In this document: positions 1 to 64,000 of the stretch, in pieces
How the letters are laid out: every line of letters begins with the position of its first letter
Position numbering within the stretch: position 1 is the first letter of the stretch
Assembly: GCA_030271625.1 (NCBI GenBank)
Contig: JARXKN010000001.1
Coordinates: 124,001-188,000 of the forward strand
DNA from: Patescibacteria group bacterium
Lineage (GTDB): Bacteria; Patescibacteriota; Saccharimonadia; Saccharimonadales; UBA4665
Direction: 5' to 3'
Length of the DNA: 64,000 nucleotides
Made by a program: the position numbers and the translations under genes
The notes under the pieces: model-generated
Databases searched by the model: none
What the model was told of the DNA's origin: nothing
Seen by the model: only the letters and a program-made list of their open reading frames with translations

Positions 1-83
1 AGACGTGCGGCGCCAACCACCCAATAAAGGTATCTAGAAGGCTCATGTTGTCATTATTGTGTTGTAAATAAGTGATTCTTTCA

Positions 84-113
84 TTGCACTCTGTTAACTA
101 CCTAAGCTATACT
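84..113 (+). promoter_or_regulatory. Probable sigma70-type promoter of the small heat-shock gene
   Basis: TTGCAC at 84-89, an 18-base spacer and TATACT at 108-113. The predicted transcription start is near 120, giving a leader of about 87 bases before the start codon at 207. Confidence 0.6.
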
Positions 114-159
114 GCCAGTAAGACAAAAATGCAAGATTCTTAATGAAGAGTTAATATTT

Positions 160-190
160 TTAGAACTTCCACAAACTAGGAAGTTCGTAA
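160..190 (+). promoter_or_regulatory. Perfect inverted repeat / hairpin in the heat-shock leader
   Basis: GAACTTCC at 163-170 and GGAAGTTC at 179-186 are perfect inverse complements with an 8-base loop. TTA (160-162) and TAA (188-190) extend the pairing past one bulged base. It lies between the predicted transcription start and the Shine-Dalgarno GGAGGG (193-198). It could be an operator for a heat-shock repressor or an mRNA hairpin. It is not a CIRCE (HrcA) sequence. Confidence 0.55.
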
Positions 191-206
191 CTGGAGGGTA
201 ACAACT

Positions 207-689
207 ATGGCGCGACGTAATCGCGAAGACGATCTATTGCTTGAAGAAGACGAGCTAACCGCTGCGTTTTTAGGCGACGACGATCTAACGCTTTCACAAC
301 CTGGTAACAATGACCAACCTCAGGCGCAACCCGCATCTGACGAATGGGAAGAAGACGAAACCGTTCCCGGCCAATTAGCCGTTGATGTTTATGAAACTCG
401 TGAAAAACTAGTTGTCAAAGCGCGTACTGCTGGCGTCAATAAGCACGACCTAGACGTTAGTATCTCTGACAATCAGCTAACCATCCGTGGCACCCTCAGC
501 GCCGGCAACGACGACGGGGTAGAGAACTACTTCCTGCAAGAGTGTTACTGGGGCGAGTTCTCTCGAACCATCGCTTTACCAGTGCCGGTTAAAGAAGAGG
601 AAATCGAAGCTATGCTCAAAGACGGTGTCCTCACCATCAGCTTCGGTAAAGTTAAACAAGATACAATCAAGAAGATCCAGGTCCTCTAG
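207..689 (+). CDS. Hsp20 / alpha-crystallin family small heat-shock protein
   Basis: An ATP-independent holdase chaperone of the cytoplasm that would bind unfolding proteins. The 160 residues split into an acidic, low-complexity N-terminus (about 1-50) and an alpha-crystallin domain (about 54-150). The domain begins near PGQLAVDVYET and ends with the family signature LKDGVLTISFGK near residues 136-147. The tail carries I-Q-V, resembling the I-x-I/V motif that links dimers into oligomers. GGAGGG sits 8 bases before the ATG. It is a single-gene transcript with its own promoter and terminator, and an inverted repeat in its leader may control it by stress. Confidence 0.92.
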   Translation: MARRNREDDLLLEEDELTAAFLGDDDLTLSQPGNNDQPQAQPASDEWEEDETVPGQLAVDVYETREKLVVKARTAGVNKHDLDVSISDNQLTIRGTLSAGNDDGVENYFLQECYWGEFSRTIALPVPVKEEEIEAMLKDGVLTISFGKVKQDTIKKIQVL

Positions 690-706
690 GGGTATTGTTG
701 TTACTG

Positions 707-735
707 AAAGGCCCTACTTGGTAGGGTCTTTTTTA
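707..735 (+). terminator. Intrinsic terminator of the small heat-shock gene
   Basis: GGCCCTAC (710-717), loop TTG, GTAGGGTC (721-728, with one G-T pair), then TCTTTTTTA. It is placed just after the stop codon at 687-689. Confidence 0.85.
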
Positions 736-772
736 TTGGCAACAGACAGCTAGCGCTCCGGCTCTGGGGTAG

Positions 773-800
773 AAAAAGACCCTCGATTGAGGGTCTTTTT
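773..800 (-). terminator. Intrinsic terminator (bidirectional) closing the pilin array
   Basis: AAAAAGACCCTC and GAGGGTCTTTTT form a near-perfect stem with a 4-base loop. The plus-strand A-run (773-777) is the U-tract for transcripts of the minus-strand pilin genes. The T-run on the other side also lets it stop leftover plus-strand transcription. Confidence 0.85.
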
Positions 801-819
801 ACAGAGGCTGGGTTATTGC

Positions 820-1260
820 TTAGCCAGCGGTAGTAGCTGAGTCAGCCGTCTTGAGGACGAAGTGAACGATGAACTGAGCAAGAGCCACAATAATCAGACC
901 AACAATGGCGTAGATAAGCGTGTTCTTAGCACCAGATACGTTACCGCTGTCACCACCAGAAGTGATGTACTTGAAGCCTCCGTAGATAATCATGATGACG
1001 GCAATAATACCGACGATGATTGAGAAGATGTTTACAACGTTAGCGGCCAGCTTGTATAGGCCACCGGTAGAAGCAGTGCTGCTGCTATCGGTACATTCGC
1101 CACCAGTACCAGCAGAACCAGTGTCGCTAGTAGCGATGTTAGTTCCTTGACAGACAGAAGAGGCAATACTAGCGTGAACAGTGACTGGCACCAGCAGGGG
1201 AACAGCTCCCATCAGCATGGTTGCAAGCACAAACATCGAACTTTTAATTTTTTGAATCAT
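820..1260 (-). CDS. T4SS VirB2-like pilin, paralogue 1
   Basis: A small secreted membrane protein of the CPR type IV secretion pilin type (compare VirB2/TrbC). Its 146 residues hold an N-terminal signal segment, a variable Cys/Ser/Thr/Gly-rich stretch, and two hydrophobic helices. Between the helices is the signature GGFKYITSGGD followed by a Lys-containing, glycine-rich turn and IYAIVGLII. All six array members share this signature. The start is supported by AAAGG on the minus strand 9 bases before the ATG. It is the last gene of the array, followed by a strong terminator. Which paralogue forms the pilus shaft cannot be read from sequence. Confidence 0.8.
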   Translation of the reverse strand: MIQKIKSSMFVLATMLMGAVPLLVPVTVHASIASSVCQGTNIATSDTGSAGTGGECTDSSSTASTGGLYKLAANVVNIFSIIVGIIAVIMIIYGGFKYITSGGDSGNVSGAKNTLIYAIVGLIIVALAQFIVHFVLKTADSATTAG

Positions 1261-1340
1261 TTTTCTGACCTTTCATTATATTTACCTTACTTATACCACT
1301 GTGGGACATGTTAAATCAAGCTCTATACTTCTTATGGCTG

Positions 1341-1751
1341 CTACTTGACGGCGTTGGCCAACACATAGCGCACAATGAGTTGCGCTGACGCAGCTACGAA
1401 GAGACCGACTAGTGCGTATATAAGGGTATTCTTTGCCGAAGATATACCGTTTGAGTCACCACCGGAAGTCACATACTTGAGGCCGGCAATGATAATCATA
1501 ATCACTGCAGCCACTCCCACTACAATTGACAGGATAGTAATTACTGCGCGTACTGACTTATTAACCCCCGTCCCCGTGCAATCACTGCCAGTTACTCCCG
1601 CTCCCTGCAGAACCTGACCCTTTGCAGTATCTTCTCCGGCACCACAGACGGCAGCACCAAATGTCGACAATGGCATCGCCGAAACCAGAGAGGGAACAGT
1701 TAGAGTTACGATCAAAAGTACTGCTGCAATAATATTTACAATTTTATTCAT
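1341..1751 (-). CDS. T4SS VirB2-like pilin, paralogue 2
   Basis: 136 residues: a signal-like N-terminus ending near SLVSAMP, a short exported linker with two cysteines, then two transmembrane helices flanking AGLKYVTSGGD and LIYALVGLFVA. It is the paralogue closest to the first array member, sharing the motif SAKNTLIYA. It lies 10 bases downstream of the preceding array gene, so co-transcription is likely. The 80 bases between it and the next gene hold that gene's -10-like sequence and ribosome-binding site. Role inferred: a structural or tip subunit of the secretion pilus. Confidence 0.78.
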   Translation of the reverse strand: MNKIVNIIAAVLLIVTLTVPSLVSAMPLSTFGAAVCGAGEDTAKGQVLQGAGVTGSDCTGTGVNKSVRAVITILSIVVGVAAVIMIIIAGLKYVTSGGDSNGISSAKNTLIYALVGLFVAASAQLIVRYVLANAVK

Positions 1752-1761
1752 AATACCTACT

Positions 1762-2133
1762 TTACAATTTACTGATAATTAATGTGATGATTGACTGCGC
1801 TAAAATAATTATCACAAGGCCTATAAGTGCATATAGGATAGTGTGCTTGGCTGAACTAACACCGTTAGAATCTCCTGAGGAAGTAACAAATTTAATACCC
1901 CCTACAATCAAGAGTATCACCGCCGCCATGCCAGCTACAATGGCGATTAACCGTGTTACTTTCAACAAGATACCGTTGGGCCCGGATATAGGATTGTCAG
2001 TTCGTCGACTTGTACAGGTACTCGCAGACTGTGCAGTGGTGTCTGTGCAGGCACTAGTGAATAGGTCAGCTGACGCAGTAGCTGGCGCCAACACAAAAAA
2101 GACTGAAATCAATAAAGCTAAGACATATTTCAT
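1762..2133 (-). CDS. T4SS VirB2-like pilin, paralogue 3
   Basis: 123 residues with an N-terminal signal helix cut near ATASA-DL, two cysteines in the exported stretch, and two helices around GGIKFVTSSGD and ILYALIGLVII. Its start codon overlaps the stop codon of the preceding gene (ATGA at 2130-2133), indicating translational coupling within the array. It is very similar in its second half to paralogues 1 and 2, suggesting tandem duplication. Confidence 0.78.
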   Translation of the reverse strand: MKYVLALLISVFFVLAPATASADLFTSACTDTTAQSASTCTSRRTDNPISGPNGILLKVTRLIAIVAGMAAVILLIVGGIKFVTSSGDSNGVSSAKHTILYALIGLVIIILAQSIITLIISKL

Positions 2134-2432
2134 CCGATTTTTCCTATTACAAACGCAACAATAGTTTCAGCCATTATGGCAACAGCTAGTCCTACCAAAG
2201 CATAAATAATGCCGTCTTTTGCCTGTGCGGTTCGCTTAGGGTCTCCGGCGGAGAGAACATATCGAAAGCCCGAAATAGTTATAACTAATATAGAAAGCGC
2301 GCCGACAACGCCAAACACTATACCAAGTATTGTTTTTATTTCTGGTGTATCTGTCAGGCTGCTACCCGGCGTCGACCCGGGCAAGGAATTTACATCTATA
2401 GCGGTTGCTAGCCTTGCTAAAAGAGCGTTCAT
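2130..2432 (-). CDS. T4SS VirB2-like pilin, paralogue 4 (start corrected inward)
   Basis: A 100-residue two-helix protein with the array signature SGFRYVLSAGDPKRTAQAK and IYALVGLAV. A longer reading from 2489 would overlap the upstream gene by 55 bases and add a basic, non-signal-like N-terminus. The ATG at 2432 is preceded at 8 bases by GGAG (minus strand, 2444-2441) and starts just after the upstream stop at 2435, so it is preferred. It has no obvious cleavable signal peptide, unlike paralogues 1-3, so it may insert directly by its hydrophobic helices. Confidence 0.75.
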   Translation of the reverse strand: MNALLARLATAIDVNSLPGSTPGSSLTDTPEIKTILGIVFGVVGALSILVITISGFRYVLSAGDPKRTAQAKDGIIYALVGLAVAIMAETIVAFVIGKIG

Positions 2433-2434
2433 AG

Positions 2435-2830
2435 CTAAGCTCCTAATGCCTTTCCGGCGAAGGATACAGCCCCAATTGCTACTAGACAAATTGCTAGCCC
2501 AATTAGGGCATTCAACACCGTGGCCTGAGCTTTGGAAGTCCCGTCAGGACTACCTTGACTAGTAATATACTGTATGCCACCGTAAATTACGTATCCGACC
2601 GCTAATAGTCCGGCGATTCTGAGCAGATCATCGACAACTGCAAGTCCGATGAGCAGAAAACTACTGTTCGAACCTAGGGTATGAAAAGCGGTTCGGTCAA
2701 TATCGCAAGTAGTTGGGTCTAGCTTGAGGTAGTGATACCAAGGCTTGAGTCCAAAAAACGTATTCTCGCAATGGGCGGGCCCAGCAGCTAACAACGTAAT
2801 GCTCTTAAAAACCGTAGTCAAACCAAGCAT
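2435..2830 (-). CDS. T4SS VirB2-like pilin, paralogue 5
   Basis: 131 residues. A short N-terminal hydrophobic stretch, a loop with two cysteines and aromatic residues (WYHYL), then two helices around GGIQYITSQGSPDGTSKAQ and LNALIGLAI. The usual GGD/SGD is replaced by QGS, the most divergent version of the turn in the array. It is one base from its upstream neighbour and three bases from its downstream neighbour, so it is clearly part of the same transcription unit. Confidence 0.75.
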   Translation of the reverse strand: MLGLTTVFKSITLLAAGPAHCENTFFGLKPWYHYLKLDPTTCDIDRTAFHTLGSNSSFLLIGLAVVDDLLRIAGLLAVGYVIYGGIQYITSQGSPDGTSKAQATVLNALIGLAICLVAIGAVSFAGKALGA

Positions 2831-2831
2831 G

Positions 2832-3278
2832 CTAAATTCCTCCCGGAATAATAAAGTTTATTAAGCCAAACAGGAAGATGTAAACCACCAAACCTATAAC
2901 GGCATTAACGATGTGTTTACGGCCACTCGCGGCCTTTTGAGGGTCACCCCCCGAAGAGATGTACTCTACGCCTCCAATCAGAATGCCGACCACGACAGCA
3001 ATACCAACTGCTGCAGATAGCAGTTTTATAAATGGGTTAACGTAAGATGCAATGAAATCACATTTATCGGTGGAGCCAGGTTTACATTTTTTAGCTTGTG
3101 TTATTGCCGGGTCAGGCGTATCGGTCACACATACACTGGTATCACCGCTGCACTTATATTGATCAGCTGGTGCGGCTTTCGCAGAAGAGGCCGGCAAAAT
3201 AAATACTAGTAGCGCCAATGCAACCGTTGGAACTATTAGTAGGCCTGTAACTATTTTCTTGATTTTAAAGCTAAGCAT
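2832..3278 (-). CDS. T4SS VirB2-like pilin, paralogue 6 (first gene of the array)
   Basis: 148 residues from the ATG at 3278. A TTG at 3287 would add three residues. A signal peptide ends near SSAKA-APA. It is followed by an exported segment with four cysteines (enough for two disulfides) and two helices around GGVEYISSGGDPQKAASGRK and VNAVIGLVV. The upstream region holds an A/T-rich -10-like TATATA only about 10 bases before the ATG and no Shine-Dalgarno, so the mRNA leader is very short. As the promoter-proximal gene it may be the most abundant subunit; that is inference. Confidence 0.75.
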   Translation of the reverse strand: MLSFKIKKIVTGLLIVPTVALALLVFILPASSAKAAPADQYKCSGDTSVCVTDTPDPAITQAKKCKPGSTDKCDFIASYVNPFIKLLSAAVGIAVVVGILIGGVEYISSGGDPQKAASGRKHIVNAVIGLVVYIFLFGLINFIIPGGI

Positions 3279-3375
3279 TTTATGCAACTATATATCTTAA
3301 GTTGCTATAGAACAAGCCCTAGCTGAGCTTTATTTATTTTGCAAACAGTGGTTAAATTGGAGCAGGAACAATGTG

Positions 3376-6201
3376 ATGTTTAAAAGCAAAAAACAAAATT
3401 GGGTGTCAGCCCTGTGGGTGGTCGGTGTTTTAACAACATCCTTTTTTACGTACCTGTATCAGTACCCGAAATCAGCACAGGCGATTGCGCCCACTTATGC
3501 CTACGTCACTTTAAATAGCGGAAGTTGTCAGTTAGGGCTTGGAACGACACAGTGTATCGACCAAGTTCAGATAAAGCAAAGCACCGGCAGCGCTGTAGTT
3601 GATAACGTCCTAACAAACTATACGTATGTTGATGGCAGTAAATATGACTTCCGTGGCTCAACTCCAGAGGGTAAGACCGCCACTATTCATGTGGACATAA
3701 AAAACCCAGGATCTGCATCACTCACTCCCGCCGGGCAAAAAGCGCAGACAATTTCTATTAGCCAACCCGAAATTTTTACTAGCGTATTTAGTAATGGGGC
3801 GCCGGAATCAGCATCAACATCGGTAATTGATGTGTCTTTAGTGGTTGATTTTGGAACGACAGACACCACACTGACAGTTCCCGAAGCTAACATTACAGTA
3901 ACTGCTGATTTATTACCCGATGGATTACTCAGGGCAGTCCAGCCTGACGAAACGACTCTTACGAGCAGTAAAGCTACCTACAACGAGAAGTTTTTGACCG
4001 AAGGTCCTGGTCTCTACCGCGTTTGTGCTGAAGCCAGCTTTATTAAAGCTACCGACCACAAAGTATGTCTCCCCGCCACAAAAGTTAAGGGCAAAGTTCT
4101 TCCCGTGAAGCTGACAGCTGATGGCGATGTCAGTAAACTTGCAAGCTCTAACCTCGATAATATTACGGTAGACTGTGGCCCAACTTTTAGTCTTAACTGG
4201 TTTTTGTGCCCAGTATTTAAGGGAATGGGCAAAATAGTTGATGCGCTCGATAGGCTCATTAACGGTCTGCTCTATGTGAACACCTCGTCTATATTTGGCA
4301 CGGATGACACTAGTAAGGCTTATTACCAGGCCTGGAGCAGTATGCGCACAATCGCCCTAGGGATTATTGCGATTACTGGCCTGACAATGGTTATCGCACA
4401 AGCCTTAGGTATGGAAATATTCGATGCGTATACAGTTAAAAAGGTCCTGCCCAGACTTATTATCGCGTCCATTGGCATCTCCTTGTCCTATCCGTTAATG
4501 GAGTTTTTTATTGGTCTAACAAACCAACTCGGTCTAGGCGTAAGAACCCTTATCTATACACCGTTTCAGTCTCTGGGTACTGGTATCCATTTGGGGTCAG
4601 GGACTACGCTTGGTTTAACACTACTAACTGCTGGTGCAATTGCGGCATTTACAGTACTCGGTATGGTAAGTTTTGCCGGAACGGCCATTCTCGCTCTAGC
4701 AATAGCTTTTTTTGTACTTGTTATAAGACAGTTAGTAATTACTGTATTGATACTACTCGCCCCAATTGCTATCGCTTGCTACGTGCTCCCAAATACGCAA
4801 AAAGTGTATAAGGTTTGGTTTGACTCGTTCGCAAAAGCCTTATTAATGTTCCCGCTTATTTCTGCCTTGGTTGCCGTAGGCAGGGTATTTGCACTGACGT
4901 CTATGGCGGCAAACGGAGGCAATCCGAATGCTGTGCAGCAGCTAATTGGCTTTGCTTCGTACTTCGCGCCATATTTCCTGATTCCTCTGACATTCAAGTT
5001 CGCCGGTAGTGCGCTTGGGCGTATCGGGGGCTTTGCTAACGATAGAAGTCGAGGTGGATTTGACCGGCTTCGCAACTTTAGGGGGAATCGTTCTAAGAAA
5101 CGAATGGCTGAGTTATCCGATAGAGCCAAGAGCGGTAAGATATTTAAAACTGCTCCGGCTGACTCGCGTCGAGGTGCAATAAACCGCGGCATCCAGGGTG
5201 CCACCGTACTTGGACAAGCTGGAGCAAACCCCATGCGAATGCGTGCCCGAATGGGTGAAGCTTTATCAAGAGCTAGCGAGCAACAGCGGGATAAAATGCT
5301 TGAGGATCATGACTATACCTCCAAGTCCGATGATGACTGGAACCGAGCAGCTAGTGAAGCAAGTAATGAGAATGACTTTAGACAAATTATGTCTACCCGC
5401 TACGCCGGTCGCTATACCGGCCCTAACGGCGTTCAAAACCGTGAACGAGATGTGGCCCGTTATAGGACAATGAACAACAAATATGGTCGAGATGCTTTGC
5501 GGCAGGCGTCATTCTTGCAGGCCGTGGCCGGTGGAACCGCGTTTGAAGGCGGTGACGTATGGCAGGCTGCTGCAGCTGCTGCGGGTGGTGATCGTGGCGT
5601 CCTAGCCTCCTTGGTTGGTAAGGGTCGTTCGCTGGCTATGAACGCAGGCCGGGTCGACCAAGGTGGTGCTGGTTTTGGAGATACATTAAAAATTGCTCAA
5701 AAATTCATGGATGCTGAGCCTGGCTATACAGTAGCTCAAGCTAATCAGGATCTTGTTTCTGCAGTCTATGAGGGGCAGGGAGCGGCTACGCTGGCTCATG
5801 CAAGTATGAAACCTCGTGCAGTTCAGAACCTGGTCCCAGAGATACAGCGTCGCTTACAAGTCGCGTCTCAGTCTGGAGATCAGGCGGCTTACGACCGCGA
5901 ATTAGCGACTTTTGCAAATCTATATGACTCTATGGCCGCAACGTCTCCAAACAAGGCTAAGATTTTGGCAGACGGAGTACTAAACTGGTCCGCACCACTT
6001 CCGAATGGTGCTGCTGGCCCTGCGCAAAGCACTATACAAATGGATATGGAAAGTCGTCGAGGTAGTGCAGCCTTCACGTCACTACGTCGTGAGATTAATG
6101 CCGGGCAACAAGAATCGAATCGAGTTAGTGGTGCGCAAGGCGGTGGTCCCGCAACCGGTGGAACTCCTGGTGCATTACCTGGTGGTCCACCCGGACTATA
6201 G
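3376..6201 (+). CDS. VirB6/TrbL-like polytopic T4SS channel protein with long cytoplasmic tail
   Basis: About 941 residues from the ATG at 3376. A GTG at 3373 is also open, but AGGA at 3364-3367 is better spaced for the ATG. An N-terminal signal anchor is followed by an exported beta-rich domain (to about residue 280). A block of at least five hydrophobic helices follows (about 315-560), including the VirB6/TrbL-like stretch around KVWFDSFAKALLMFPL. The rest (about 560-942) is a charged, Ala/Gly/Arg-rich tail ending in a Gly/Pro-rich segment. VirB6 proteins form the inner-membrane part of the translocation channel. The exported domain and tail are additions to a minimal VirB6. It is divergent from the pilin array across 3288-3372. 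Confidence 0.75.
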   Translation: MFKSKKQNWVSALWVVGVLTTSFFTYLYQYPKSAQAIAPTYAYVTLNSGSCQLGLGTTQCIDQVQIKQSTGSAVVDNVLTNYTYVDGSKYDFRGSTPEGKTATIHVDIKNPGSASLTPAGQKAQTISISQPEIFTSVFSNGAPESASTSVIDVSLVVDFGTTDTTLTVPEANITVTADLLPDGLLRAVQPDETTLTSSKATYNEKFLTEGPGLYRVCAEASFIKATDHKVCLPATKVKGKVLPVKLTADGDVSKLASSNLDNITVDCGPTFSLNWFLCPVFKGMGKIVDALDRLINGLLYVNTSSIFGTDDTSKAYYQAWSSMRTIALGIIAITGLTMVIAQALGMEIFDAYTVKKVLPRLIIASIGISLSYPLMEFFIGLTNQLGLGVRTLIYTPFQSLGTGIHLGSGTTLGLTLLTAGAIAAFTVLGMVSFAGTAILALAIAFFVLVIRQLVITVLILLAPIAIACYVLPNTQKVYKVWFDSFAKALLMFPLISALVAVGRVFALTSMAANGGNPNAVQQLIGFASYFAPYFLIPLTFKFAGSALGRIGGFANDRSRGGFDRLRNFRGNRSKKRMAELSDRAKSGKIFKTAPADSRRGAINRGIQGATVLGQAGANPMRMRARMGEALSRASEQQRDKMLEDHDYTSKSDDDWNRAASEASNENDFRQIMSTRYAGRYTGPNGVQNRERDVARYRTMNNKYGRDALRQASFLQAVAGGTAFEGGDVWQAAAAAAGGDRGVLASLVGKGRSLAMNAGRVDQGGAGFGDTLKIAQKFMDAEPGYTVAQANQDLVSAVYEGQGAATLAHASMKPRAVQNLVPEIQRRLQVASQSGDQAAYDRELATFANLYDSMAATSPNKAKILADGVLNWSAPLPNGAAGPAQSTIQMDMESRRGSAAFTSLRREINAGQQESNRVSGAQGGGPATGGTPGALPGGPPGL

Positions 6202-6211
6202 CTGAGACTTG

Positions 6212-6240
6212 TTGACTTTTTAGCCTTTTAATGCTATACT
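6212..6240 (+). promoter_or_regulatory. Consensus promoter giving a leaderless transcript
   Basis: TTGACT at 6212-6217, a 17-base spacer and TATACT at 6235-6240, also extended (TGC before the box). The predicted transcription start at 6247-6248 coincides with the ATG at 6248. Confidence 0.8.
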
Positions 6241-6247
6241 GATGTTA

Positions 6248-7156
6248 ATGGAAAAAGATTCGTCTCTACCCCCAATTGCTGGCCTCGCAGAAAATACTAT
6301 TCAACCTGTCGTAGAACCGATGCATAGTACTTTTCAGGCGGATTCGACACTAGTTCCTGAGATTAATCCAACAATTGAAGCCCACGATTTAGGCCAAAAT
6401 TCTTTGAACACACCGGAGCAAGACAACCCTAAAAGCCGGTTCGCTAGAGCAGTGGGAAGTATAGCTGTTCGTACAGTCGAAGGACTAATTACGACTGACG
6501 ATTACACGGTCATAGCAGTAAGTGGACTTTACCAAAAAATTGCTGGACGTAAGCTGGCAAAAACTAATTCTCAAGACGGACGCAAACAAATATCTATAGC
6601 GGCCCACAAAGAAGCTGCCCAAGCCGTAATTGATCACCGTGTAATTAAGCCGGGCTTAGAGCCTGCTACCATAAGTCAACGAAAGCAAGCCGAACGAGCC
6701 AGCGCACGGCAGGGTAAGGCAAGTATTCGACAGTCCGGCGATCAATACAGACTACGTGGCATATGGGACACAACTATTCTTCGTGAAACAGCACCTGGAG
6801 AAGATATAAAGTACGTCTCGATTGCGGACAGTGACTTTTCAGAAAAAATTCGTGCCCAGCTTAATCAGAAACGAATAAGTGGCAGCACTGCTCGGCGTGC
6901 CTTGAAGGCAAAAGAGAGCTACGATAGGAACGAAAAGTTTATTAACAAACTAAGCGGACTTTCGAAAGCTAAAGGCTTAGTTCATAAGTCTTCTGTAGGT
7001 CGCGATATTCCGGGAAAATTACTTGAAAGAAGCGCTCAGAAAGCCGATAAAAAAACAGCACGGATAGGTAGTCGCCTTGAAATCGCAGAAGAGATCAGCA
7101 AGAAAAAACGAGCCGCTATTAAGAAGCGGGGTAAGTCTCGCTATTCTCAACCATAA
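6248..7156 (+). CDS. Basic protein of unknown function in the T4SS operon
   Basis: I do not recognise a family. About 302 residues from the ATG at 6248. An in-frame ATG at 6242 lies upstream of the predicted transcription start. There is no signal peptide and no clear membrane helix, so it should be cytoplasmic. The N-terminal 70 residues are acidic and polar; from about residue 130 on it is rich in Lys, Arg, Ala and Gln and probably helical, ending KKRAAIKKRGKSR. Such basic proteins may bind nucleic acid or the tail of the adjacent channel protein, but this is speculation. It sits between the VirB6-like and PrgI-like genes and has its own promoter. Confidence 0.7.
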   Translation: MEKDSSLPPIAGLAENTIQPVVEPMHSTFQADSTLVPEINPTIEAHDLGQNSLNTPEQDNPKSRFARAVGSIAVRTVEGLITTDDYTVIAVSGLYQKIAGRKLAKTNSQDGRKQISIAAHKEAAQAVIDHRVIKPGLEPATISQRKQAERASARQGKASIRQSGDQYRLRGIWDTTILRETAPGEDIKYVSIADSDFSEKIRAQLNQKRISGSTARRALKAKESYDRNEKFINKLSGLSKAKGLVHKSSVGRDIPGKLLERSAQKADKKTARIGSRLEIAEEISKKKRAAIKKRGKSRYSQP

Positions 7157-7169
7157 GCACAGTTGTCTT

Positions 7170-7178
7170 TGCTATACT
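7170..7178 (+). promoter_or_regulatory. Extended -10 promoter of the PrgI/VirB4 genes
   Basis: TGCTATACT at 7170-7178 with no convincing -35. The predicted transcription start is about 7185, leaving a leader of about 5 bases before the ATG at 7190 and no room for a Shine-Dalgarno sequence. Confidence 0.6.
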
Positions 7179-7189
7179 TATAGCAAGTC

Positions 7190-8290
7190 ATGGCCACCTA
7201 CAAAGTAATTCAGGACATCGAAGCCGAAGATAAAATTCTCGGTCCGTTAACATTACGGCAATTTATCTATGCCTTAATAATGTGTTTCTTTTTATACCTT
7301 TGTTTTATTGTAATTACCAAACACGTTACATTCTTATTGATAGTTTTTTTGCCACCGGTGTTATTTACCGGCTTTTTTGCGTTTCCGTTCCGTATGGATC
7401 AACCCACCGAAGTTTGGGCAGTAGCCAAGATTGGCTTTTTATTTAAACCCCGCAAACGGATTTGGGACCAAAGTGGCGTCAAAGAATTAGTGACGGTGAC
7501 GGTGCCTAAAAAGATTGAGCGCGTCTACACTAATGGCCTTAGCCAAACCGAAGTGCAGAGTCGGCTATCGGCACTAGCCAGCACTATCGATACGCGTGGC
7601 TGGGCTATAAAAAACGTTAACGTCAATATGTTCGCGCAACCGGCCATGGTTACAGATGATGGCTCCGACCGGCTAGTAGCGATGAGTAGCATGCCACAGC
7701 CGGTAGCCGATTACGATATAAAAGCCTCCGACGATATATTGGACGAAACTAGTAACCCCATTGCTCAACAATTTACGCAGATGATTACGGCCAGTACCCA
7801 AGCCCACCGTCAGCAGCTCATCGACACCATGAATGGCGCCACGGCAACCGCTCCACCGTCGCAGGCTGATCCAGCCGTCGACATGTGGTTTACCCGCCAT
7901 TCAGCCGCGTCAGCAGCGGCTACAACCGGCATTCCATTTACGCCGCAAGTCGTTGAGCCGAGCTCGACAGCAGCACCAGTTGCACCAGCTCCGGCTACGC
8001 CTTCAGCCGATGAGCTCGCCTTTTTAGATCATCTGAAAGAAGAGAACAGTACTGAACAGGTATATAGCTCGCACATGAAAACCATTCAGCCGCTTTCAGC
8101 TCAGCCGCCTGCCGGGCCGGCAATAGCTCCACCGGTAGCGGAGTCGATAGTCGCTCGCCCAGCCGATCCAGTCATCGAGAATCTTTCACGCAGCAATGAC
8201 CTCGATATCGCCACACTGGCCCGCGAAGCCCACAAGGCAAAGCCCAACGACGACCCAATGCAGGGCGAAGTCGTTATATCGCTGCGCTAA
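7190..8290 (+). CDS. PrgI family T4SS membrane protein
   Basis: 366 residues. The first about 90 match the PrgI fold seen next to VirB4 in Gram-positive conjugation systems. They comprise a short cytoplasmic beta segment, two adjacent membrane helices (about 25-70) and then FPFRMDQPTEVWAVAKIGFLFKPRKRIW, the usual PrgI end (given here as two parts, FPFRMDQPTEVW and FLFKPRKRIW). The remaining 270 residues are a Pro/Ala/Ser-rich cytoplasmic extension not found in short PrgI proteins. PrgI is thought to act as a VirB3-like partner that recruits VirB4 to the membrane, which fits the two VirB4 genes that follow. Base composition here is richer in G and C than in the pilin genes. Confidence 0.8.
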   Translation: MATYKVIQDIEAEDKILGPLTLRQFIYALIMCFFLYLCFIVITKHVTFLLIVFLPPVLFTGFFAFPFRMDQPTEVWAVAKIGFLFKPRKRIWDQSGVKELVTVTVPKKIERVYTNGLSQTEVQSRLSALASTIDTRGWAIKNVNVNMFAQPAMVTDDGSDRLVAMSSMPQPVADYDIKASDDILDETSNPIAQQFTQMITASTQAHRQQLIDTMNGATATAPPSQADPAVDMWFTRHSAASAAATTGIPFTPQVVEPSSTAAPVAPAPATPSADELAFLDHLKEENSTEQVYSSHMKTIQPLSAQPPAGPAIAPPVAESIVARPADPVIENLSRSNDLDIATLAREAHKAKPNDDPMQGEVVISLR

Positions 8291-8314
8291 GCGCTTACAA
8301 CCACCGTTTAAGCC

Positions 8315-8323
8315 TGCTATAAT
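8315..8323 (+). promoter_or_regulatory. Extended -10 promoter before the VirB4 genes
   Basis: TGCTATAAT at 8315-8323 with a TTACAA at 8295-8300 as possible -35 (17-base spacer). The predicted start is near 8330, followed by the Shine-Dalgarno AGGTGGG at 8334-8340 and ATG at 8350. Confidence 0.65.
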
Positions 8324-8349
8324 GCTTGTAAACAGGTGGGAAACACAGA

Positions 8350-9219
8350 ATGAATCCAATGGCTGCAGATCAAATAAATCCTTCAGGGGCCGCTCCCAAC
8401 GCGTATCCAACTATTCCTGGCCTTCCGCCGCAGGCTCCTGTGGCCTACACCGGTAATCCCGGCACCGCTGGCATGGTAGCACCGCCTAAAACTAACCCCA
8501 ACAGCACTCAAAACACGCTGCAGATTGCTGAAATCCGTGATGGTATCGTTATTATGAGCGACGGCTCGTACCGCTCGGTCATTATGGTAAAAAGTATTAA
8601 CTTTGATTTAATGAGCGGGCCAGAGCAGGAAGCTGTTGAATACAGTTATCAAGGCTTCTTAAACTCACTGTATTTCCCGATTCAAATATTTGTTCGCTCG
8701 CAAAAAGTCGACTTAGGGCCGTATATCGAGCGACTAGATAAAATCCGGACTGAGCACGACAACATGCTGTTAGCCTTGCTTATGGAAGACTACATTGGCT
8801 ACATCGATGCTTTGAGCCAGCAGACCAACATTATGGACAAAAAATTCTACGTGGTAATTCCGTTCTTCCCGGTGGCCGACGTCCAGAAGGCGCTAACGCA
8901 AAGCAAAAACTTCTTTAGTGGCCTCAACGGTGTCTTTAGTAAAAAAGAACAGCACGTCACTATCAATGAAGCTGAGTTAGAGAACGCCAAGAGTGAGCTA
9001 CGTAACCGGGTTCAAGCAGTACTGTCTGGATTATTGCAGTGTAGTATTCAAGGCCTGCCGCTCGATACCCAAGAATTAATCGAATTGTATTACGATACCT
9101 ACAACCCAGATACGGCAACTCGCCAGAAGCTTAAAAACTTCAATGATTTAACTGCCGATATTGTTACTAAAGGCCAGGGCACCGCGACCCAAGCCCACCT
9201 GCAACGGGAGCTCCAGTAA
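8350..9219 (+). CDS. TraC-like / VirB4 N-terminal-domain protein
   Basis: 289 residues with a disordered Pro-rich head (1-50). A globular domain then resembles the N-terminal, non-ATPase part of VirB4/TraC (IRDGIVIMSDGSYRSVIMVKS about residues 58-78, then YIGYIDALSQQTNIMDKKFYV; quoted as short motifs GIVIMSDGSYRSV and MDKKFYVVIPF). It has no Walker motif. Its stop overlaps the start of the ATPase gene by one base (TAATG). So the membrane-docking half and ATPase half of VirB4 are encoded as two coupled genes here. It should be cytoplasmic and attached to the secretion channel. Confidence 0.78.
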   Translation: MNPMAADQINPSGAAPNAYPTIPGLPPQAPVAYTGNPGTAGMVAPPKTNPNSTQNTLQIAEIRDGIVIMSDGSYRSVIMVKSINFDLMSGPEQEAVEYSYQGFLNSLYFPIQIFVRSQKVDLGPYIERLDKIRTEHDNMLLALLMEDYIGYIDALSQQTNIMDKKFYVVIPFFPVADVQKALTQSKNFFSGLNGVFSKKEQHVTINEAELENAKSELRNRVQAVLSGLLQCSIQGLPLDTQELIELYYDTYNPDTATRQKLKNFNDLTADIVTKGQGTATQAHLQRELQ

Positions 9220-11147
9220 TGGCCTTCGGTAAGAATAAACAACCGGCCCTTGATCCTGTCGCCATTGCGCAGCAGCAGCGCGCCCGCGAAGAGTTAGAAG
9301 TTAGTGCTGCCTTTCAAAAAGGCATTACCGCCTTACGCGATTTTATTGCCCCTAGCTCAATTGAATTTTCTAGCACTCACTTCCAGCTAGGCACTCGTTT
9401 TGCTCGTACCTACTATGTCTACGGCTATCCTCGCCAGCTCTACACGGGTTGGCTGTCGGGTATGGTCAATCTCGACGAAGTCATGGATATGAGCATGTAC
9501 GTGTACCCGGTGGAGAGCCAGGTGGTACTGGAAAACCTCCGTAAAAAAGTTACGCAGCTAGAAGCTGGTATCCAGATTGAGGCTGAAAAAGGCCGTGTTC
9601 GTGACCCAGGAAAGCAAGCCGCCATCATTGATGCCGAAGAAATGCGCGACAAACTACAGGTGGGCGAGGAGCGTTTCTTCCGCTTCGGACTGTACTTCAC
9701 TATCTACGCCGGCTCAATTGATGAGCTAGAATTTGTCAGTCATAAAGTTGAGTCTATGCTGGGCCAGCAACTTATTTACAGTAAAGCAGCCACCAGCCAG
9801 CAAGAGCAGGGGCTAAACAGCACCGTGCCGCAAATGAGCGATGAACTACAGATTCGCCGCAACATGAGTACCGGCGCCCTCAGTACTAGCTTTCCGTTCA
9901 CTAGTGCTGATCTATCGCAAGATAACGGCATTCTGTATGGCGTAAATATGCACAACTCGGGCTTGGTTATTTTTGACCGCTTTAGCTTAGAGAATGGTAA
10001 CTCGGTTGTCTTCGCGAAGTCTGGTGCCGGTAAGTCGTTTACAGTGAAGCTCGAGGCGCTGCGCAGCATGATGTTTGGTACCGAGATCTTTATTATTGAC
10101 CCAGAAAACGAATATCAGCGGATGTGTGAAGCTGTTGGCGGCGCCTATGTTCGCTTAAGCCTTAGTTCGGCGACCCGGATTAACCCCTTCGACTTGCCGC
10201 AAGTGGTGGATAGCGAAGAGGCTGATAACGCCCTGCGCTCTAACTTAATTACGCTGCACGGCCTACTACGCTTGATGATGGGTGGTGCCCAAGCCCAAAT
10301 GATGGGTGGCAATTCGGCGCTTATGCCAGCATTAGCCCCGAGCGAAGAAGCCGATCTAGACGCAGCGCTAATTGAGACCTACGCCAAAGCCGGTATTACT
10401 AACGACCCACTAACGCACACCGGCCGACCACCAACCATTGCCGATCTGTATGACACCCTCCTGCACATGGGCGGTAGTGGTCCACAATTAGCCCAACGCT
10501 TACGTAAGTACACCACCGGTACTTTTGCCGGCATCTTTAGTCAGCAATCAAACATAAACATCAATAATCCACTAGTTGTGTTTAACATCCGTGACCTAGA
10601 AGATGAACTGCGACCAGTGGCGATGTACATTGTCCTAAATTACATCTGGAACAAAACTAAGAGTGACATGAAGAAGCGTATCTTAATCGTTGATGAAGCT
10701 TGGCAGTTAATGAAGTACGAGGACTCAGCTAACTTCTTGTTTAGCCTGGCAAAGCGGGCACGAAAGTATAACCTTGGTATTACTACCATCACCCAGGACG
10801 TGGAGGACTTTATGGGTTCACGCATGGGCCGAGCAATTGTAGCCAACGCTAGTATGCAAATACTGCTCAAGCAATCGACTTCAGCCGTCGACGTACTGGC
10901 TGACGTCTTTAAGCTGACTAGCGAAGAGCGCAAACGCCTTAGTCAGTTCCCGGTTGGGCAGGGGTTATTCTTTGCGGGCCAAAACCACGTCCATATCCAA
11001 GTTACTGCCAGCCCTACAGAAACTGGCTTAATAACTACTAACCCGCAGCAAATAGCCCAAATGAACCAGGCTAATCAGCAGGGTGAATTCAGTCAGCCGC
11101 AAGGTACGATTGACCTCAGTAACCGGCTGTTTCCCGGTAGCGTATAA
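9219..11147 (+). CDS. VirB4 family T4SS ATPase
   Basis: 642 residues. It drives assembly of the pilus and channel by ATP hydrolysis at the cytoplasmic face. The Walker A motif KSGAGKSFT lies at about residues 266-274, Walker B RILIVDEAW at about 488-496, and the RecA-type sensor Q motif TTITQDVEDF about 520. The first 230 residues are the VirB4 N-terminal region. The C-terminus ends in a Gln/Asn-rich tail. It is translationally coupled to the preceding gene. Large T4SS ATPases include VirD4 and VirB11, but the HAS-barrel-like N-terminus, gene order and length favour VirB4. Confidence 0.92.
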   Translation: MAFGKNKQPALDPVAIAQQQRAREELEVSAAFQKGITALRDFIAPSSIEFSSTHFQLGTRFARTYYVYGYPRQLYTGWLSGMVNLDEVMDMSMYVYPVESQVVLENLRKKVTQLEAGIQIEAEKGRVRDPGKQAAIIDAEEMRDKLQVGEERFFRFGLYFTIYAGSIDELEFVSHKVESMLGQQLIYSKAATSQQEQGLNSTVPQMSDELQIRRNMSTGALSTSFPFTSADLSQDNGILYGVNMHNSGLVIFDRFSLENGNSVVFAKSGAGKSFTVKLEALRSMMFGTEIFIIDPENEYQRMCEAVGGAYVRLSLSSATRINPFDLPQVVDSEEADNALRSNLITLHGLLRLMMGGAQAQMMGGNSALMPALAPSEEADLDAALIETYAKAGITNDPLTHTGRPPTIADLYDTLLHMGGSGPQLAQRLRKYTTGTFAGIFSQQSNININNPLVVFNIRDLEDELRPVAMYIVLNYIWNKTKSDMKKRILIVDEAWQLMKYEDSANFLFSLAKRARKYNLGITTITQDVEDFMGSRMGRAIVANASMQILLKQSTSAVDVLADVFKLTSEERKRLSQFPVGQGLFFAGQNHVHIQVTASPTETGLITTNPQQIAQMNQANQQGEFSQPQGTIDLSNRLFPGSV

Positions 11148-11180
11148 TACTATACATAAGAGTTTTTAGGTAAAACCAAT

Positions 11181-13607
11181 ATGGCAACAAATACTGTCTA
11201 TGACGACGATACCAGTGAGCAGGGTTTAGGCTCTGTTTCTGACCCAAATAATCTACGTATTAAATCTTTGAACAGTTCCCAGCTACAGCAAGCAGAGGAT
11301 GATGTCGATGGGTCAGACGAGGATGATCAAGATGAGAACGATGAACAGGAAAACTCCGACACTAACGAGCCTTCGTCTTCCGAAGCGCCAGGCGAAGCAT
11401 CGTTATTTAACGATGAAGACGACCGCTCTTTTGTAGACAAGAATAAGAATAAACTTATTGTTGGTGGTGGTATTGGCGGTGGGGCGTTGCTGATCATTGG
11501 CTTCGCTTTCTTTCTCTTTGCGTTTTTAGGTCCTTTAAAAACCGTTCACTTCGCAACTATCTTGCGATCAGTTGGTTTTGCTCGATTTAACCTATATACC
11601 CGCCGGGTATATGCTCGAACGACGTTTGATGCTGCCGTACTCACATCAGATAGTACTGGTAATTTTAAGCTTGAAAAACGCAGCCTTTCGGAAAAATTAC
11701 GACGAGTTAACCCGGAAAAACAGCTTCGCGTTCTCGGCAATGAGGATGCCTTAAAATTTAAGTTTGATGGTAAGTCAACCTTTGGGGGGCTCAGAAAAAC
11801 CAACGCCTTTAAAGGAGTAGAGGTAAATGGTAAAAGTATTACGCTGGATGAGCTTGCGAAGCAGAACTTCCCAAAAGCAGAGTCATACGATAAGTTATCG
11901 GCGAGACAAAGATGGACAGTGGAGTCACAATTTGTAAGCCAGATTCAGACGGGGCTATCAGATAGACTGTCGGTAGGAAACCGAGCCTTTCGTTCTAGTG
12001 TTTATAACGGCTTCCGGCAGGCTGCCGGCATCTCCATGGTTAAGTGGGTTAATAAAGCAAAAGAGTTTGCCGGTAAAACACCTGCTGAAGCCGAGAAACT
12101 TAATCTTCAGGAGACCGAACAAAGGATAAGTGGTGCCGGTGCAAAATCGGGCATAAGTGAGATTAACAATGAAGCTGACCAATATCGAAAAGATGTGCTC
12201 AAGGCAGCGGAGGCTGGCAAGCCAACGGCCGACGTCAGGCCAATTTCGAAATTAAACGGCAAGATTGCCGATGCTTCAGGGGGAGTATTTTTAGCCACCG
12301 CTGCTTGTATTATCCATGACCTCAATAATTCGATAGCCCAAGCAAAACTACAACGTGAACGAGGCTCTCTCCAGATGGGTCACGATGTCTTAACTGCAGC
12401 TGATCAAATTAAGAAGGGGGATATTACCGGCGAAGCACTGGGAGCCGAGAATGCTAGGTGGGACGGCGCCGAAGGTTCCGTCTTATATAAACAGGCTACT
12501 GGCGAAAATATAACACGGGCCGACACTAACCAGTTGAGCAGTATTCCAACCACCGATCCGCAGTCTACCTTTGGTGACGTAATTAGTATCGTAAATGGGG
12601 TTGCAGATAATATTACCATTCCGGTTCCTGGCCTAGCATCAGCTTTACATGCTATTGGTTTGGGGAGTGTAGTAACAGGCATCCAAGATAAAGAATGCGA
12701 GGTAATTTTAAACCAGTACGTACAGTATGGTATTGCCGGAGGAGAACTGGTTGTAACCGTTGCGACAGTGGGTGGTGCAGAAGGAGTAATTCAAGGTATT
12801 AAAGCAGCGCTTTATGGTGCCCTTAAGTTAACGGGGACGGTAGGTTTAGGTGAAATATTAGGCAAATTAATAGATAATTCCATAAAAAATATTGCTGGCA
12901 CTGAGTATTCAGGGGTACAAACTGGTACCGACCTATACAGTCAATCAGCAGTGGGCGTAGACGCACTAGCACAACCAGGGAATAGGATGATATCTTATGG
13001 CCGGCACCTCGACTCACAAGAAGTAACCGGCAGCCAGCAGTTGGCAATGTCAGAAATTAAAGCCGAGAACAGCAAGTCGTCGGCAGCCAACCGCTATCTT
13101 GCTATCGATAACCCAACATCACTGCTGGGGAGCCTGGTTGCTAAAATGCCCGTTAGTTTTTCGACTCTCTTTTTAAGCTTACGTAGCTCGATGCTACACC
13201 TTAGTAACTTACTAGTATCGCCTGGTAATCTCATGGGTAGCTTCGGTAGTTTACTGACGGCTGGACATCCGGCTTTTGCGGCATCAGTAACTACGGTAAA
13301 TGGCGGAGATTTCGGGATAGACGAACAAGGCTGGTCCAATCAAGAGCTTGATCGGATTGATACCGATCCATCGTTTTCAGGATTAGCCTTGGCTCAGTTT
13401 GTTGAGCCTCGCTACGACGAATTGGACAGTAAATATAGCCCTTGTTACACCTATGAATTACAGAGCCAAAAACCTAGCAACTGCGATGACTTGTTATCGC
13501 CAAAATCTGCTAACTACGAGGAGTCTCTTAAGTGGCGCGCTTACATGGCAGAGTCGTACGCAGCCGACTCTCTATCTAAAAACTTAGGTTCGGACGTGAC
13601 GCAATAA
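11181..13607 (+). CDS. Large bitopic membrane protein of the T4SS operon, function unknown
   Basis: 808 residues. A strongly acidic N-terminus (1-85, many Asp/Glu) should be cytoplasmic. One clear membrane helix follows (about 92-117, glycine-rich start). The rest would be outside. The exported part has a basic segment next to the membrane, a mixed alpha/beta middle, and three hydrophobic patches (about 455-475, 515-555, 655-700) that could be membrane-interacting or further helices. It overlaps the hydrolase gene by one base (TAATG at 13605-13609). Its position after VirB4 is that of a VirB8/VirB10-like scaffold or surface adhesin, but I see no motif that proves either. Confidence 0.72.
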   Translation: MATNTVYDDDTSEQGLGSVSDPNNLRIKSLNSSQLQQAEDDVDGSDEDDQDENDEQENSDTNEPSSSEAPGEASLFNDEDDRSFVDKNKNKLIVGGGIGGGALLIIGFAFFLFAFLGPLKTVHFATILRSVGFARFNLYTRRVYARTTFDAAVLTSDSTGNFKLEKRSLSEKLRRVNPEKQLRVLGNEDALKFKFDGKSTFGGLRKTNAFKGVEVNGKSITLDELAKQNFPKAESYDKLSARQRWTVESQFVSQIQTGLSDRLSVGNRAFRSSVYNGFRQAAGISMVKWVNKAKEFAGKTPAEAEKLNLQETEQRISGAGAKSGISEINNEADQYRKDVLKAAEAGKPTADVRPISKLNGKIADASGGVFLATAACIIHDLNNSIAQAKLQRERGSLQMGHDVLTAADQIKKGDITGEALGAENARWDGAEGSVLYKQATGENITRADTNQLSSIPTTDPQSTFGDVISIVNGVADNITIPVPGLASALHAIGLGSVVTGIQDKECEVILNQYVQYGIAGGELVVTVATVGGAEGVIQGIKAALYGALKLTGTVGLGEILGKLIDNSIKNIAGTEYSGVQTGTDLYSQSAVGVDALAQPGNRMISYGRHLDSQEVTGSQQLAMSEIKAENSKSSAANRYLAIDNPTSLLGSLVAKMPVSFSTLFLSLRSSMLHLSNLLVSPGNLMGSFGSLLTAGHPAFAASVTTVNGGDFGIDEQGWSNQELDRIDTDPSFSGLALAQFVEPRYDELDSKYSPCYTYELQSQKPSNCDDLLSPKSANYEESLKWRAYMAESYAADSLSKNLGSDVTQ

Positions 13608-14785
13608 TGTTATCGGGGCTACGAAAAACTGTTCAAAGAATTAGCCTCATACTTATGGTTGGCTTGTACTGTTTTAGCGGCATTGTGTCTGCGGCGCCCA
13701 ATCCGGCGGACGACTTAAACGCCATATATTTTGATACTCCGTTTTATGATCCAAACGGCTCAAAGGCCTGCTCCGCATCTCCGGCCGGTAACGGTGGAAT
13801 AGTGCCGGCGTCTGTTGACGGCGATAACGTAAACATCGCCTATCATTTCTTTGTTTCGAACGGCTACAGCCCGGCTCAGTCTGCCGGAATCGTTGGTAAC
13901 TTTATGTATGAAGCACCGGGGCCGCCAGTGGTTAATCCAGCCGACACCAATAGTATTGGTGCGCACGGCATAGCTCAGTGGCTGGGTGGCCGTAAAACCG
14001 AACTTCGGGTGTGGGTGACGGCTGAAGGAAAAGATCCTGAATCGTTAGCCGGGCAACTAGATTTTGTAATACACGAATTACAAACCAGCAATACGGGGGC
14101 TCGCGACAAGTTAAAACTAACTACCGACCCCCGCAGCGCAGCGCTGTCGTGGTTTAAATACTACGAACGAGCCGGCGACAGTTCCGGCCCGGCCCGAGCC
14201 GATAATGCAGCGAATGTTTTCACAAAATATGGCAACGACACAACCGGCACCACTACAGCGCTAAGTAGTGCAGGGGCGGCTAGCTCATCTTGTTCGGGGG
14301 CTGTCGGATCGGTGGACCTAAACTGTCCGACAGCAACCGGTGGCGCCAAAATACTCTGCGCGGCAGAACGTTTTGATCCATTAGCTTATGTTTTTGGTGG
14401 TGGACATGGAGCCAGTGCCGCTACCTTTATGCAGCATTTTAATAGTGGTAGGTATGACGGCCTAGATTGCAGCAGCTTGGTCGGCATAGCTGTATATAAC
14501 GCCTTCGGGGTAGACGATATACGGGTAAGCTCGGGTTATGCCTCGGATAAAAACTGGCAGGCTATACCGGTCGATCAAGCTACGACCGGCGATCTACTCT
14601 GGAGTTACGGTCACGTCGAGTTTGTGGTTGAAAATAAAGGAGGCGGAAATTTCAGAGATTTTGGCGCCCACACAGCTAACGCTCCATTGGACAAGCAAAT
14701 TGGATTTGATAATTTAAACGTCTCGAATTTTCCTGATGGAATTGGCGGGGCACTGCGCTATATTGGACCGGGGTCTGTAAGATGA
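13607..14785 (+). CDS. T4SS peptidoglycan hydrolase: phage-tail-type lysozyme plus NlpC/P60 domains
   Basis: 392 residues with a signal peptide cut near IVSAAPN. Domain 1 (about 75-200) resembles phage tail lysozyme (FFVSNGYSPAQSAGIVGNF, then HGIAQWLGGR). Domain 2 (about 250-390) is NlpC/P60-like, with the nucleophile in GLDCSSLVG, a catalytic His in SYGHVEFVVE, and a later His near DFGAHTAN. Such two-domain enzymes cut glycan and peptide bonds to let a Gram-positive T4SS cross the wall (the VirB1/CwlT role). It acts outside the membrane. Neighbour overlaps of 1 and 4 bases show one operon. Confidence 0.85.
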   Translation: MLSGLRKTVQRISLILMVGLYCFSGIVSAAPNPADDLNAIYFDTPFYDPNGSKACSASPAGNGGIVPASVDGDNVNIAYHFFVSNGYSPAQSAGIVGNFMYEAPGPPVVNPADTNSIGAHGIAQWLGGRKTELRVWVTAEGKDPESLAGQLDFVIHELQTSNTGARDKLKLTTDPRSAALSWFKYYERAGDSSGPARADNAANVFTKYGNDTTGTTTALSSAGAASSSCSGAVGSVDLNCPTATGGAKILCAAERFDPLAYVFGGGHGASAATFMQHFNSGRYDGLDCSSLVGIAVYNAFGVDDIRVSSGYASDKNWQAIPVDQATTGDLLWSYGHVEFVVENKGGGNFRDFGAHTANAPLDKQIGFDNLNVSNFPDGIGGALRYIGPGSVR

Positions 14786-15384
14786 ATAATAAACGAAATA
14801 AAATAATTACCCTAGCAACATTATTCTTGTTGTTAGTATTGGTCTTCGTACTTCAGCTCGGGGGCGGCAAAACAGGGACTGTAAGTATTAGCGTAGCAAC
14901 CCCAGACGCCGTTGGACTAAAAGCTACGTTAAACGGCACTAGTGTGGCTGTTTCCAATCAATCAAAAACTTTCAAATTAGAGCCGGGTGCTTACGATCTA
15001 CTAGTTTCGAAACCCAACTACGCGACATACAAATCTTCGTTCACGCTTACGGAAAAAACCGATTTAGTGATAACCGTCCCTTTGCATAGAGTGATGTCAG
15101 CCGAGCTTTTAAGTTGGCAGCAGGTGGCAGGCGGTGATGCTGCTACACCAGGCGCAAAATTAACGGCAGTTAGTTACTTTTACGATAAAACCTGGGCAGT
15201 AGCTGTAATCAATTACAACGGCAACATTGGCCAAGCAATATTAAAGTTCGATGATACAACCAATAAATGGACAATTGTATCTGGTCCGAGCACGCTTTTT
15301 ACTAAGGAAAGTGTCCGGAGCGTACCCGTCAAAGTTCAAGAATTCCTTAATAAAAATCATTACATAGAAAGCGGGAACTTATGA
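14782..15384 (+). CDS. Membrane-anchored PEGA-like domain protein
   Basis: 200 residues. One N-terminal membrane helix (about 8-26) is followed by a PEGA-like beta domain (about 33-108: GTVSISVATPDAVGLKATLNG, cited as VSISVATPDAV; LEPGAYDLLVSKPNY). A second exported domain (about 115-200) is of unknown type. PEGA domains are found in surface proteins and may bind cell-wall material. The ATGA overlap with the previous gene and the 4-base overlap with the next place it in the T4SS operon. It could be a wall-spanning accessory factor. Confidence 0.72.
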   Translation: MNNKRNKIITLATLFLLLVLVFVLQLGGGKTGTVSISVATPDAVGLKATLNGTSVAVSNQSKTFKLEPGAYDLLVSKPNYATYKSSFTLTEKTDLVITVPLHRVMSAELLSWQQVAGGDAATPGAKLTAVSYFYDKTWAVAVINYNGNIGQAILKFDDTTNKWTIVSGPSTLFTKESVRSVPVKVQEFLNKNHYIESGNL

Positions 15385-16445
15385 GCACTCTTAGCCGAAA
15401 ACGAATTCTTGTGGTGCTAGCTTGTCTATTGGCGGGGGTCTTCGCGCTATCGTTCCTTTTACCCGTAAGTGAATCTGGCCCTACTATTAACCAAAGGTTG
15501 CGGTTACCAAAAATTTTATCTAGCGCCGTAACTTATAACGAACACTCAATACTCTATAGCGCAGGTAGTAATTTAGCTACCTACGACATTATCACCGGCA
15601 AGATTTCTCCCTTAGGCCCAGTCGATACTGTCCGAGAGTTAGAAAATATAGATAATTTAGCTATTTCGGAGGATAAAAAATACGCCATATTTCATCTAGA
15701 TCATACCTTGCCTACTGGCTTGCTGTCGGGGCAACTGCTCCAGCTTAAACTACCGGTGGAGCAGGATTATTGGTGGAAATACGATTTTAATTCTCAAAAA
15801 TTTGCACCCTTACCGGGCCGTCCACTCTTGGCAAAAATCTATGGAAATACAATTTATACACTTGGTATTGCCGGGGCGCAGGAAACAATAAACACCTACA
15901 ATACTTCTGACTTAAAGCCCGTAAAGACAATCTCCGTGCCTGCTGTAAGTGATTTCTATATTACGAAAGGGGGGATTGTACTGCAAAAAACTAACCATGA
16001 CGTCTTATTGACTAGCGATGGAGTCGTTAGTACGGTCCTGCTTAAAGCAGCGACGGTTGTAGGCGTCGCCTCTGATCAAAATCATCTTTTTGTCTTAAAC
16101 ACAGAGTCTAATACCCGCACTCTAAGCCTAGTATCGGTCGACGATGCAAGCAAAAAAATAATCGAGAAGCGAGTAGTAGATAAACCAGTCGTTATGAACG
16201 GGATAGTGTTATACAGCTCGGGGAGAAATCAAGACTTTACCGATAGAAAACTTCATACGTTCAACACGACAACTCAGAAAAAACAGACATGGCAACTCAG
16301 TGATGATGCGGTTGCGCAAAAGAATAACCCAGCTACACCAATCACATTAATTGGTGACAGCGCTGCGATTGTTACTGACAACACTAACTACTATCTCATT
16401 GGTGGGGGTTTAGCCAAACTACCGCAATCACTGGCAGCGAACTAG
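15381..16445 (+). CDS. Membrane-anchored, beta-propeller-like protein, last gene of the T4SS operon
   Basis: 354 residues with a single N-terminal helix (about 9-27). The exported region is built of repeated short beta strands and turns (ILYSAGSNLATYDIITGK, ITLIGDSAAIVTDN), suggesting a propeller similar to TolB/WD-like surface domains. No catalytic motif is seen. The start overlaps the upstream stop (ATGA). The stop codon shares the CTAG at 16442-16445 with convergent recF. A role in the surface-exposed part of the secretion apparatus is inferred from position only. Confidence 0.68.
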   Translation: MSTLSRKRILVVLACLLAGVFALSFLLPVSESGPTINQRLRLPKILSSAVTYNEHSILYSAGSNLATYDIITGKISPLGPVDTVRELENIDNLAISEDKKYAIFHLDHTLPTGLLSGQLLQLKLPVEQDYWWKYDFNSQKFAPLPGRPLLAKIYGNTIYTLGIAGAQETINTYNTSDLKPVKTISVPAVSDFYITKGGIVLQKTNHDVLLTSDGVVSTVLLKAATVVGVASDQNHLFVLNTESNTRTLSLVSVDDASKKIIEKRVVDKPVVMNGIVLYSSGRNQDFTDRKLHTFNTTTQKKQTWQLSDDAVAQKNNPATPITLIGDSAAIVTDNTNYYLIGGGLAKLPQSLAAN

Positions 16446-17500
16446 CCGCCAAGCGCAATAACATGACAAGTTTCAGTAAAGTTCTGAATCACCACGTCGG
16501 CGTCGGTGGTGGTTATAAACGTTTGGTAATCGCGCAGATAGCTGGTTAGGGCGCGGCGGCGGGCGCCGTCTAGTTCGCTGAAGACGTCGTCTAGTAACAG
16601 TATGGGAGAAATGTCACGAGCCGCTCGTAGCATGTCGAGCTCTAATATTTTCAAGGCTAACACGGCGGTTCGGCTCTCACCGCGAGAGGCTGACAGGGCT
16701 GCTGGTTGGTTGTCAAAGGTTACTAATAGGTCTTCGCGGTGCGGGCCGGAACCGGTAAAACCACGGGCTTGGTCTAACACTAAATCTGACTCTAATTTCT
16801 TTAGTAGTTGGGTCTGGTAGTTATCAGGGGTGAAACGGCAGGCATAAGCCAATTGAACGTGGGTAGAACTGTGCGACAAATCACTATACAGCGAGCTTAA
16901 ATGGTCGTTTAAAGCGGCTGTTAATCTGGAGCGAGCGCGAACAATGTGACCCGCCGCCTCGCTTAAGCGAATATTCCAAGCGAACAGCTGTCCGTGAGCC
17001 ATCAGGGCCGGCTGTTTAAGCAGACTGTTGCGCTGAGCCAGGATTCTCTTATACTCACGACGTAATTGGCCGTAGCCGGCCTCAGTTTGCTCCAACAGGT
17101 CATCTAGGTACTGCCGGCGTTGTTCAGGCGATCCGGCTAGCAGCTGGAGGTGATTCGGTTCAAACAGCACAACTGGTAATTTATCTTTTAATGACAGGCG
17201 GCGGATAACTTTACCGCCAAACTCAAAGGTTTTGGTAGGGCGGGGATCGAGAACAATTTTCATGGTTCGGTCATGGTCGTTAGAATCGTGACTGTCCAAC
17301 CGGGCCCAGGGTTGGTCACGCTGGACTAGTTCGGCGTCGCTCACACGGTACGAGCTGCCGGCGGCTAGCACTAATATTGCTTCTAATAGATTAGTCTTAC
17401 CGCTAGCGTTCGGCCCGACGATAATATTGACGCCGGGTTGGAATTCGAACGAATCGTCATCGTAGGAACGGAAGTGTTGCAGCCGCAAGTCAGTAATCAT
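16442..17500 (-). CDS. recF: DNA replication and repair protein RecF
   Basis: 352 residues, usual RecF length. An SMC/ABC-type ATPase that helps load RecA at single-strand gaps. Walker A is GPNASGKT (residues 29-36), the ABC-like signature is GSGPHREDLL near 260, and Walker B is LLLDDVFSELD near 305. The minus-strand -10 TATACT (17512-17507) lies exactly 6 bases before the ATG, with no Shine-Dalgarno, so its own transcript would be leaderless although it lies behind dnaN. The stop shares CTAG with the convergent T4SS gene. Confidence 0.95.
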   Translation of the reverse strand: MITDLRLQHFRSYDDDSFEFQPGVNIIVGPNASGKTNLLEAILVLAAGSSYRVSDAELVQRDQPWARLDSHDSNDHDRTMKIVLDPRPTKTFEFGGKVIRRLSLKDKLPVVLFEPNHLQLLAGSPEQRRQYLDDLLEQTEAGYGQLRREYKRILAQRNSLLKQPALMAHGQLFAWNIRLSEAAGHIVRARSRLTAALNDHLSSLYSDLSHSSTHVQLAYACRFTPDNYQTQLLKKLESDLVLDQARGFTGSGPHREDLLVTFDNQPAALSASRGESRTAVLALKILELDMLRAARDISPILLLDDVFSELDGARRRALTSYLRDYQTFITTTDADVVIQNFTETCHVIALGG

Positions 17501-17506
17501 ACTGGT

Positions 17507-17512
17507 AGTATA
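17507..17512 (-). promoter_or_regulatory. -10 box for leaderless recF
   Basis: Reads TATACT on the minus strand. Six bases separate it from the recF ATG (17500), so the predicted first transcribed base is the A of the start codon. No good -35 is seen. Confidence 0.6.
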
Positions 17513-17522
17513 ACGGGTTAAT

Positions 17523-18614
17523 CTAGCCCTTTAATGGCATGATGACGTGTTTGTAGTCATTGTTGGCGGCATCGGTCAGTAAAGTAGCCTCAAGCTTACC
17601 GTTAAAGCCGAAGGTTACTTCGTCGCCCGTAAAGGCGTTTAGGGCATCTAGTAGATATTTAGAGTTTAGGGTAATGCTGTCGCTGCCGGTGGTTTTAGCG
17701 GTCGCTTGAGCGGTGTTTTCGCCGAGCTGTGAGGCGACTGATCGAATACTGAGACTCTGGGCCGCTTCGTCTACTTCTATAGTTATACTGCCGGCACTTT
17801 CGCGCGCAAATAGGCTCGAGACTTTGGTGACGTTTAAGAAGTCGGCTCGTTTTAAGGTAGCGCTGGTGGTAAAGCTAGACGGAATCAGCTTCTGGTAATC
17901 AGGGTATTTACCTTCGACCAAGCGCGTAACTAGTTCGACGTCACCGACCTGGAATAGAATTTGCTGGTCATCATGAGTCACCTGAACGTCGTCTACGCCA
18001 TCGCCAATAATCCGTAGTAGGTCTTGCATGGCGGTAGCTGGGACTAAGAGGCGAACATCTTCGGTGTTAGCGTTTAGTTTACGTTCCGCTAGGCGGTAGC
18101 TATCGGTCGAAGCCATGTACAGTGCGCCGTCTGAGGTGTGCAGGAGCACGGCGGTTAACACTGGTCGGGTTTCGTCGTTGGAAGCCGCAAATACTACCTG
18201 TTGTAAGGTCTTTTTTAGTACGGCGCCAGGAACAGTCCAGCTTTGACCAGCGGTGATCGCTGGCATAACCGGAAAATCATCGGCCACAATGCCATTAACC
18301 GTCGACTGGTACTGGTCGGTAGTAATGCTTAGTTTAGTTTCTTTTAGTTCCAGGTTAATGACGCCGGAGGGCAGGCTACTAATAAAGTCCTGCATTAACC
18401 GAGCTGGGACAGTAATCGAGCCTTCATCGGCTACCTTAGCGCCAATATAGTGTGTGATGGCGATATCTAAGTTTGTAGCCGAAAGACTTAAACGATTATT
18501 ACTGGTTTTAATAAGTACGTTAGCTAGTATGGGCAGAGCATTACGAGTATTAGCCACCCGCGCCACTGAGCCTAAAGCGCGATTAAGGTTTTCCTGAGTT
18601 ACCTGAAGTTTCAT
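17523..18614 (-). CDS. dnaN: DNA polymerase III beta subunit (sliding clamp)
   Basis: 363 residues, usual clamp length, starting MKLQVTQENL. The ATG at 18614 is chosen over a GTG at 18620 because GGGAG (minus strand 18628-18624) is 9 bases from the ATG and only 3 from the GTG. Three clamp domains are evident. Landmarks are RMLMQDFISSLP-like text near residue 75 (ARLMQDFISSLPSGV), EGKYPDYQKLIP near 230, and the C-terminal HVIMPLKG. It forms the ring that holds polymerase on DNA. It stands between dnaA and recF as in most bacteria. Confidence 0.96.
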   Translation of the reverse strand: MKLQVTQENLNRALGSVARVANTRNALPILANVLIKTSNNRLSLSATNLDIAITHYIGAKVADEGSITVPARLMQDFISSLPSGVINLELKETKLSITTDQYQSTVNGIVADDFPVMPAITAGQSWTVPGAVLKKTLQQVVFAASNDETRPVLTAVLLHTSDGALYMASTDSYRLAERKLNANTEDVRLLVPATAMQDLLRIIGDGVDDVQVTHDDQQILFQVGDVELVTRLVEGKYPDYQKLIPSSFTTSATLKRADFLNVTKVSSLFARESAGSITIEVDEAAQSLSIRSVASQLGENTAQATAKTTGSDSITLNSKYLLDALNAFTGDEVTFGFNGKLEATLLTDAANNDYKHVIMPLKG

Positions 18615-18620
18615 ATACAC

Positions 18621-18890
18621 AGCTCCCTATGAGTTATTCTTAATTTAAACTTATTGTGGTCTTTATTGGTGGTGTGGATAGTGGGCATAAGTCGGACCGT
18701 AACAGATACAAATTGACGAAAAAAGTAGTGCACAAGGCCGAGTACAAAAGTAGGGGTAACTAAGGTATAAGTCCTAGAACTGTGCACACGGCTAGAGTTG
18801 GCAGTAGGGCGGGAGTGGTATAAACCCCACAGGCTCGGCAACAGTATGCCCAGCTCGTGCACGGCTTGTACACAGGCTTTGAACACAGTT
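18621..18890. other. dnaN-dnaA intergenic region, possible part of the origin
   Basis: 270 bases without a gene. It contains TGTGGATAG at 18673-18681, one mismatch from an inverted DnaA box. There are also several looser box-like words with CACA/TGTG cores (around 18729, 18780, 18868) and the dnaN ribosome-binding site. Long antisense reading frames here and in dnaA look like shadows. Either this space or the one upstream of dnaA could be oriC. Confidence 0.4.
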
Positions 18891-20336
18891 TTATGCATAC
18901 AAACGCTCCTTAATCTCGGACAGCGTCGAACGCAAGTCGGCATCAAGCTGCGATTCTTTGGTAATCTTCTCGACGGAGTGGATAGCCGTGGTGTGATCTT
19001 TACGGCCGAGCTCACGGGCAATCTTTGGAAAGCTCAAGTGAAGTTCGCTTCGGAGCATGTACATCGCTATCTGGCGCGGCACCACAATGTCTTTATCGCG
19101 CTTTGGTCCCAGGATGTCTTCCATCGGTATCTGGAAGTGCTTGCAGGTGCGCTCAATAATTTGCTTGGCGCTGAGGTGCTTCGGCCGAACTTTGGCCGAC
19201 CCCAGTAAACTGCCGGCAACACTTAAGGACGGCTCTAAATTCCGCATTTCACAAAAGGCCAGCAACTGGTTCAGGGCGCCCTCGAGTTCACGAATATTAG
19301 TTTGGATGTGGTTAGCCAGGTATTCTACGACATCGGCTGGTAGTTCAACTTCGTGCGTTTGAGCTTTGGTCTGCACAATTGCGCAACGGGTTTCAAAGTC
19401 TGGGATCTGCATATCAATGCTCATGCCCCAAGCAAACCGACTTTGTAGCCGCTCTTCTAGGGTCGCAATGTCTTTTGGCGGCTTATCGGAGCTAATAATA
19501 ATCTGTTTATTGGCCTGGTGTAGGGCATTAAAGGTGTGGAAGAACTCTTCCTGCATCTTTTCTTTGCCGGCAATGAACTGAATATCATCTACTATCAGTA
19601 CATCCGCCGAGCGGTAATAGCTGGCAAAGTCGGCGGTTTTACGGAAGCGCAGGGCGGCCACAAACTCTTGTACAAACTGCTCGGTCGAAATGTAGAGGAT
19701 TTTAGCTTTGGGGTTTTGGGCTTTAACGGCATTACCAACAGCTTGAATTAAGTGGGTTTTGCCAATTCCAACGCCACCATATAAAAACAGCGGGTTATAT
19801 TTGGTACCGGGCATCTGGGCAATTGATTGGCAGGCCGCAAAGGCTAGCTCGTTACCGCTACCAACAATAAAGTTGTCAAAGGTGTAGCGTTCGTTTATGC
19901 CTTGGCGGTAGGAGTGGGTTAAGCCGTTTCCGAGCGTGCCAGCGCCGGCGGACCCAGTAACGACATCATGTGGGCCGGAAGCACCAGTGGTCATAACCGG
20001 CGAAGTACTACGGGGCGGGGCGAAACGATCGGCGGTTTGTTGGCCATTCGGCGCGAGAACCGATTCGTCGAAGGTACGGGCAGAGGGAGCCATGGTCGAC
20101 ATCTTATATTCAATCACTTCGGCCAGTACGCCATTCTTCTCGAGTGTAGAGCGGATAAGATCGTTATATTTACGCTCTAGCTGCTGCTTAATAAAGACGT
20201 TCGGCACGCCAATTACAGCTGAGGTATCGGTATGACTGAGGAGTTGGGTTGGTTTGAACCAGGTAACAAAATTTCCGCGCGAAACAGTTAGCTCAATCTC
20301 ACCTAGCACTGCCTGCCATAACCCGTCTCGTTGCAT
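18891..20336 (-). CDS. dnaA: Chromosomal replication initiator DnaA
   Basis: 481 residues. Domain I (1-85) is the oligomerisation and helicase-loading region. Domain II (86-145) is a Pro/Ser/Gly-rich linker. Domain III is the AAA+ core with Walker A GGVGIGKT at 187-194 and Walker B VLIVDDIQF near 250. Domain IV is the helix-turn-helix DNA-binding part with the DnaA signature LGRKDHTTAIHSV near 448-460. AGGAG lies 5 bases before the ATG. It opens the origin and is probably autoregulated, as DnaA-box-like words lie upstream. Confidence 0.97.
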   Translation of the reverse strand: MQRDGLWQAVLGEIELTVSRGNFVTWFKPTQLLSHTDTSAVIGVPNVFIKQQLERKYNDLIRSTLEKNGVLAEVIEYKMSTMAPSARTFDESVLAPNGQQTADRFAPPRSTSPVMTTGASGPHDVVTGSAGAGTLGNGLTHSYRQGINERYTFDNFIVGSGNELAFAACQSIAQMPGTKYNPLFLYGGVGIGKTHLIQAVGNAVKAQNPKAKILYISTEQFVQEFVAALRFRKTADFASYYRSADVLIVDDIQFIAGKEKMQEEFFHTFNALHQANKQIIISSDKPPKDIATLEERLQSRFAWGMSIDMQIPDFETRCAIVQTKAQTHEVELPADVVEYLANHIQTNIRELEGALNQLLAFCEMRNLEPSLSVAGSLLGSAKVRPKHLSAKQIIERTCKHFQIPMEDILGPKRDKDIVVPRQIAMYMLRSELHLSFPKIARELGRKDHTTAIHSVEKITKESQLDADLRSTLSEIKERLYA

Positions 20337-20652
20337 ACCGCTCCTGTTGTTCCCCTAAATATACCGAAATTGTTCATAGTTTTCCACACCTTTCCAAAAA
20401 CAACAACAATACCACTGCCCAGATAGGCCCCCCAGTGGTCAAGTTATGCACAGCTACAAGGCCCATCTGGTAGCCTGTGGAAACTAGTTGCCTATAAGTG
20501 GAAAACTTGCTAGACTTAAGCGACTAAATATTGTTAATTTTACGCCCTAAGTTTACGAAAAAGATTGCCCTGGCAGCCAAAGTTGTATCTTAGGCAAAAA
20601 TGCTCCAATAGGTTCACCAGATTAATAACTCAAGATGTAGTAGGATAGAAGT
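20337..20652. other. Probable replication origin region between dnaA and rpmH
   Basis: 316 bases without a gene, between divergent dnaA and rpmH, the commonest place for oriC. DnaA-box-like words: TTTTCCACA at 20380-20388 and TTATGCACA at 20444-20452 (one mismatch each to TTATCCACA), TGTGGAAAC at 20476-20484 and AGTGGAAAA at 20497-20505 (inverted, two mismatches). An A/T-rich run at about 20525-20542 could be the unwinding element. It also holds the dnaA and rpmH promoters. Confidence 0.6.
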
Positions 20653-20790
20653 ATGCCCAAAAGAACATTCCAACCAAAGAAGCGCAGTCGCTCCCGCGTC
20701 GGTGGCTTCATGAAGCGCATGGCGAGCCGCACTGGCCGCAACTTGCTGAAGCGCCGCCGCAACAAGGGCCGCACTAAACTGTCGGCCTAA
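20653..20790 (+). CDS. rpmH: Large ribosomal subunit protein bL34
   Basis: 45 residues, too short for many gene finders. It begins [19 protein letters not shown] and is extremely Arg/Lys-rich with [12 protein letters not shown] near the end, matching bL34 along its whole length. It binds 23S rRNA in the large subunit. TAGGAT at 20641-20646 could be a -10 box exactly six bases before the ATG, or AGGA within it could be a Shine-Dalgarno; the two readings cannot be separated by eye. It is first of the conserved rpmH-rnpA-yidC-jag block and followed by a terminator. Confidence 0.95.
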
Positions 20791-20810
20791 AAACCAGCAG
20801 TCCGCATATG

Positions 20811-20840
20811 AAGGGCCTCGGGAAACTGAGGCTCTTTTGT
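20811..20840 (+). terminator. Intrinsic terminator after rpmH
   Basis: GGGCCTC (20813-20819) pairs with GAGGCTC (20828-20834, one G-T pair), with flanking A-T pairs and a TTTT run. It implies that rnpA is transcribed separately or by partial readthrough. Confidence 0.75.
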
Positions 20841-20883
20841 ATTACCTCTGTTAACATCAACCAAAACCCTATAAACTACTACC

Positions 20884-21276
20884 ATGATAAGTCGTATCTA
20901 TCGATTCCACGGCTACAGCGCGCTGTTGCCGGTTTACCGCCGTGGCACCACGGTGCGTGGTTCGCTGCTGAATCTTAAGTTCGCGCCCCGCAAAGCTGGC
21001 CAATCATACCGAGCGGCCGTAGTAGTTAGTAAGAAGGTCCATAAGTCAGCGGTTGTCCGTAACCGCATCCGCCGCCGGGTATTTGAAATTATCCGTGCCG
21101 AGCAGGCTAACCTACCGGCGGCCGATATTGTAGTGACGATTTTTAGCGACCAAGTCGCCAGCTTACCGGCGGCTCAGCTGCAGGAACAGGTCAGGGGATT
21201 ACTAGCTAAAATCAACAGTACCACCCCAGATGCCACCACTGGCAATCATGGTATAGTTAATACAAAGAGGAATTAG
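20884..21276 (+). CDS. rnpA: Ribonuclease P protein component
   Basis: 130 residues, basic. It assists the RNase P RNA in cutting the 5' leader from tRNA precursors. The family RNR signature is VVRNRIRRRVFEI near residues 57-69, after SYRAAVVVSKKVHKSA. TATAAA at 20870-20875 is only 8 bases from the ATG, with no Shine-Dalgarno, so the leader is very short or absent. It stands between the rpmH terminator and yidC, the usual order. Confidence 0.93.
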   Translation: MISRIYRFHGYSALLPVYRRGTTVRGSLLNLKFAPRKAGQSYRAAVVVSKKVHKSAVVRNRIRRRVFEIIRAEQANLPAADIVVTIFSDQVASLPAAQLQEQVRGLLAKINSTTPDATTGNHGIVNTKRN

Positions 21277-21281
21277 TTTAC

Positions 21282-22247
21282 ATGTTTCATGCCTTAGCCA
21301 TATTTTTTAATCAATTCGTAGTACACCCTATCTTGAACCTGTTAATTTTCGTATATGCCATCTTGCCGGGGCACAACTTTGGCTTGGCCTTAATTCTGTT
21401 CACTATCATCATCCGCCTCTTGTTATGGCCGCTGGTTAAGAAGCAACTGCACCAGACCAAAGCTATGCGCAAGCTGCAGCCAGAAATCACTAAGATTAAA
21501 AAAGCGACCAAGGGCAATCGTCAAAAAGAATCCCTCATGCTCATGGAACTGTATAAAGAGCGGGGCATTAACCCGCTTGGCACCTTCCCGACCCTTATCG
21601 TGCAGTTGGTAGTGCTGATCGGCCTCTATAGTGGCCTGCAAAAGGTGATTAAAAACCCGCACACGCTCGTGAGCTCCGCCTACCCGGTATTGCAGCAGCA
21701 CCTTGGTTGGCTAACGCAGCTATCGCACAACATTAAACAGTTCGATAACACCCTGTTTGGCCTGATTGATTTGAACCGCCCCGCCTTCGGCCCACACGGT
21801 TTTTACCTCGGCGCCTTCTTGCTGGTGGCCGGTAGTGCCTTTGCTCAGTTCTACCAAGCCAAGCAATTGCTCCCAGCCGCCAAAGACAAGCGTAGTCTGC
21901 GCTCTATATTAAAGGATGCTGGTGCCGGCAAAGCTGCCGACCAATCAGAGGTCAATGCCGCTGTTAGCCAAAAAACTATCTATATTCTGCCAGCCGTTGT
22001 CTTCTTGTTTACCGTTAATCTTCCAGCCGCCCTTAGCTTATACTGGCTGGCCGGCGGCATCGTGGCCTTTATCCAGCAGAGCATCGTCCTTAATAAAGAC
22101 GAAAAAGAAATGGAAACCATGGGCGGCAAACCGAGCCGCGACGTGGCCGCCATCCCTGAAGCCGAAGTTGTTAGTGAGCTGCCGGTTGCGGTTAAACCAG
22201 TCAAAAACGTCAAACATAAGAAGGGCAATAAGCGGAGGAAAAAGTAA
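21282..22247 (+). CDS. yidC: Membrane protein insertase YidC/OxaA
   Basis: 321 residues, the short Gram-positive form without the large periplasmic domain. It inserts membrane proteins with or without Sec. Hydrophobic helices lie at about 1-35, 25-50, 105-130, 170-195 and 225-260. The conserved cytoplasmic hairpin, rich in Lys, follows KKQLHQTKAMRKLQPEI. The conserved basic residue in the groove may be the Arg in IIIRLLLWPL. The C-terminus is a Lys/Arg-rich tail (KKGNKRRKK) that can contact the ribosome. It overlaps jag by one base (TAATG). Confidence 0.95.
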   Translation: MFHALAIFFNQFVVHPILNLLIFVYAILPGHNFGLALILFTIIIRLLLWPLVKKQLHQTKAMRKLQPEITKIKKATKGNRQKESLMLMELYKERGINPLGTFPTLIVQLVVLIGLYSGLQKVIKNPHTLVSSAYPVLQQHLGWLTQLSHNIKQFDNTLFGLIDLNRPAFGPHGFYLGAFLLVAGSAFAQFYQAKQLLPAAKDKRSLRSILKDAGAGKAADQSEVNAAVSQKTIYILPAVVFLFTVNLPAALSLYWLAGGIVAFIQQSIVLNKDEKEMETMGGKPSRDVAAIPEAEVVSELPVAVKPVKNVKHKKGNKRRKK

Positions 22248-22771
22248 TGAGCGACCTAGCGCTTAACGACTCCATGGACGAAGCCGTCCTCTACGCCGAA
22301 AAATACCTAGAAGATCTGCTGTCGTTCTTTGGCTTAAACGTCCAAGTGCACGCCTCGGCCGACGAAGAAGTCATTCAGCTGAGCGTGCCAAGCACCCATC
22401 TTAATGGTTTCTTAATTGGTCAACGGGGCGACAACATGCGCTCGCTGCAACACCTAGTCGGAGCCGCTCTAAAGAACAATAACTTCAGCCACTCGCGCAC
22501 TAACGTCGACATCGCCGATTATAAGAAACAGCGCGCTGACCGCCTGCGTGAAAAAGCCGAAGTTTGGGTAAAGCAAGTGCGCGACTCGTCCACCGAGATG
22601 GCCCTAGAACCCATGAACGCCGCCGACCGCCGGATTGTCCACCAAGTTGCCGCCGAGTACGAAATTGTCAGTGAATCCGCTGGTGAAGCTCGTGAACGGC
22701 ACGTAGTGTTAAAGCCGGGCGCAACAGGAGCTGAAGTGCCTGCCGACGAAGCTCCTACGGAAACGGAGTAG
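22247..22771 (+). CDS. jag: Jag/KhpB-type RNA-binding protein (KH and R3H domains)
   Basis: 174 residues. A KH domain (about 15-85, with LIGQRGDNMRSLQHLVG as the GxxG-type loop) and an R3H domain (about 110-150, RRIVHQVAAEY) mark it as Jag/KhpB, an RNA chaperone linked to cell division and envelope control in Gram-positives. The usual N-terminal Jag-N domain is missing, and an acidic tail of about 20 residues is added. GGAGG inside the end of yidC gives its ribosome-binding site, and start and stop overlap. Confidence 0.9.
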   Translation: MSDLALNDSMDEAVLYAEKYLEDLLSFFGLNVQVHASADEEVIQLSVPSTHLNGFLIGQRGDNMRSLQHLVGAALKNNNFSHSRTNVDIADYKKQRADRLREKAEVWVKQVRDSSTEMALEPMNAADRRIVHQVAAEYEIVSESAGEARERHVVLKPGATGAEVPADEAPTETE

Positions 22772-22788
22772 TCTTCCAGGTAGCATTA

Positions 22789-22817
22789 TTGACATAAGCA
22801 CAATATAGTGCTACTAT
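22789..22817 (+). promoter_or_regulatory. Consensus sigma70-type promoter
   Basis: TTGACA at 22789-22794, 17-base spacer, TACTAT at 22812-22817. The predicted start is about 22824. It fixes the start of the following gene at 22851, because a GTG at 22821 would lie upstream of the transcript. Confidence 0.8.
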
Positions 22818-22818
22818 T

Positions 22819-22851
22819 TAGTGACAAATCTTAAAAACAAAAAGGTCACTA
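22819..22851 (+). promoter_or_regulatory. Inverted repeat overlapping transcription start and start codon
   Basis: TAGTGAC (22819-22825) and GTCACTA (22845-22851) are perfect inverse complements, 19 bases apart. The second arm abuts AAAGG and includes the A of the ATG. It could be an operator or a hairpin that masks translation initiation. Confidence 0.45.
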
Positions 22852-23360
22852 TGACATCTCCAGAATCAGCACCACAAGAGCTTAGCGAAGGCGCTCGCAG
22901 CGTTCAGTTTATAGAACAAATTTCTGATCCCGCTCTCGGACTTCTCTTCTACGGCGGCATCTGCTTAAACTCCGACCCCATTGCTGCCAACTACGGCAAA
23001 GAACCTACCGGCACCAGCGAAAAAGCTTACCAAGATTCCAAAGACTGGGACGAGGCCTACAAAACTCGCGACGAGTTCATGACCGCCCTCGGCAACGACG
23101 AAGTCAAAACCGAAAACATTAGTTGGGTAGATTATGATATCGCCGAGCCAACCGACCCAACAGATGCAACCGCCGTGCGCAACGCCCGCATGCTCAAAGG
23201 CCACACTGTATTGCCAGACTACAAACTAACGCACGTTGTTGACGGCGAACCTGGTGCTTTTGACAGTTGGTTTATTGCCAGCGAACGCGCTGCCCAGAAC
23301 CGTAAGATTCTGCTTAAGCCCGAGCAGGTTGTGGCTACACCTCGCAAAGCTACAGCCTAA
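22851..23360 (+). CDS. Soluble protein of unknown function
   Basis: 169 residues from the ATG at 22851 (AAAGG 6 bases upstream). Not recognised. No signal peptide or membrane helix. It is acidic and rich in Asp, Glu, Thr and Ala, with aromatic clusters (GLLFYGGICLN, ISWVDYDIAE, SWFIASERAAQN). It has its own strong promoter and a shared bidirectional terminator, so it is a well-expressed single gene. No neighbour hints at its job. Confidence 0.72.
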   Translation: MTSPESAPQELSEGARSVQFIEQISDPALGLLFYGGICLNSDPIAANYGKEPTGTSEKAYQDSKDWDEAYKTRDEFMTALGNDEVKTENISWVDYDIAEPTDPTDATAVRNARMLKGHTVLPDYKLTHVVDGEPGAFDSWFIASERAAQNRKILLKPEQVVATPRKATA

Positions 23361-23376
23361 TAGGCTATTTGCTTCA

Positions 23377-23406
23377 AAAAGCCCCCACCAGTGTTGTGGG
23401 GGCTTT
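23377..23406. terminator. Bidirectional intrinsic terminator
   Basis: AAAAGCCCCCAC, 7-base loop, GTGGGGGCTTTT: a 12-pair stem with A-run before and T-run after, serving the convergent genes on both sides. Confidence 0.9.
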
Positions 23407-23431
23407 TCTGTAGCCCTACATAAGTTAAGAC

Positions 23432-25225
23432 CTATTTATTGAACGTGTTACGGAACTCGCTGTAGATGTTTAAGCTGCGCACCATCAGCGGTGTATCTTG
23501 GGGTTGGGACAAACAGTCGTAGCTAAAGATATTGGCAGTCGCCCCTTGTTCAATGGCAATCTGAGCATCAGCCACATTAGCCGTAAACGTCGAGGTGCCG
23601 TTCTGTAGTAACTCATAAACTGGCGTTGTGCCGAAGCTATTAGCCTCACACTGATAAACCAAGCCTTGACTAGTGCTAACTGGGTTAAAGCTATAGAGCT
23701 GATTAGGACTGAAGGCAGTCGCCATGCGTAAGATGGCAGCGCCAGCGTTCAAGAATCCATAACCCAGGGTATTACTGTGCGGAGCGGCCGCGGTTAGGCC
23801 AGTGTGATTAGTATTTTCGGTTAGAGCGGCTACTAATTGAGCGGCGCTGGCGTTTGGTTGCAGGCTTAATAAACGGGTAATCAGGCCGCTTACAACTGGA
23901 GTCGCTAATGATGTGCCGCTAATGCCGCTAGCGTAAGCGTTGGTCTGGTTGCTGGATTGCCAATCGGTGGTGAACAGGTTTACTCCCGGCGCGAGGATCT
24001 TAAGATTAGCGCCGTAAGAGCTAAAGGTTGCTAGCTGGCCGTTGCTGTCAGCCGCACCTACCGACACAACTTCTGGGTAATTTGCCGGGTAGATCATGCA
24101 GTCACAGCCGTCGTTGCCAGCAGCAGCCACAACTACAATGCCGGCGGCGATGGCGCGGCGCACGGCTTGGTGAACCAGTTGGTCGTCAGTGGTACTGCCG
24201 AGGCTGAGGCTTATCACGTTAGCGTGACGGGCAATGGCGTAATCGATGGCATTAGCAACAGAAACAGTATTGCCAGAGCCAGTGTCGTCTAGTGCTTGCA
24301 AGGGCAAGATTTTGGTAGCCCAGTCAACGCCAGCTAGGCCAATGCCGTTGTTGCCAGTCGCGGCAGCAACACCAGTAACATAGGTGCCATGATGGGTGCC
24401 AGCGCCAGAAGGCGTAACTTTGCCGGCTTGGACGGAAGGGGTGTTGTAGGCGAAGTCCCAGCCAGTTACGTCGTTAGTAAAGCCATTACCATCGTTATCG
24501 AGCAGGTTGCAGCTCTTATCGAGGGCGAGGCCTTGATCGGTACAGTTGAGGTGGGAAGGGGCTTGCTTGGTAGTGGTGCCGGTTTCGTTATCGACAATGC
24601 CGTCGTTGTTATCGTCTATAAGGTTACAGCTTTTGTCTAAGGTTAAGCCACGGTCGGTGCAGTTAAGCTGAGATGGGTTTTGCAGAGTTGTCGGACCAAC
24701 TTCGCCGGGGTTGGTGTAAAAGCGGCCAGCAAATTCTTGGTGCTTTAACGCAAAACCCGTGTCGATAATGGCTAACAGCGTTGGGTTGTTGCCACGGGGA
24801 GTGTCCCAAGCGGCGCTAAGGTTGGCGCTGGTAACCCACGGTTGGTTGGCCTGAGGATCGTTGGGCTGGGAAGTGGCGGTAAAACTGTTGATAGGGTAGC
24901 TGCGGCCATCGGCGGTGACGGCTTGATTGCCAACTTGGCGAGCGGTGTAGTCGGAAGTGTAGCTGAGCTGCGGCTGAGTTATCTGAGTGGGGGCTTTAAC
25001 GGCTGCAACAGGGGTAGTGACCACTGTTTTCACCACGGTACTGCTGTTAACAGTTACCGGCGCAGCAATGAGGTTTAATGGGGCTAATTGACCATGAACG
25101 AGCGCGCTAATAGTTACGCCAGTAGCTGGCGTAACGGGGGTAGGTGAAGGAGCTGGCTGGCCGTTTGGAGCGCATAAAACCAGACCCGCCACCAGCAAGG
25201 CTGGTAGGAGTAAACGTTTGTTCAT
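23432..25225 (-). CDS. Secreted subtilisin-like serine protease (S8)
   Basis: 597 residues. The signal peptide ends around LVLCAPNG; the Cys18 might be a lipoprotein site, but the lipobox is weak. A Thr/Val/Pro-rich stretch and a propeptide-like segment precede the catalytic domain. Catalytic residues: Asp155 (AIIDTGF), His279 (HHGTYVTG), Ser439 (SGTSLATPVV), with oxyanion Asn371 (AAGND). Between Asp and His is an insert of two near-identical units (about 184-216 and 224-254), each with LNCTD..GL.LDKSCNL and an Asp/Asn-rich, Ca-binding-like loop. The C-terminal 100 residues form a separate domain with two cysteines. It probably degrades host or environmental proteins, but no target can be read. 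Confidence 0.88.
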   Translation of the reverse strand: MNKRLLLPALLVAGLVLCAPNGQPAPSPTPVTPATGVTISALVHGQLAPLNLIAAPVTVNSSTVVKTVVTTPVAAVKAPTQITQPQLSYTSDYTARQVGNQAVTADGRSYPINSFTATSQPNDPQANQPWVTSANLSAAWDTPRGNNPTLLAIIDTGFALKHQEFAGRFYTNPGEVGPTTLQNPSQLNCTDRGLTLDKSCNLIDDNNDGIVDNETGTTTKQAPSHLNCTDQGLALDKSCNLLDNDGNGFTNDVTGWDFAYNTPSVQAGKVTPSGAGTHHGTYVTGVAAATGNNGIGLAGVDWATKILPLQALDDTGSGNTVSVANAIDYAIARHANVISLSLGSTTDDQLVHQAVRRAIAAGIVVVAAAGNDGCDCMIYPANYPEVVSVGAADSNGQLATFSSYGANLKILAPGVNLFTTDWQSSNQTNAYASGISGTSLATPVVSGLITRLLSLQPNASAAQLVAALTENTNHTGLTAAAPHSNTLGYGFLNAGAAILRMATAFSPNQLYSFNPVSTSQGLVYQCEANSFGTTPVYELLQNGTSTFTANVADAQIAIEQGATANIFSYDCLSQPQDTPLMVRSLNIYSEFRNTFNK

Positions 25226-25346
25226 GTTTGTTTTAACTAACTACTTATATACTAGCATTTTATTGTGCTTATGTAAAGATGACAGCATGGTATAGAATCA
25301 CACAATTGTAGTGAAATTTGTACCATTTTAGTATGTAGCTATAAAA

Positions 25347-26441
25347 CTATGATTTCAAAACAGAATTGTAGACGGCGAGGGTTTGTTCGGCCATGCGGCG
25401 CCAAGAGTATGCTTGGGCTTTGAGGTGCCCGGCTTCTACTAGACGATTTCGCAAATTTGTATCTGTTAAAACTTCGTTGATGGCGTCGGCCATAGCTTGG
25501 GTGTTGGTTGGGTCGAAATAGTGGGCGGCGTCACCGTAGACTTCTGGTAAGCAGGTAGCGTCACTACTAACGACTGGGGCGCCGTGTTGCATGGCTTCTA
25601 ATCCTGGCAGGCCGAAACCTTCGCTTAAGGAAGGGAAGACGTAAGCGGCGCAGTTCTCGTATAGCCAGCGTAATTGGCCGTCGGTAACAAAGTCGGTGAA
25701 GACGACGTTTTTAATTTGTTTCGTTTTAACCAGTTCGGCAATGCGCAGGTAATTAACATCGGTCCGGCCGGCCAGCACTAAATGGAGGGCAGGGCGCTGG
25801 GCTTGCAGCAGGGCAAAGGCAGCTAATAAACGCTCTAAATTCTTGTGGGGAGTCGGTCTACCTACATACATAATAAATTCAGTATTTTGCAAATTTTGGA
25901 GGGGGGAGGACAGGGAATCAATAGGATCGGCGGCTTCCAACGTGACGGTGATTCTACCGGGATCAACGCCGGTAAACGCGATTAGGTCATCTTTAACAAA
26001 TTGGGACGGTGTAATTATGGCGGCCGACTTGCTAGCGGCGCGCTTGATTACCTGGCGGTATATCAACTGTTTACATTTGAAAACAAGCGCGTTTTTGGCC
26101 GGATTAGTGAAGCGGATGGTGGTCAGGTCGTGGATAGTAGTGACGACCGGGCCTTTGTACATGACGGGCTGTTGGACCATGCCAAAATGAACGAGGTCGG
26201 GCTGCAAGTCCTCCAGCTGCTTCTTAAAGGCTAGCTGTTCTGCAAAGCTAAACTCTTCGTGCGGACACGCAACAGCCATAAAATGTTCGTTTTTTGTTCG
26301 CCATCCCGAAATGTCTTTAGGTTTCAGCAAAACAAGGTAATTATTAGTCTGATCCAGCTCCTGCAAGTAGTTCAACAGACGCTCAATGTAGCGGCCAGTG
26401 CTGGTTCTTAGTTCCCTAGCGTCGATTACGATTTTGCTCAT
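25347..26441 (-). CDS. GT4-type glycosyltransferase (probable mannosyltransferase)
   Basis: 364 residues, GT-B fold. It transfers a sugar from a nucleotide donor to a growing glycan at the inner membrane face. The acceptor-side domain has TTIHDLTTIRF. The donor side has MYVGRPTPHKNLERLL and the GT4 E-x7-E motif in PSLSEGFGLPGLEAM. The minus-strand -10 TATGAT is exactly 6 bases before the ATG, so the mRNA is probably leaderless. It is divergent from gmd, which makes GDP-linked deoxyhexose from GDP-mannose, so its donor is plausibly a GDP-sugar; that is inference. Confidence 0.88.
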   Translation of the reverse strand: MSKIVIDARELRTSTGRYIERLLNYLQELDQTNNYLVLLKPKDISGWRTKNEHFMAVACPHEEFSFAEQLAFKKQLEDLQPDLVHFGMVQQPVMYKGPVVTTIHDLTTIRFTNPAKNALVFKCKQLIYRQVIKRAASKSAAIITPSQFVKDDLIAFTGVDPGRITVTLEAADPIDSLSSPLQNLQNTEFIMYVGRPTPHKNLERLLAAFALLQAQRPALHLVLAGRTDVNYLRIAELVKTKQIKNVVFTDFVTDGQLRWLYENCAAYVFPSLSEGFGLPGLEAMQHGAPVVSSDATCLPEVYGDAAHYFDPTNTQAMADAINEVLTDTNLRNRLVEAGHLKAQAYSWRRMAEQTLAVYNSVLKS

Positions 26442-26443
26442 AG

Positions 26444-28479
<2,036 letters not shown>

Positions 28480-28519
28480 AAATCTAGCGTACAGGAGCTG
28501 TCTAACTTCACCAAGGCAT

Positions 28520-28548
28520 TTGCCACCACAGTTGTTTACCGATAAAAT
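28520..28548 (+). promoter_or_regulatory. Promoter of the exporter/glycosyltransferase operon
   Basis: TTGCCA at 28520-28525, 17-base spacer, TAAAAT at 28543-28548. The predicted start is 28555, two bases before the GTG start, again giving an almost leaderless mRNA. Confidence 0.5.
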
Positions 28549-28556
28549 AAGGGTAA

Positions 28557-29363
28557 GTGCAAAAACTACTACAACGCTATCGTTACTCAGTTATCCTCTT
28601 AAAGCAATTAGTTAAGACTGACTTCAAGCTGCGCTATCAAGGCTCGGCCTTGGGATATATGTGGTCACTGCTCCGACCGCTACTTCTATTCCTGATACTT
28701 TACTTAGTGTTTACGGTTTTTCTACCTGTTGGAAAAGGGGTCCCTCATTACCCCCAATACCTGCTATTAGGGATTGTGCTTTGGAATTATTTTGCTGAGG
28801 TAACTACGGGTAGTGTTGCAGCCATCGTAGGTAAGGGCGACTTGCTACGAAAAATAAACTTTCCAAAATACGTCATCATTTTAGCGAGCTCATTTTCAGC
28901 GCTCATTAATCTATTCTTAAACAGTATTGTTATAGCAATTTTTATTTATTTTGGACATGTAGGAATAAGCTGGAACGCTTTACTATTAATTCCATTAATT
29001 GTAGAACTTTTTATTCTAGCTATCTCTATAGCATTTTTGCTAAGCGCACTCTTTGTTCGCTTTAGGGATGTTTCCTACATTTGGGAAGTGGTCATGCAGG
29101 CCGCTTTTTACGCTACCCCTATCCTATATGCACTTCAGCGTGTTCCGCATGAATATGCAAAGTTTTTGATTCTGAATCCTATGGCTCAAATTATTCAAGA
29201 CGCACGCCATGCCTTAATTGGCCCCTATGCGCTAACCATTAGTGATATTTACGGAGGGGATAGGCTAATTTGGCTTATACCACTTGGTATCACAGCAGTA
29301 CTTGCAATATCTGGGGGTTCATACTTCAGGGCTCGTTCTAAATATTTTGCAGAGGAAGTGTAA
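28557..29363 (+). CDS. ABC-2 type polysaccharide exporter permease (Wzm-like)
   Basis: 268 residues with six hydrophobic helices and the ABC-2 N-terminal signature TDFKLRYQGSALGYMWSLL (first helix just after). It forms the membrane pore that moves a lipid-linked glycan out of the cell. The GTG start is the only one that keeps the conserved amphipathic N-terminus. It is four bases from the ATPase gene, and the pair begins a long co-directional glycan operon. Base composition turns clearly A/T-rich from here. Confidence 0.9.
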   Translation: MQKLLQRYRYSVILLKQLVKTDFKLRYQGSALGYMWSLLRPLLLFLILYLVFTVFLPVGKGVPHYPQYLLLGIVLWNYFAEVTTGSVAAIVGKGDLLRKINFPKYVIILASSFSALINLFLNSIVIAIFIYFGHVGISWNALLLIPLIVELFILAISIAFLLSALFVRFRDVSYIWEVVMQAAFYATPILYALQRVPHEYAKFLILNPMAQIIQDARHALIGPYALTISDIYGGDRLIWLIPLGITAVLAISGGSYFRARSKYFAEEV

Positions 29364-29366
29364 TAC

Positions 29367-30590
29367 ATGAGTGACGAAGTAGCTGTTGAAGTCAACCAAG
29401 TATATAAAAATTTTGTGTTGCCTCATGAGCGGGTTAATTCAATAAAGAGTCTTGTAACGAGTGCAGCAAAAAAACGCGCAGGCGGATCAAGTGAGGTACA
29501 GCACGCACTAAAAGATATTTCTTTTAGTATCAACAAAGGTGAATTCTTCGGCATCGTCGGCCGTAACGGAAGTGGTAAAAGCACGATGCTTAAAATACTT
29601 GCCGGAATTTATCAACCTACATCAGGAACCGTCAGGACAGCAGGCAAGCTAGTGCCTTTTATCGAGCTAGGGGTAGGGTTTAACCCCGAGTTAACGGGAC
29701 GTGAAAACGTGTTCTTAAATGGCGCTATGCTTGGCTTTTCCCAAAAGGAAGTTGAAGCTATGTACGAAGATATCGTTTCGTTCGCCGAACTAGAACGCTT
29801 CATGGATCAAAAACTAAAAAACTATTCTTCAGGAATGCAGGTTCGGTTAGCATTTTCTATGGCAACTCGTTCTGAAGCGGACGTACTTCTTGTCGACGAA
29901 GTTCTAGCAGTTGGCGATGCTGATTTCCAAAGAAAATGCTTCGACTATTTCCGCGAGCTTAAAAAGAATAAAAAAACGGTAATTTTCGTAAGTCATGACA
30001 TGAATGCAATCCGTGAATACTGTGATCGAGCGGTTCTGATCGAAAAGAGTGAGCTTGTTATTAGCGGCAGTGCAAATGATGTTGCGAAAGAATATAGCAA
30101 AATGTTCATTGAGACGGCAGCTGACACTGGTTCTGAGCCTACTGCAAAAACAAAAAGGTGGGGAGTTGGAAAAATTAGATATTCAAAAGTCAAAGTTCAG
30201 CCAACGGTCATCTCTGAACAGCCTACACTCATGATTACAACCAAAGCAATAGCTGAACAGGACGTGGAAGATATAGTATTCGGTATTCTTATCAAGAATG
30301 CATCGGACCAAAATATTACTGGGACCAACACGCAGCTTCAAGGTAAGAAGATCCCATTAGTTAAAAAGGGTGACGAAATTGCTGTCGACTGGGAGATTCC
30401 TAATATTTTTAGTGACGGTAAATACATCGTCGAGCCAGCTATAGTTTTTGCGGATGGAGAAGTCTGTGATTGGTGGGAGGAGGCAACAACTTTCACTTCT
30501 GCAAAAAGCCACACCACTCCTTACCTTGTTGATCCGTCATTTAAAATCTCGATCAATTACCCCGACAAGCGCACATCAAAGGGCTTATAG
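29367..30590 (+). CDS. ABC polysaccharide exporter ATPase with C-terminal glycan-binding domain (Wzt-like)
   Basis: 407 residues. The ATPase domain (1-245) has Walker A GRNGSGKST near 69, signature YSSGMQVRLAFS near 152, and Walker B VLLVDEVLAVGD near 172. The C-terminal domain (about 265-400) is the beta-sandwich found in Wzt proteins that recognise the chain end of the polymer before export (GKYIVEPAIVFADGEV). This implies a chain-terminating group, consistent with methyltransferases in the operon. The stop and the next GTG share one base. Confidence 0.92.
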   Translation: MSDEVAVEVNQVYKNFVLPHERVNSIKSLVTSAAKKRAGGSSEVQHALKDISFSINKGEFFGIVGRNGSGKSTMLKILAGIYQPTSGTVRTAGKLVPFIELGVGFNPELTGRENVFLNGAMLGFSQKEVEAMYEDIVSFAELERFMDQKLKNYSSGMQVRLAFSMATRSEADVLLVDEVLAVGDADFQRKCFDYFRELKKNKKTVIFVSHDMNAIREYCDRAVLIEKSELVISGSANDVAKEYSKMFIETAADTGSEPTAKTKRWGVGKIRYSKVKVQPTVISEQPTLMITTKAIAEQDVEDIVFGILIKNASDQNITGTNTQLQGKKIPLVKKGDEIAVDWEIPNIFSDGKYIVEPAIVFADGEVCDWWEEATTFTSAKSHTTPYLVDPSFKISINYPDKRTSKGL

Positions 30591-31747
30591 TGCCCAAAAC
30601 TAAGCTATTTATTGAAGCATCTGCTATATGTGAAACCAGAATAAGTGGTGTTGGCCAAGTAACCTTATCAACAATAATTGAGTTAGCGAAGAATGATGCA
30701 TTTTTGCAGAGATTTAAGATAGTATTACTTATCCCTTCTGGAACTAGAGGGTCATTACAGCAGCATAGTTTGCCCATGCACAACGTAGAAACGAAAGTTA
30801 TTCATCTGGAAAAACATATTTTCCATCGACTGTTGGTTTATCGGCTACTACCTCCAATGGATCTACTTTTTGGCAAAGGCATTTACCTATTTCCCAATTT
30901 TAAGAATTGGCCTGTCTATCATTCAAATTCTCTAACGTACATTCACGATGTTGCCTTTAGACTGTATCCCGAAACAGTTCAGCGTAAAAATCTGAAAATG
31001 TTAAAACACAATGTTCCGCTTTGGGTTAAGCGCACTACCCGGATAATCACTGTGAGTAGTAGCTCAAAACAGGAGATAATTCATGAATTAGGGGTTGATA
31101 CAGATAAGGTTAACGTCGTACCCAATGGGGTCGATACTACCTACTTTAGGCCTATGCCCAAAATCGAGACTGACGATATTAAGCAGCAATATGGCATTCA
31201 AGGAAACTACTTACTATATGTAGGAAACATAGAACCTCGAAAAAACATCAGTCGTCTCTTGGATGCATACGCTGGCCTTCCCGAGAATTTGCGTGATGAA
31301 TATAGTCTAGTGTTGGTTGGCGGTGGCGGATGGGGAAAAGATGATATCGAAAGTAAGATAGTCACACTACAGGGTGACGGGTTTAATATTATACGCCCTG
31401 ATGTCTACGTGCCTGATGCACATCTCCCATATTTATACAGCGGAGCAAGCTTGTTAACTCATGTAGCATTACACGAAGGCTTCGGCCTGTCTGTTTTACA
31501 GGCCATGGCCTGCAAAACACCTGTTCTAGCTAGTGATATTGCCGTACTTCATGAAGTTGCTGACCTTGCTGCAACTTACGTTAATCCGTTAAAGATTAGT
31601 GATATTACTGATAAAATGAGCACAGTACTCCAGGATAAGAAGCTTCAACAGAGACTTATCACGCTGGGAACTAAAAGGGTTGCTGAATATTCTTGGAAAG
31701 AGTCTAGTAAAAAATTAGTTAAAATTATTGAGAGACTGGATAGATAA
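30590..31747 (+). CDS. GT4-type glycosyltransferase
   Basis: 385 residues, GT-B fold. The donor-binding half has LLYVGNIEPRKNISRLLDAY and the E-x7-E motif HEGFGLSVLQAM. The acceptor half has YIHDVAFRLYPE. It starts at a GTG whose G is the last base of the upstream stop (TAGTG), giving tight coupling. It probably adds one residue of the surface glycan on the cytoplasmic side. Donor and linkage cannot be read. Confidence 0.88.
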   Translation: MPKTKLFIEASAICETRISGVGQVTLSTIIELAKNDAFLQRFKIVLLIPSGTRGSLQQHSLPMHNVETKVIHLEKHIFHRLLVYRLLPPMDLLFGKGIYLFPNFKNWPVYHSNSLTYIHDVAFRLYPETVQRKNLKMLKHNVPLWVKRTTRIITVSSSSKQEIIHELGVDTDKVNVVPNGVDTTYFRPMPKIETDDIKQQYGIQGNYLLYVGNIEPRKNISRLLDAYAGLPENLRDEYSLVLVGGGGWGKDDIESKIVTLQGDGFNIIRPDVYVPDAHLPYLYSGASLLTHVALHEGFGLSVLQAMACKTPVLASDIAVLHEVADLAATYVNPLKISDITDKMSTVLQDKKLQQRLITLGTKRVAEYSWKESSKKLVKIIERLDR

Positions 31748-31749
31748 CC

Positions 31750-32904
31750 ATGGCTGAGCTTAGAAGTTATGCACAAAATCGCGAAGACATCTATATAAAT
31801 TGGCTGCTCGGCGGTAAATCAAAAGGATTCTATGTAGATGTAGGGGCAAATGACCCAGTCCATGAATCAGTCACCAAATTCTTTTATGATAAAGGCTGGC
31901 GGGGCATTAACATTGAACCTATCGAACACCATTATTCGTCTCTCAAAACTGAGCGTACAAAAGATATCAACGTTCAATTAGGGGTATCAAATAAACCTGG
32001 TGAACTAGTCTTTAGAGAGTTTGTAGGGGCAGACGGTTTATCTACTCTTGATCCTGGTATGCAATCTGATCAAAAGGCAGCCCACCGCAAAAGCAAAGAC
32101 TATGAGATTAAGGTTGAACCACTAAGTTTAATTTTAGAAAAAAATCTACCCAAGAACCAAAAAATCGATTTCTTAAAGATTGACGTCGAGGGCTACGAGT
32201 ATGAAGTTATATCTTCAAATAACTGGAAAAAGTTTAGGCCTATGCTCGTTGTAGTTGAAGCCAATCATGTTAAGCACGATTGGCGCCCTCTTTTAACTAA
32301 AGCCGGCTACAAACAAGTATTCTTTGACGGGCTAAACGAGTACTATGGCCTCGAAGAAATTTACAAAAAAGATCACCGTGCCACATACCCTGAATTTATT
32401 ATTGGTCAGACTATTATAGATACCAAAGAGCAAGCTTACGCAGACTGGCGAGAAAGATTAGGTATAGAGCAAACTTCTAATCTATTGAAAGAACAAATAG
32501 AGAAAGAAAGAAAGGCTTATGAGGCACAGCTAGCAGCTGTAGAGCAGCGAGCCCTACATCTAGAGCAATTACCTTTACGTCAAGTAGCGATTAAAAGGAC
32601 AAAACACTTGCATGTGAGAGTGCGCCAAAAGTTACTGTGGCTGCAGCAAGAGCGACCAATGGCTCAAAAACTAGCATTGCCTGAGCCTGCACCAGAAAGT
32701 GAACCCAAACTGTTAGTATCAACCAGCGCTTTGATTATGATTAAACGGGCCGATATTAACCAGTTTTTACTTGATATAGAGGGTCACAAAGATAAAAAAT
32801 ATCTTGTACGGCAGCGCTTTTTTGGGGAAACACTTAGGGCTTATGATGGAGGGATAAAACTTCTGAAAGTGGCAGGCCGAACAGCCAGAAAGGTGAAACG
32901 ATGA
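31750..32904 (+). CDS. FkbM-family methyltransferase with coiled tail
   Basis: 384 residues. The first about 215 are an FkbM SAM-dependent O-methyltransferase. Its landmarks are FYVDVGANDPVHESVTKFF (motif I; quoted as YVDVGANDPVHES), GINIEPIEHHY, and IDFLKIDVEGYEYEV. The remaining 170 residues are Glu/Gln/Lys-rich and probably coiled, with a C-terminal basic patch. FkbM enzymes methylate sugars of glycans and glycolipids, which can end chain growth, so this may create the group read by the Wzt-like domain. That link is inference. It overlaps the next gene by four bases (ATGA). Confidence 0.85.
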   Translation: MAELRSYAQNREDIYINWLLGGKSKGFYVDVGANDPVHESVTKFFYDKGWRGINIEPIEHHYSSLKTERTKDINVQLGVSNKPGELVFREFVGADGLSTLDPGMQSDQKAAHRKSKDYEIKVEPLSLILEKNLPKNQKIDFLKIDVEGYEYEVISSNNWKKFRPMLVVVEANHVKHDWRPLLTKAGYKQVFFDGLNEYYGLEEIYKKDHRATYPEFIIGQTIIDTKEQAYADWRERLGIEQTSNLLKEQIEKERKAYEAQLAAVEQRALHLEQLPLRQVAIKRTKHLHVRVRQKLLWLQQERPMAQKLALPEPAPESEPKLLVSTSALIMIKRADINQFLLDIEGHKDKKYLVRQRFFGETLRAYDGGIKLLKVAGRTARKVKR

Positions 32905-35279
32905 AAAAGCAGTTATATGTTGATGCACAGGTATTCCAAAGTGAAGCCTGGGATCGCGGCGCTGCTAAACTGGCCTTTTCTTTTATTGAAAGTTTAGTAG
33001 CAAAGCCAACTTTTCTGAAGCAGTGGGAAGTAACGTTTGTGTTTAACAATAAACTTCCTAATTTGGACCTACGGCAAGACCAGGTGGCTAAAATCTTAGG
33101 TACGGCTATTCAGTTTGTATCATGCCCGCTTGTAACGCCTGCACCAGGGGGTACGTACGCAAAAGCAGCTGCTGAAAACCGCTCTATATTAGATAAAAAT
33201 TTAGCGTGTACAGGAGCGATTTATTTTATGCCTTGGCTGTTCGAACACAGTATTTATCCTGTTTTCCCCACAAACTCAAAGAAAGTACTGCTTTTTCATG
33301 ACCTCATTCCCTATCTTTTCGCCGACGCATATTTGCGCACCGAAGAGCAGCAAAACATTTACTTTGAGCGCTTCAGTGAACTATTTATATGCGATGAAAT
33401 AGTTACTAATTCGGAAACTACGCGAGATGACTTGATTAAGTATCTGGGTGTGAATCCAGAGCGGGTAACCACTGTTTTTGGCTCGGGAGTTGATCGTAGT
33501 GCGGTAGATCCTAAAATGCCACCTAAACTGAATGAAGATAGGCACATTATACTTTTGCCATCAGGTGACGATTTCCGTAAGAATAATCAGAGATGTATTG
33601 AAGCCTTTTCGGCGTTTAACGCTCAGAATAATCATAAATATATTTTGGCTGTAACGTCATTTTTTAGCGAAGGTACAAAAGAACAGCTTTCAAAACTGTC
33701 TCAAGATGTAGTATTTCTCGGTTCAATTAGTGACGCAGAGTTAAGGTGGCTGTATCAAGAGGCAGAAATTATATTGTTCGGTCCACTATACGAAGGACTG
33801 GGGATGCCCCTGCTTGAGGCAATTACCGAAAAATCAAAACGTATAGCTTGCTCTAATATTCATGTCTTTAAAGAGATAGTTGATGAACCGTACGTGACAT
33901 ACTTTGACCCATACGACACTGCTAGCATCATTAAAGCCCTAGTAGCAGTGGCAGATCAGCGTCCAATGAAGCAGTATCCTAAATTAGCTAACTTTGATAA
34001 AGCGTCTTCAGGGGCGCGTTTGCTCGACGTTATGGACAAAATGACAGTTGAGAAACTTAAAAATAGAGATATTATCAAAACGCCTCGTATCGCTATTGTA
34101 GGACCTGATCCCCGAGGCTATTCGTCTATAGGAAAATTTATCCAAACGCTTTACCCTGAGTTAGCCAACCAATTTCAATGCGATTTCTATTTTGAATTAA
34201 GTGCGTTAACGAAAGGTACTCCAAAGCCAAGCTACCTACCGTACTGCGCTAATTGGTATCCAGTTGAAGCTCTCAATGCCGAAGCATACGCCTCTTATGA
34301 TGCGGTGTGGTACCACCTTGGTAATAGTGATTATCACATTGAAACTATCAAACGAGCCCTATTATACCCTGGGTATTTAGTCTTGCACGACACGAGGCTT
34401 AGAGGGCTTTTTGATCAGCTAGTGCAGCGAGGCCATATTAGCGTCGACCGTTATAATACTGAGACTCGGTTTGCTATGTTAAGAGAAGCAGAGTTCATAA
34501 CGAGTCTGGTTAACAGCGCGAAAGGCGTGCTTGTACATTCCAGTGACGCTAAGCAGAAAGTAATATACAGTTCGATTAATAATACCAACAAAAATGTAAC
34601 TAAACTTCACTTGCCGATTACGCAAGGAGGGCAAGTATTTAAGCCCGCAGAACTAACTATTGGCTTTGGAGGGTTTGCTACCCCTCGAGCCGACGACGAG
34701 AGCTACAAAATGCTAGAAAAGATGGTCGGCAATCCCCGCTTTAAGAGTTGCCGTTTTGAGCTATTTGGCTTTAATTACGACTATGATCAACTGTCAGCGG
34801 CTATGCAAAAAGTGTTTGACGATCCCCGTGTAAGGATCACTACTAATTTAACTGACTTACAATTTCAAACTAAGTTATCCCAGCTACACCTTCTAATAAA
34901 TTTTCGACCAAATTATTTTGGCGAAACTTCACTCCTTACGCTTGAGGCTATGCGCTACGGTGTATGTGTCGTCTTAAGAGATGTCGGATGGTTCCATGAA
35001 ATACCTACTAGCGCCGCTTGTAAAGTGACACAACAGCCAGAAGTTTTTGATGCCGTTGCTGCTTTTGTCTCAGATCGAGAATCTCTAGACCAAATCAAGA
35101 AAGCCGCAATAGAGTATACTGCCGGATTAACAGTCAGCGCGTACGTACAGGCTATGCGAGATATGATGAACGCAGAAAGTCGACTTACAGCAATGCCGGT
35201 CGACTATGTAGAAGAGTGGGCTAATGGGGTATCGGGACAAATCCAGGTAGCCCAGGTTGTCAGAGGAGATATTAAATGA
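32901..35279 (+). CDS. Two-headed glycosyltransferase (two GT-B halves)
   Basis: 792 residues. The N-terminal unit (1-380) is GT4-like, with LFHDLIPYLFAD, FRKNNQRCIEAFSAF and the E-x7-E motif in GPLYEGLGMPLLEAI. The C-terminal unit (about 395-770) begins RIAIVGPDPRGYSSIGKF. It has a GT-B-like layout with NYFGETSLLTLEAMRYG, where the E-x7-E motif is preserved as GETSLLTLEAM. Two transferases in one chain often add alternating residues of a repeat unit. Overlaps of four bases on both sides tie it to the operon. Confidence 0.82.
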   Translation: MKKQLYVDAQVFQSEAWDRGAAKLAFSFIESLVAKPTFLKQWEVTFVFNNKLPNLDLRQDQVAKILGTAIQFVSCPLVTPAPGGTYAKAAAENRSILDKNLACTGAIYFMPWLFEHSIYPVFPTNSKKVLLFHDLIPYLFADAYLRTEEQQNIYFERFSELFICDEIVTNSETTRDDLIKYLGVNPERVTTVFGSGVDRSAVDPKMPPKLNEDRHIILLPSGDDFRKNNQRCIEAFSAFNAQNNHKYILAVTSFFSEGTKEQLSKLSQDVVFLGSISDAELRWLYQEAEIILFGPLYEGLGMPLLEAITEKSKRIACSNIHVFKEIVDEPYVTYFDPYDTASIIKALVAVADQRPMKQYPKLANFDKASSGARLLDVMDKMTVEKLKNRDIIKTPRIAIVGPDPRGYSSIGKFIQTLYPELANQFQCDFYFELSALTKGTPKPSYLPYCANWYPVEALNAEAYASYDAVWYHLGNSDYHIETIKRALLYPGYLVLHDTRLRGLFDQLVQRGHISVDRYNTETRFAMLREAEFITSLVNSAKGVLVHSSDAKQKVIYSSINNTNKNVTKLHLPITQGGQVFKPAELTIGFGGFATPRADDESYKMLEKMVGNPRFKSCRFELFGFNYDYDQLSAAMQKVFDDPRVRITTNLTDLQFQTKLSQLHLLINFRPNYFGETSLLTLEAMRYGVCVVLRDVGWFHEIPTSAACKVTQQPEVFDAVAAFVSDRESLDQIKKAAIEYTAGLTVSAYVQAMRDMMNAESRLTAMPVDYVEEWANGVSGQIQVAQVVRGDIK

Positions 35280-36589
35280 TTGATAGCCCAAAAACGTTAT
35301 GGATAGACATTACTGACATGTTTTATTGGAAAGGAAATTTTACTGGAATTCAGAATGTGGTCGATAACTATACGCAGCGTTTTATTGAAAATAAAACTGC
35401 ACGGTTATTTATTTTTGAACCGCCACATAATACTTACCGTGAAGTGAGCACACACGAATGGAGTGAGCGCCGCGAGCAGATCCTTTCTATAGCAACAAGC
35501 AAGGTGCCTCCAGCTCAGAGACGCCCTCTTAAAGACATTCTTAGACACCATGCTGCAGTACGAGTAAAGAAAGTAATGCCAGGACAGCTAAAAGTAGTAC
35601 TGAGAGCGCAAGTTGAGGCGTACCGTAAGCAAAAGTATCAAGCGGCGGCCAGACACCATCCATTTAATAAGGGCGATACGGTTCTTGTTATAGGTGGTAA
35701 CTGGGGAGATGATTTTAGAGGCTTCGCTGAAGGACTAGTGAAGATTAAGGAGGATATCGATATCCGGCTCTTGCATGTTGTGCACGATCTTATACCCCTT
35801 AAATACCCTAATTATTACGTGCCAAACAGCACCTCATCTTTCGGACGTTATTTTAGAGCCTTATCAAAAAGCGGTGGAGTAGACGGCTATTTCGCAGATT
35901 CAAAATCTACTGCCAGTGATGTTAAAAGTCTAATAATTAAACCTGGCAGCGTTAGACCAGTTGAAGTGATACGGCTCGGAGAAGACTTTAGCCCAGTATT
36001 AGAACCAAAAAAACCCCGGCTAGATGTTGTATCAGGCAACTTTCTGCTATGTGTCGGCACTTTAGAAGCACGGAAAAATCACGGTTTAATTTACTCGGTA
36101 GCAAAATTAGCAAAGCAACACAAAAAAGCTTTTCCTAAAATAGTTATTGTAGGTAAAAAAGGCTGGATGGAAACCGAGACGTTACATAACTTGACTAAAG
36201 ACCCTGATATTTCTGACGGAATTATTGTTAGTCACGACATTACAAATGCAGAGTTAGCCTGGCTTTATCAAAACTGCAGATTTACTCTTTATCCTTCCTA
36301 TTACGAAGGTTGGGGTTTACCAATTGCTGAATCGTTGCATTACGGAAAATTATGTTTAGCTTCAAACACGTCGTCTATGCCTGAAGTCGGCGAATCATAT
36401 GCGGATTACTTTTCTCCCTTTGATGCTGGAGAATTGCTCGATAAGATTTTGTTCTACCAGAACCCTGAGAACTTACACGCCAGAGAACGTATTATTTCAA
36501 AACGACCACCGTTTACTTGGGACAATTCATTCGAACAATTTACTAATCAAGTAATTAAAATGGTTGATACAATCGGGACAAATAAATAA
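35276..36589 (+). CDS. GT4-type glycosyltransferase
   Basis: 437 residues. The donor half carries LLCVGTLEARKNHGLIYSVA and the motif YPSYYEGWGLPIAESLHYGK with E-x7-E. The N-terminal half (1-230) includes HVVHDLIPLKYPNYY, typical of mannosyl- and rhamnosyltransferases of O-antigen loci. Its start overlaps the previous stop (ATGA), and its stop is immediately followed by the next ATG. Base composition is A/T-rich like its neighbours. Confidence 0.88.
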   Translation: MIDSPKTLWIDITDMFYWKGNFTGIQNVVDNYTQRFIENKTARLFIFEPPHNTYREVSTHEWSERREQILSIATSKVPPAQRRPLKDILRHHAAVRVKKVMPGQLKVVLRAQVEAYRKQKYQAAARHHPFNKGDTVLVIGGNWGDDFRGFAEGLVKIKEDIDIRLLHVVHDLIPLKYPNYYVPNSTSSFGRYFRALSKSGGVDGYFADSKSTASDVKSLIIKPGSVRPVEVIRLGEDFSPVLEPKKPRLDVVSGNFLLCVGTLEARKNHGLIYSVAKLAKQHKKAFPKIVIVGKKGWMETETLHNLTKDPDISDGIIVSHDITNAELAWLYQNCRFTLYPSYYEGWGLPIAESLHYGKLCLASNTSSMPEVGESYADYFSPFDAGELLDKILFYQNPENLHARERIISKRPPFTWDNSFEQFTNQVIKMVDTIGTNK

Positions 36590-37807
36590 ATGGAGTTATT
36601 ATCAAGAATATGGGGACGGCTGAAAGGTAATCCTGCAGCTTTATATAGCCTCATTCTAGTAAGTGTATGGCGCTCGTTGCTTGAAATTTTTAACCAAGTA
36701 CAGGCAATTTACGGTGTTCATACTTCGCAATACTCATCACAGTTGTTTCATCTGACTCGCTGGGCCCACTGGGACTCTGGATGGTATTTAGATATAGTTA
36801 CATCAGGCTATCGCCATATACATATAGCTTCAGGCCAAGAAAATTTTGCATTTTTTCCAATGTTTCCAACAAGTGTTAAATATATTGGGGCGCTTACTCA
36901 TATTAACTTTATTGTCGTCGGACTTCTCTTAAACTTTCTCTTGACGATAGTAGCCGCGTATTTTTTATATAAAATTGCTGAAATCATCGCAGTACGTCAG
37001 GGTAATCTATCGGCCCAATCCATACATCGGGTTGCTATTCTCAGCGTGGTCGGGTTATTGCTGTTTCCAGCTAGTTACTTTATGGAAGCATTTTATGCCG
37101 AATCATTCTTGCTAGCAGGCACTTTAGGCGCGATCTACTACTCGCTTAGCAATAAGCTATGGCAAGCGGCTCTATTTATAGCAATTGCTACTGCAACGAA
37201 GAGCTTAGGACTGGTAGCACTCCTGACCGCAGGAGTTATTGTCTTAGAGCAAGCGATGAAGGGTTGGCCTGGCTACGTAAGTTTATTAAAGAAGTGGCTG
37301 ATCCTGTCTACTGGGCTGAGTGGCTTACTGTCTTATGCATTATATTTGTGGATTAAGTTCGGTGATCCATTGTTGTTTTACAAAATTCAAGCATCATGGG
37401 GCAGGAGTAACGAAGGTTTCTTTGTAACAAATATTTTAGATCGATATTATGCACATATTTTACAGCCCAGTTATTTTACTAACACTTTTAATTACACCCT
37501 AAACCTGTTTATCATGGCTATTCCAATATTAATTCTGGCTGAAGTGTTTTATATAGCTCTTCGATACAAGACTTACTGGCCTGCGGTACTAGGAGTGTTT
37601 GCATTAGCAATACCACTGAGCACGGGTATTATGGAATCATTGAACCGGTATATCATTTTAACAATTCCACTGTTTTCATTTTTAATTACAGATACGATAG
37701 ATAGAAAGAAAATGCGTTGGGTTTTACTGACCAGCCTAATCGCTAGCGCATTGCTAATGACTTATTTCCTAAATGGGTATCTTGATGGAGTTTACTTTGC
37801 TGGTTAA
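36590..37807 (+). CDS. PIG-V-like polytopic mannosyltransferase, copy 1
   Basis: 405 residues with about nine hydrophobic helices and a short loop with RWAHWDSGWYLDIV, the signature acidic motif of the GPI mannosyltransferase 2 (PIG-V) group of GT-C enzymes. Such enzymes use polyprenyl-phosphate-mannose on the outer membrane face. The dolichol-phosphate-mannose-synthase-like GT2 at 43045 could supply that donor. The loop near the C-terminus (SLNRYIILTIPLFSF) is also conserved. It is paralogous to the next gene. Confidence 0.82.
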   Translation: MELLSRIWGRLKGNPAALYSLILVSVWRSLLEIFNQVQAIYGVHTSQYSSQLFHLTRWAHWDSGWYLDIVTSGYRHIHIASGQENFAFFPMFPTSVKYIGALTHINFIVVGLLLNFLLTIVAAYFLYKIAEIIAVRQGNLSAQSIHRVAILSVVGLLLFPASYFMEAFYAESFLLAGTLGAIYYSLSNKLWQAALFIAIATATKSLGLVALLTAGVIVLEQAMKGWPGYVSLLKKWLILSTGLSGLLSYALYLWIKFGDPLLFYKIQASWGRSNEGFFVTNILDRYYAHILQPSYFTNTFNYTLNLFIMAIPILILAEVFYIALRYKTYWPAVLGVFALAIPLSTGIMESLNRYIILTIPLFSFLITDTIDRKKMRWVLLTSLIASALLMTYFLNGYLDGVYFAG

Positions 37808-39068
37808 TCGAGCTAAATATAATTTAAATTGGCTGAGAGACTCATTAACAAAGACGATGGAGCGGAAAGTTATAATGCTAGCGATATTGTTCGTTTCGCT
37901 ATGGAGAGGTACTCTTGAACTATGCAATTACTTTGCTTTTCATTGGTACAATATTAAGCCCTATTATCCTGAATACCTATCTGGTGTGCATAAAAACATT
38001 GTCAATGCAGCTCATGGGGCAGGTCATTGGGTGAACTGGGACGGGTATCACTACCTAGGTATTGTTGTGCAGGGTTACGGTACTTTAGGATTGAGCGGCG
38101 CACACTCAGAGGTTGCTTTTTTCCCAGGTTTCCCCGCGAGTGTTAGATTATTCCAAGCAATTCTTCCCTTAAATGCTGTGCTTATTGGGTTAGTCATAAA
38201 CTTTATACTGACTATCCTAATAGCAATAGGTATTTTTAAATTAGCAACACTGATGACCTATCATTATGCTCCTTCAATGAATGCCGCCAAAGTAGGGTAT
38301 CTGAGTGTGTTACTGTACTTTTGCTATCCTTCAACATTATTCTTAGCAGCTTTCTATGCCGATGCACTTTTAGTTTTTGCGGTGACTTGGGCATTATATT
38401 TTGCGCTCAAAGAGCGCTACTTTTTAACTGCTGTACTCGTTGCAGTGGCGGCAGCCACAAAGAGCACGTCCCTTGTACTATTACCCGGTATTATAGCTTT
38501 AATATGTACACAAATGGATATAAAAAAAGATTGGCGTAAAGCTGGTGTGAGACTATTGCTGGTGGCTGGTGGATTTATAACTGGGCTAGGTGGCTATATG
38601 GTCTATTTAACGTATCGTTTCAATGACCCGCTCCTCTTTTATAAGGTGCAATCATTATGGAGTCGACACAGTGGCGGATTATTCATAAAACGACTGTGGG
38701 AGGTGTATTACCAGCATTTATTGAATCCATCTTACTATGGGCACCTATATCAATACTTGATCATGTTGCTTGTGCTTGCCTTGCCTCTACTAGTCCTTAG
38801 CATAGGCACATGGTGCTATCTTCGCTGGCGTATAGCATGGGTGCCAGTGCTAGGCGTATGCCTACTGTTGGGTAGTTTGGAATCGGGTATCATGGAGTCT
38901 CTTAACCGCTATGTGCTTATCCTGACGCCGTACACGATCGTAATAGCTTGGGCAATAATAAAGTACAAAGTGCCCAGGTTAGGCGTAGCGATCTTATTGT
39001 TATCAGGATTAGCTCTACAATATTATTTCGCTCTAGGTTTTTTACAAGGGCCTTATTTTGCAGGTTAA
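37785..39068 (+). CDS. PIG-V-like polytopic mannosyltransferase, copy 2
   Basis: About 427 residues. It aligns along its length with the preceding gene: VNWDGYHYLGIVVQGYG for the acidic loop, AATKSTSLVLLPG, FYKVQSLWSRHSGG, SLNRYVLILTPY and the closing GPYFAG. The start is uncertain. ATGs at 37773 and 37785 lie inside the end of copy 1, and comparison with copy 1 favours the inner one or a nearby TTG. Tandem duplication with strong divergence suggests two different linkages on the same glycan. Confidence 0.8.
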   Translation: MEFTLLVNRAKYNLNWLRDSLTKTMERKVIMLAILFVSLWRGTLELCNYFAFHWYNIKPYYPEYLSGVHKNIVNAAHGAGHWVNWDGYHYLGIVVQGYGTLGLSGAHSEVAFFPGFPASVRLFQAILPLNAVLIGLVINFILTILIAIGIFKLATLMTYHYAPSMNAAKVGYLSVLLYFCYPSTLFLAAFYADALLVFAVTWALYFALKERYFLTAVLVAVAAATKSTSLVLLPGIIALICTQMDIKKDWRKAGVRLLLVAGGFITGLGGYMVYLTYRFNDPLLFYKVQSLWSRHSGGLFIKRLWEVYYQHLLNPSYYGHLYQYLIMLLVLALPLLVLSIGTWCYLRWRIAWVPVLGVCLLLGSLESGIMESLNRYVLILTPYTIVIAWAIIKYKVPRLGVAILLLSGLALQYYFALGFLQGPYFAG

Positions 39069-39139
39069 TGCATGCTAGTCCTTAACAAAAGGTTTAAGAA
39101 TAGATAATATGGTACGAACAGTAGAAAATTGAGGGATGT

Positions 39140-39871
39140 ATGAATAAAATAGAATATCAACGCATGGCTTCAAGGGAAAAAAACTACTGGTGGCACTTAG
39201 GTAGACTGCGAATAGTAGAAACCTACATCAAAAAAATCAGTAATGACCGAAAAGATATCAAGATATTGAATGTTGGCTGTGGCACTGGCGGTACGATAAG
39301 TTTGTTAGAAAAATATGGCAGAGTTGAAAATGTAGATATATCAGACGATGCAATAGCATTTATGCGTCAAAATGGATTCAAAAATGTTTCAAAGGTTACA
39401 GGCATAGAGTTACCTTATAATGACAACGAATTCGATATTATAGTCGCATTAGATGTGCTCGAGCACATTGAAGACGACAGCAAAGCGTTAAATGAATGGC
39501 GCCGGGTACTGAAGCCTAGAGGCAATATCCTGATAACAGTACCCGCCTATCAGTGGCTCTGGACATCTCACGATACCTCTCTACAGCATTTTAGGCGCTA
39601 CACAGTAACCAGCTTAAGATCTCGAGCAGCAGAAGTGCGTTTAACGGCAGTCCGCCAGTCATACGCATTTGTGTTTTCGCTGCCTCTCGTTGTTAGCTTC
39701 AGGTTCTTAAACAAGCTGCTCGGACGAAAAGTAACTGAAGACACTTCCTATGTAGATGTACCTAACGGCGTTAATAATTTATTTACGCGCTTTCTGTACC
39801 TAGAGGCTATACTACACAGATTTTTGAAATTTCCGGCAGGAACTTCAGTAATTACTTTGCTGCGCAAGTAG
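39140..39871 (+). CDS. Class I SAM-dependent methyltransferase
   Basis: 243 residues. Motif I is ILNVGCGTGGT near residue 50. The acidic ribose-binding residue lies in VENVDISDDAI, and motif IV/post-I is DIIVALDVLEHIEDD near 108. The N-terminus YWWHLGRLRIVE is the form often seen in glycan-locus methyltransferases. GAGGG lies just before the ATG, with a 70-base gap from the previous gene. It may modify a sugar or a lipid carrier; the substrate is not evident. Confidence 0.85.
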   Translation: MNKIEYQRMASREKNYWWHLGRLRIVETYIKKISNDRKDIKILNVGCGTGGTISLLEKYGRVENVDISDDAIAFMRQNGFKNVSKVTGIELPYNDNEFDIIVALDVLEHIEDDSKALNEWRRVLKPRGNILITVPAYQWLWTSHDTSLQHFRRYTVTSLRSRAAEVRLTAVRQSYAFVFSLPLVVSFRFLNKLLGRKVTEDTSYVDVPNGVNNLFTRFLYLEAILHRFLKFPAGTSVITLLRK

Positions 39872-40146
39872 TATGCTTGTCGGAGCGCATACTCGTATCT
39901 ATTAGGAGCTACAGGTTTTAATTTGGATGTAATGTCGTTGTCATAAAATAGTAACTTCATGTCATCTTTCAAATCAATGATACGAATTGGGTCACCAAGT
40001 TCCGAACGTACTTGAGTCGATTTGCAAGCAACCCATAAGCTACTTTTAGGGCTATAACGGTAGAATGATTTGTCTAAAAGTTATCCCAAAATACCAGTAT
40101 CTAGCACCCAACCATAAGGGCCTAAACCTTGATCTGTGCAGGCCAC
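39748..40146 (-). pseudogene. Possible decayed coding remnant, antisense to and beyond the methyltransferase end
   Basis: The 287 bases between the methyltransferase stop (39871) and the next gene (40159) hold no intact gene. On the minus strand one frame stays open from 40080 to 39748 with protein-like text (YRYSPKSSLWVACKSTQ, then GDPIRIIDLKDDMKLLFYD). Beyond one in-frame TAA (40083-40081) it continues upstream as GLGPYGWVLDTG. No start or ribosome-binding site is convincing. It lies directly downstream of the surface protein on the same strand. It may be a broken gene or lost C-terminal domain, or chance. Confidence 0.3.
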
Positions 40147-40158
40147 CTAGACCAATAG

Positions 40159-42303
40159 CTAATTAACTTTAAATGTCCAATACAATCCGGGATCAGTTTC
40201 AGCCCAGCTAACACCATCTAAAACTAAGTCCAGGTATTCATTGTAGGATCCGGCTTGAGCGGGGGAGGTAATAGTGAAGCCGAAGGTTCCAGTTTGGCCT
40301 GGGGCTACACTTGCTTCATTAGCAGTTGCTGGCCGGTTACAATCCGTATTTAGCCATGAAAGTGTGTCGCAGAAAACACTCTTGCGGTCGCGCGAATGGG
40401 AAGTGCCAAGATTAACCTGATTAAGCGAAACGCCCTTTTGCCAAGTATTATTGCCAGTATTCTTTGCTTTTAAAACTAGGTAGTATTTCTGACCGTGCTG
40501 CAGATTGTTAGTGTCGACCGGTGTAGTCATAGTGCTGTCGGTGTAGGCTGATTGTTGCACTGGCTGCCAGTTGAGGTGAATAGGGTTTGTCCGCATAGTC
40601 CAGTATAGTCCGGGATCATTACTCATCCAGCTAACCCCGTCCATTACCAGATTAAAGTGCTCATCATACGATAGAATGCGTGACGGTGTTTTTATCCAGA
40701 AAGCAAATGTCCCGGTTGCGCCGGAGGCGACAGAATCTTCGGTTGTAGTTGCAACACGATTACAGTCACTACCTAACCAGGTAGAGTCACAAAAGCCACT
40801 CGCACGATCCCGTGGACCGGAAGTTCCAAGGTTAACTTGGCGTCCAGCCACCCCTTTTTGCCAAGTAGCGGGTCCATTGTTCTTTGCTTTCAGTATTAAA
40901 TAATATCGCTGATTAGGGAGCATATTTGCAGTGTCAACCGGTGTAGTCATAGTGCTGTCGGTGTAGGCTGATTGTTGCACTGGCTGCCACGATGGGGCGG
41001 TAACTTTGAAAGTCCAGTAAAGACCTCTATCGATAAGCCAGCTAGTGCCATCCATGACCGGGTTGAAATATTCGCTGTACATACCTATTTGTTTTGGAGC
41101 AGTAGCCCACAGACCGAACGTACCTGTGTCACCTGGTGCAATTGTATTCTCGGAAATTGATGTTGCCCTATTACAGTCAGTACCCAGCCAAGTACTGTCA
41201 CAAAACAAACTTTTGCGATCACGAGGATTTGACGTCCCCAGATTAACCTGCCGTCCAGCCACTCCTTTTTGCCAAGTAACGCTGCCCATATTCTTTGCCT
41301 TTATCTGTAAGTAGAAGCGTTGTCCTGGAAGTAAACTCAAGGTATCGACCGGTGTAGTCATAGTACTATCAGTGTAGGCTGATTGCTGTACTGGCTGCCA
41401 GTCATAGCCACTTGTTAATGTAGAGCCGAACCAAGTATTGAAATACCACCAGAAATTACGGTTTCCATAAGCACCACAATTATCACCACTTCCGCCAGCA
41501 GAAGTACCAGTAGTTTTACTTAATGAAGATGCATTTGGTTGATAAGGGGTGTAGATATACAGCGCTGCTGTGGCTGGGTTTTGAATATTAACATTTGTGC
41601 CGCCGCAGCTGGAATCGGGATTGTAGCGAATAAAATTATCACCTGTCCAATAGTTGAAAGCATTCGGGTGAGTTAAGTAGTATTTAAACTGATAGGCAGC
41701 ACTGTCAACTTGATTATAGAATCCATAATATTTGGTGTCACAGGCACTAGTATCTGGACAGCCGAACCCCATCGCGGAGCGGTATTGTATAGGCCATGGC
41801 CAATCGTCTGTTATCAAGCCTTGTTCTTTTTGCAATGTCGTCAGCAAGACTTGAGGATTAATACTGTATGTCTTTGCTGAGTTATAAATTATTTCTGCCG
41901 CAGTTTTAGCATTATCAATAGACGCGCTTGGATTACCGACATTATTTTGGTGAGTAGTAATGTTCTCTCGATAATTCTTAAGACAGGTGTAGGGGGCTGG
42001 GCTTCCACTTATACTGCCCCACTCGGCTCGAGTATAGTATCTGCCGGCCGTGCTGTTGTAGTGACTAGAATTTTGTGTCCCGCTAGTGTCACAATTAGGA
42101 ACTTTAGTGTCTAAAAAGTATTGAATATCTTGCACCGACATGGAGCTACTATTAGTAAAAATAACATCGTCTATAATATGGCCTGCATTAAAATTTGCCC
42201 CGGTTAAAGCACCTACGGGTTCAATACTTATTGCCATAGGAAATACTAAAAGCAGGAGTGCTATAAGTGTTAAATGTCGATGTTTAATTTTATTGAATAT
42301 CAT
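40159..42303 (-). CDS. Secreted surface protein: lysozyme-like domain plus three NBR1-Ig-like repeats
   Basis: 714 residues with a signal peptide (to about residue 33). The N-terminal domain (about 40-290) contains MSVQDIQYFLDTKVP, the possible catalytic glutamate in LLTTLQKEQGLIT, and ends FWWYFNTWFGS. Such domains look like muramidase/transglycosylase folds. Three repeats begin at about 300, 438 and 578. Each has WQPVQQSAYTDSTMTTPVDT, then KAKN.G..TWQKGV, then a Cys-containing loop and a Trp-rich end (DPGLYWTFKV), resembling bacterial NBR1-type Ig-like domains. Two cysteines per repeat may pair. It could bind or trim a host or own cell wall. GGAG precedes the ATG. Confidence 0.75.
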   Translation of the reverse strand: MIFNKIKHRHLTLIALLLLVFPMAISIEPVGALTGANFNAGHIIDDVIFTNSSSMSVQDIQYFLDTKVPNCDTSGTQNSSHYNSTAGRYYTRAEWGSISGSPAPYTCLKNYRENITTHQNNVGNPSASIDNAKTAAEIIYNSAKTYSINPQVLLTTLQKEQGLITDDWPWPIQYRSAMGFGCPDTSACDTKYYGFYNQVDSAAYQFKYYLTHPNAFNYWTGDNFIRYNPDSSCGGTNVNIQNPATAALYIYTPYQPNASSLSKTTGTSAGGSGDNCGAYGNRNFWWYFNTWFGSTLTSGYDWQPVQQSAYTDSTMTTPVDTLSLLPGQRFYLQIKAKNMGSVTWQKGVAGRQVNLGTSNPRDRKSLFCDSTWLGTDCNRATSISENTIAPGDTGTFGLWATAPKQIGMYSEYFNPVMDGTSWLIDRGLYWTFKVTAPSWQPVQQSAYTDSTMTTPVDTANMLPNQRYYLILKAKNNGPATWQKGVAGRQVNLGTSGPRDRASGFCDSTWLGSDCNRVATTTEDSVASGATGTFAFWIKTPSRILSYDEHFNLVMDGVSWMSNDPGLYWTMRTNPIHLNWQPVQQSAYTDSTMTTPVDTNNLQHGQKYYLVLKAKNTGNNTWQKGVSLNQVNLGTSHSRDRKSVFCDTLSWLNTDCNRPATANEASVAPGQTGTFGFTITSPAQAGSYNEYLDLVLDGVSWAETDPGLYWTFKVN
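40517..40569 (-). repeat. 53-base near-perfect repeat, copy 3 (in the third Ig-like unit)
   Basis: Identical over this stretch to 40937-40989, exactly 420 bases away (140 codons), encoding the start of the Ig-like repeat. Much higher identity than the rest of the repeats, suggesting recent duplication or gene conversion. Confidence 0.8.
40937..40989 (-). repeat. 53-base near-perfect repeat, copy 2 (in the second Ig-like unit)
   Basis: Matches 40517-40569. A more diverged third copy starts at about 41348 in the first unit, 411 bases further. Confidence 0.8.
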
Positions 42304-42322
42304 GTCAATTTCTCCGTTGTAC

Positions 42323-42886
42323 TTAACCCCGATTAATAGTTACAAGTTTGCCCCAGGTATTACTGGCTACAGAACCGCCGCTCGTAACCGTTAATTTAAT
42401 ACTCCACTCACCAGAATTAGGAAAATCATCAAAACTTAATTGAAGTGTCCCGCAGTCATATGCATTAGAAGTATATCGGATAGAAGATTTCTTGATTACA
42501 TCCGGTTGGCCTACCTGTGATGCGGTAATGGCACAGTCGCCTGTAGTTGAACCAGTTACCAAGGTTCCCACATAGACTTCATGGGATGACGAGTCGACGG
42601 AGGCTCTCGTGATAGTGGCAACTAGCTCTTGTTTAGTGGGCGTTGGAGTAACAACTGCTTCTGGTGTCTTGCGTTGGTCAGCAGCATTATTATCAGCTTT
42701 TGTCGCTGGTGAGTAGTCTATAGTATTTTGGGGATGAGATACTGGTGTACTGCCAGTTTTTACTGTTTGTTTTGCAGGAGGCTGGTGCATTAGTGAATAA
42801 ATGTAAAAGCTACCAACAGCAAGAACTAGTATAGCCAATAGGGTAATTAATAAATTCCGTTGCCGGGTAGAGGGTATTTTTTTCAT
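42323..42886 (-). CDS. Membrane-anchored exported protein, function unknown
   Basis: 187 residues from the ATG at 42886. A longer reading from 42922 starts in a TATTAT-type -10 sequence and is rejected. It has a basic N-terminus, one helix (about 12-31), a Pro/Thr/Gln-rich linker, then a small beta domain (about 90-187) with two cysteine pairs (DCAITAS, AYDCGTLQ) that may be Ig-like. It is 19 bases upstream of the lysozyme-like surface protein on the same strand and is probably co-transcribed. Confidence 0.7.
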   Translation of the reverse strand: MKKIPSTRQRNLLITLLAILVLAVGSFYIYSLMHQPPAKQTVKTGSTPVSHPQNTIDYSPATKADNNAADQRKTPEAVVTPTPTKQELVATITRASVDSSSHEVYVGTLVTGSTTGDCAITASQVGQPDVIKKSSIRYTSNAYDCGTLQLSFDDFPNSGEWSIKLTVTSGGSVASNTWGKLVTINRG

Positions 42887-43044
42887 ATTCTTTATTTTAG
42901 ACTGTCTTAAATATAATAACATGAATTATCAACCCCAAGTTACGTAACTGAGGTACAATTTACATCCTCCTGAGATTAAAAAAAATAAGTATAGCAATGC
43001 TATATGAAAGATTTGATACTGTTTTTGTTATATAATCACAGTTA

Positions 43045-43998
43045 ATGAAAACTGTACTTAAAACAATCACAATACTTATACCGGCATATAACGAAGAGCA
43101 AGTTTTACCTAAACTATATGAACGACTAAAGCTTTTAGCAGAGAATAATGTAAATTATGGCTTCGAGTTCTTATTTATTAATGATGGGAGCCGTGATCAA
43201 ACTCTTGAAATCATCAAAGACTACAGCAATATAGACAGCAGGGTAGCCTTCGTTAATCTGTCTCGTAATTTCGGCAAAGAAACGGCAATGATTGCCGGCT
43301 TAGATCACTTTTCAACTGATGCGGCTGTCATTATTGATGCCGATCTTCAGGATCCGCCCGAATTAATACCGGAAATGATCCGATATTGGGAAGAAGGTTA
43401 CGATGATATCTACGCACGCCGCACTAGCCGTGCAGGCGAAACGTGGTTAAAGAAAATTACATCCAGTATGTTTTACAGGATTTTACAGAAATCAACCAGA
43501 GTACCAATTCAGCAGGATACAGGGGATTTTCGATTATTGGACAAAAGATGCGTTGCTGCTTTGGTAGAGCTAAGAGAGAGTCAACGCTATACAAAAGGAA
43601 TGTTTAGCTGGATCGGTTTTAAGAAGAAAGAAATTTTATATTCTAGAGATCCTAGAGCTGCCGGCACCAGTAAATGGAATTATTTAAAGCTTCTAGACTT
43701 AGCTATAGAGGGCATAACTTCATTTACTACTGCTCCGTTGAGATGGTCTTCAGTTTTAGGTATATTAATATCGTTTATGGCATTTGTTTATATTGTGGTA
43801 ATTATAGTTAAAACATTATTATTCGGCATATCAGTTAATGGCTATCCTTCTATAATGGCAGCTATACTATTTCTTGGTGGAGTACAGCTTTTGTTCTTGG
43901 GTATTATTGGAGAATACGTCGGTAGGATATTTAATGAAACTAAATCTCGACCACTTTATTTTGTCGAGGAATTTCATCGTAGTGACAATAAAAAATAA
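43045..43998 (+). CDS. GT2 glycosyltransferase, polyprenyl-phosphate mannose/glucose synthase type
   Basis: 317 residues. The GT-A domain (1-235) has ILIPAYNEE, FINDGSRDQT, the DxD-like VIIDADLQDPPELI and QDTGDFRLLD. Two C-terminal helices (about 240-300) anchor it, as in GtrB/ArnC/DPM1-like enzymes that load a sugar on polyprenyl phosphate. The next gene is a GtrA-like protein, its usual partner. The product could feed the two PIG-V-like transferases outside the membrane. That link is inferred. Confidence 0.9.
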   Translation: MKTVLKTITILIPAYNEEQVLPKLYERLKLLAENNVNYGFEFLFINDGSRDQTLEIIKDYSNIDSRVAFVNLSRNFGKETAMIAGLDHFSTDAAVIIDADLQDPPELIPEMIRYWEEGYDDIYARRTSRAGETWLKKITSSMFYRILQKSTRVPIQQDTGDFRLLDKRCVAALVELRESQRYTKGMFSWIGFKKKEILYSRDPRAAGTSKWNYLKLLDLAIEGITSFTTAPLRWSSVLGILISFMAFVYIVVIIVKTLLFGISVNGYPSIMAAILFLGGVQLLFLGIIGEYVGRIFNETKSRPLYFVEEFHRSDNKK

Positions 43999-44392
43999 AC
44001 TAGAAAAACTCCGTTTTATTGCGGTGGGATTATGTAATACGGGAATTGATTTTGCGATCTTTGCTTTCTTGACCTATCAGGGAATCAATCCAATTCTATC
44101 TAACTTTATATCCACGTCGGCTGCACTAAGTTTTAGTTTTTTTGCAAACAAACATTTTACTTTTAAGGCATCATCAGGCAAATCTAAGTCGCAGCTTTTG
44201 CGGTTTATAATAGTTACCACTGCCGGTCTCTGGATAATAACGCCAGTAATTATCATAGCTACTAAATATTTAGTTAGCTCGCAGGACAAGTCAACTCATG
44301 GAGTAATTCTGCTAGGAAAGCTATTAGCAACGTGCATCACCCTTATATGGAATTACTTCTTGTATAAATCTTTCGTATTTAAAAAACCGTAA
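43982..44392 (+). CDS. GtrA-like membrane protein (possible polyprenyl-sugar flippase)
   Basis: 136 residues with four helices: LRFIAVGLCNTGIDFAIF, PILSNFISTSAALSFSFFANK, the third near LRFIIVTTAGLWII, and LLATCITLIWNYFLYKSFVF. This is the standard GtrA layout and length. A longer frame from 43874 exists, but the GTG at 43982 gives a normal GtrA N-terminus, with GAGGA 11 bases upstream. It overlaps the GT2 gene by 17 bases, so the two are coupled. Confidence 0.82.
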   Translation: MTIKNKLEKLRFIAVGLCNTGIDFAIFAFLTYQGINPILSNFISTSAALSFSFFANKHFTFKASSGKSKSQLLRFIIVTTAGLWIITPVIIIATKYLVSSQDKSTHGVILLGKLLATCITLIWNYFLYKSFVFKKP

Positions 44393-44458
44393 ACCCTTTG
44401 GTTAAATGTAAAGACAAATTATTGTACAATAGGCATAAATTGAGGTAAGAGGTTAAAG

Positions 44459-45493
44459 ATGATAGTAGTAATTATAGCCGGTGGCTCAGGAACCAGACTA
44501 TGGCCGCTCAGCACACCGGAGTATCCGAAGCACTTGCTTAAAATGGCTGGCGACAATTTGTCGCTGCTGCAAAATACTTATAATCGTAGTAAAGACTTAG
44601 CTAGCAAGGTCTATGTGATTACCGAAGCCGGGCACGCCCACCACGTTAAGGAGCAACTGCCAGAGCTAACTGACGATTGCTTTATTATCGAACCAGCCCG
44701 CAGGGGTACGGCTAGTTGTATTGTGGCCGGCTTGCAGCATATTGCGGGTACGCAGGACAACGATGAGCCAATTGCTTTTATGGCTGCCGATCACTACGTC
44801 CGTGATATTGCGGGTTTTGAACACTCTTTCCAGCTGGCTGGTGACGTTGCTAAGCAAGAAGGCAAGATAGTGCTAGTTGGTGTTGAGCCCGATCACGCCG
44901 CCACTGGCTTTGGTTATATTCAAAAAGGTAAAGTTGTTAACACCGAGCAGTTTGTTTTTGCAGTCACCGATTTTAAAGAAAAGCCAGATCATATCACCGC
45001 TCAAAAGTATTTGCGTAGTGGGCAATATCTCTGGAACTGTGGCTACTTTGTGGGTACAGCCAGCATATTCTTGAAGAGCATGGAGCAGTACGCGCCAGAA
45101 CTACTAGACAACTACAACCAGCTCAAAGCCACTACCACCCACGAGCAGTACGAATCCACTTACTTAGGCTTCGAAAACATTGCGATCGATTATGCGCTGA
45201 TAGAAAAAGTCCAAGACTTACTAGTTGTCCCGGCTGCCTTTGACTGGTTAGACCTTGGCTCCTTTGCCGACATCTCGAAGGCCGTCGGCTCGGATGAAGC
45301 TGGCAACCATGTTTCTGGCAATGTCGAAACCGAAGAAGTCCAAAACACCTTCATTCAGAACTTCGAAGACAAGCCAGTGGCCGTTATTGGTTTAGATAAC
45401 TGCGTCGTCATCAACACGCCTCATGGCATTTTAGTGACTAGAAAAGATTTATCACAAAAAGTTGGCGACGTTAGCAAGCGCTTAAATAAATAG
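44459..45493 (+). CDS. manC: Mannose-1-phosphate guanylyltransferase
   Basis: 344 residues. It makes GDP-mannose from mannose-1-phosphate and GTP. The nucleotide signature GGSGTRLWPLS is near residue 8, the sugar-site motif DWLDLGSF near 262, and FKEKPD near 165. It is the short form without the phosphomannose isomerase domain. AAGAGG precedes the ATG, and TACAAT at 44425-44430 is a probable -10. It is followed 10 bases on by the phosphomannomutase, so the two steps are encoded together. G+C content is back to the chromosomal level here. Confidence 0.93.
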   Translation: MIVVIIAGGSGTRLWPLSTPEYPKHLLKMAGDNLSLLQNTYNRSKDLASKVYVITEAGHAHHVKEQLPELTDDCFIIEPARRGTASCIVAGLQHIAGTQDNDEPIAFMAADHYVRDIAGFEHSFQLAGDVAKQEGKIVLVGVEPDHAATGFGYIQKGKVVNTEQFVFAVTDFKEKPDHITAQKYLRSGQYLWNCGYFVGTASIFLKSMEQYAPELLDNYNQLKATTTHEQYESTYLGFENIAIDYALIEKVQDLLVVPAAFDWLDLGSFADISKAVGSDEAGNHVSGNVETEEVQNTFIQNFEDKPVAVIGLDNCVVINTPHGILVTRKDLSQKVGDVSKRLNK

Positions 45494-45502
45494 GAGAACC
45501 AT

Positions 45503-46258
45503 TTGAAGAAAGTAATTGCCTTTGACCTTGATGACACGCTAGCTATTTCTAAATCACCCGTTGCCGACCGCATGGGTGAGCTGCTGGTGCAGCTGCTGGA
45601 CCACTTTGAGGTCTGCATAATCTCTGGGGGTAAATTCGAACAGTTTAAGAAGCAGGTTATTGATCGCCTAGAGGCCTCGCCCGAACAGCTAGGCCGCATG
45701 CACCTGATGCCAACCTGTGGAACGCGCTATTATCGCTATGATGCCTTGAACCTAGACTGGGAACTGCAATACGCCGAAGATTTAACCGAAGACGAAAAGG
45801 CGACCATCACGAAGGTGCTTGAAGAAACCGCTAAAGCCGGTGGCCTGTGGCCCGAAAAGCCATACGGCGACGTTATCGAAGATCGCAACAGCCAAGTTTC
45901 GATTTCCTTCTTAGGTCAACAAGCGCCACCAGACATTAAAAGTGAATGGGCCGCAACCTATGCCGCCGAGCGTATGAAGGTCCGAGCGGCGGCGGCCGAC
46001 TTATTGCCAGACTTTGAAGTCCGCGCTGGCGGCTCTACCACGCTCGATGTTACCCGGATTGGTATCGATAAGGCCTACGGCATGCATAAGCTGCTACAAG
46101 CGCTCGAAATAAGCAAGGAAGACGTTTTATTTATGGGCGACAAGCTACAAGAGGGTGGTAACGACTACCCGGTAAAAGCTATGGGTATCGATAGCGTAGA
46201 AGTCGATCGCTGGGAGGACACAGCACTAGCCTTAACTGCTATTTTGCACGTCTTATAA
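45503..46258 (+). CDS. HAD-family phosphomannomutase (eukaryotic PMM type)
   Basis: 251 residues. Catalytic DxD in AFDLDDTLA (Asp8, Asp10), cap region with SQVSISFLG, and the PMM-type motifs LDVTRIGIDKAYGM and MGDKLQEGGNDYPV. The last one closely resembles GDKT..GGNDYE of eukaryotic PMM1/2 rather than the alpha-phosphohexomutases usual in bacteria. It converts mannose-6-P to mannose-1-P for the ManC gene just upstream. Start: TTG at 45503 with GGAG six bases before. No ATG alternative keeps the catalytic Asp pair. Confidence 0.85.
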   Translation: MKKVIAFDLDDTLAISKSPVADRMGELLVQLLDHFEVCIISGGKFEQFKKQVIDRLEASPEQLGRMHLMPTCGTRYYRYDALNLDWELQYAEDLTEDEKATITKVLEETAKAGGLWPEKPYGDVIEDRNSQVSISFLGQQAPPDIKSEWAATYAAERMKVRAAAADLLPDFEVRAGGSTTLDVTRIGIDKAYGMHKLLQALEISKEDVLFMGDKLQEGGNDYPVKAMGIDSVEVDRWEDTALALTAILHVL

Positions 46259-46262
46259 AATT

Positions 46263-46799
46263 ATGGCGACCGACAAAGACCAACATTTAGCGAATTTACT
46301 AAAGGAATATGAACCGGGCTTTTTGCCGTATCCGATATTTGAACAGATCGCTCGTTTGGTAGCGTTGCCGATTGTGGAGTTTATTCCGTTTCGTATGCAC
46401 GACGACCAAATTGAAGTTTTACTGATTGCTCGTCCGGAAGATGACGTATTATGGCCGGGCTTGTTACACACGCCGGGCACGGTTGTACGGGCCACCGACA
46501 TTCAAGCTACCAAAGGCCAGCTCTGGACACCCTTCCAGCGGATTTTAAGTGAAGAGTTATTAGATACTCCAGTTGGGCCACACCACTTTGTTGGGAGCCA
46601 ACTACACGCCAGTAAGCGCGGTGCCGAGCAAGCTCAACTGTATTGGATAGAAGTAATCGGCGAACCTAAGATTGGTACGTTTTATTCTTTGGCTGATCTG
46701 CCAGCCGACCTGATGGATTCTCAACGAGCTTTTATTACCCAAGCCGCCGAGCATTACAAACGATTCAAAGCACCCTCCACCTCCAATAAGCTACAATAG
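46263..46799 (+). CDS. Nudix-like hydrolase with degenerate Nudix box
   Basis: 178 residues. Nudix-type beta strands are followed by GTVVRATD and TPFQRILSEELL. The latter recalls the RE-x-x-EE part of the Nudix box, but it reads R-I-L-S-E-E-L with an altered glycine end. It may hydrolyse a nucleotide-sugar or act in sugar-nucleotide housekeeping, given ManC and PMM upstream. Catalytic competence is uncertain. The ATG lies four bases after the upstream stop and no Shine-Dalgarno is obvious. Confidence 0.65.
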   Translation: MATDKDQHLANLLKEYEPGFLPYPIFEQIARLVALPIVEFIPFRMHDDQIEVLLIARPEDDVLWPGLLHTPGTVVRATDIQATKGQLWTPFQRILSEELLDTPVGPHHFVGSQLHASKRGAEQAQLYWIEVIGEPKIGTFYSLADLPADLMDSQRAFITQAAEHYKRFKAPSTSNKLQ

Positions 46800-46823
46800 A
46801 CAACAATAACTAGGAACATACTT

Positions 46824-47498
46824 ATGCCAACCTCACCCCAAGATTTAAAAGCCACCCCCGAACAAGAAGACTTTGGCCACAAATATACCGAAGAAGGCAG
46901 TGGCCTGATTGGTTCCAAACTACTCGATGGCTACTTTAAAAACGTCCAGAAGTTGTTTGAACTATCTGGAGTAACCGTAGGTCGGGCCATTGAGCTAGGC
47001 TGCGGTGAAGGTTTTTCCACCGAGCGCTTAAGAAAGATGCTGCCAGACAGCATTCAGTTAGACGCCTCGGAATACGTTGGCCCGCTGGTACCGTTAGCTC
47101 AAGCTAAAAACCCAACAGTAAAGGTTACCGAAGAAAGTATTTACGAACTGCAACACGAACCAGAAACTTACGACCTGGTATTTTTACTCGAAGTCCTAGA
47201 GCATTTGGATTACCCAGAGCAAGCTTTAGAGCAGATTGCAAAAATCCTTAAGCCAGGTGGCAAACTTATCTTGGGCGTTCCGCGTGAACCAATTTGGCGT
47301 GGCCTTAATATGGCCCGCGGCAAATACCTAAAAGACTTTGGTAATACCGTTGGCCACCTCAACCACTGGAGCTCTAAGAGTCTAGTGGAATTTATGAAGA
47401 CGCACTTTGGCTTGGTGTTGCACAAAAAGCAGCCGCTACCATGGACGATTGTTCTAGCTGAGAAGCCATTGGTGCCAAGAGCGGCTAGTAAGGACTAG
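46824..47498 (+). CDS. Class I SAM-dependent methyltransferase
   Basis: 224 residues. Motif [16 protein letters not shown] near residue 57, acidic motif LDASEYVG, and post-[16 protein letters not shown] near 118. The family is the UbiE/biotin-synthesis-like group common in glycan loci. Substrate unknown. TAGGAA lies upstream of the ATG. Its stop codon shares the CTAG at 47495-47498 with the convergent glycosyltransferase. Confidence 0.85.
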
Positions 47499-48604
47499 AC
47501 CTTACTAGTGTCTAAAGCTTCTTTGACGACGGTCTTCATGTTGCGGTTGAAGGCTAACACCGAGAAGCTATTAGCATGCTCGGCAATCGCCTCGTAGTTG
47601 AAGTTCTTGGCTTGCACTTCTTGCAGCGCTTTCACAACGCTTTCGACCCGCAGTTTCTTAAACAAGAAGCCGGTCTTGCCAGGAATAACGTAATCTAACG
47701 GGCCGCCCTTGCCGTAGGCAACTACTGGTGTGCCGGCGGCCATGGCTTCTACGGGGGCGATGCCGAAGTCTTCGGTGTCGGTTGGGAATATAAAGGCCAG
47801 GGCAGTTTGGTAGTGGTTTATCATTTCGAAATCGGTGACGTTAGTGAGGAAGGTTACGTTGCGCTCGGCCAGCTTTTCTAAGCGCTTGTGTTCTGGTCCG
47901 TTGCCAATAACTACTAACGGCACCTTTAGTTCGTTGCAAGCCAATACAGCTAAGTCTATGCGTTTGTACGGCGTCTGTCGGCCCGTTACTACGAAGCCGT
48001 GACGGAGCTCGGGCTTGCCGCGTTGCTTAAAGCGCTCAGTTTCGACTGGCGGAAAGACGACGGTTGAGTCGCGGCGGTAGTATTTTTTAATCATGGCTTG
48101 GGTGTGCGTCGAGTTGGCTAGCATGATGTCTGGGTGTTTGGAAGCTTGGCGGTCCCAACGCTTGAGCGGCTCTAGCAAGAACTTCAAGCCAAGTTTGGCG
48201 AGCCAGTTAAAGCCAATCGGAAAGCCCGGGCGCTTTAGGTATTCTTCGGTGCGAATCCAGTAGTAGTGCGTTGGTGAATGGCAGTAACAAATATGGACTG
48301 TATTGGGGCCGGTTTTTATGCCTTTGGCTTCAGCGCCGCTACTGGAGATAACCAGGTCGTAATCGCTTAAATCTAAGCGGCTAAAAGTCCAGGCTCGTAG
48401 CACCGGCAAAAACTTCTTAAGGCTTTTTGGTAGATGTTGCAACCAGGTCGTGCGGACGTCGGCATCCTTGAACCAGCTTATTTTTGATGGATCATACTGC
48501 GAGGTGTAAATTGGCGCCTCGGGGTACATGCGGTGCAGCTCGAGTACCACGCGTTCGGCGCCACCAATGCCATTTAACCAGTCACAAACTATGGCGACTT
48601 TCAC
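47495..48604 (-). CDS. GT4-type glycosyltransferase (probable mannosyltransferase)
   Basis: 369 residues. N-terminal [17 protein letters not shown] is the classic GT4 acceptor-side motif. The donor side has [29 protein letters not shown] and [20 protein letters not shown] with the E-x7-E pair. Overlaps the glycosylphosphotransferase start by four bases (ATGA), so it likely adds the second sugar after the lipid-linked first one. Confidence 0.9.
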
Positions 48605-50046
48605 GACCGGGTACCCTTATGAAACAGCACGACCGAAACGGTCCGGAAGATGATTACTAGGTCATTCCAGAAGCTCCAGTTCTGGACGTAGTATAGATCG
48701 AGTTTACGGCGTTCTTCGAAGCTTAAATCACGGACACCAGAAATTTGGGCTAAGCCAGTCAGGCCCGATTTAACACTTAATATCAGGCTCTTCTGGGCGT
48801 ACTGCTCGAGTTCGAATGGCACTAAGGCGCGGGGTCCGACTAAGCTAATATCGCCGCGGAAGACGTTAAACAATTGCGGCAATTCGTCGAGGCTGGAGCG
48901 GCGCAGAAAGCGGCCGACGGCGCTAATGCGTGGATCGTTTTCTAGCATGTCACCATTGGCTCGGTATTCCTTTATTAGTTCCGGTCGGCCCATTTTGGCA
49001 AAGGCTTCTTCGGGGTGTAGGCCGTTGTAGGCCATCTTATTAGTGCGGAATTTAAAGATATGTACCTTGGTGTCAAAGCGGCTGAGACGTTCCTGGCGGA
49101 ACAGGACTGGGCCGCTATCGGCTAGCTTTACAAGCAGGGCAATTAGCAACATCACCGGTGATGCCAGCAGCAAAAATAACGCACTCGCTAGAACGTCAAA
49201 CATTCGTTTAACCACTTGTCCCCAACCAACCAGCGCCGTTTGATGGACGGCAATAATTGGCACCGAGTGAAACAAATCGACCTCAATATTACCGAAGAAT
49301 AATTCGCTATTACCCGGCACAAAACGGTAGGCAATGTGGTGCTGTTGGGCGTAGGTTAAAATCTCGTCATTATCTTCGGTAGTTGGGTATAGTTCGGTTT
49401 GGATAATGGTGTGTAATTGCTGCGATTTTAAGCTGCGGACCGCCGACTCAAAACTGGCATACGATTTTATAAAATTACCACCGTGCTGCAGCGGGTGCTT
49501 AACGCCACCAACGACGCCCAGCACGCGGTAGCCAGTAATATCAGTGCGAGCCAGTGATTCTATAAGTGTGTCGGTAGTACGGGTATCGCCAACTAACAAG
49601 ACGTTATTAATGCCTAGCCCAAAGGCAAATAGTTCACGGCGGATGGCACGGGCAATTGTCCTAAAGGCAAAGACTAAAAAGGCAGCAAGGCCAAAGCCGT
49701 AGACGGTGACTAAGCGCGCCGGGAAGATGTTGACGTTGGCGATGTAGGCAGCGCTAATGGCAAAAAGTATGCCAATGAACGAGCCGATTAAAATCCGGCC
49801 GAGTTCGCTAAACCGTTGCTCATAATAACGAGCGTTATATAAGCCAAGTAACGCAAACACGAAGATCCAGAACGGCAGCAGCGTAATGAGAATATAGATG
49901 TAGGTGTGCGCCGGGACGTTGGCGCTAATTGGCGCTTGGCTGAGGGTAACACGCAAGATATAGGCGCCCACAAAGGCAACGATTAGCGCTAGGAAGTCGC
50001 CAATGATTAAACAGATGTTATAAACAACGGCCGCATTATTTCGCAT
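48601..50046 (-). CDS. Polyprenyl glycosylphosphotransferase (initiating enzyme, WbaP/WcaJ-like)
   Basis: 481 residues. Four N-terminal helices (about 10-125), a CoA-binding-like middle domain (about 140-260) and the C-terminal catalytic bacterial sugar transferase domain (about 285-481). The catalytic domain has KRMFDVLASALFLLLASP, FKFRTN and the SLDELPQLFNVFRGDISLVGP motif (short forms LDELPQLFNV, GDISLVGPRA). It moves a sugar-1-phosphate to undecaprenyl phosphate, starting the glycan. AAAGG precedes the ATG on the minus strand. Confidence 0.93.
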   Translation of the reverse strand: MRNNAAVVYNICLIIGDFLALIVAFVGAYILRVTLSQAPISANVPAHTYIYILITLLPFWIFVFALLGLYNARYYEQRFSELGRILIGSFIGILFAISAAYIANVNIFPARLVTVYGFGLAAFLVFAFRTIARAIRRELFAFGLGINNVLLVGDTRTTDTLIESLARTDITGYRVLGVVGGVKHPLQHGGNFIKSYASFESAVRSLKSQQLHTIIQTELYPTTEDNDEILTYAQQHHIAYRFVPGNSELFFGNIEVDLFHSVPIIAVHQTALVGWGQVVKRMFDVLASALFLLLASPVMLLIALLVKLADSGPVLFRQERLSRFDTKVHIFKFRTNKMAYNGLHPEEAFAKMGRPELIKEYRANGDMLENDPRISAVGRFLRRSSLDELPQLFNVFRGDISLVGPRALVPFELEQYAQKSLILSVKSGLTGLAQISGVRDLSFEERRKLDLYYVQNWSFWNDLVIIFRTVSVVLFHKGTRS

Positions 50047-50116
50047 AGGTACCTTTTATTGATCTCGTATCAGTATAGCGCGTCCCGGAATTTTACGGTA
50101 TTTCGAACGGTTTAGG

Positions 50117-50122
50117 TATACT
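50117..50122 (+). promoter_or_regulatory. -10 box of the O-antigen-ligase-like gene
   Basis: TATACT with the predicted start near 50129, five bases from the ATG at 50134, leaving no space for a Shine-Dalgarno. Confidence 0.55.
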
Positions 50123-50133
50123 TAACGCAAGTT

Positions 50134-51450
50134 ATGAAAGCCGCCGCTCTCAAGTACACTTTTTTATCGTCAGCAGCTAGACTCTCAGCGATTATTATTG
50201 CCCTCATCCCGTTCCACGCCTTGCTAACGGTGTGGATAAGTAGCGGCTTTGGCCACTACACGGCGTTCCGGCTCTGGAAAGAGCTCTTATTGTTATTCGT
50301 TGGGCTCGCTGTGGTATATCTGGTGGTAACCGACCACAAGATTCGCAGCCACACTTTAACGCGGCGCTTAGTATGGCTAATTCTGGCTTACGCTGGGCTG
50401 CAACTACTAACTGGTTTCTTAAGTTTGCGGGCTGGTACGGTTACGCCGAAAGCGCTGGCTTACGGGCTGCTGGTAGACCTGCGGTTCCTAACCTTTTTCT
50501 TGTTTACTTGGGCGATTGCGCTGCGCACTAATCGGCTGAAAGCTAACTGGCAAAAGTTACTACTGTGGCCAGCGCTAGTGGTGATTGTGTTTGGTTTGCT
50601 GCAGATTTTTGTGTTGCCAGCTGACTTTTTGCGCCACTTTGGCTATGGGCCACACACCATCCAACCGTTTGAAACGGTAAATAGTAACCACGATTATGTG
50701 CGGATTGCCAGCACGCTGCGCGGGCCGAATCCGCTCGGTGCCTACCTCATAATTCCAATTACGGCGCTACTAGTACTGTGTCTGCAGGCAGCTAAAAAGT
50801 GGCGACTGGCTTTGGGAGTTGTGGCTGGTTTTGTAGTCTTGGGCTTTAGTTTTTCACGCAGTGCGCTACTCGGCGCGCTTATAAGTGCTAGCCTGGTTAA
50901 GCTATTGCTGGCCAAACCGGCACAGGCTAAAAGATTGCTAATGGGATTTGCGGTTGTGGTGGTTGTGGTGGGCAGTCTAGGTGCGCTGGTAGTACATAAG
51001 AATAGCCGCCTCGAAAACGTCGTGCTGCACACTCAAACTAAATCAGCCGTGGCTACAACCTCTAACGACGGCCACCTCCATTCGTTGCAACGAGGGCTGC
51101 ACGATATTGCTCACCAGCCACTCGGCCGCGGGCCGGGCAGTGCTGGTCCAGCTAGTGTCTATAACAACGGCCGGGCCCGGATTGCGGAGAATTACTTTCT
51201 ACAGCTAGGGCAGGAAGTTGGCATGCTTGGCCTCGGCTTATTCTTACTAATTAACGCCGGCCTTGGCTATTTACTATGGCTACGCCGCACCGAGCCACTG
51301 GCCTTAATTTTATTCGCTAGCCTGATTGGACTCACCGTTGTTAACTTGCTGTCCCACGCCTGGGCTGATGACACGCTAGCCTATGTCTGGTGGGGACTGG
51401 CTGGCATAGCCATGGTGACGGTGACTGCCGATGAAAAATCTGTGGCATAA
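50134..51450 (+). CDS. O-antigen ligase / polymerase-like membrane protein (Wzy/WaaL type)
   Basis: 438 residues with about eleven hydrophobic helices and a large exported loop (about 290-355) before the last three. The loop has LGRGPGSAGPASVYNN and IAENYFLQLGQEVGMLGL, the classic O-Ag-ligase features (H/R-rich loop and E-N-x-F/Y-L). The ligase joins the finished glycan to its outer-face acceptor, a Wzy would polymerise it; sequence alone does not decide. In a cell with no lipid A the acceptor would be a wall or membrane lipid or protein. Confidence 0.85.
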   Translation: MKAAALKYTFLSSAARLSAIIIALIPFHALLTVWISSGFGHYTAFRLWKELLLLFVGLAVVYLVVTDHKIRSHTLTRRLVWLILAYAGLQLLTGFLSLRAGTVTPKALAYGLLVDLRFLTFFLFTWAIALRTNRLKANWQKLLLWPALVVIVFGLLQIFVLPADFLRHFGYGPHTIQPFETVNSNHDYVRIASTLRGPNPLGAYLIIPITALLVLCLQAAKKWRLALGVVAGFVVLGFSFSRSALLGALISASLVKLLLAKPAQAKRLLMGFAVVVVVVGSLGALVVHKNSRLENVVLHTQTKSAVATTSNDGHLHSLQRGLHDIAHQPLGRGPGSAGPASVYNNGRARIAENYFLQLGQEVGMLGLGLFLLINAGLGYLLWLRRTEPLALILFASLIGLTVVNLLSHAWADDTLAYVWWGLAGIAMVTVTADEKSVA

Positions 51451-51459
51451 TGGTTATGT

Positions 51460-51924
51460 ATGAACGAAAAACAAACAGCTAGCGAAACCACGCTGCGGCC
51501 AACTAAAAAACAGCGCGAACTACTGCAGTATATTCAGCAGTTTATTGGTGAGCATGGCTATAGCCCGAGCTACCGCGAGATTATGAACGGCCTGCAGTAC
51601 ACCTCGGTAGCGACGGTGGCGCTCCACGTTAGTAATCTTATTAAACGGGGTCATCTGCGCAAGCGCGATCGTTCAGCCCGCTCACTAGAAGTGGTTGATA
51701 ACCCGGAACCAGCGGCGCTGATGACTAATCAGGTTGCGCCCGGCGAAGAAAAATGGCTGGTTGAAAAGGTGGAGCATGCCTTCCGCCAGGTCGAGCAGGC
51801 CGGCGACGCCGAGGGACTCGATAATTTGTATGTCTTGGTTGGCGCTTTAAAAGTTTTGGGCTTGGAAGGCGCTGCCCAAAGTTTTGTAGCCCGCCTGAGT
51901 GCCTTAAAATCTGCGGCTGAATAA
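51460..51924 (+). CDS. LexA-like DNA-binding protein lacking the S24 protease domain
   Basis: 154 residues. The winged helix-turn-helix (about 14-78) closely follows the LexA N-terminal domain: TKKQRELLQYIQQFIGEHGYSPSYREI (short forms QRELLQYIQQFI, GYSPSYREI), TSVATVALHVSNLIKRGHL and ARSLEVV. The rest (about 85-154) is a helical segment unlike the S24 peptidase. It has no Ser-Lys pair or Ala-Gly cleavage site, so RecA-stimulated self-cleavage is not possible. It may be a constitutive or otherwise sensed repressor. CATAAT at 51446-51451 gives a nearly leaderless mRNA. Confidence 0.85.
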   Translation: MNEKQTASETTLRPTKKQRELLQYIQQFIGEHGYSPSYREIMNGLQYTSVATVALHVSNLIKRGHLRKRDRSARSLEVVDNPEPAALMTNQVAPGEEKWLVEKVEHAFRQVEQAGDAEGLDNLYVLVGALKVLGLEGAAQSFVARLSALKSAAE

Positions 51925-51927
51925 ACT

Positions 51928-52608
51928 ATGTACCGATTGGGCCACAAGCTTGAGAAACCACGCAGCCGTAAGCCACTGTGGTTTTCGCTGGCGTTGATAG
52001 CCGTGCTACTTATTGGTGGGCTGATTTTTGCCAGCAAGCAGCTCAGGGCGCCGACTACCGTTACTCAGGCAGCTCCAGTTATCCGCAAGGTAACGGCCAA
52101 TTCGGTACCGGTGAAGGGTTTCGATGAACCCGGCTTTGACATTGAATTACCATCAGATTGGAAGTTAGCTGCGCACCTTACTTCGCCCTACAATTTGTAT
52201 CGGTTTCAGGGTACCGGTAAGGCCGATGTCAACCGCATGCTTGATGTTTACCAAGACACCATTCCCAAAAACTTTATGGTCAACCGCGTTCAGCCGCTCG
52301 AAGCGAACGGCGAAAAAATAACGCCACTAGGCAGTATGTCCGAAAACTGTGCTGATTTTACCAGGGGCCCGAGCGTCAGCGGCCAGCAGGGCACACCCGC
52401 CAAATGGGAGGGTATCGACTTTCTGTGCGACCTAAATAATTATCAACGCAACGTCGTCGGCACTACTACGAAGGGCTCTATAAACACGATTACGCTCAAG
52501 AGTGCTACCGGCAATACGCACCAGTTCTTTTTTGCTTACACAGACAACAGTATTAACGCCAATTACACGACGTTTTACTCGGCATTAACTAGCTTCAGCA
52601 CAAAATAG
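51928..52608 (+). CDS. Membrane-anchored exported protein, function unknown
   Basis: 226 residues. Basic N-terminus, one helix (about 19-38), then an exported alpha/beta domain (about 65-226) with a Cys pair (ENCADF and DFLCDL). The fold resembles secreted PsbP-like domains: DIELPSDWKLAAHLTSPYNLYRF is cited as DIELPSDWKLA. No catalytic motif is seen. It starts four bases after the LexA-like gene and is probably co-transcribed. Confidence 0.7.
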   Translation: MYRLGHKLEKPRSRKPLWFSLALIAVLLIGGLIFASKQLRAPTTVTQAAPVIRKVTANSVPVKGFDEPGFDIELPSDWKLAAHLTSPYNLYRFQGTGKADVNRMLDVYQDTIPKNFMVNRVQPLEANGEKITPLGSMSENCADFTRGPSVSGQQGTPAKWEGIDFLCDLNNYQRNVVGTTTKGSINTITLKSATGNTHQFFFAYTDNSINANYTTFYSALTSFSTK

Positions 52609-52647
52609 CCTGCAGTAAATACTACTATATCTAGCGTACCGTGCTAG

Positions 52648-52656
52648 TGCTAAACT
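52648..52656 (+). promoter_or_regulatory. Extended -10 promoter of the riboswitch transcript
   Basis: TGCTAAACT; the predicted start is about 52663, just before the conserved riboswitch core. Confidence 0.5.
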
Positions 52657-52662
52657 ACTAGA

Positions 52663-52841
52663 ACTTAACCAAAAACTAAGTAATTAACAACAGAAATAGC
52701 TGGAATCCTGTGCAAATCAGGAACTGTGCCGCAACGGTAAATAAACCCTACGTTTAAAGTCCGATACAGCTTACATAAGTCTCTCGAGCAAGAGCGCGCC
52801 ACTTTTGGCCCGCCTTTTCCACGAGTGGAGGGTATCCAATT
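52663..52841 (+). promoter_or_regulatory. Cobalamin (adenosylcobalamin-type) riboswitch
   Basis: The conserved core is present in order. CCTG (52707-52710) and CAGG (52718-52721) flank GTGCAAATC (52710-52718). Then CTGTGCCGCAACGGTAA (52724-52740) is the nearly invariant loop segment, and AGTCCGATACAGC (52758-52770) is the B12-box-like 3' part. Downstream, TTTTCCA (52815-52821) can pair with TGGAGGG (52826-52832), which holds the Shine-Dalgarno, a plausible translational off-switch. Known family: cobalamin binding usually represses the downstream gene. A covariance-model search was not possible here. Confidence 0.88.
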
Positions 52842-54296
52842 ATGGCCGTGGCAGCCGAACAATTAGCGCAGTTTTATTATCCCGTGGAGCAGTCGCCCTT
52901 TTTAGCAGCGGTGCGCACCGAAGCCCGAGCTGAAGCCTATGACATTATTGAGCAGCGTCGTGAACAGCTGCGTAACGCCGATTATGCTGCTGTACCGTTA
53001 CCAGTTGATGCCTTAAGCAGCGCCCAAGCCGTAGTAGAAGCCCAAATATTTTATGGCCCCGCTAGCCCAGAGGCCGCCGACCGCTATCACGGACTGCAGC
53101 TCGATTGCCTGCGCTTATTAGCCGAAGCTACTCGTAAAAATACCTACGAATACTTTCCGCCGCTCCAGCAAAAATTAGACGCCGCTACCGGCGACTACCA
53201 ATCATACGGCTTTTCGATTATGGCTATGACTGAGGCCGGCTTGAGCCCGATTGCCGAACCAGAGGAGTTAGAACGGCGCGTTAATGAACGTGTTGAAGAA
53301 GTAACCTACCGCGCCATTGGCCAGCTGGCATTGCTAGGACAGTCATTGCAGCCTGAACAAACTAGCGCCGTTACCCACCCGCAGCGCCGACGGATTAGAA
53401 CCATTTCGGAGTGTCCCGACTGGGCAATTGAAGCCCAAGCGCGCAGTCCCAAAGCCGGTACTGGTGGCTACGTGCCGGAAATTGAGAAGTTTATGGTTCG
53501 AGACGTAAGCTTTGACCCGGTAACTGGTGATCGCTATGAAGAGCAGGTGGGTCTACCCGGCTTGCTTATTACTGGCGACATTATCCGAACGGTCCTGCAA
53601 GCCAAAGGCGTCGCTAAGGCCGAGTCACTTTCCAAGACCGAACTACAGGCCTTGCAACTCGAAGCCGATGATAGCTTGTTAGAGTTTGTGGCCTTACTTG
53701 ACGCTACCGCCAGCCACGAGGCCGAACAACCAGTGTTTATGGGCGAACCGGCCGTAGCGGATCCTGATTACCGCAGTCTTCCGGCTGCTGCCGCTGAGCG
53801 CCAAACCCAGCTGGAAAGCTTGGCTACCGAACTAGCCAACGACTTACTGGGCCTGGAGCGATTGGCCACTGATCGCTGGGCGGCCACGGCAATTGTCGAA
53901 GCCCGCGTTAAGGCCATCTTATTTAGCTTAGCCGAGGCTGACAACTCACGAGCGGCGACAATGTTTGATGCTGCTACCGCTCGCGGCTTACAAGAGGTTT
54001 CGTGGCTGCGGTCACTTGGCGAAGCCGATTTAGCCGCCGACCGTCTGCAACAAGTTGAAACCGCGGCCCCCAGCGTTAGTTACTGTGGTGCTGGCAGCTG
54101 TGGCCTGGAAAAAGCTGATGTTACCGGCGGCCAAGCCGATACCATGAAAGAAATGGGCCTCGACAGCAGCTCGAGCCTAAAAGACACTGAACGACGTTGC
54201 CCACGCTGTAGTAAAAAAGAGATTGTCTACGATTTGAAGAAAAAGCTAAAAGCCTGCACCGGTTGTAAATCTACCACCGGCTTCGGCTCCAAGTAA
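52842..54296 (+). CDS. Riboswitch-controlled protein with C-terminal zinc ribbon, function unknown
   Basis: 484 residues, not recognised. No signal peptide or membrane helix; helical and Ala/Glu/Leu-rich, with Asp/Glu-rich surfaces. About 190-235 is a more conserved-looking block (RRIRTISECPDWAIEAQA, GGYVPEIEKFMVRDV, GDRYEEQVGLPGLLI). The C-terminus has YCGAGSCGLE (about 409-418) and a zinc ribbon CPRC.KKEIVYDLKKKLKACTGCK (short forms CPRC and CTGC, about 450-475). GGAGGG is 9 bases before the ATG and lies in the riboswitch 3' hairpin. Control by cobalamin suggests a role in B12 use, uptake, storage or a B12-independent replacement enzyme, none of which can be shown from sequence. Confidence 0.82.
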   Translation: MAVAAEQLAQFYYPVEQSPFLAAVRTEARAEAYDIIEQRREQLRNADYAAVPLPVDALSSAQAVVEAQIFYGPASPEAADRYHGLQLDCLRLLAEATRKNTYEYFPPLQQKLDAATGDYQSYGFSIMAMTEAGLSPIAEPEELERRVNERVEEVTYRAIGQLALLGQSLQPEQTSAVTHPQRRRIRTISECPDWAIEAQARSPKAGTGGYVPEIEKFMVRDVSFDPVTGDRYEEQVGLPGLLITGDIIRTVLQAKGVAKAESLSKTELQALQLEADDSLLEFVALLDATASHEAEQPVFMGEPAVADPDYRSLPAAAAERQTQLESLATELANDLLGLERLATDRWAATAIVEARVKAILFSLAEADNSRAATMFDAATARGLQEVSWLRSLGEADLAADRLQQVETAAPSVSYCGAGSCGLEKADVTGGQADTMKEMGLDSSSSLKDTERRCPRCSKKEIVYDLKKKLKACTGCKSTTGFGSK

Positions 54297-54327
54297 AATT
54301 CTCACCATCCGCACCCACTTAACTAGC

Positions 54328-54333
54328 TATACT
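54328..54333 (+). promoter_or_regulatory. -10 box for leaderless nadD
   Basis: TATACT, six bases before the second of two tandem ATGs (54337 and 54340). The predicted first transcribed base is the A at 54340. Confidence 0.6.
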
Positions 54334-54339
54334 TAGATG

Positions 54340-54936
54340 ATGACTACGCAACGGATTGGAATTTACGCCGGCACCTTTGACCCGATTCACGCCGGGCATA
54401 TTGCCTTTGCCTTGCAAGCGCTAGAGCAGGCCAAACTCGACAAGATTTATTTTTTACCGGAACGTCGACCGCGCCACAAACCAAGCGTCGAACACTTTGC
54501 GCACCGGGTGGCCATGATTAAACAAGCTAGCTTGCCGTATCAGCAGTTCTACGTGCTGGAATCGGTAGAGGTGTCGTTTACTATTAAGCGCACGCTGCCG
54601 ATGCTTCAGCAGAAGTTTAAACATGCCCAGTTAGTCTTTTTATTTGGCTCCGATGCGGTGGCTGGCTTGCCCGACTGGCCTTATGCCAAACAGCTTTTAA
54701 CGACTAGTGAACTGGTGATTGCCGCCCGCCAAGGCGACGATACCACCCAACTGCAGACCGCGATTGCCAGCTGGCCCCACCAACCACAGGCCGCCGTTAT
54801 GCTGACCAGCTATGCGCCGTCAGTTTCATCGAGTTTAGTGCGCGCCGCCTTGCGGGCTCGACAACCAGCTGCCGGGCTACTGCAGAGCGTCGCTCGTTAC
54901 AGCGATCACCATTGGCTTTACGTCTCTGTTAGCTAG
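54340..54936 (+). CDS. nadD: Nicotinate-nucleotide adenylyltransferase
   Basis: 198 residues. Joins nicotinate mononucleotide with ATP in NAD synthesis. The nucleotidyltransferase signature is GIYAGTFDPIHAGH (T/HxGH), with PERRPRHKPSVEH and LFGSDAVAGLPDWP downstream. The C-terminal ISSSLVR-type motif is VSSSLVRAAL. The ATG at 54340 is preferred to 54337 because of the promoter spacing. It may be the only NAD gene in view. Confidence 0.93.
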   Translation: MTTQRIGIYAGTFDPIHAGHIAFALQALEQAKLDKIYFLPERRPRHKPSVEHFAHRVAMIKQASLPYQQFYVLESVEVSFTIKRTLPMLQQKFKHAQLVFLFGSDAVAGLPDWPYAKQLLTTSELVIAARQGDDTTQLQTAIASWPHQPQAAVMLTSYAPSVSSSLVRAALRARQPAAGLLQSVARYSDHHWLYVSVS

Positions 54937-54945
54937 CAAGATTTA

Positions 54946-54974
54946 TTGACAAACATAAGCAGAATGACTATACT
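54946..54974 (+). promoter_or_regulatory. Very strong consensus promoter before a 30-residue reading frame
   Basis: TTGACA at 54946-54951, exact 17-base spacer, TATACT at 54969-54974. The predicted start is near 54981. It is among the best promoters in the window yet drives only a tiny reading frame. Confidence 0.8.
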
Positions 54975-54980
54975 CAGGTT

Positions 54981-55080
54981 ACTTCTAGAGCCAAGCTCTT
55001 GAGACAAAAAATAAAATCAAAATGTGTTGTCGACCCTTACGAACGGAAACGTTTATTAGGCGCCGGCATGAGGAGCTACC
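54981..55080 (+). other. Structured leader of the 30-residue gene
   Basis: About 100 transcribed bases before the small reading frame. AGAGC-CAA-GCTCT and AACG-GAAA-CGTT (a GNRA-type tetraloop) can form hairpins. A long A-rich stretch lies between them. Could be a small RNA in its own right. Confidence 0.4.
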
Positions 55081-55173
55081 ATGTCCGTTACAATTACTGT
55101 TTTGGCCAGTCAAGCCGAAGCTATTCCGGTGCGCGTTAAGCGCCCGGAATGGCGTCAGTTTTTAGAGTACTAG
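55081..55173 (+). CDS. Small protein of 30 residues, unknown
   Basis: Reads MSVTITVLASQAEAIPVRVK followed by RPEWRQFLEY. AGGAG lies 5 bases before the ATG, and a perfect-spacing promoter lies 110 bases upstream. A short GC stem (55175-55188) with a T-rich tail follows, so it has all parts of a stand-alone gene. No signal peptide or helix. The 5' half is hydrophobic and beta-prone, the 3' half basic and aromatic. It could be a regulator, a small subunit or a leader. Absence of homologues would weaken the call. Confidence 0.55.
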   Translation: MSVTITVLASQAEAIPVRVKRPEWRQFLEY

Positions 55174-55198
55174 ACCTGCAAAAGCGGGTTTAGTTTAG
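55174..55198 (+). terminator. Weak intrinsic terminator after the small gene
   Basis: ACCTGC-AAAA-GCGGGT with one T-G pair, followed by TTAGTTTAGTT. Short stem, imperfect U-run. Confidence 0.4.
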
Positions 55199-55938
55199 TT
55201 AGCTGGGTTAGTTGCAGCTGCACCGTCGGTGCTGCTGGTGGCTGGTGCCATTGAGTCGGTGCTGGCTGAGCTAGGGCTGGTCGTGGTGGTTGTACTGGCC
55301 GGATTCTTCTTGCTGATTTCAGTATCGATAGCCTTCTTAAAGGCGGCAACGGTGTTAGCAATGGTGACTTGCTTGCCATCGAGGAAGAAGGTCGGGGTAC
55401 CGGTAATACCGAGTTTGTTGCCGGCCGCCATATCGGCGTTGATGGCGTCGTTAACGGCACTACTGGCGTAATCAAGCTTAAACTTGGCAACATCTAACTT
55501 CAGTAATGAAGCGTATTGTTCGAAGGTTGATTGCGGTGCATTGCTGCTCGACCACTGAGTTTGGCTCTGGTAGAGGGCATCGAACATTTCAAAGAACTTA
55601 CCTTGTTTACCAGCAGCTTCGGCGGCTCGAGAGGCGGCAAAGGCATTTTGGTGCAGGCTGGTAAGCGGGAAGTGACGGAACTGGAAAGTAATATCGTCTT
55701 TGTAAGTGTCGGTGACTTGCTTAACGGTTGGGTAGTACTGGCCACAGAACGGACATTGGAAATCGCCGTATTCAACCAGGGTGACGTGCTTGGCGCCCTT
55801 ACCGAGCGTGTGAGTGGTGGCGGTGTTAGCGCTAGCGCTGCTAGTGTTGGTGGCAGCATCTTTCTTACTGGTAACGACGCCGATACCAACTAAGGCCAAA
55901 ATAACTAAAATGATAACTCCCCAAAATTGCTTGGACAT
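55195..55938 (-). CDS. Membrane-anchored DsbA-like thiol oxidoreductase
   Basis: 247 residues. One N-terminal helix (about 5-22), a short linker, then a thioredoxin-fold domain (about 45-215) with the active site FQCPFCGQYY and cis-Pro in TGTPTFFLDG. The tail is Ser/Thr-rich. It introduces disulfides into exported proteins, which fits the many Cys-containing pilins and surface proteins here. It lacks a DsbB partner in view. GAGGGAG precedes the ATG on the minus strand. Confidence 0.92.
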   Translation of the reverse strand: MSKQFWGVIILVILALVGIGVVTSKKDAATNTSSASANTATTHTLGKGAKHVTLVEYGDFQCPFCGQYYPTVKQVTDTYKDDITFQFRHFPLTSLHQNAFAASRAAEAAGKQGKFFEMFDALYQSQTQWSSSNAPQSTFEQYASLLKLDVAKFKLDYASSAVNDAINADMAAGNKLGITGTPTFFLDGKQVTIANTVAAFKKAIDTEISKKNPASTTTTTSPSSASTDSMAPATSSTDGAAATNPAN

Positions 55939-55990
55939 CTGAAACTCCCTCTTAAAGTTATTGTTAAGTATACAGGGGTTTTAGCTAATA

Positions 55991-57028
55991 ATGACAAAAA
56001 TAGCCAATGGTTATATGCTTATGGTAATGACAACGCTTCTAAGTTTGCTCTGTATCTTGATAGCCATTAGTCTGGCGGTGGCCCGAAAAGTTTATGATGC
56101 AACCCCGGCTAAGGAAATAAAGCGCCAAGCCGCTCGTAATAAACAGCCAGCTAGCCAACTGTTTGAAGCGGTGGCTTACGGTAGCAGCTTACGGGCCTTG
56201 CTCTGGGGCGGCGTAGCCATTTTTGGTGCCGTTGGTTTGGTATTACTAGCGCGCTCCGTGCGGGTAGTTGTCAGTGTGCCGATCATGATTGCCGCTTTAT
56301 CGTTCTTATTTATTTGGTTGCCAGCCAGCCGAGTTACCAAGCTTGGCATGCGGCTGACATTATTACTAAACCCGGTTATTGTCTGGTTGCTGCGCCACCT
56401 TTACCCATTACTAAGCCGCGGTGCTGAGCGGCTAGAAAAGCACTATCCAATAGCTCACACCGGACTGTTTGAGCGCAGCGATGTGGTGCAGCTGATTCAG
56501 CAGCAAGCCGATCAGCAGGATAGCCGGCTCAGTATTGAAGAGTTAGCGATTATTCAGCGGGCCTTAGCCTTCGGCGATTACTTAGTCCGCGACATTACCA
56601 CACCCCGAGCCGAAATTATGACGGTTGCCGAAACCGAGATACTCGGACCAATTTTGATTGACGAGCTCCATAAATCAACAGCGCCGTTTATTTTAGTAAC
56701 CAATAGCGACGGCGCCACGATTGGCAGTTTAGAAACCCAAAAGTTGGGCCTGAAATCGAGTGGTCCGGTCAGCGATCACTTAAGCCCGGTCTATTTCCTG
56801 CACGAAAGTGACACCCTGCGCGAAGCCCTGCACGCCTTTTTCGTCACCAATTATCCACTGTTTGTGGTCGTGAATAGCTTCGAAGAGTACGTTGGCATCG
56901 TGACTATTGAGTCGGTGTTACGGCAGTTACTCGGTCATTTACCCGGTGACGAATTTGAGCAGTATAGCGACCTCCAGGCCGTTGCCGCCCGCCATCCTCG
57001 CCCCGAGTCGACCAAAAACCGCAAATAG
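55991..57028 (+). CDS. CNNM/CorC-like membrane protein with CBS-type domain
   Basis: 345 residues. Helices at about 8-32 and 65-110 and possibly 120-140. A cytoplasmic part (about 165-325) has the hinge LERSDVVQLIQQQ, the CorC-like DITTPRAEIMTVAE, and CBS motifs (FILVTNSDGATIGSLE, YPLFVVVNSFEEYVGIVTIE; short forms FILVTNSDG and EEYVGIV). Related proteins are metal-ion (Mg/Co) transporters or channels controlled by nucleotide binding. It is divergent from the DsbA-like gene. TATACA at 55969-55974 is a possible -10, giving a leader of about 10 bases. Confidence 0.82.
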   Translation: MTKIANGYMLMVMTTLLSLLCILIAISLAVARKVYDATPAKEIKRQAARNKQPASQLFEAVAYGSSLRALLWGGVAIFGAVGLVLLARSVRVVVSVPIMIAALSFLFIWLPASRVTKLGMRLTLLLNPVIVWLLRHLYPLLSRGAERLEKHYPIAHTGLFERSDVVQLIQQQADQQDSRLSIEELAIIQRALAFGDYLVRDITTPRAEIMTVAETEILGPILIDELHKSTAPFILVTNSDGATIGSLETQKLGLKSSGPVSDHLSPVYFLHESDTLREALHAFFVTNYPLFVVVNSFEEYVGIVTIESVLRQLLGHLPGDEFEQYSDLQAVAARHPRPESTKNRK

Positions 57029-57030
57029 GG

Positions 57031-57036
57031 TAGAAT
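57031..57036 (+). promoter_or_regulatory. -10 box for leaderless aspS
   Basis: TAGAAT, seven bases before the ATG at 57044, only two bases after the upstream stop codon. No Shine-Dalgarno. Confidence 0.5.
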
Positions 57037-57043
57037 AACAGAT

Positions 57044-58807
57044 ATGAGAATTTTAAGTTCCGCTGTTACTGACTATGTCGGCCAGACTGTTACGGTCAAA
57101 GGTTGGGTCCAATCGCGCCGTGATCATGGTGGCCTAATCTTTATTGATGTTCGAGACCACAAAGGCTTAACCCAACTAGTTATTCAGCCAGAAGCCGCCG
57201 CTGCTTTTGGTCTAGCCGAACAGCTACGCGATGAGTTTGTTATTAGCGCCAGCGGTGAAATTCAAGAGCGAGCCGAGCACTTAAAGAACCCCAACTTAGC
57301 TAGTGGTAGCGTTGAACTGAAAGTGAGCGAGCTGACTATTTTAAACCGTTCCGAGCCGTTACCAATTCAGTTGCACGGTGATGCCACCGTCAGCGAAGAA
57401 CTACGGCTTAAGTACCGCTACTTAGACCTCCGCCGCCCTAAGATGCAGACTATGCTCGCCAAACGCGCGGAGTACTACCAACAGTTGCGCAGTTACATGG
57501 AGCAGAACGAATTTATTGAAGTTACGACGCCCATCCTGGCTAACTCTAGCCCCGAAGGTGCCCGCGATTTTCTGGTACCGTCCCGGGTCCACGACGGTAA
57601 ATTTTATGCCTTACCACAAGCACCGCAGCAGTTTAAGCAGTTGCTAATGGTTGGTGGCGTGCCGCGCTACTACCAAATTGCGACATGTTTCCGCGATGAA
57701 GACCCGCGGGCCGATCGACTGTACGGCGACTTTTATCAGCTCGATTTAGAAATGTCGTTTGTAGAAGACGGCGAAGAAGTCCGCAGCACCATGGAGCCAC
57801 TAATCAAACAGCTGGTGACTGATTTTGCCGGTAAAAAATTAGTGACTACCGAGATTCCGCGCATTACCTTCGAAGCTGCCATGAACCGCTTCGGCACCGA
57901 CAAACCCGACCTGCGTTTTGGTATGGAGCTCGTAGAACTATCGGATGAATTAGCCGCCACTGAGTTTGGTGTCTTTGCCGGCGCAATTAAAAACGGCGGT
58001 TGTGTGAAGGCCATCTGCGTTAAAGCTGCCGCTGGCTTAAGTCGTTCCCAGATTGATCAGTTTACCGAGATTGCTAAAAGCGAAGGTGCCGGCGGCCTGG
58101 CCTACCTGACCTTCGAGAGCGGTGAGGTTAAATCACCAATTGCCAAGTTCTTGCAGCCTGAGGAGCTACAAGTTATTAAAGCTAAACTAGGAGCCGAAGA
58201 CGGTGACGTTATCTTCTTTGGCGCCGATCAGCGCCTGGTAGTTAATAAAGTCTTAGGCCGCTTACGGAACGAATTTGCTGAGCACTTTGGCCTTAAAAAC
58301 CCCGACGAAATTGCCCTGGCCTGGATTGTTGATTTTCCATTCTACGAATTCGATGATAAAACTAAGCAGCTCGACTTTGGGCACAACCCCTTCTCCTTAC
58401 CAAAGGGCGGGGCGGCCGCCTTGGAACGCGACGACAAACTATCAATCGTGGCCGATCAGTACGATATGGTCATGAACGGCTATGAAATCTGCTCCGGTGG
58501 CGTTCGGAACTACAACCCAGAAATTTTATATAAAGTCTTTGCCGTGCTTGGCCACGACGCCAGTTACGTTGAAAGCCGCTTTGGGGCGATGCTAAACGCC
58601 TTTAAATACGGCGCACCGCCACACGCCGGCTGTGCCTTTGGCGTCGACCGGATGTTTATGGTCCTAATTGGCGAAGACAACATCCGTGAAGTTGTAGCCT
58701 TCCCGAAGAACGGCTCCGGCATTGACGCCATGATGAGCTCACCAAGTATCGTTGATGACGCCCAGCTCAAAGAACTGCACATTGCTGTCACTGAAGACGT
58801 TAAGTAG
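57044..58807 (+). CDS. aspS: Aspartyl-tRNA synthetase
   Basis: 587 residues, bacterial type. An N-terminal OB anticodon-binding domain (about 1-105), a class II core, and the GAD insertion (about 275-400) that distinguishes bacterial AspRS from archaeal-type. Motif 2 is FRDEDPRADR near 217-226 and motif 3 is GCAFGVDRMFMVL near 527-539. It may be discriminating or non-discriminating (Asp/Asn); no gatCAB or asnS is in view. No Shine-Dalgarno is found, and a -10 sits just before the ATG. Confidence 0.96.
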   Translation: MRILSSAVTDYVGQTVTVKGWVQSRRDHGGLIFIDVRDHKGLTQLVIQPEAAAAFGLAEQLRDEFVISASGEIQERAEHLKNPNLASGSVELKVSELTILNRSEPLPIQLHGDATVSEELRLKYRYLDLRRPKMQTMLAKRAEYYQQLRSYMEQNEFIEVTTPILANSSPEGARDFLVPSRVHDGKFYALPQAPQQFKQLLMVGGVPRYYQIATCFRDEDPRADRLYGDFYQLDLEMSFVEDGEEVRSTMEPLIKQLVTDFAGKKLVTTEIPRITFEAAMNRFGTDKPDLRFGMELVELSDELAATEFGVFAGAIKNGGCVKAICVKAAAGLSRSQIDQFTEIAKSEGAGGLAYLTFESGEVKSPIAKFLQPEELQVIKAKLGAEDGDVIFFGADQRLVVNKVLGRLRNEFAEHFGLKNPDEIALAWIVDFPFYEFDDKTKQLDFGHNPFSLPKGGAAALERDDKLSIVADQYDMVMNGYEICSGGVRNYNPEILYKVFAVLGHDASYVESRFGAMLNAFKYGAPPHAGCAFGVDRMFMVLIGEDNIREVVAFPKNGSGIDAMMSSPSIVDDAQLKELHIAVTEDVK

Positions 58808-58870
58808 ACCTTTACAAGGCGGTTCTTAGCTGCACAGCATACTTAACTAGTACCAAGTGCAAAAACATTG

Positions 58871-58876
58871 TACAAT
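58871..58876 (+). promoter_or_regulatory. -10 box for a leaderless gene
   Basis: TACAAT exactly six bases before the ATG at 58883. Confidence 0.5.
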
Positions 58877-58882
58877 TAGTGT

Positions 58883-59404
58883 ATGTCTATAAAAGTTTAT
58901 TATGCTGTCTCGGAATCAATTCCCGAGACTGAGAATCAACAGAAGCTACTCGAGCATTTAGCTGGTTTTCCGGTCGAGTTAGTAGCTACTGACGCCGCTA
59001 CTGATGACGTCGAAGCGGTGGATGGCGTGATTGCCGACATAACCAAAACTAGCGAAGAGCAGGTCGATCGGCTGCAGCAATTAGGCGGCGAACTGGGTAT
59101 AAAAACACTGCTCTTGATGGACCGTTCCCAAGCTGGAGCGCTCGACGAACGGTTGCAAGGGCTGTCAAAAATAAATGCCGAAGGCGTTCGTTATTCTAGT
59201 TTAGCCATTGCCGAAGTAGCGGTAACGGTCTTTTTGCGGGCTCATTTTGGCATTGCTAAAACATCTGAAGCTGACGATCGTCTGGCCCACCCAGTTAGCC
59301 AGGACATGGCTGCCAAGGGGCTGGGAGCGGCGGCGATTGCTGAAATTGAACAACAAGAACTGCAAGATCAAACCGAGCAACTCAACTTATTTGAAGGCCA
59401 GTAG
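58883..59404 (+). CDS. Soluble protein of unknown function
   Basis: 173 residues. Alternating beta/alpha pattern in the first 120: IKVYYAVSES, VDGVIADITKTSEEQVD, LGIKTLLLMDR and YSSLAIAEVAVTVFLRAHF. This layout and the VIADIT element are reminiscent of nucleoside 2-deoxyribosyltransferase-like Rossmannoid folds, but the catalytic residues are not convincing. The tail is Gln/Glu-rich and helical. The gene is probably leaderless and stands alone between aspS and the Rpf-like gene. Confidence 0.7.
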   Translation: MSIKVYYAVSESIPETENQQKLLEHLAGFPVELVATDAATDDVEAVDGVIADITKTSEEQVDRLQQLGGELGIKTLLLMDRSQAGALDERLQGLSKINAEGVRYSSLAIAEVAVTVFLRAHFGIAKTSEADDRLAHPVSQDMAAKGLGAAAIAEIEQQELQDQTEQLNLFEGQ

Positions 59405-59450
59405 CTGGTAACAGTATCGTACCCAATTTAGAAAACTTGCAAGCACCTTG

Positions 59451-59456
59451 TATAAT
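59451..59456 (+). promoter_or_regulatory. -10 box of the Rpf-like gene
   Basis: TATAAT with a weak TTAGAA 17 bases upstream. The predicted start is near 59463, which would begin the transcript inside the first arm of the leader's closing stem, or just before it. Confidence 0.55.
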
Positions 59457-59461
59457 AGGCA

Positions 59462-59560
59462 TATCAGCGGTCTGAGTGCTTACTAATCCCATTGAACAGA
59501 TACCGGCCTGGCCGGATTCGTCTCTTATAATTCCGTTAGCAAACACTGCCACAGCTGATA
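59462..59560 (+). ncRNA. Candidate structured leader RNA upstream of the Rpf-like gene
   Basis: TATCAGC (59462-59468) pairs perfectly with GCTGATA (59554-59560). Inside it AGTG pairs with CACT and CTAA with TTAG, separated by symmetric 6x6 and 4x4 internal loops. CCGGC-CTG-GCCGG forms a hairpin in the centre. The architecture is a long interrupted stem as in many riboswitches. I see no match to the ydaO (c-di-AMP) consensus often found before rpf genes. Pairing is by eye only. Confidence 0.4.
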
Positions 59561-59591
59561 CCTTTATAAATTAAAAGAAAGGTTGTTTGCT

Positions 59592-60143
59592 ATGGAGCAA
59601 GAAACCCTACCAGTTCGTCGGCTTATTTCCGGCCTAGCGCTGGCAGCCATGGGCGGCCTCGCCCTAGTTGGTGAGTCATCACCGCCAACGACTCATTCAG
59701 AAATCCAAATGTCGGTGGAGCCATCCGCAAAACCGATTGTAGCCGAAGCGGTACCCGATACCGACCAGTTATTGCTGCGTGCCTTGCAGCACAGCCGGGC
59801 TTCACGGTCACGGCCAGCCGTGCCCAAGGTTACAAAGCCGCCACTACCAAAACCAACCGATAGCGTGTTGCCAAGCATCGTCGATGACCCAGATTTTGTC
59901 CGCTTGCGCTACTGCGAATCAACCGACACACCCAACATTAATACCGGCAACGGCTTCTTTGGGGCTTACCAGTTTGACCAACTAACCTGGGAAGAATACG
60001 GCGGCCGACGCTATGCCAAGCGAGCCGACCTCGCCACCTTACAAGAGCAGACCATTATTGCCGCCGACCTGCGATCGGCGCGCGGCTATCAGCCATGGCC
60101 GGATTGCTCCCGTAAACTGCATTTAGTCTACCGGCGCCAATAG
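59592..60143 (+). CDS. Secreted Rpf / transglycosylase-like wall protein
   Basis: 183 residues. It starts at the ATG at 59592 with GAAAGG 9 bases upstream; a TTG at 59583 is less likely. An N-terminal hydrophobic segment (about 12-28) acts as a signal or anchor. A Pro/Lys linker follows, then an Rpf-type lysozyme-like domain (about 105-183). The domain has LRYCESTDTPNINTGNGFFGAYQF, cited as RYCESTDTP (catalytic Glu) and GNGFFGAYQFDQLTW, and the second Cys in WPDCSRKL. Rpf enzymes cleave peptidoglycan and trigger regrowth. In a small epibiont it may also act on the host wall. Confidence 0.88.
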   Translation: MEQETLPVRRLISGLALAAMGGLALVGESSPPTTHSEIQMSVEPSAKPIVAEAVPDTDQLLLRALQHSRASRSRPAVPKVTKPPLPKPTDSVLPSIVDDPDFVRLRYCESTDTPNINTGNGFFGAYQFDQLTWEEYGGRRYAKRADLATLQEQTIIAADLRSARGYQPWPDCSRKLHLVYRRQ

Positions 60144-60165
60144 GTTGCCGAAAAGCCCCGATTTC

Positions 60166-60195
60166 TTGACAAGCACAAGGGGAATAGCGTAGTCT
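60166..60195 (+). promoter_or_regulatory. Probable promoter before a 23-residue frame
   Basis: TTGACA at 60166-60171, 18-base spacer, TAGTCT at 60190-60195. Confidence 0.55.
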
Positions 60196-60234
60196 CATAA
60201 GTAGTAAATTAAAAATAAAAAACCGAAAGAAAAT

Positions 60235-60306
60235 ATGAGTTTTTACATCATTCCTCGCCGCCATTTACACGCACTTGCTTTGAGCATGTTGCAACGCTTA
60301 GCTTAA
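60235..60306 (+). CDS. Possible 23-residue leader or small protein
   Basis: MSFYIIPRRHLHALALSMLQ then RLA. AAAGA lies just upstream. Short, basic and hydrophobic, with histidines. It is followed after 45 bases by a large gene with no Shine-Dalgarno, so it may couple or attenuate that gene. Chance is a real alternative. Confidence 0.3.
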   Translation: MSFYIIPRRHLHALALSMLQRLA

Positions 60307-60351
60307 TTTCACCACAGTTCATAGTCCCGGTTTAACCGTCCGCAGTAACGT

Positions 60352-62745
60352 ATGGCAAGCAAAAAAATACCAATAGGATTAAATCCCGCCGAAGCTGAAG
60401 TTGAACAGCGTGTTGAAGCTATGATGGCGCCAGTCAAGATTAAGATTGTCGACCACGATGATAGCCCAGCGTCAGTACCAGCTACCAAGCTTCCGTCAGC
60501 CAATGAAGCCACCACGGCCGATGCATCACCAGCGCCAATCGATATTTTTAGTGATCCTAAAACTGCCCCCGCCGTCCCAACCGACTTACTAGCACAGTTA
60601 AACGCCACCGTTCCTGACGACCAAGCAGCTGATACTGCGCCAGCCGAGGCCGCTGCCGTTGAGGAGTCAAAAGCAGTCGCTGAACCGCCGGTTAAAACCG
60701 CCAAAAAAGTGGTGGTTAGTCATGAAGATGATGAGGTAACCGTTACGCCGACCGTAGTGCCGCCAGTAGAAACGACTGCGCCAGCCGCACCCACCCCCCC
60801 GCCAGTCCCGGCTGGACCGCCAGTCCGCGTGCCGCAGCTGATTGCCTCAACCGCTCCTAAGCCTGCGCCACTAGTAGCTGCTAGCTCAAAAGAACTGACG
60901 ACGCCCGACGCCGCTCCCACCTTTGCCATCGCTAAAGATGACGAAACCGAAGCGACCGACAGTCAGCCAGCCGAAGTATTACCGGTGCCGCCACTCCAGC
61001 TAGACGATGCTAAAACTGACGCCGCCATCGCTTCTATAGCCGCTAGCGAAGGTGATGAACTGCTGGCGGCTCAAGATGCCGCCAACCAGCAAGCCGATGT
61101 TGTCCCTAAAAAAGCTGCTAACCAACCACGACCACTGGTCAAGCGATTAGCCTGGCTGTTGATTGCCGCTGTGCTTGTCCTGATTGCCTTAGCTGCCATC
61201 CCAGCCACCCGCTATAAACTAGCCGGCTTAGTGGTAAAGCAAGATTTGAGCCTGACGATTCGAGACAGTAAGACCAACCGCCCGGTCAGTAAAGCTATCG
61301 TGACCATCGACGGCACCATGATGATGACCGATGCCACCGGGGTGGCGCACCTAAACGTTCCGGTTGGCACGCACCAGGTCAGCGTCACTAAGCAATACTA
61401 TGCTGACGAGTCAGTCAGCACCTTCGTTAGCTTTAAGAAAGGCGCGCCGTTAGCGGTTAGTTTAGTTGCCACCGGCCGCCAAGTGCCCATAAAAATTACT
61501 GATAAAATAACCGGTAAGCCATTAGTTGGTGCCGAGGTAAGTGTCTTAAAAACTAGTGCTAAAACCGACAAACTCGGCCGCGCGATTATTGTTCTGCCAA
61601 CAAAAACCAAGACAGTAGCCGGAACCATTAGCGACGCCAATTTTAATACTGCCCAAGTCACGATTGAAGTCACCGACAGTGAAGTTCCCGCTAATGATTT
61701 TACATTGACCGCGGCTGGCAAAATCTACTTTTTATCAAATGAACAGGGAACCATCGACGTCGTTAAAACCAACTTAGACGGAACTGGTCGCCAGACGGTC
61801 GTCAAGGGCACTGGCAAAGAGGATCCCAACACGACCGTACTATTAACCGCTCGCGATTGGCATTTTAGCGTCTTAAAAGCTCAACGCGATAGCTCTCAGG
61901 CAGCGATGTACTTATTGGATAGCACCAACGATAAGCTCGTCGAATTTGACTCCGGCGACGCTAACTTTACGCCCATTGGTTGGTCAGGCCACTACTTTAT
62001 GTACGATGCCGTCCGCAACACGGTGGCTACCTCCCAGAACTCTCATGAGCTGTTAAAGAGTTACGATGCTGAGCGCGGCCAACTCAATCAGCTCGACGCC
62101 AGCCAGGCTAATTCCGAGGGTAGTGGCTATGTCTATCAAGGCTTCTACAACTTTAATATCCTCGACAATTTGTTGGTCTATAACACCCAGTGGTACAGCA
62201 GTGGCGGTGCCAGTTTAGCCGCTAAAACCGATACTATCCGCGGTGTTCTGCCGACCGGTCAAAACAAGAAAGACTACCAAAATATTCCAGCTGCTGGTCT
62301 GGGCTATATCCAAGCTGCCCTCACAACCCCGCAGGACATCTACTTCTCGGCCTTTAATTATGTTGATTCTAAAACTAGCTACTACGAATTCCAGAACCAG
62401 GCCATGAAGCCAAACAACACGGTTACAGCTGCCAGCTTCAATAAGTTATATCCGGCCTACGTTCTATCACCGAACGGTAAGCAATCGCTTTGGAGCGAAC
62501 AACGTGATGGTAAGAGCGTCGTTCTGCTAGGTGATGCCACTGCCGCCACCAGTAAAGTCGTGCCTAGTCTTGCCGGTTACGCCGCCTACGGCTGGTACAG
62601 CGATAACTACCTACTGGTGACTAAAAAGGGCAGCGAACTGTATATTATTGCCAGCGACGGCTCTGGTGTACCGACGAAATTATCCAACTACTACAAGCCG
62701 GCCCAAAATATTGCTGGCTCCGGCTCCGGTTACGGCAGTCTCTAG
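60352..62745 (+). CDS. Large membrane protein with PEGA-like repeats and a propeller domain
   Basis: 797 residues. A long Ala/Pro/Asp-rich cytoplasmic segment (1-255) comes first, then one helix (about 263-285). Two Ig-like/PEGA-type beta repeats follow (about 297-370 and 375-455; DSKTNRPVSKAIVTIDG, DKITGKPLVGAEVSVLK). The C-terminal domain (about 460-797) has TolB-like propeller features: YFLSNEQGTIDVVKTNLDG, AYVLSPNGKQSLWSEQ, YIIASDGSG. The architecture resembles the two anchored proteins at the end of the T4SS operon combined in one chain. Probably a surface structural or sensing protein. No Shine-Dalgarno. Confidence 0.75.
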   Translation: MASKKIPIGLNPAEAEVEQRVEAMMAPVKIKIVDHDDSPASVPATKLPSANEATTADASPAPIDIFSDPKTAPAVPTDLLAQLNATVPDDQAADTAPAEAAAVEESKAVAEPPVKTAKKVVVSHEDDEVTVTPTVVPPVETTAPAAPTPPPVPAGPPVRVPQLIASTAPKPAPLVAASSKELTTPDAAPTFAIAKDDETEATDSQPAEVLPVPPLQLDDAKTDAAIASIAASEGDELLAAQDAANQQADVVPKKAANQPRPLVKRLAWLLIAAVLVLIALAAIPATRYKLAGLVVKQDLSLTIRDSKTNRPVSKAIVTIDGTMMMTDATGVAHLNVPVGTHQVSVTKQYYADESVSTFVSFKKGAPLAVSLVATGRQVPIKITDKITGKPLVGAEVSVLKTSAKTDKLGRAIIVLPTKTKTVAGTISDANFNTAQVTIEVTDSEVPANDFTLTAAGKIYFLSNEQGTIDVVKTNLDGTGRQTVVKGTGKEDPNTTVLLTARDWHFSVLKAQRDSSQAAMYLLDSTNDKLVEFDSGDANFTPIGWSGHYFMYDAVRNTVATSQNSHELLKSYDAERGQLNQLDASQANSEGSGYVYQGFYNFNILDNLLVYNTQWYSSGGASLAAKTDTIRGVLPTGQNKKDYQNIPAAGLGYIQAALTTPQDIYFSAFNYVDSKTSYYEFQNQAMKPNNTVTAASFNKLYPAYVLSPNGKQSLWSEQRDGKSVVLLGDATAATSKVVPSLAGYAAYGWYSDNYLLVTKKGSELYIIASDGSGVPTKLSNYYKPAQNIAGSGSGYGSL

Positions 62746-62751
62746 AGCCGC

Positions 62752-62757
62752 TATACT
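62752..62757 (+). promoter_or_regulatory. -10 box for a leaderless MutY-like gene
   Basis: TATACT exactly six bases before the ATG at 62764; stop codon of the previous gene only six bases upstream of the box. Confidence 0.6.
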
Positions 62758-62763
62758 ACAGCT

Positions 62764-63579
62764 ATGACTCAGGCACGTGATACGGCGTTTCAAGCTACGG
62801 TTTTAGACTATTATGCGGCTCATGGTCGGCATGATTTAGCCTGGCGCCAGCCGGACAAGACCGGCTTTGACCCATACAAAATCCTCGTTAGTGAACTAAT
62901 GCTGCAACAAACCCAAGTGGCGCGGGTTATCCCTAAATATGACTTGTTTTTAAAACAGTTTCCGACCGTAGAGCTGTTAGCGGCAGCACCATTAGGCGCG
63001 GTCCTGACGGCCTGGAGCGGGTTGGGCTACAACCGCCGGGCGCAGTATTTGCAGCGAGCCGCTCAAGCTATCGTGGCTGACTTTAATGGTGTCTTTCCAC
63101 GCATGGCGCCAGATTTAGTAAGGCTGCCTGGGGTAGGCAGTAATACTGCGGGCGCAATTTTGGCCTACAGCTTCAATCAACCGGTTCTGTTTATAGAAAC
63201 TAACATCCGGTCAGTCTATATTCACCATTTCTTTAACGACGCCAGCCAGGTTACCGACAAAGCGATTATGACGCAGCTAGCAGCTACCTTAGACGCCACC
63301 AACCCACGACAATGGTATTGGGCTTTAATGGATTACGGCAGCTACTTAAAACAATCAACTGGCAATGCTGCCCGACGCAGTGCTAGCTATAGCAAGCAGT
63401 CAACTTTTGCTGGTTCGCAGCGTCAACTGAGGGGGCAGGTGATTCGAATTCTATCCCAAAAATCTTTAACATTACAGCAGTTGCAATCGCAACTTACCGA
63501 CGAGCGCCTGCCGGTAGTTTTGGAGACGCTCGTTAACGAGGGGTTAGTCCAAAAAACCGGCCAGCGCTATCAACTTTAA
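62764..63579 (+). CDS. MutY-like A/G-specific adenine glycosylase without Fe-S cluster
   Basis: 271 residues. HhH-GPD fold: catalytic-type Glu44 in SELMLQQTQV, the hairpin LPGVGSNTAGAIL (120-132), and the post-hairpin segment FIETNIRSV. In MutY the last motif is usually LDGNVKRV with a catalytic Asp, but here Glu144 takes that place. The four C-terminal cysteines of the Fe-S loop and the NUDIX-like OxoG-recognition domain are absent. A winged-helix-like tail (about 225-271) is present instead. It is expected to remove adenine opposite 8-oxoguanine, but the substitutions make the exact activity uncertain. Confidence 0.85.
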   Translation: MTQARDTAFQATVLDYYAAHGRHDLAWRQPDKTGFDPYKILVSELMLQQTQVARVIPKYDLFLKQFPTVELLAAAPLGAVLTAWSGLGYNRRAQYLQRAAQAIVADFNGVFPRMAPDLVRLPGVGSNTAGAILAYSFNQPVLFIETNIRSVYIHHFFNDASQVTDKAIMTQLAATLDATNPRQWYWALMDYGSYLKQSTGNAARRSASYSKQSTFAGSQRQLRGQVIRILSQKSLTLQQLQSQLTDERLPVVLETLVNEGLVQKTGQRYQL

Positions 63580-63624
63580 AAAGCTTACGCTTTCTGATAA
63601 ATATTTGCTAAGATTAGAATAACT

Positions 63625-63999
63625 ATGGAATCAACTCCCGCGCCCACAACCGCTCCACCGACACCGACGCCAGCCGCTCCCACACCCGGACCGGTCATGG
63701 ATGTGGTAGCCCCGCCAAAAGCCGCACCCGAAGTAGCCGTTGAACCAACTGCCGCCCCAGCCCCAGCAGAAGAAGCCATGGCGACACCCCCACCCGAAGA
63801 AGAGGGTGCAGCAGCAGAAGGCGCACCAGCCGAGACAACCACTGAACCGGTAGCTGCTCCCGTACATACCCAAGAGGCTGTAAAGCCTCCTAAGACGCCC
63901 AGCGACCGAGCTCCCGGCGTCGATATGGCTATAACTGCCACGGCCATTATTATCATCGTTTTGGCTGGCCTGGCCGTCATTGCCTTTATTAAGCGCTAG
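63625..63999 (+). CDS. Pro/Ala/Glu-rich tail-anchored membrane protein
   Basis: 124 residues. Residues 1-95 are low-complexity (Pro, Ala, Glu, Thr, Val), with no predicted fold. Residues about 101-121 form one hydrophobic helix (MAITATAIIIIVLAGLAVIA, quoted as AIIIIVLAGLAV) near the C-terminus, ending IKR. This layout is seen in tail-anchored or wall-spanning spacers. TGCTAAGAT at 63606-63614 or TAGAAT at 63615-63620 could be the -10 with a short leader. Function unknown. Confidence 0.65.
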   Translation: MESTPAPTTAPPTPTPAAPTPGPVMDVVAPPKAAPEVAVEPTAAPAPAEEAMATPPPEEEGAAAEGAPAETTTEPVAAPVHTQEAVKPPKTPSDRAPGVDMAITATAIIIIVLAGLAVIAFIKR

Positions 64000-64000
64000 G

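Follow-up and report, generated by a model that had tools for sequence, protein, structure and literature searches.

We identified a short cobalamin riboswitch in front of the gene for an orphan protein of 484 residues in a Saccharibacteria genome, and this combination of RNA and gene recurs across the bacterial order to which the organism belongs. Overall, the explanation towards which we lean is that the protein is cytosolic, is induced by shortage of vitamin B12 and serves the axis of the class II ribonucleotide reductase, NrdJ; the ligand, the OFF polarity of the switch, control by NrdR and any biochemical activity are inferred. The safest statement is a regulatory one, namely that the gene belongs to a regulon, inferred to be induced by B12 shortage, which safeguards deoxynucleotide synthesis in NrdJ-reliant Saccharibacteria. 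The window, by which we mean the whole 64-kb stretch of DNA that was analysed, is part of a 1.15-Mb genome in 23 contigs (G000:C6:124001-188000).

Cobalamin riboswitch and expression platform

The leader of the orphan gene contains the following elements:

52622..52637, + strand: NrdR-box-like element CTACTATATCTAGCGT, matching 12 of the 16 positions of the NrdR consensus
52648..52656, + strand: TGCTAAACT, an extended -10 promoter element that homologues conserve as GTGCTAYACTACTA
52699..52770, + strand: cobalamin (AdoCbl-II-like) riboswitch aptamer, supported by an independent covariance model, covariation and sub-threshold matches to Rfam RF01689 and RF00174
52781..52794, + strand: P13 hairpin CTCT-CGAGCA-AGAG, with a covarying stem and a conserved loop
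52812..52833, + strand: hairpin sequestering the Shine-Dalgarno (SD) sequence, a predicted fold with comparative support

All three core motifs of the riboswitch are present and in order, with GTGCAAATC at 52710-52718, GCCGCAACGGTAA at 52728-52740 and AGTCCGATACAGC at 52758-52770. Rfam at its gathering thresholds gave no match in the window; the element scores 28.6 bits with the AdoCbl-II model RF01689 (52681-52777; gathering threshold 36.5 bits; E 8e-5 for 321 nt) and 24.2 bits with RF00174 (gathering threshold 31.5 bits; E 1.8e-4 for the genome). A gathering threshold is a search cut-off and no biochemical criterion, and it is passed by orthologous elements (L004, L006, L007, L008, L011, L015, L057, L060, L063, L075 and L076). 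Because the Rfam thresholds yielded nothing in the window, we built a covariance model of our own from 23 elements of other genomes, with the window element left out as a control. This model found a single match in the 64 kb, at 52694-52798 (97 bits, E 4.4e-24). When 27 such elements were aligned on the named structure, standard pairs filled 98.4% of the alignment cells, 11 of the 16 base pairs showed changes on both sides, and the covariation score was reached by none of 500 shuffles.

The aptamer in the window is real and conserved across relatives, although ligand binding is inferred from sequence alone, and the RNA is an additional member of an already known kind of riboswitch. The first-pass annotation had assigned the conserved core to the cobalamin riboswitch family by its order and spacing, which held on the strength of the motifs, the independent model and the covariation. 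Its start at 52663 lies in the upstream leader, the aptamer proper beginning at 52699, and the Infernal search with RF00174 that it proposed leaves the window element below threshold, as given above. A degenerate or accidental riboswitch before a gene unrelated to B12 might be argued from the scores under both gathering thresholds, but this alternative is all but excluded by the independent model (E 4e-24), the covariation and the conservation across the order.

Two kinds of insertion were seen in P6 of related riboswitches. A palindromic insert, TTGACA...TGTCAA, recurs at L024, L067, L068, L069, L070 and L150, a pattern that would suit a small repeat element able to tolerate or target this site. 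The second recurrent insert is longer and structured (AAGGTTTTTCTCATCGGACC...GGTCC.GCTCTTTTTC) and is found in riboswitches of different families, at L113, L114, L117 and L148 and, inverted, at L066.

Loop L5 reads GTGCCGC, followed by A or T, in all of 103 non-identical elements, and L13 has the sequence CG[N]GCA in 98 of them, where N is A in 90, C in 4, U in 3 and G in 1. Since UGCCG and CG[N]GCA are complementary and only the bulge position varies, we infer, again from sequence alone, that UGCCG of L5 would kiss CG.GCA of L13 with one L13 base bulged. A bulge in the kissing loop is likewise known from the env8 riboswitch (PMC10653944). Further downstream, the whole SD (GGAGGG, 52827-52832) is paired within the predicted hairpin, and in at least 69 of 98 relatives an upstream hairpin likewise takes up the SD. 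The fold of the window hairpin, taken as a single sequence, is no stronger than that of shuffles (z about 0), and the support for the expression platform is therefore comparative; its conservation is shown by sequence. The expectation that a downstream pairing hides the SD of the next gene thus held in the form of a predicted hairpin, at 52812-52833. At L062, L063 and L064, the first codons of the ORF contain P13 with its invariant CGAGCA loop, and coding sequence thus also acts as expression platform.

According to the published mechanism, ligand binding stabilises the kissing loop and thereby promotes P13 and the hairpin at the ribosome-binding site (PMC10653944), and we infer OFF polarity by applying this mechanism to the window leader. 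With B12 bound, L5 (UGCCG) would kiss L13 (CG-A-GCA), P13 would be stabilised and the downstream hairpin would bury the SD. Plentiful AdoCbl would in this way keep the orphan gene silent, and the protein would be made when B12 is scarce. We regard the element as a putative AdoCbl-sensing OFF switch, for which both ligand identity and polarity are inferred and binding or expression data are lacking.

The promoters of the homologues share AAATACTAYATNTAGYGT followed by the extended -10 element, upstream of the aptamer. The position of the NrdR-like box is conserved among them, and 65% of 96 homologous promoters score at least 12/16 against the NrdR consensus, compared with 3% of shuffles. In the genome studied here, the window box is the only perfect match to the family-derived pattern. 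NrdR is reported to require two boxes (PMC12051234); the window promoter has one strong box, and a candidate second box at 30-33 bp is weak. In the same genome, the promoter of an nrdH-like gene for a glutaredoxin carries two near-consensus NrdR boxes in tandem at a distance of 32 bp (L124:1499-1546; G000:C6 about 561943-561990), where they were located with the pattern derived from the orphan family’s promoters, and the nrdRJ promoters of this genome contain pairs of similar boxes. Control of the orphan gene by NrdR is plausible and not shown: it remains a possibility inferred from sequence, with a weak second box.

The orphan protein family

The gene that follows the riboswitch, and its conserved neighbours, are located as follows:

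51460..51924, + strand: conserved upstream neighbour, a LexA-type DNA-binding protein that lacks the peptidase domain (context only)
52842..54296, + strand: 484-aa orphan protein with a C-terminal zinc ribbon; an ORF without family or fold match
54084..54086, + strand: Cys415 (YCGAGSCG), conserved in 98-99% of members
54198..54266, + strand: zinc-ribbon cysteines C453, C456, C472 and C475, conserved
54337..54936, + strand: nadD, conserved downstream neighbour (context only)

A search with the single sequence found the family in 11 of 99 relatives, and profile searches found it first in 73 and later in 99 of 393 genomes from the order. The sporadic distribution suggested by the first count was wrong: divergence had hidden members, and the profile and riboswitch searches show that the family is widespread. 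Among 380 genomes drawn from the phylum, no full-length homologue was found outside the same order. The orphan protein represents a Saccharibacteria family that is widespread in its order.

Linkage between riboswitch and gene is shown by sequence. Two of 71 homologous loci are cut by contig ends; a riboswitch lies directly upstream of the family gene in 67 of the 69 with readable upstream DNA. At L098 the riboswitch is at the head of the operon rather than directly before the family gene, and at L099 (G286) the family gene has no riboswitch. All 20 remoter homologues, including a subfamily of ~400 aa, are preceded by a riboswitch. Searched with the riboswitch model, 117 of 139 relatives gave a match, nearly always in one copy, and where a genome had seemed to lack the protein, the ORFs downstream of the riboswitch are mostly divergent family members. 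A figure of 105 of 112 for loci downstream of a riboswitch is biased upward, because these loci were mostly fetched through the family itself. The first-pass annotation had named homologues without the riboswitch, and membership of the gene in a known non-B12 family, as grounds for refutation; the reverse of the former was found, nearly every homologue having a riboswitch, and no known family was found for the gene. At L204/L174 of G094, the ORF behind a riboswitch is ~560 aa long and has no profile link to the family.

The usual position of the family gene is between the LexA-type gene and nadD. The winged-helix LexA-type protein without LexA peptidase (51460-51924) adjoins the locus in most genomes. 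Mean identity in the same pairs of genomes is 38% for the orphan family, compared with 46% for NadD and 63% for the LexA-like neighbour, showing that the family evolves fast, and faster than its gene neighbours.

The length of 484 residues and the C-terminal CPRC/CTGC ribbon noted at first pass were confirmed, and so was the statement that the protein is not a recognisable B12 transporter, synthesis enzyme or ribonucleotide reductase, as no family or fold was matched. Pfam, NCBIfam and PHROG contain no family for the 484-aa protein, Pfam searches with 62 relatives gave no family and only scattered weak zinc-ribbon matches, and no homologue was found in the phage and viral collections searched. 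AlphaFold models were obtained for the window protein (pLDDT 84.9) and, with 63 sequences as input, for a remote relative (pLDDT 89.5). Neither of these two confident models gave a significant Foldseek match to the PDB or to viral models. A sequence search of the PDB returned zinc ribbons and otherwise only the S component of D-ornithine aminomutase at E 0.31, a weak match that is probably due to chance. Family and fold appear to be undescribed in the libraries and open-access papers searched.

The protein has no transmembrane or signal segment and is predicted on that ground to be soluble. Tested as a B12 transporter (BtuCDF, ECF S component or transcobalamin-like), it showed no export signal, transmembrane helices or known domain. 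Within the family, E95, G301 and Y310 are invariant or nearly so, and D287, E149 and C415 are also conserved. The C-terminus ends in -AA in 13 of 105 members, compared with 11 of 495 background ORFs. A resemblance between the end of the window protein (CTGCKSTTGF) and the C-terminus of NrdJ (CTSCGSTTGCS) is taken to be chance, as homologues lack it.

Two rival explanations bear on these properties. The protein could be a regulator or replication brake, a zinc-ribbon nucleic-acid binder that slows replication or reprograms transcription when B12, and hence dNTPs, are short. Its highly variable C-terminal ribbons resemble nucleic-acid-binding ribbons, it is linked to a LexA-type DNA-binding gene, and the -AA ending may be a proteolysis signal. 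However, the ribbon is a minor part of the protein, the invariant residues are in the core, and no DNA-binding domain was recognised, which makes this role unlikely. Alternatively, the protein could be a host-directed factor that exits the cell and draws on the host bacterium for B12 or nucleotides. Saccharibacteria are obligately host-dependent, which speaks for such a role, as does the faster evolution of the family relative to its neighbours. Yet there is no signal peptide or transmembrane segment, and no link to secretion genes was seen; we consider this alternative very unlikely.

B12 dependence of ribonucleotide reduction

Two class II reductases that depend on B12 (NrdJ; 1373 and 1343 bits to NF005122), both behind nrdR (L041:4824-8107 and L042:4451-7958), are encoded in the same genome, as is the adenosyltransferase CobA (G000:C15:4615-5151). 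CobA is present in 29 of 30 genomes, including that of the window, and a PduO-type adenosyltransferase in none of the 30. NrdJ dependence is shown by sequence; that these Saccharibacteria depend on B12 for their deoxynucleotide supply is inferred from gene content. The supply would rest on AdoCbl-dependent NrdJ, with CobA adenosylating salvaged cobalamin. The presence of two NrdJ and CobA supports the earlier suggestion of a B12-dependent partner, and the class II dependence supports its range of salvage, B12-dependent partner or B12 sparing, within which the biochemical role is inferred. The two separate nrdR-nrdJ loci found here compare with a single class II reductase in nearly all relatives. 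In another genome (G072:C5:369446-370919) the class II reductase gene reads as two fragments, with a TAA in frame and a change of reading frame, which an assembly error, frameshift or insertion would explain.

Two identities for the orphan protein were considered. That of a replacement adenosyltransferase was rejected, as the protein lacks a PF02572 or PF01923 domain and a true CobA is encoded elsewhere in 29 of the 30 genomes. That of a reductase subunit is not supported: hhalign gave probabilities of 5% to NrdJ, from the zinc-ribbon cysteines only, and 0.1% to R2, Pfam gave no hit for ribonucleotide reductase alpha or beta homology in the window protein, and Foldseek matched neither confident model to a ten-stranded barrel or ferritin-like fold in the PDB.

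The class I subunit R2 is present in 68 of the 393 genomes of the order. A riboswitch was found in 3 of 39 R2-positive compared with 117 of 140 R2-negative genomes (Fisher p 1e-18, uncorrected for kinship). This exclusion of class I, which is shown by sequence, is partly phylogenetic, as most R2-positive genomes come from one family. It also holds inside that family, the one with the most class I reductase, where 0 of 32 R2-positive and 3 of 8 R2-negative genomes have a riboswitch (p 0.006). The R2-positive genome G286 has kept the family gene without its riboswitch, which it has lost. Two of the three R2-positive genomes with a riboswitch, G032 and G198, have an additional copy of it at the head of the class I nrdAB operon, and the orphan gene is retained beside the class I reductase.

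The riboswitch also heads DUF4430 genes (in G005, G070, G185, G016 and G033), which are accompanied by genes for membrane proteins of DUF6580 or for prenyltransferase-toroid proteins. DUF4430 resembles the C-terminal part of transcobalamin (PMC1796856, PMC4350170). Genes of the DUF4430/DUF6580 type share one operon with the orphan family in G016 and G033 (L196, L098), and in G185 uptake-type genes occupy the place of the orphan gene despite NrdJ-dependent relatives. The riboswitch-controlled pairs of DUF4430 and prenyltransferase-toroid genes at L192 and L195 resemble a split bacterial transcobalamin.

Proposed role and comparison with known systems

We hypothesize that the orphan is a soluble zinc-ribbon protein of the B12/ribonucleotide-reductase regulon, most likely cytoplasmic, which would keep NrdJ working at low B12. 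Its task may be capture, delivery or recycling of the cofactor, or protection of the enzyme. Two families of functional explanation remain, because the company of the gene includes both B12 acquisition (the operons) and B12-free reduction (nrdAB).

In the second family, the protein could be a B12-sparing enzyme that provides a B12-independent route to deoxynucleotides, as a class I stand-in induced at low AdoCbl in the manner of Streptomyces nrdABS. This is possible: the riboswitch also heads nrdAB in G032 and G198, the riboswitch and class I R2 are nearly exclusive, the promoter has an NrdR-box-like element, and the invariant acidic, Tyr and Cys residues suggest catalysis, as inferred from their conservation. 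Against it, no profile relation to NrdJ (beyond the ribbon cysteines) or to R2 was found, the strands are too few for the ten-stranded reductase barrel, no fold in the PDB matches, and the same two genomes keep the gene alongside a class I reductase. Cofactor handling or NrdJ maintenance is favoured over the B12-free route because of this lack of relation to reductases and the retention of the gene. What counts against the favoured reading is the absence of a family or fold match, and hence of a biochemical clue, together with the exceptions in G185, G032 and G198.

A bolder reading is that this order-wide family, with a fold not seen before, contributes a new component, catalytic or cofactor-handling, to the synthesis of DNA precursors, jointly under a B12 riboswitch and NrdR. 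It would then constitute either a B12-free deoxynucleotide route or the first partner dedicated to maintaining the cofactor of a class II reductase; here the balance tips slightly to the negative. It is likely that the pair of riboswitch and gene is core to coping with B12 shortage in most B12-dependent members of the order.

An order-wide B12 switch before one gene places that gene in B12 physiology even though its sequence is uninformative. It gives a handle on how host-dependent, NrdJ-reliant Saccharibacteria manage a vitamin obtained from others, and makes a family without recognised fold or function experimentally approachable. In the open-access literature searched, no paper brings cobalamin riboswitches together with Saccharibacteria, or links these bacteria to ribonucleotide reductase and vitamin B12.

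The CobA/CobO/BtuR adenosyltransferase (PF02572) resembles the orphan protein in being B12-related, cytosolic and present in the same cells. The DUF4430 (PF14478) and DUF6580 (PF20221) genes have the same riboswitch and, in G016 and G033, a common operon with the orphan family, but their products are exported or membrane proteins, whereas the orphan family is soluble, unrelated in sequence and equipped with a zinc ribbon. In Streptomyces, the class Ia operon nrdABS is under a B12 riboswitch and NrdR, and is needed when the class II enzyme is without AdoCbl. The logic is alike here, with a B12 riboswitch and a putative NrdR box, and in G032 and G198 the riboswitch is on nrdAB itself; unlike in Streptomyces, the protein controlled in the window is no reductase subunit by profile or fold.

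With the AdoCbl-II and Cobalamin riboswitches (RF01689 and RF00174, clan CL00101), the window RNA has in common the P3-P6 core, a T-loop-like L4, AGUCCGA in J6/3, P13 with the predicted L5-L13 kissing loop and the predicted SD-burying hairpin. It departs from their norm in its short form and in its scores under the Rfam cut-offs. The group to which it belongs further differs from known cobalamin riboswitches in that L13 keeps to CG[N]GCA, with a single bulge, and, at L062-L064, in that P13 lies within the ORF.
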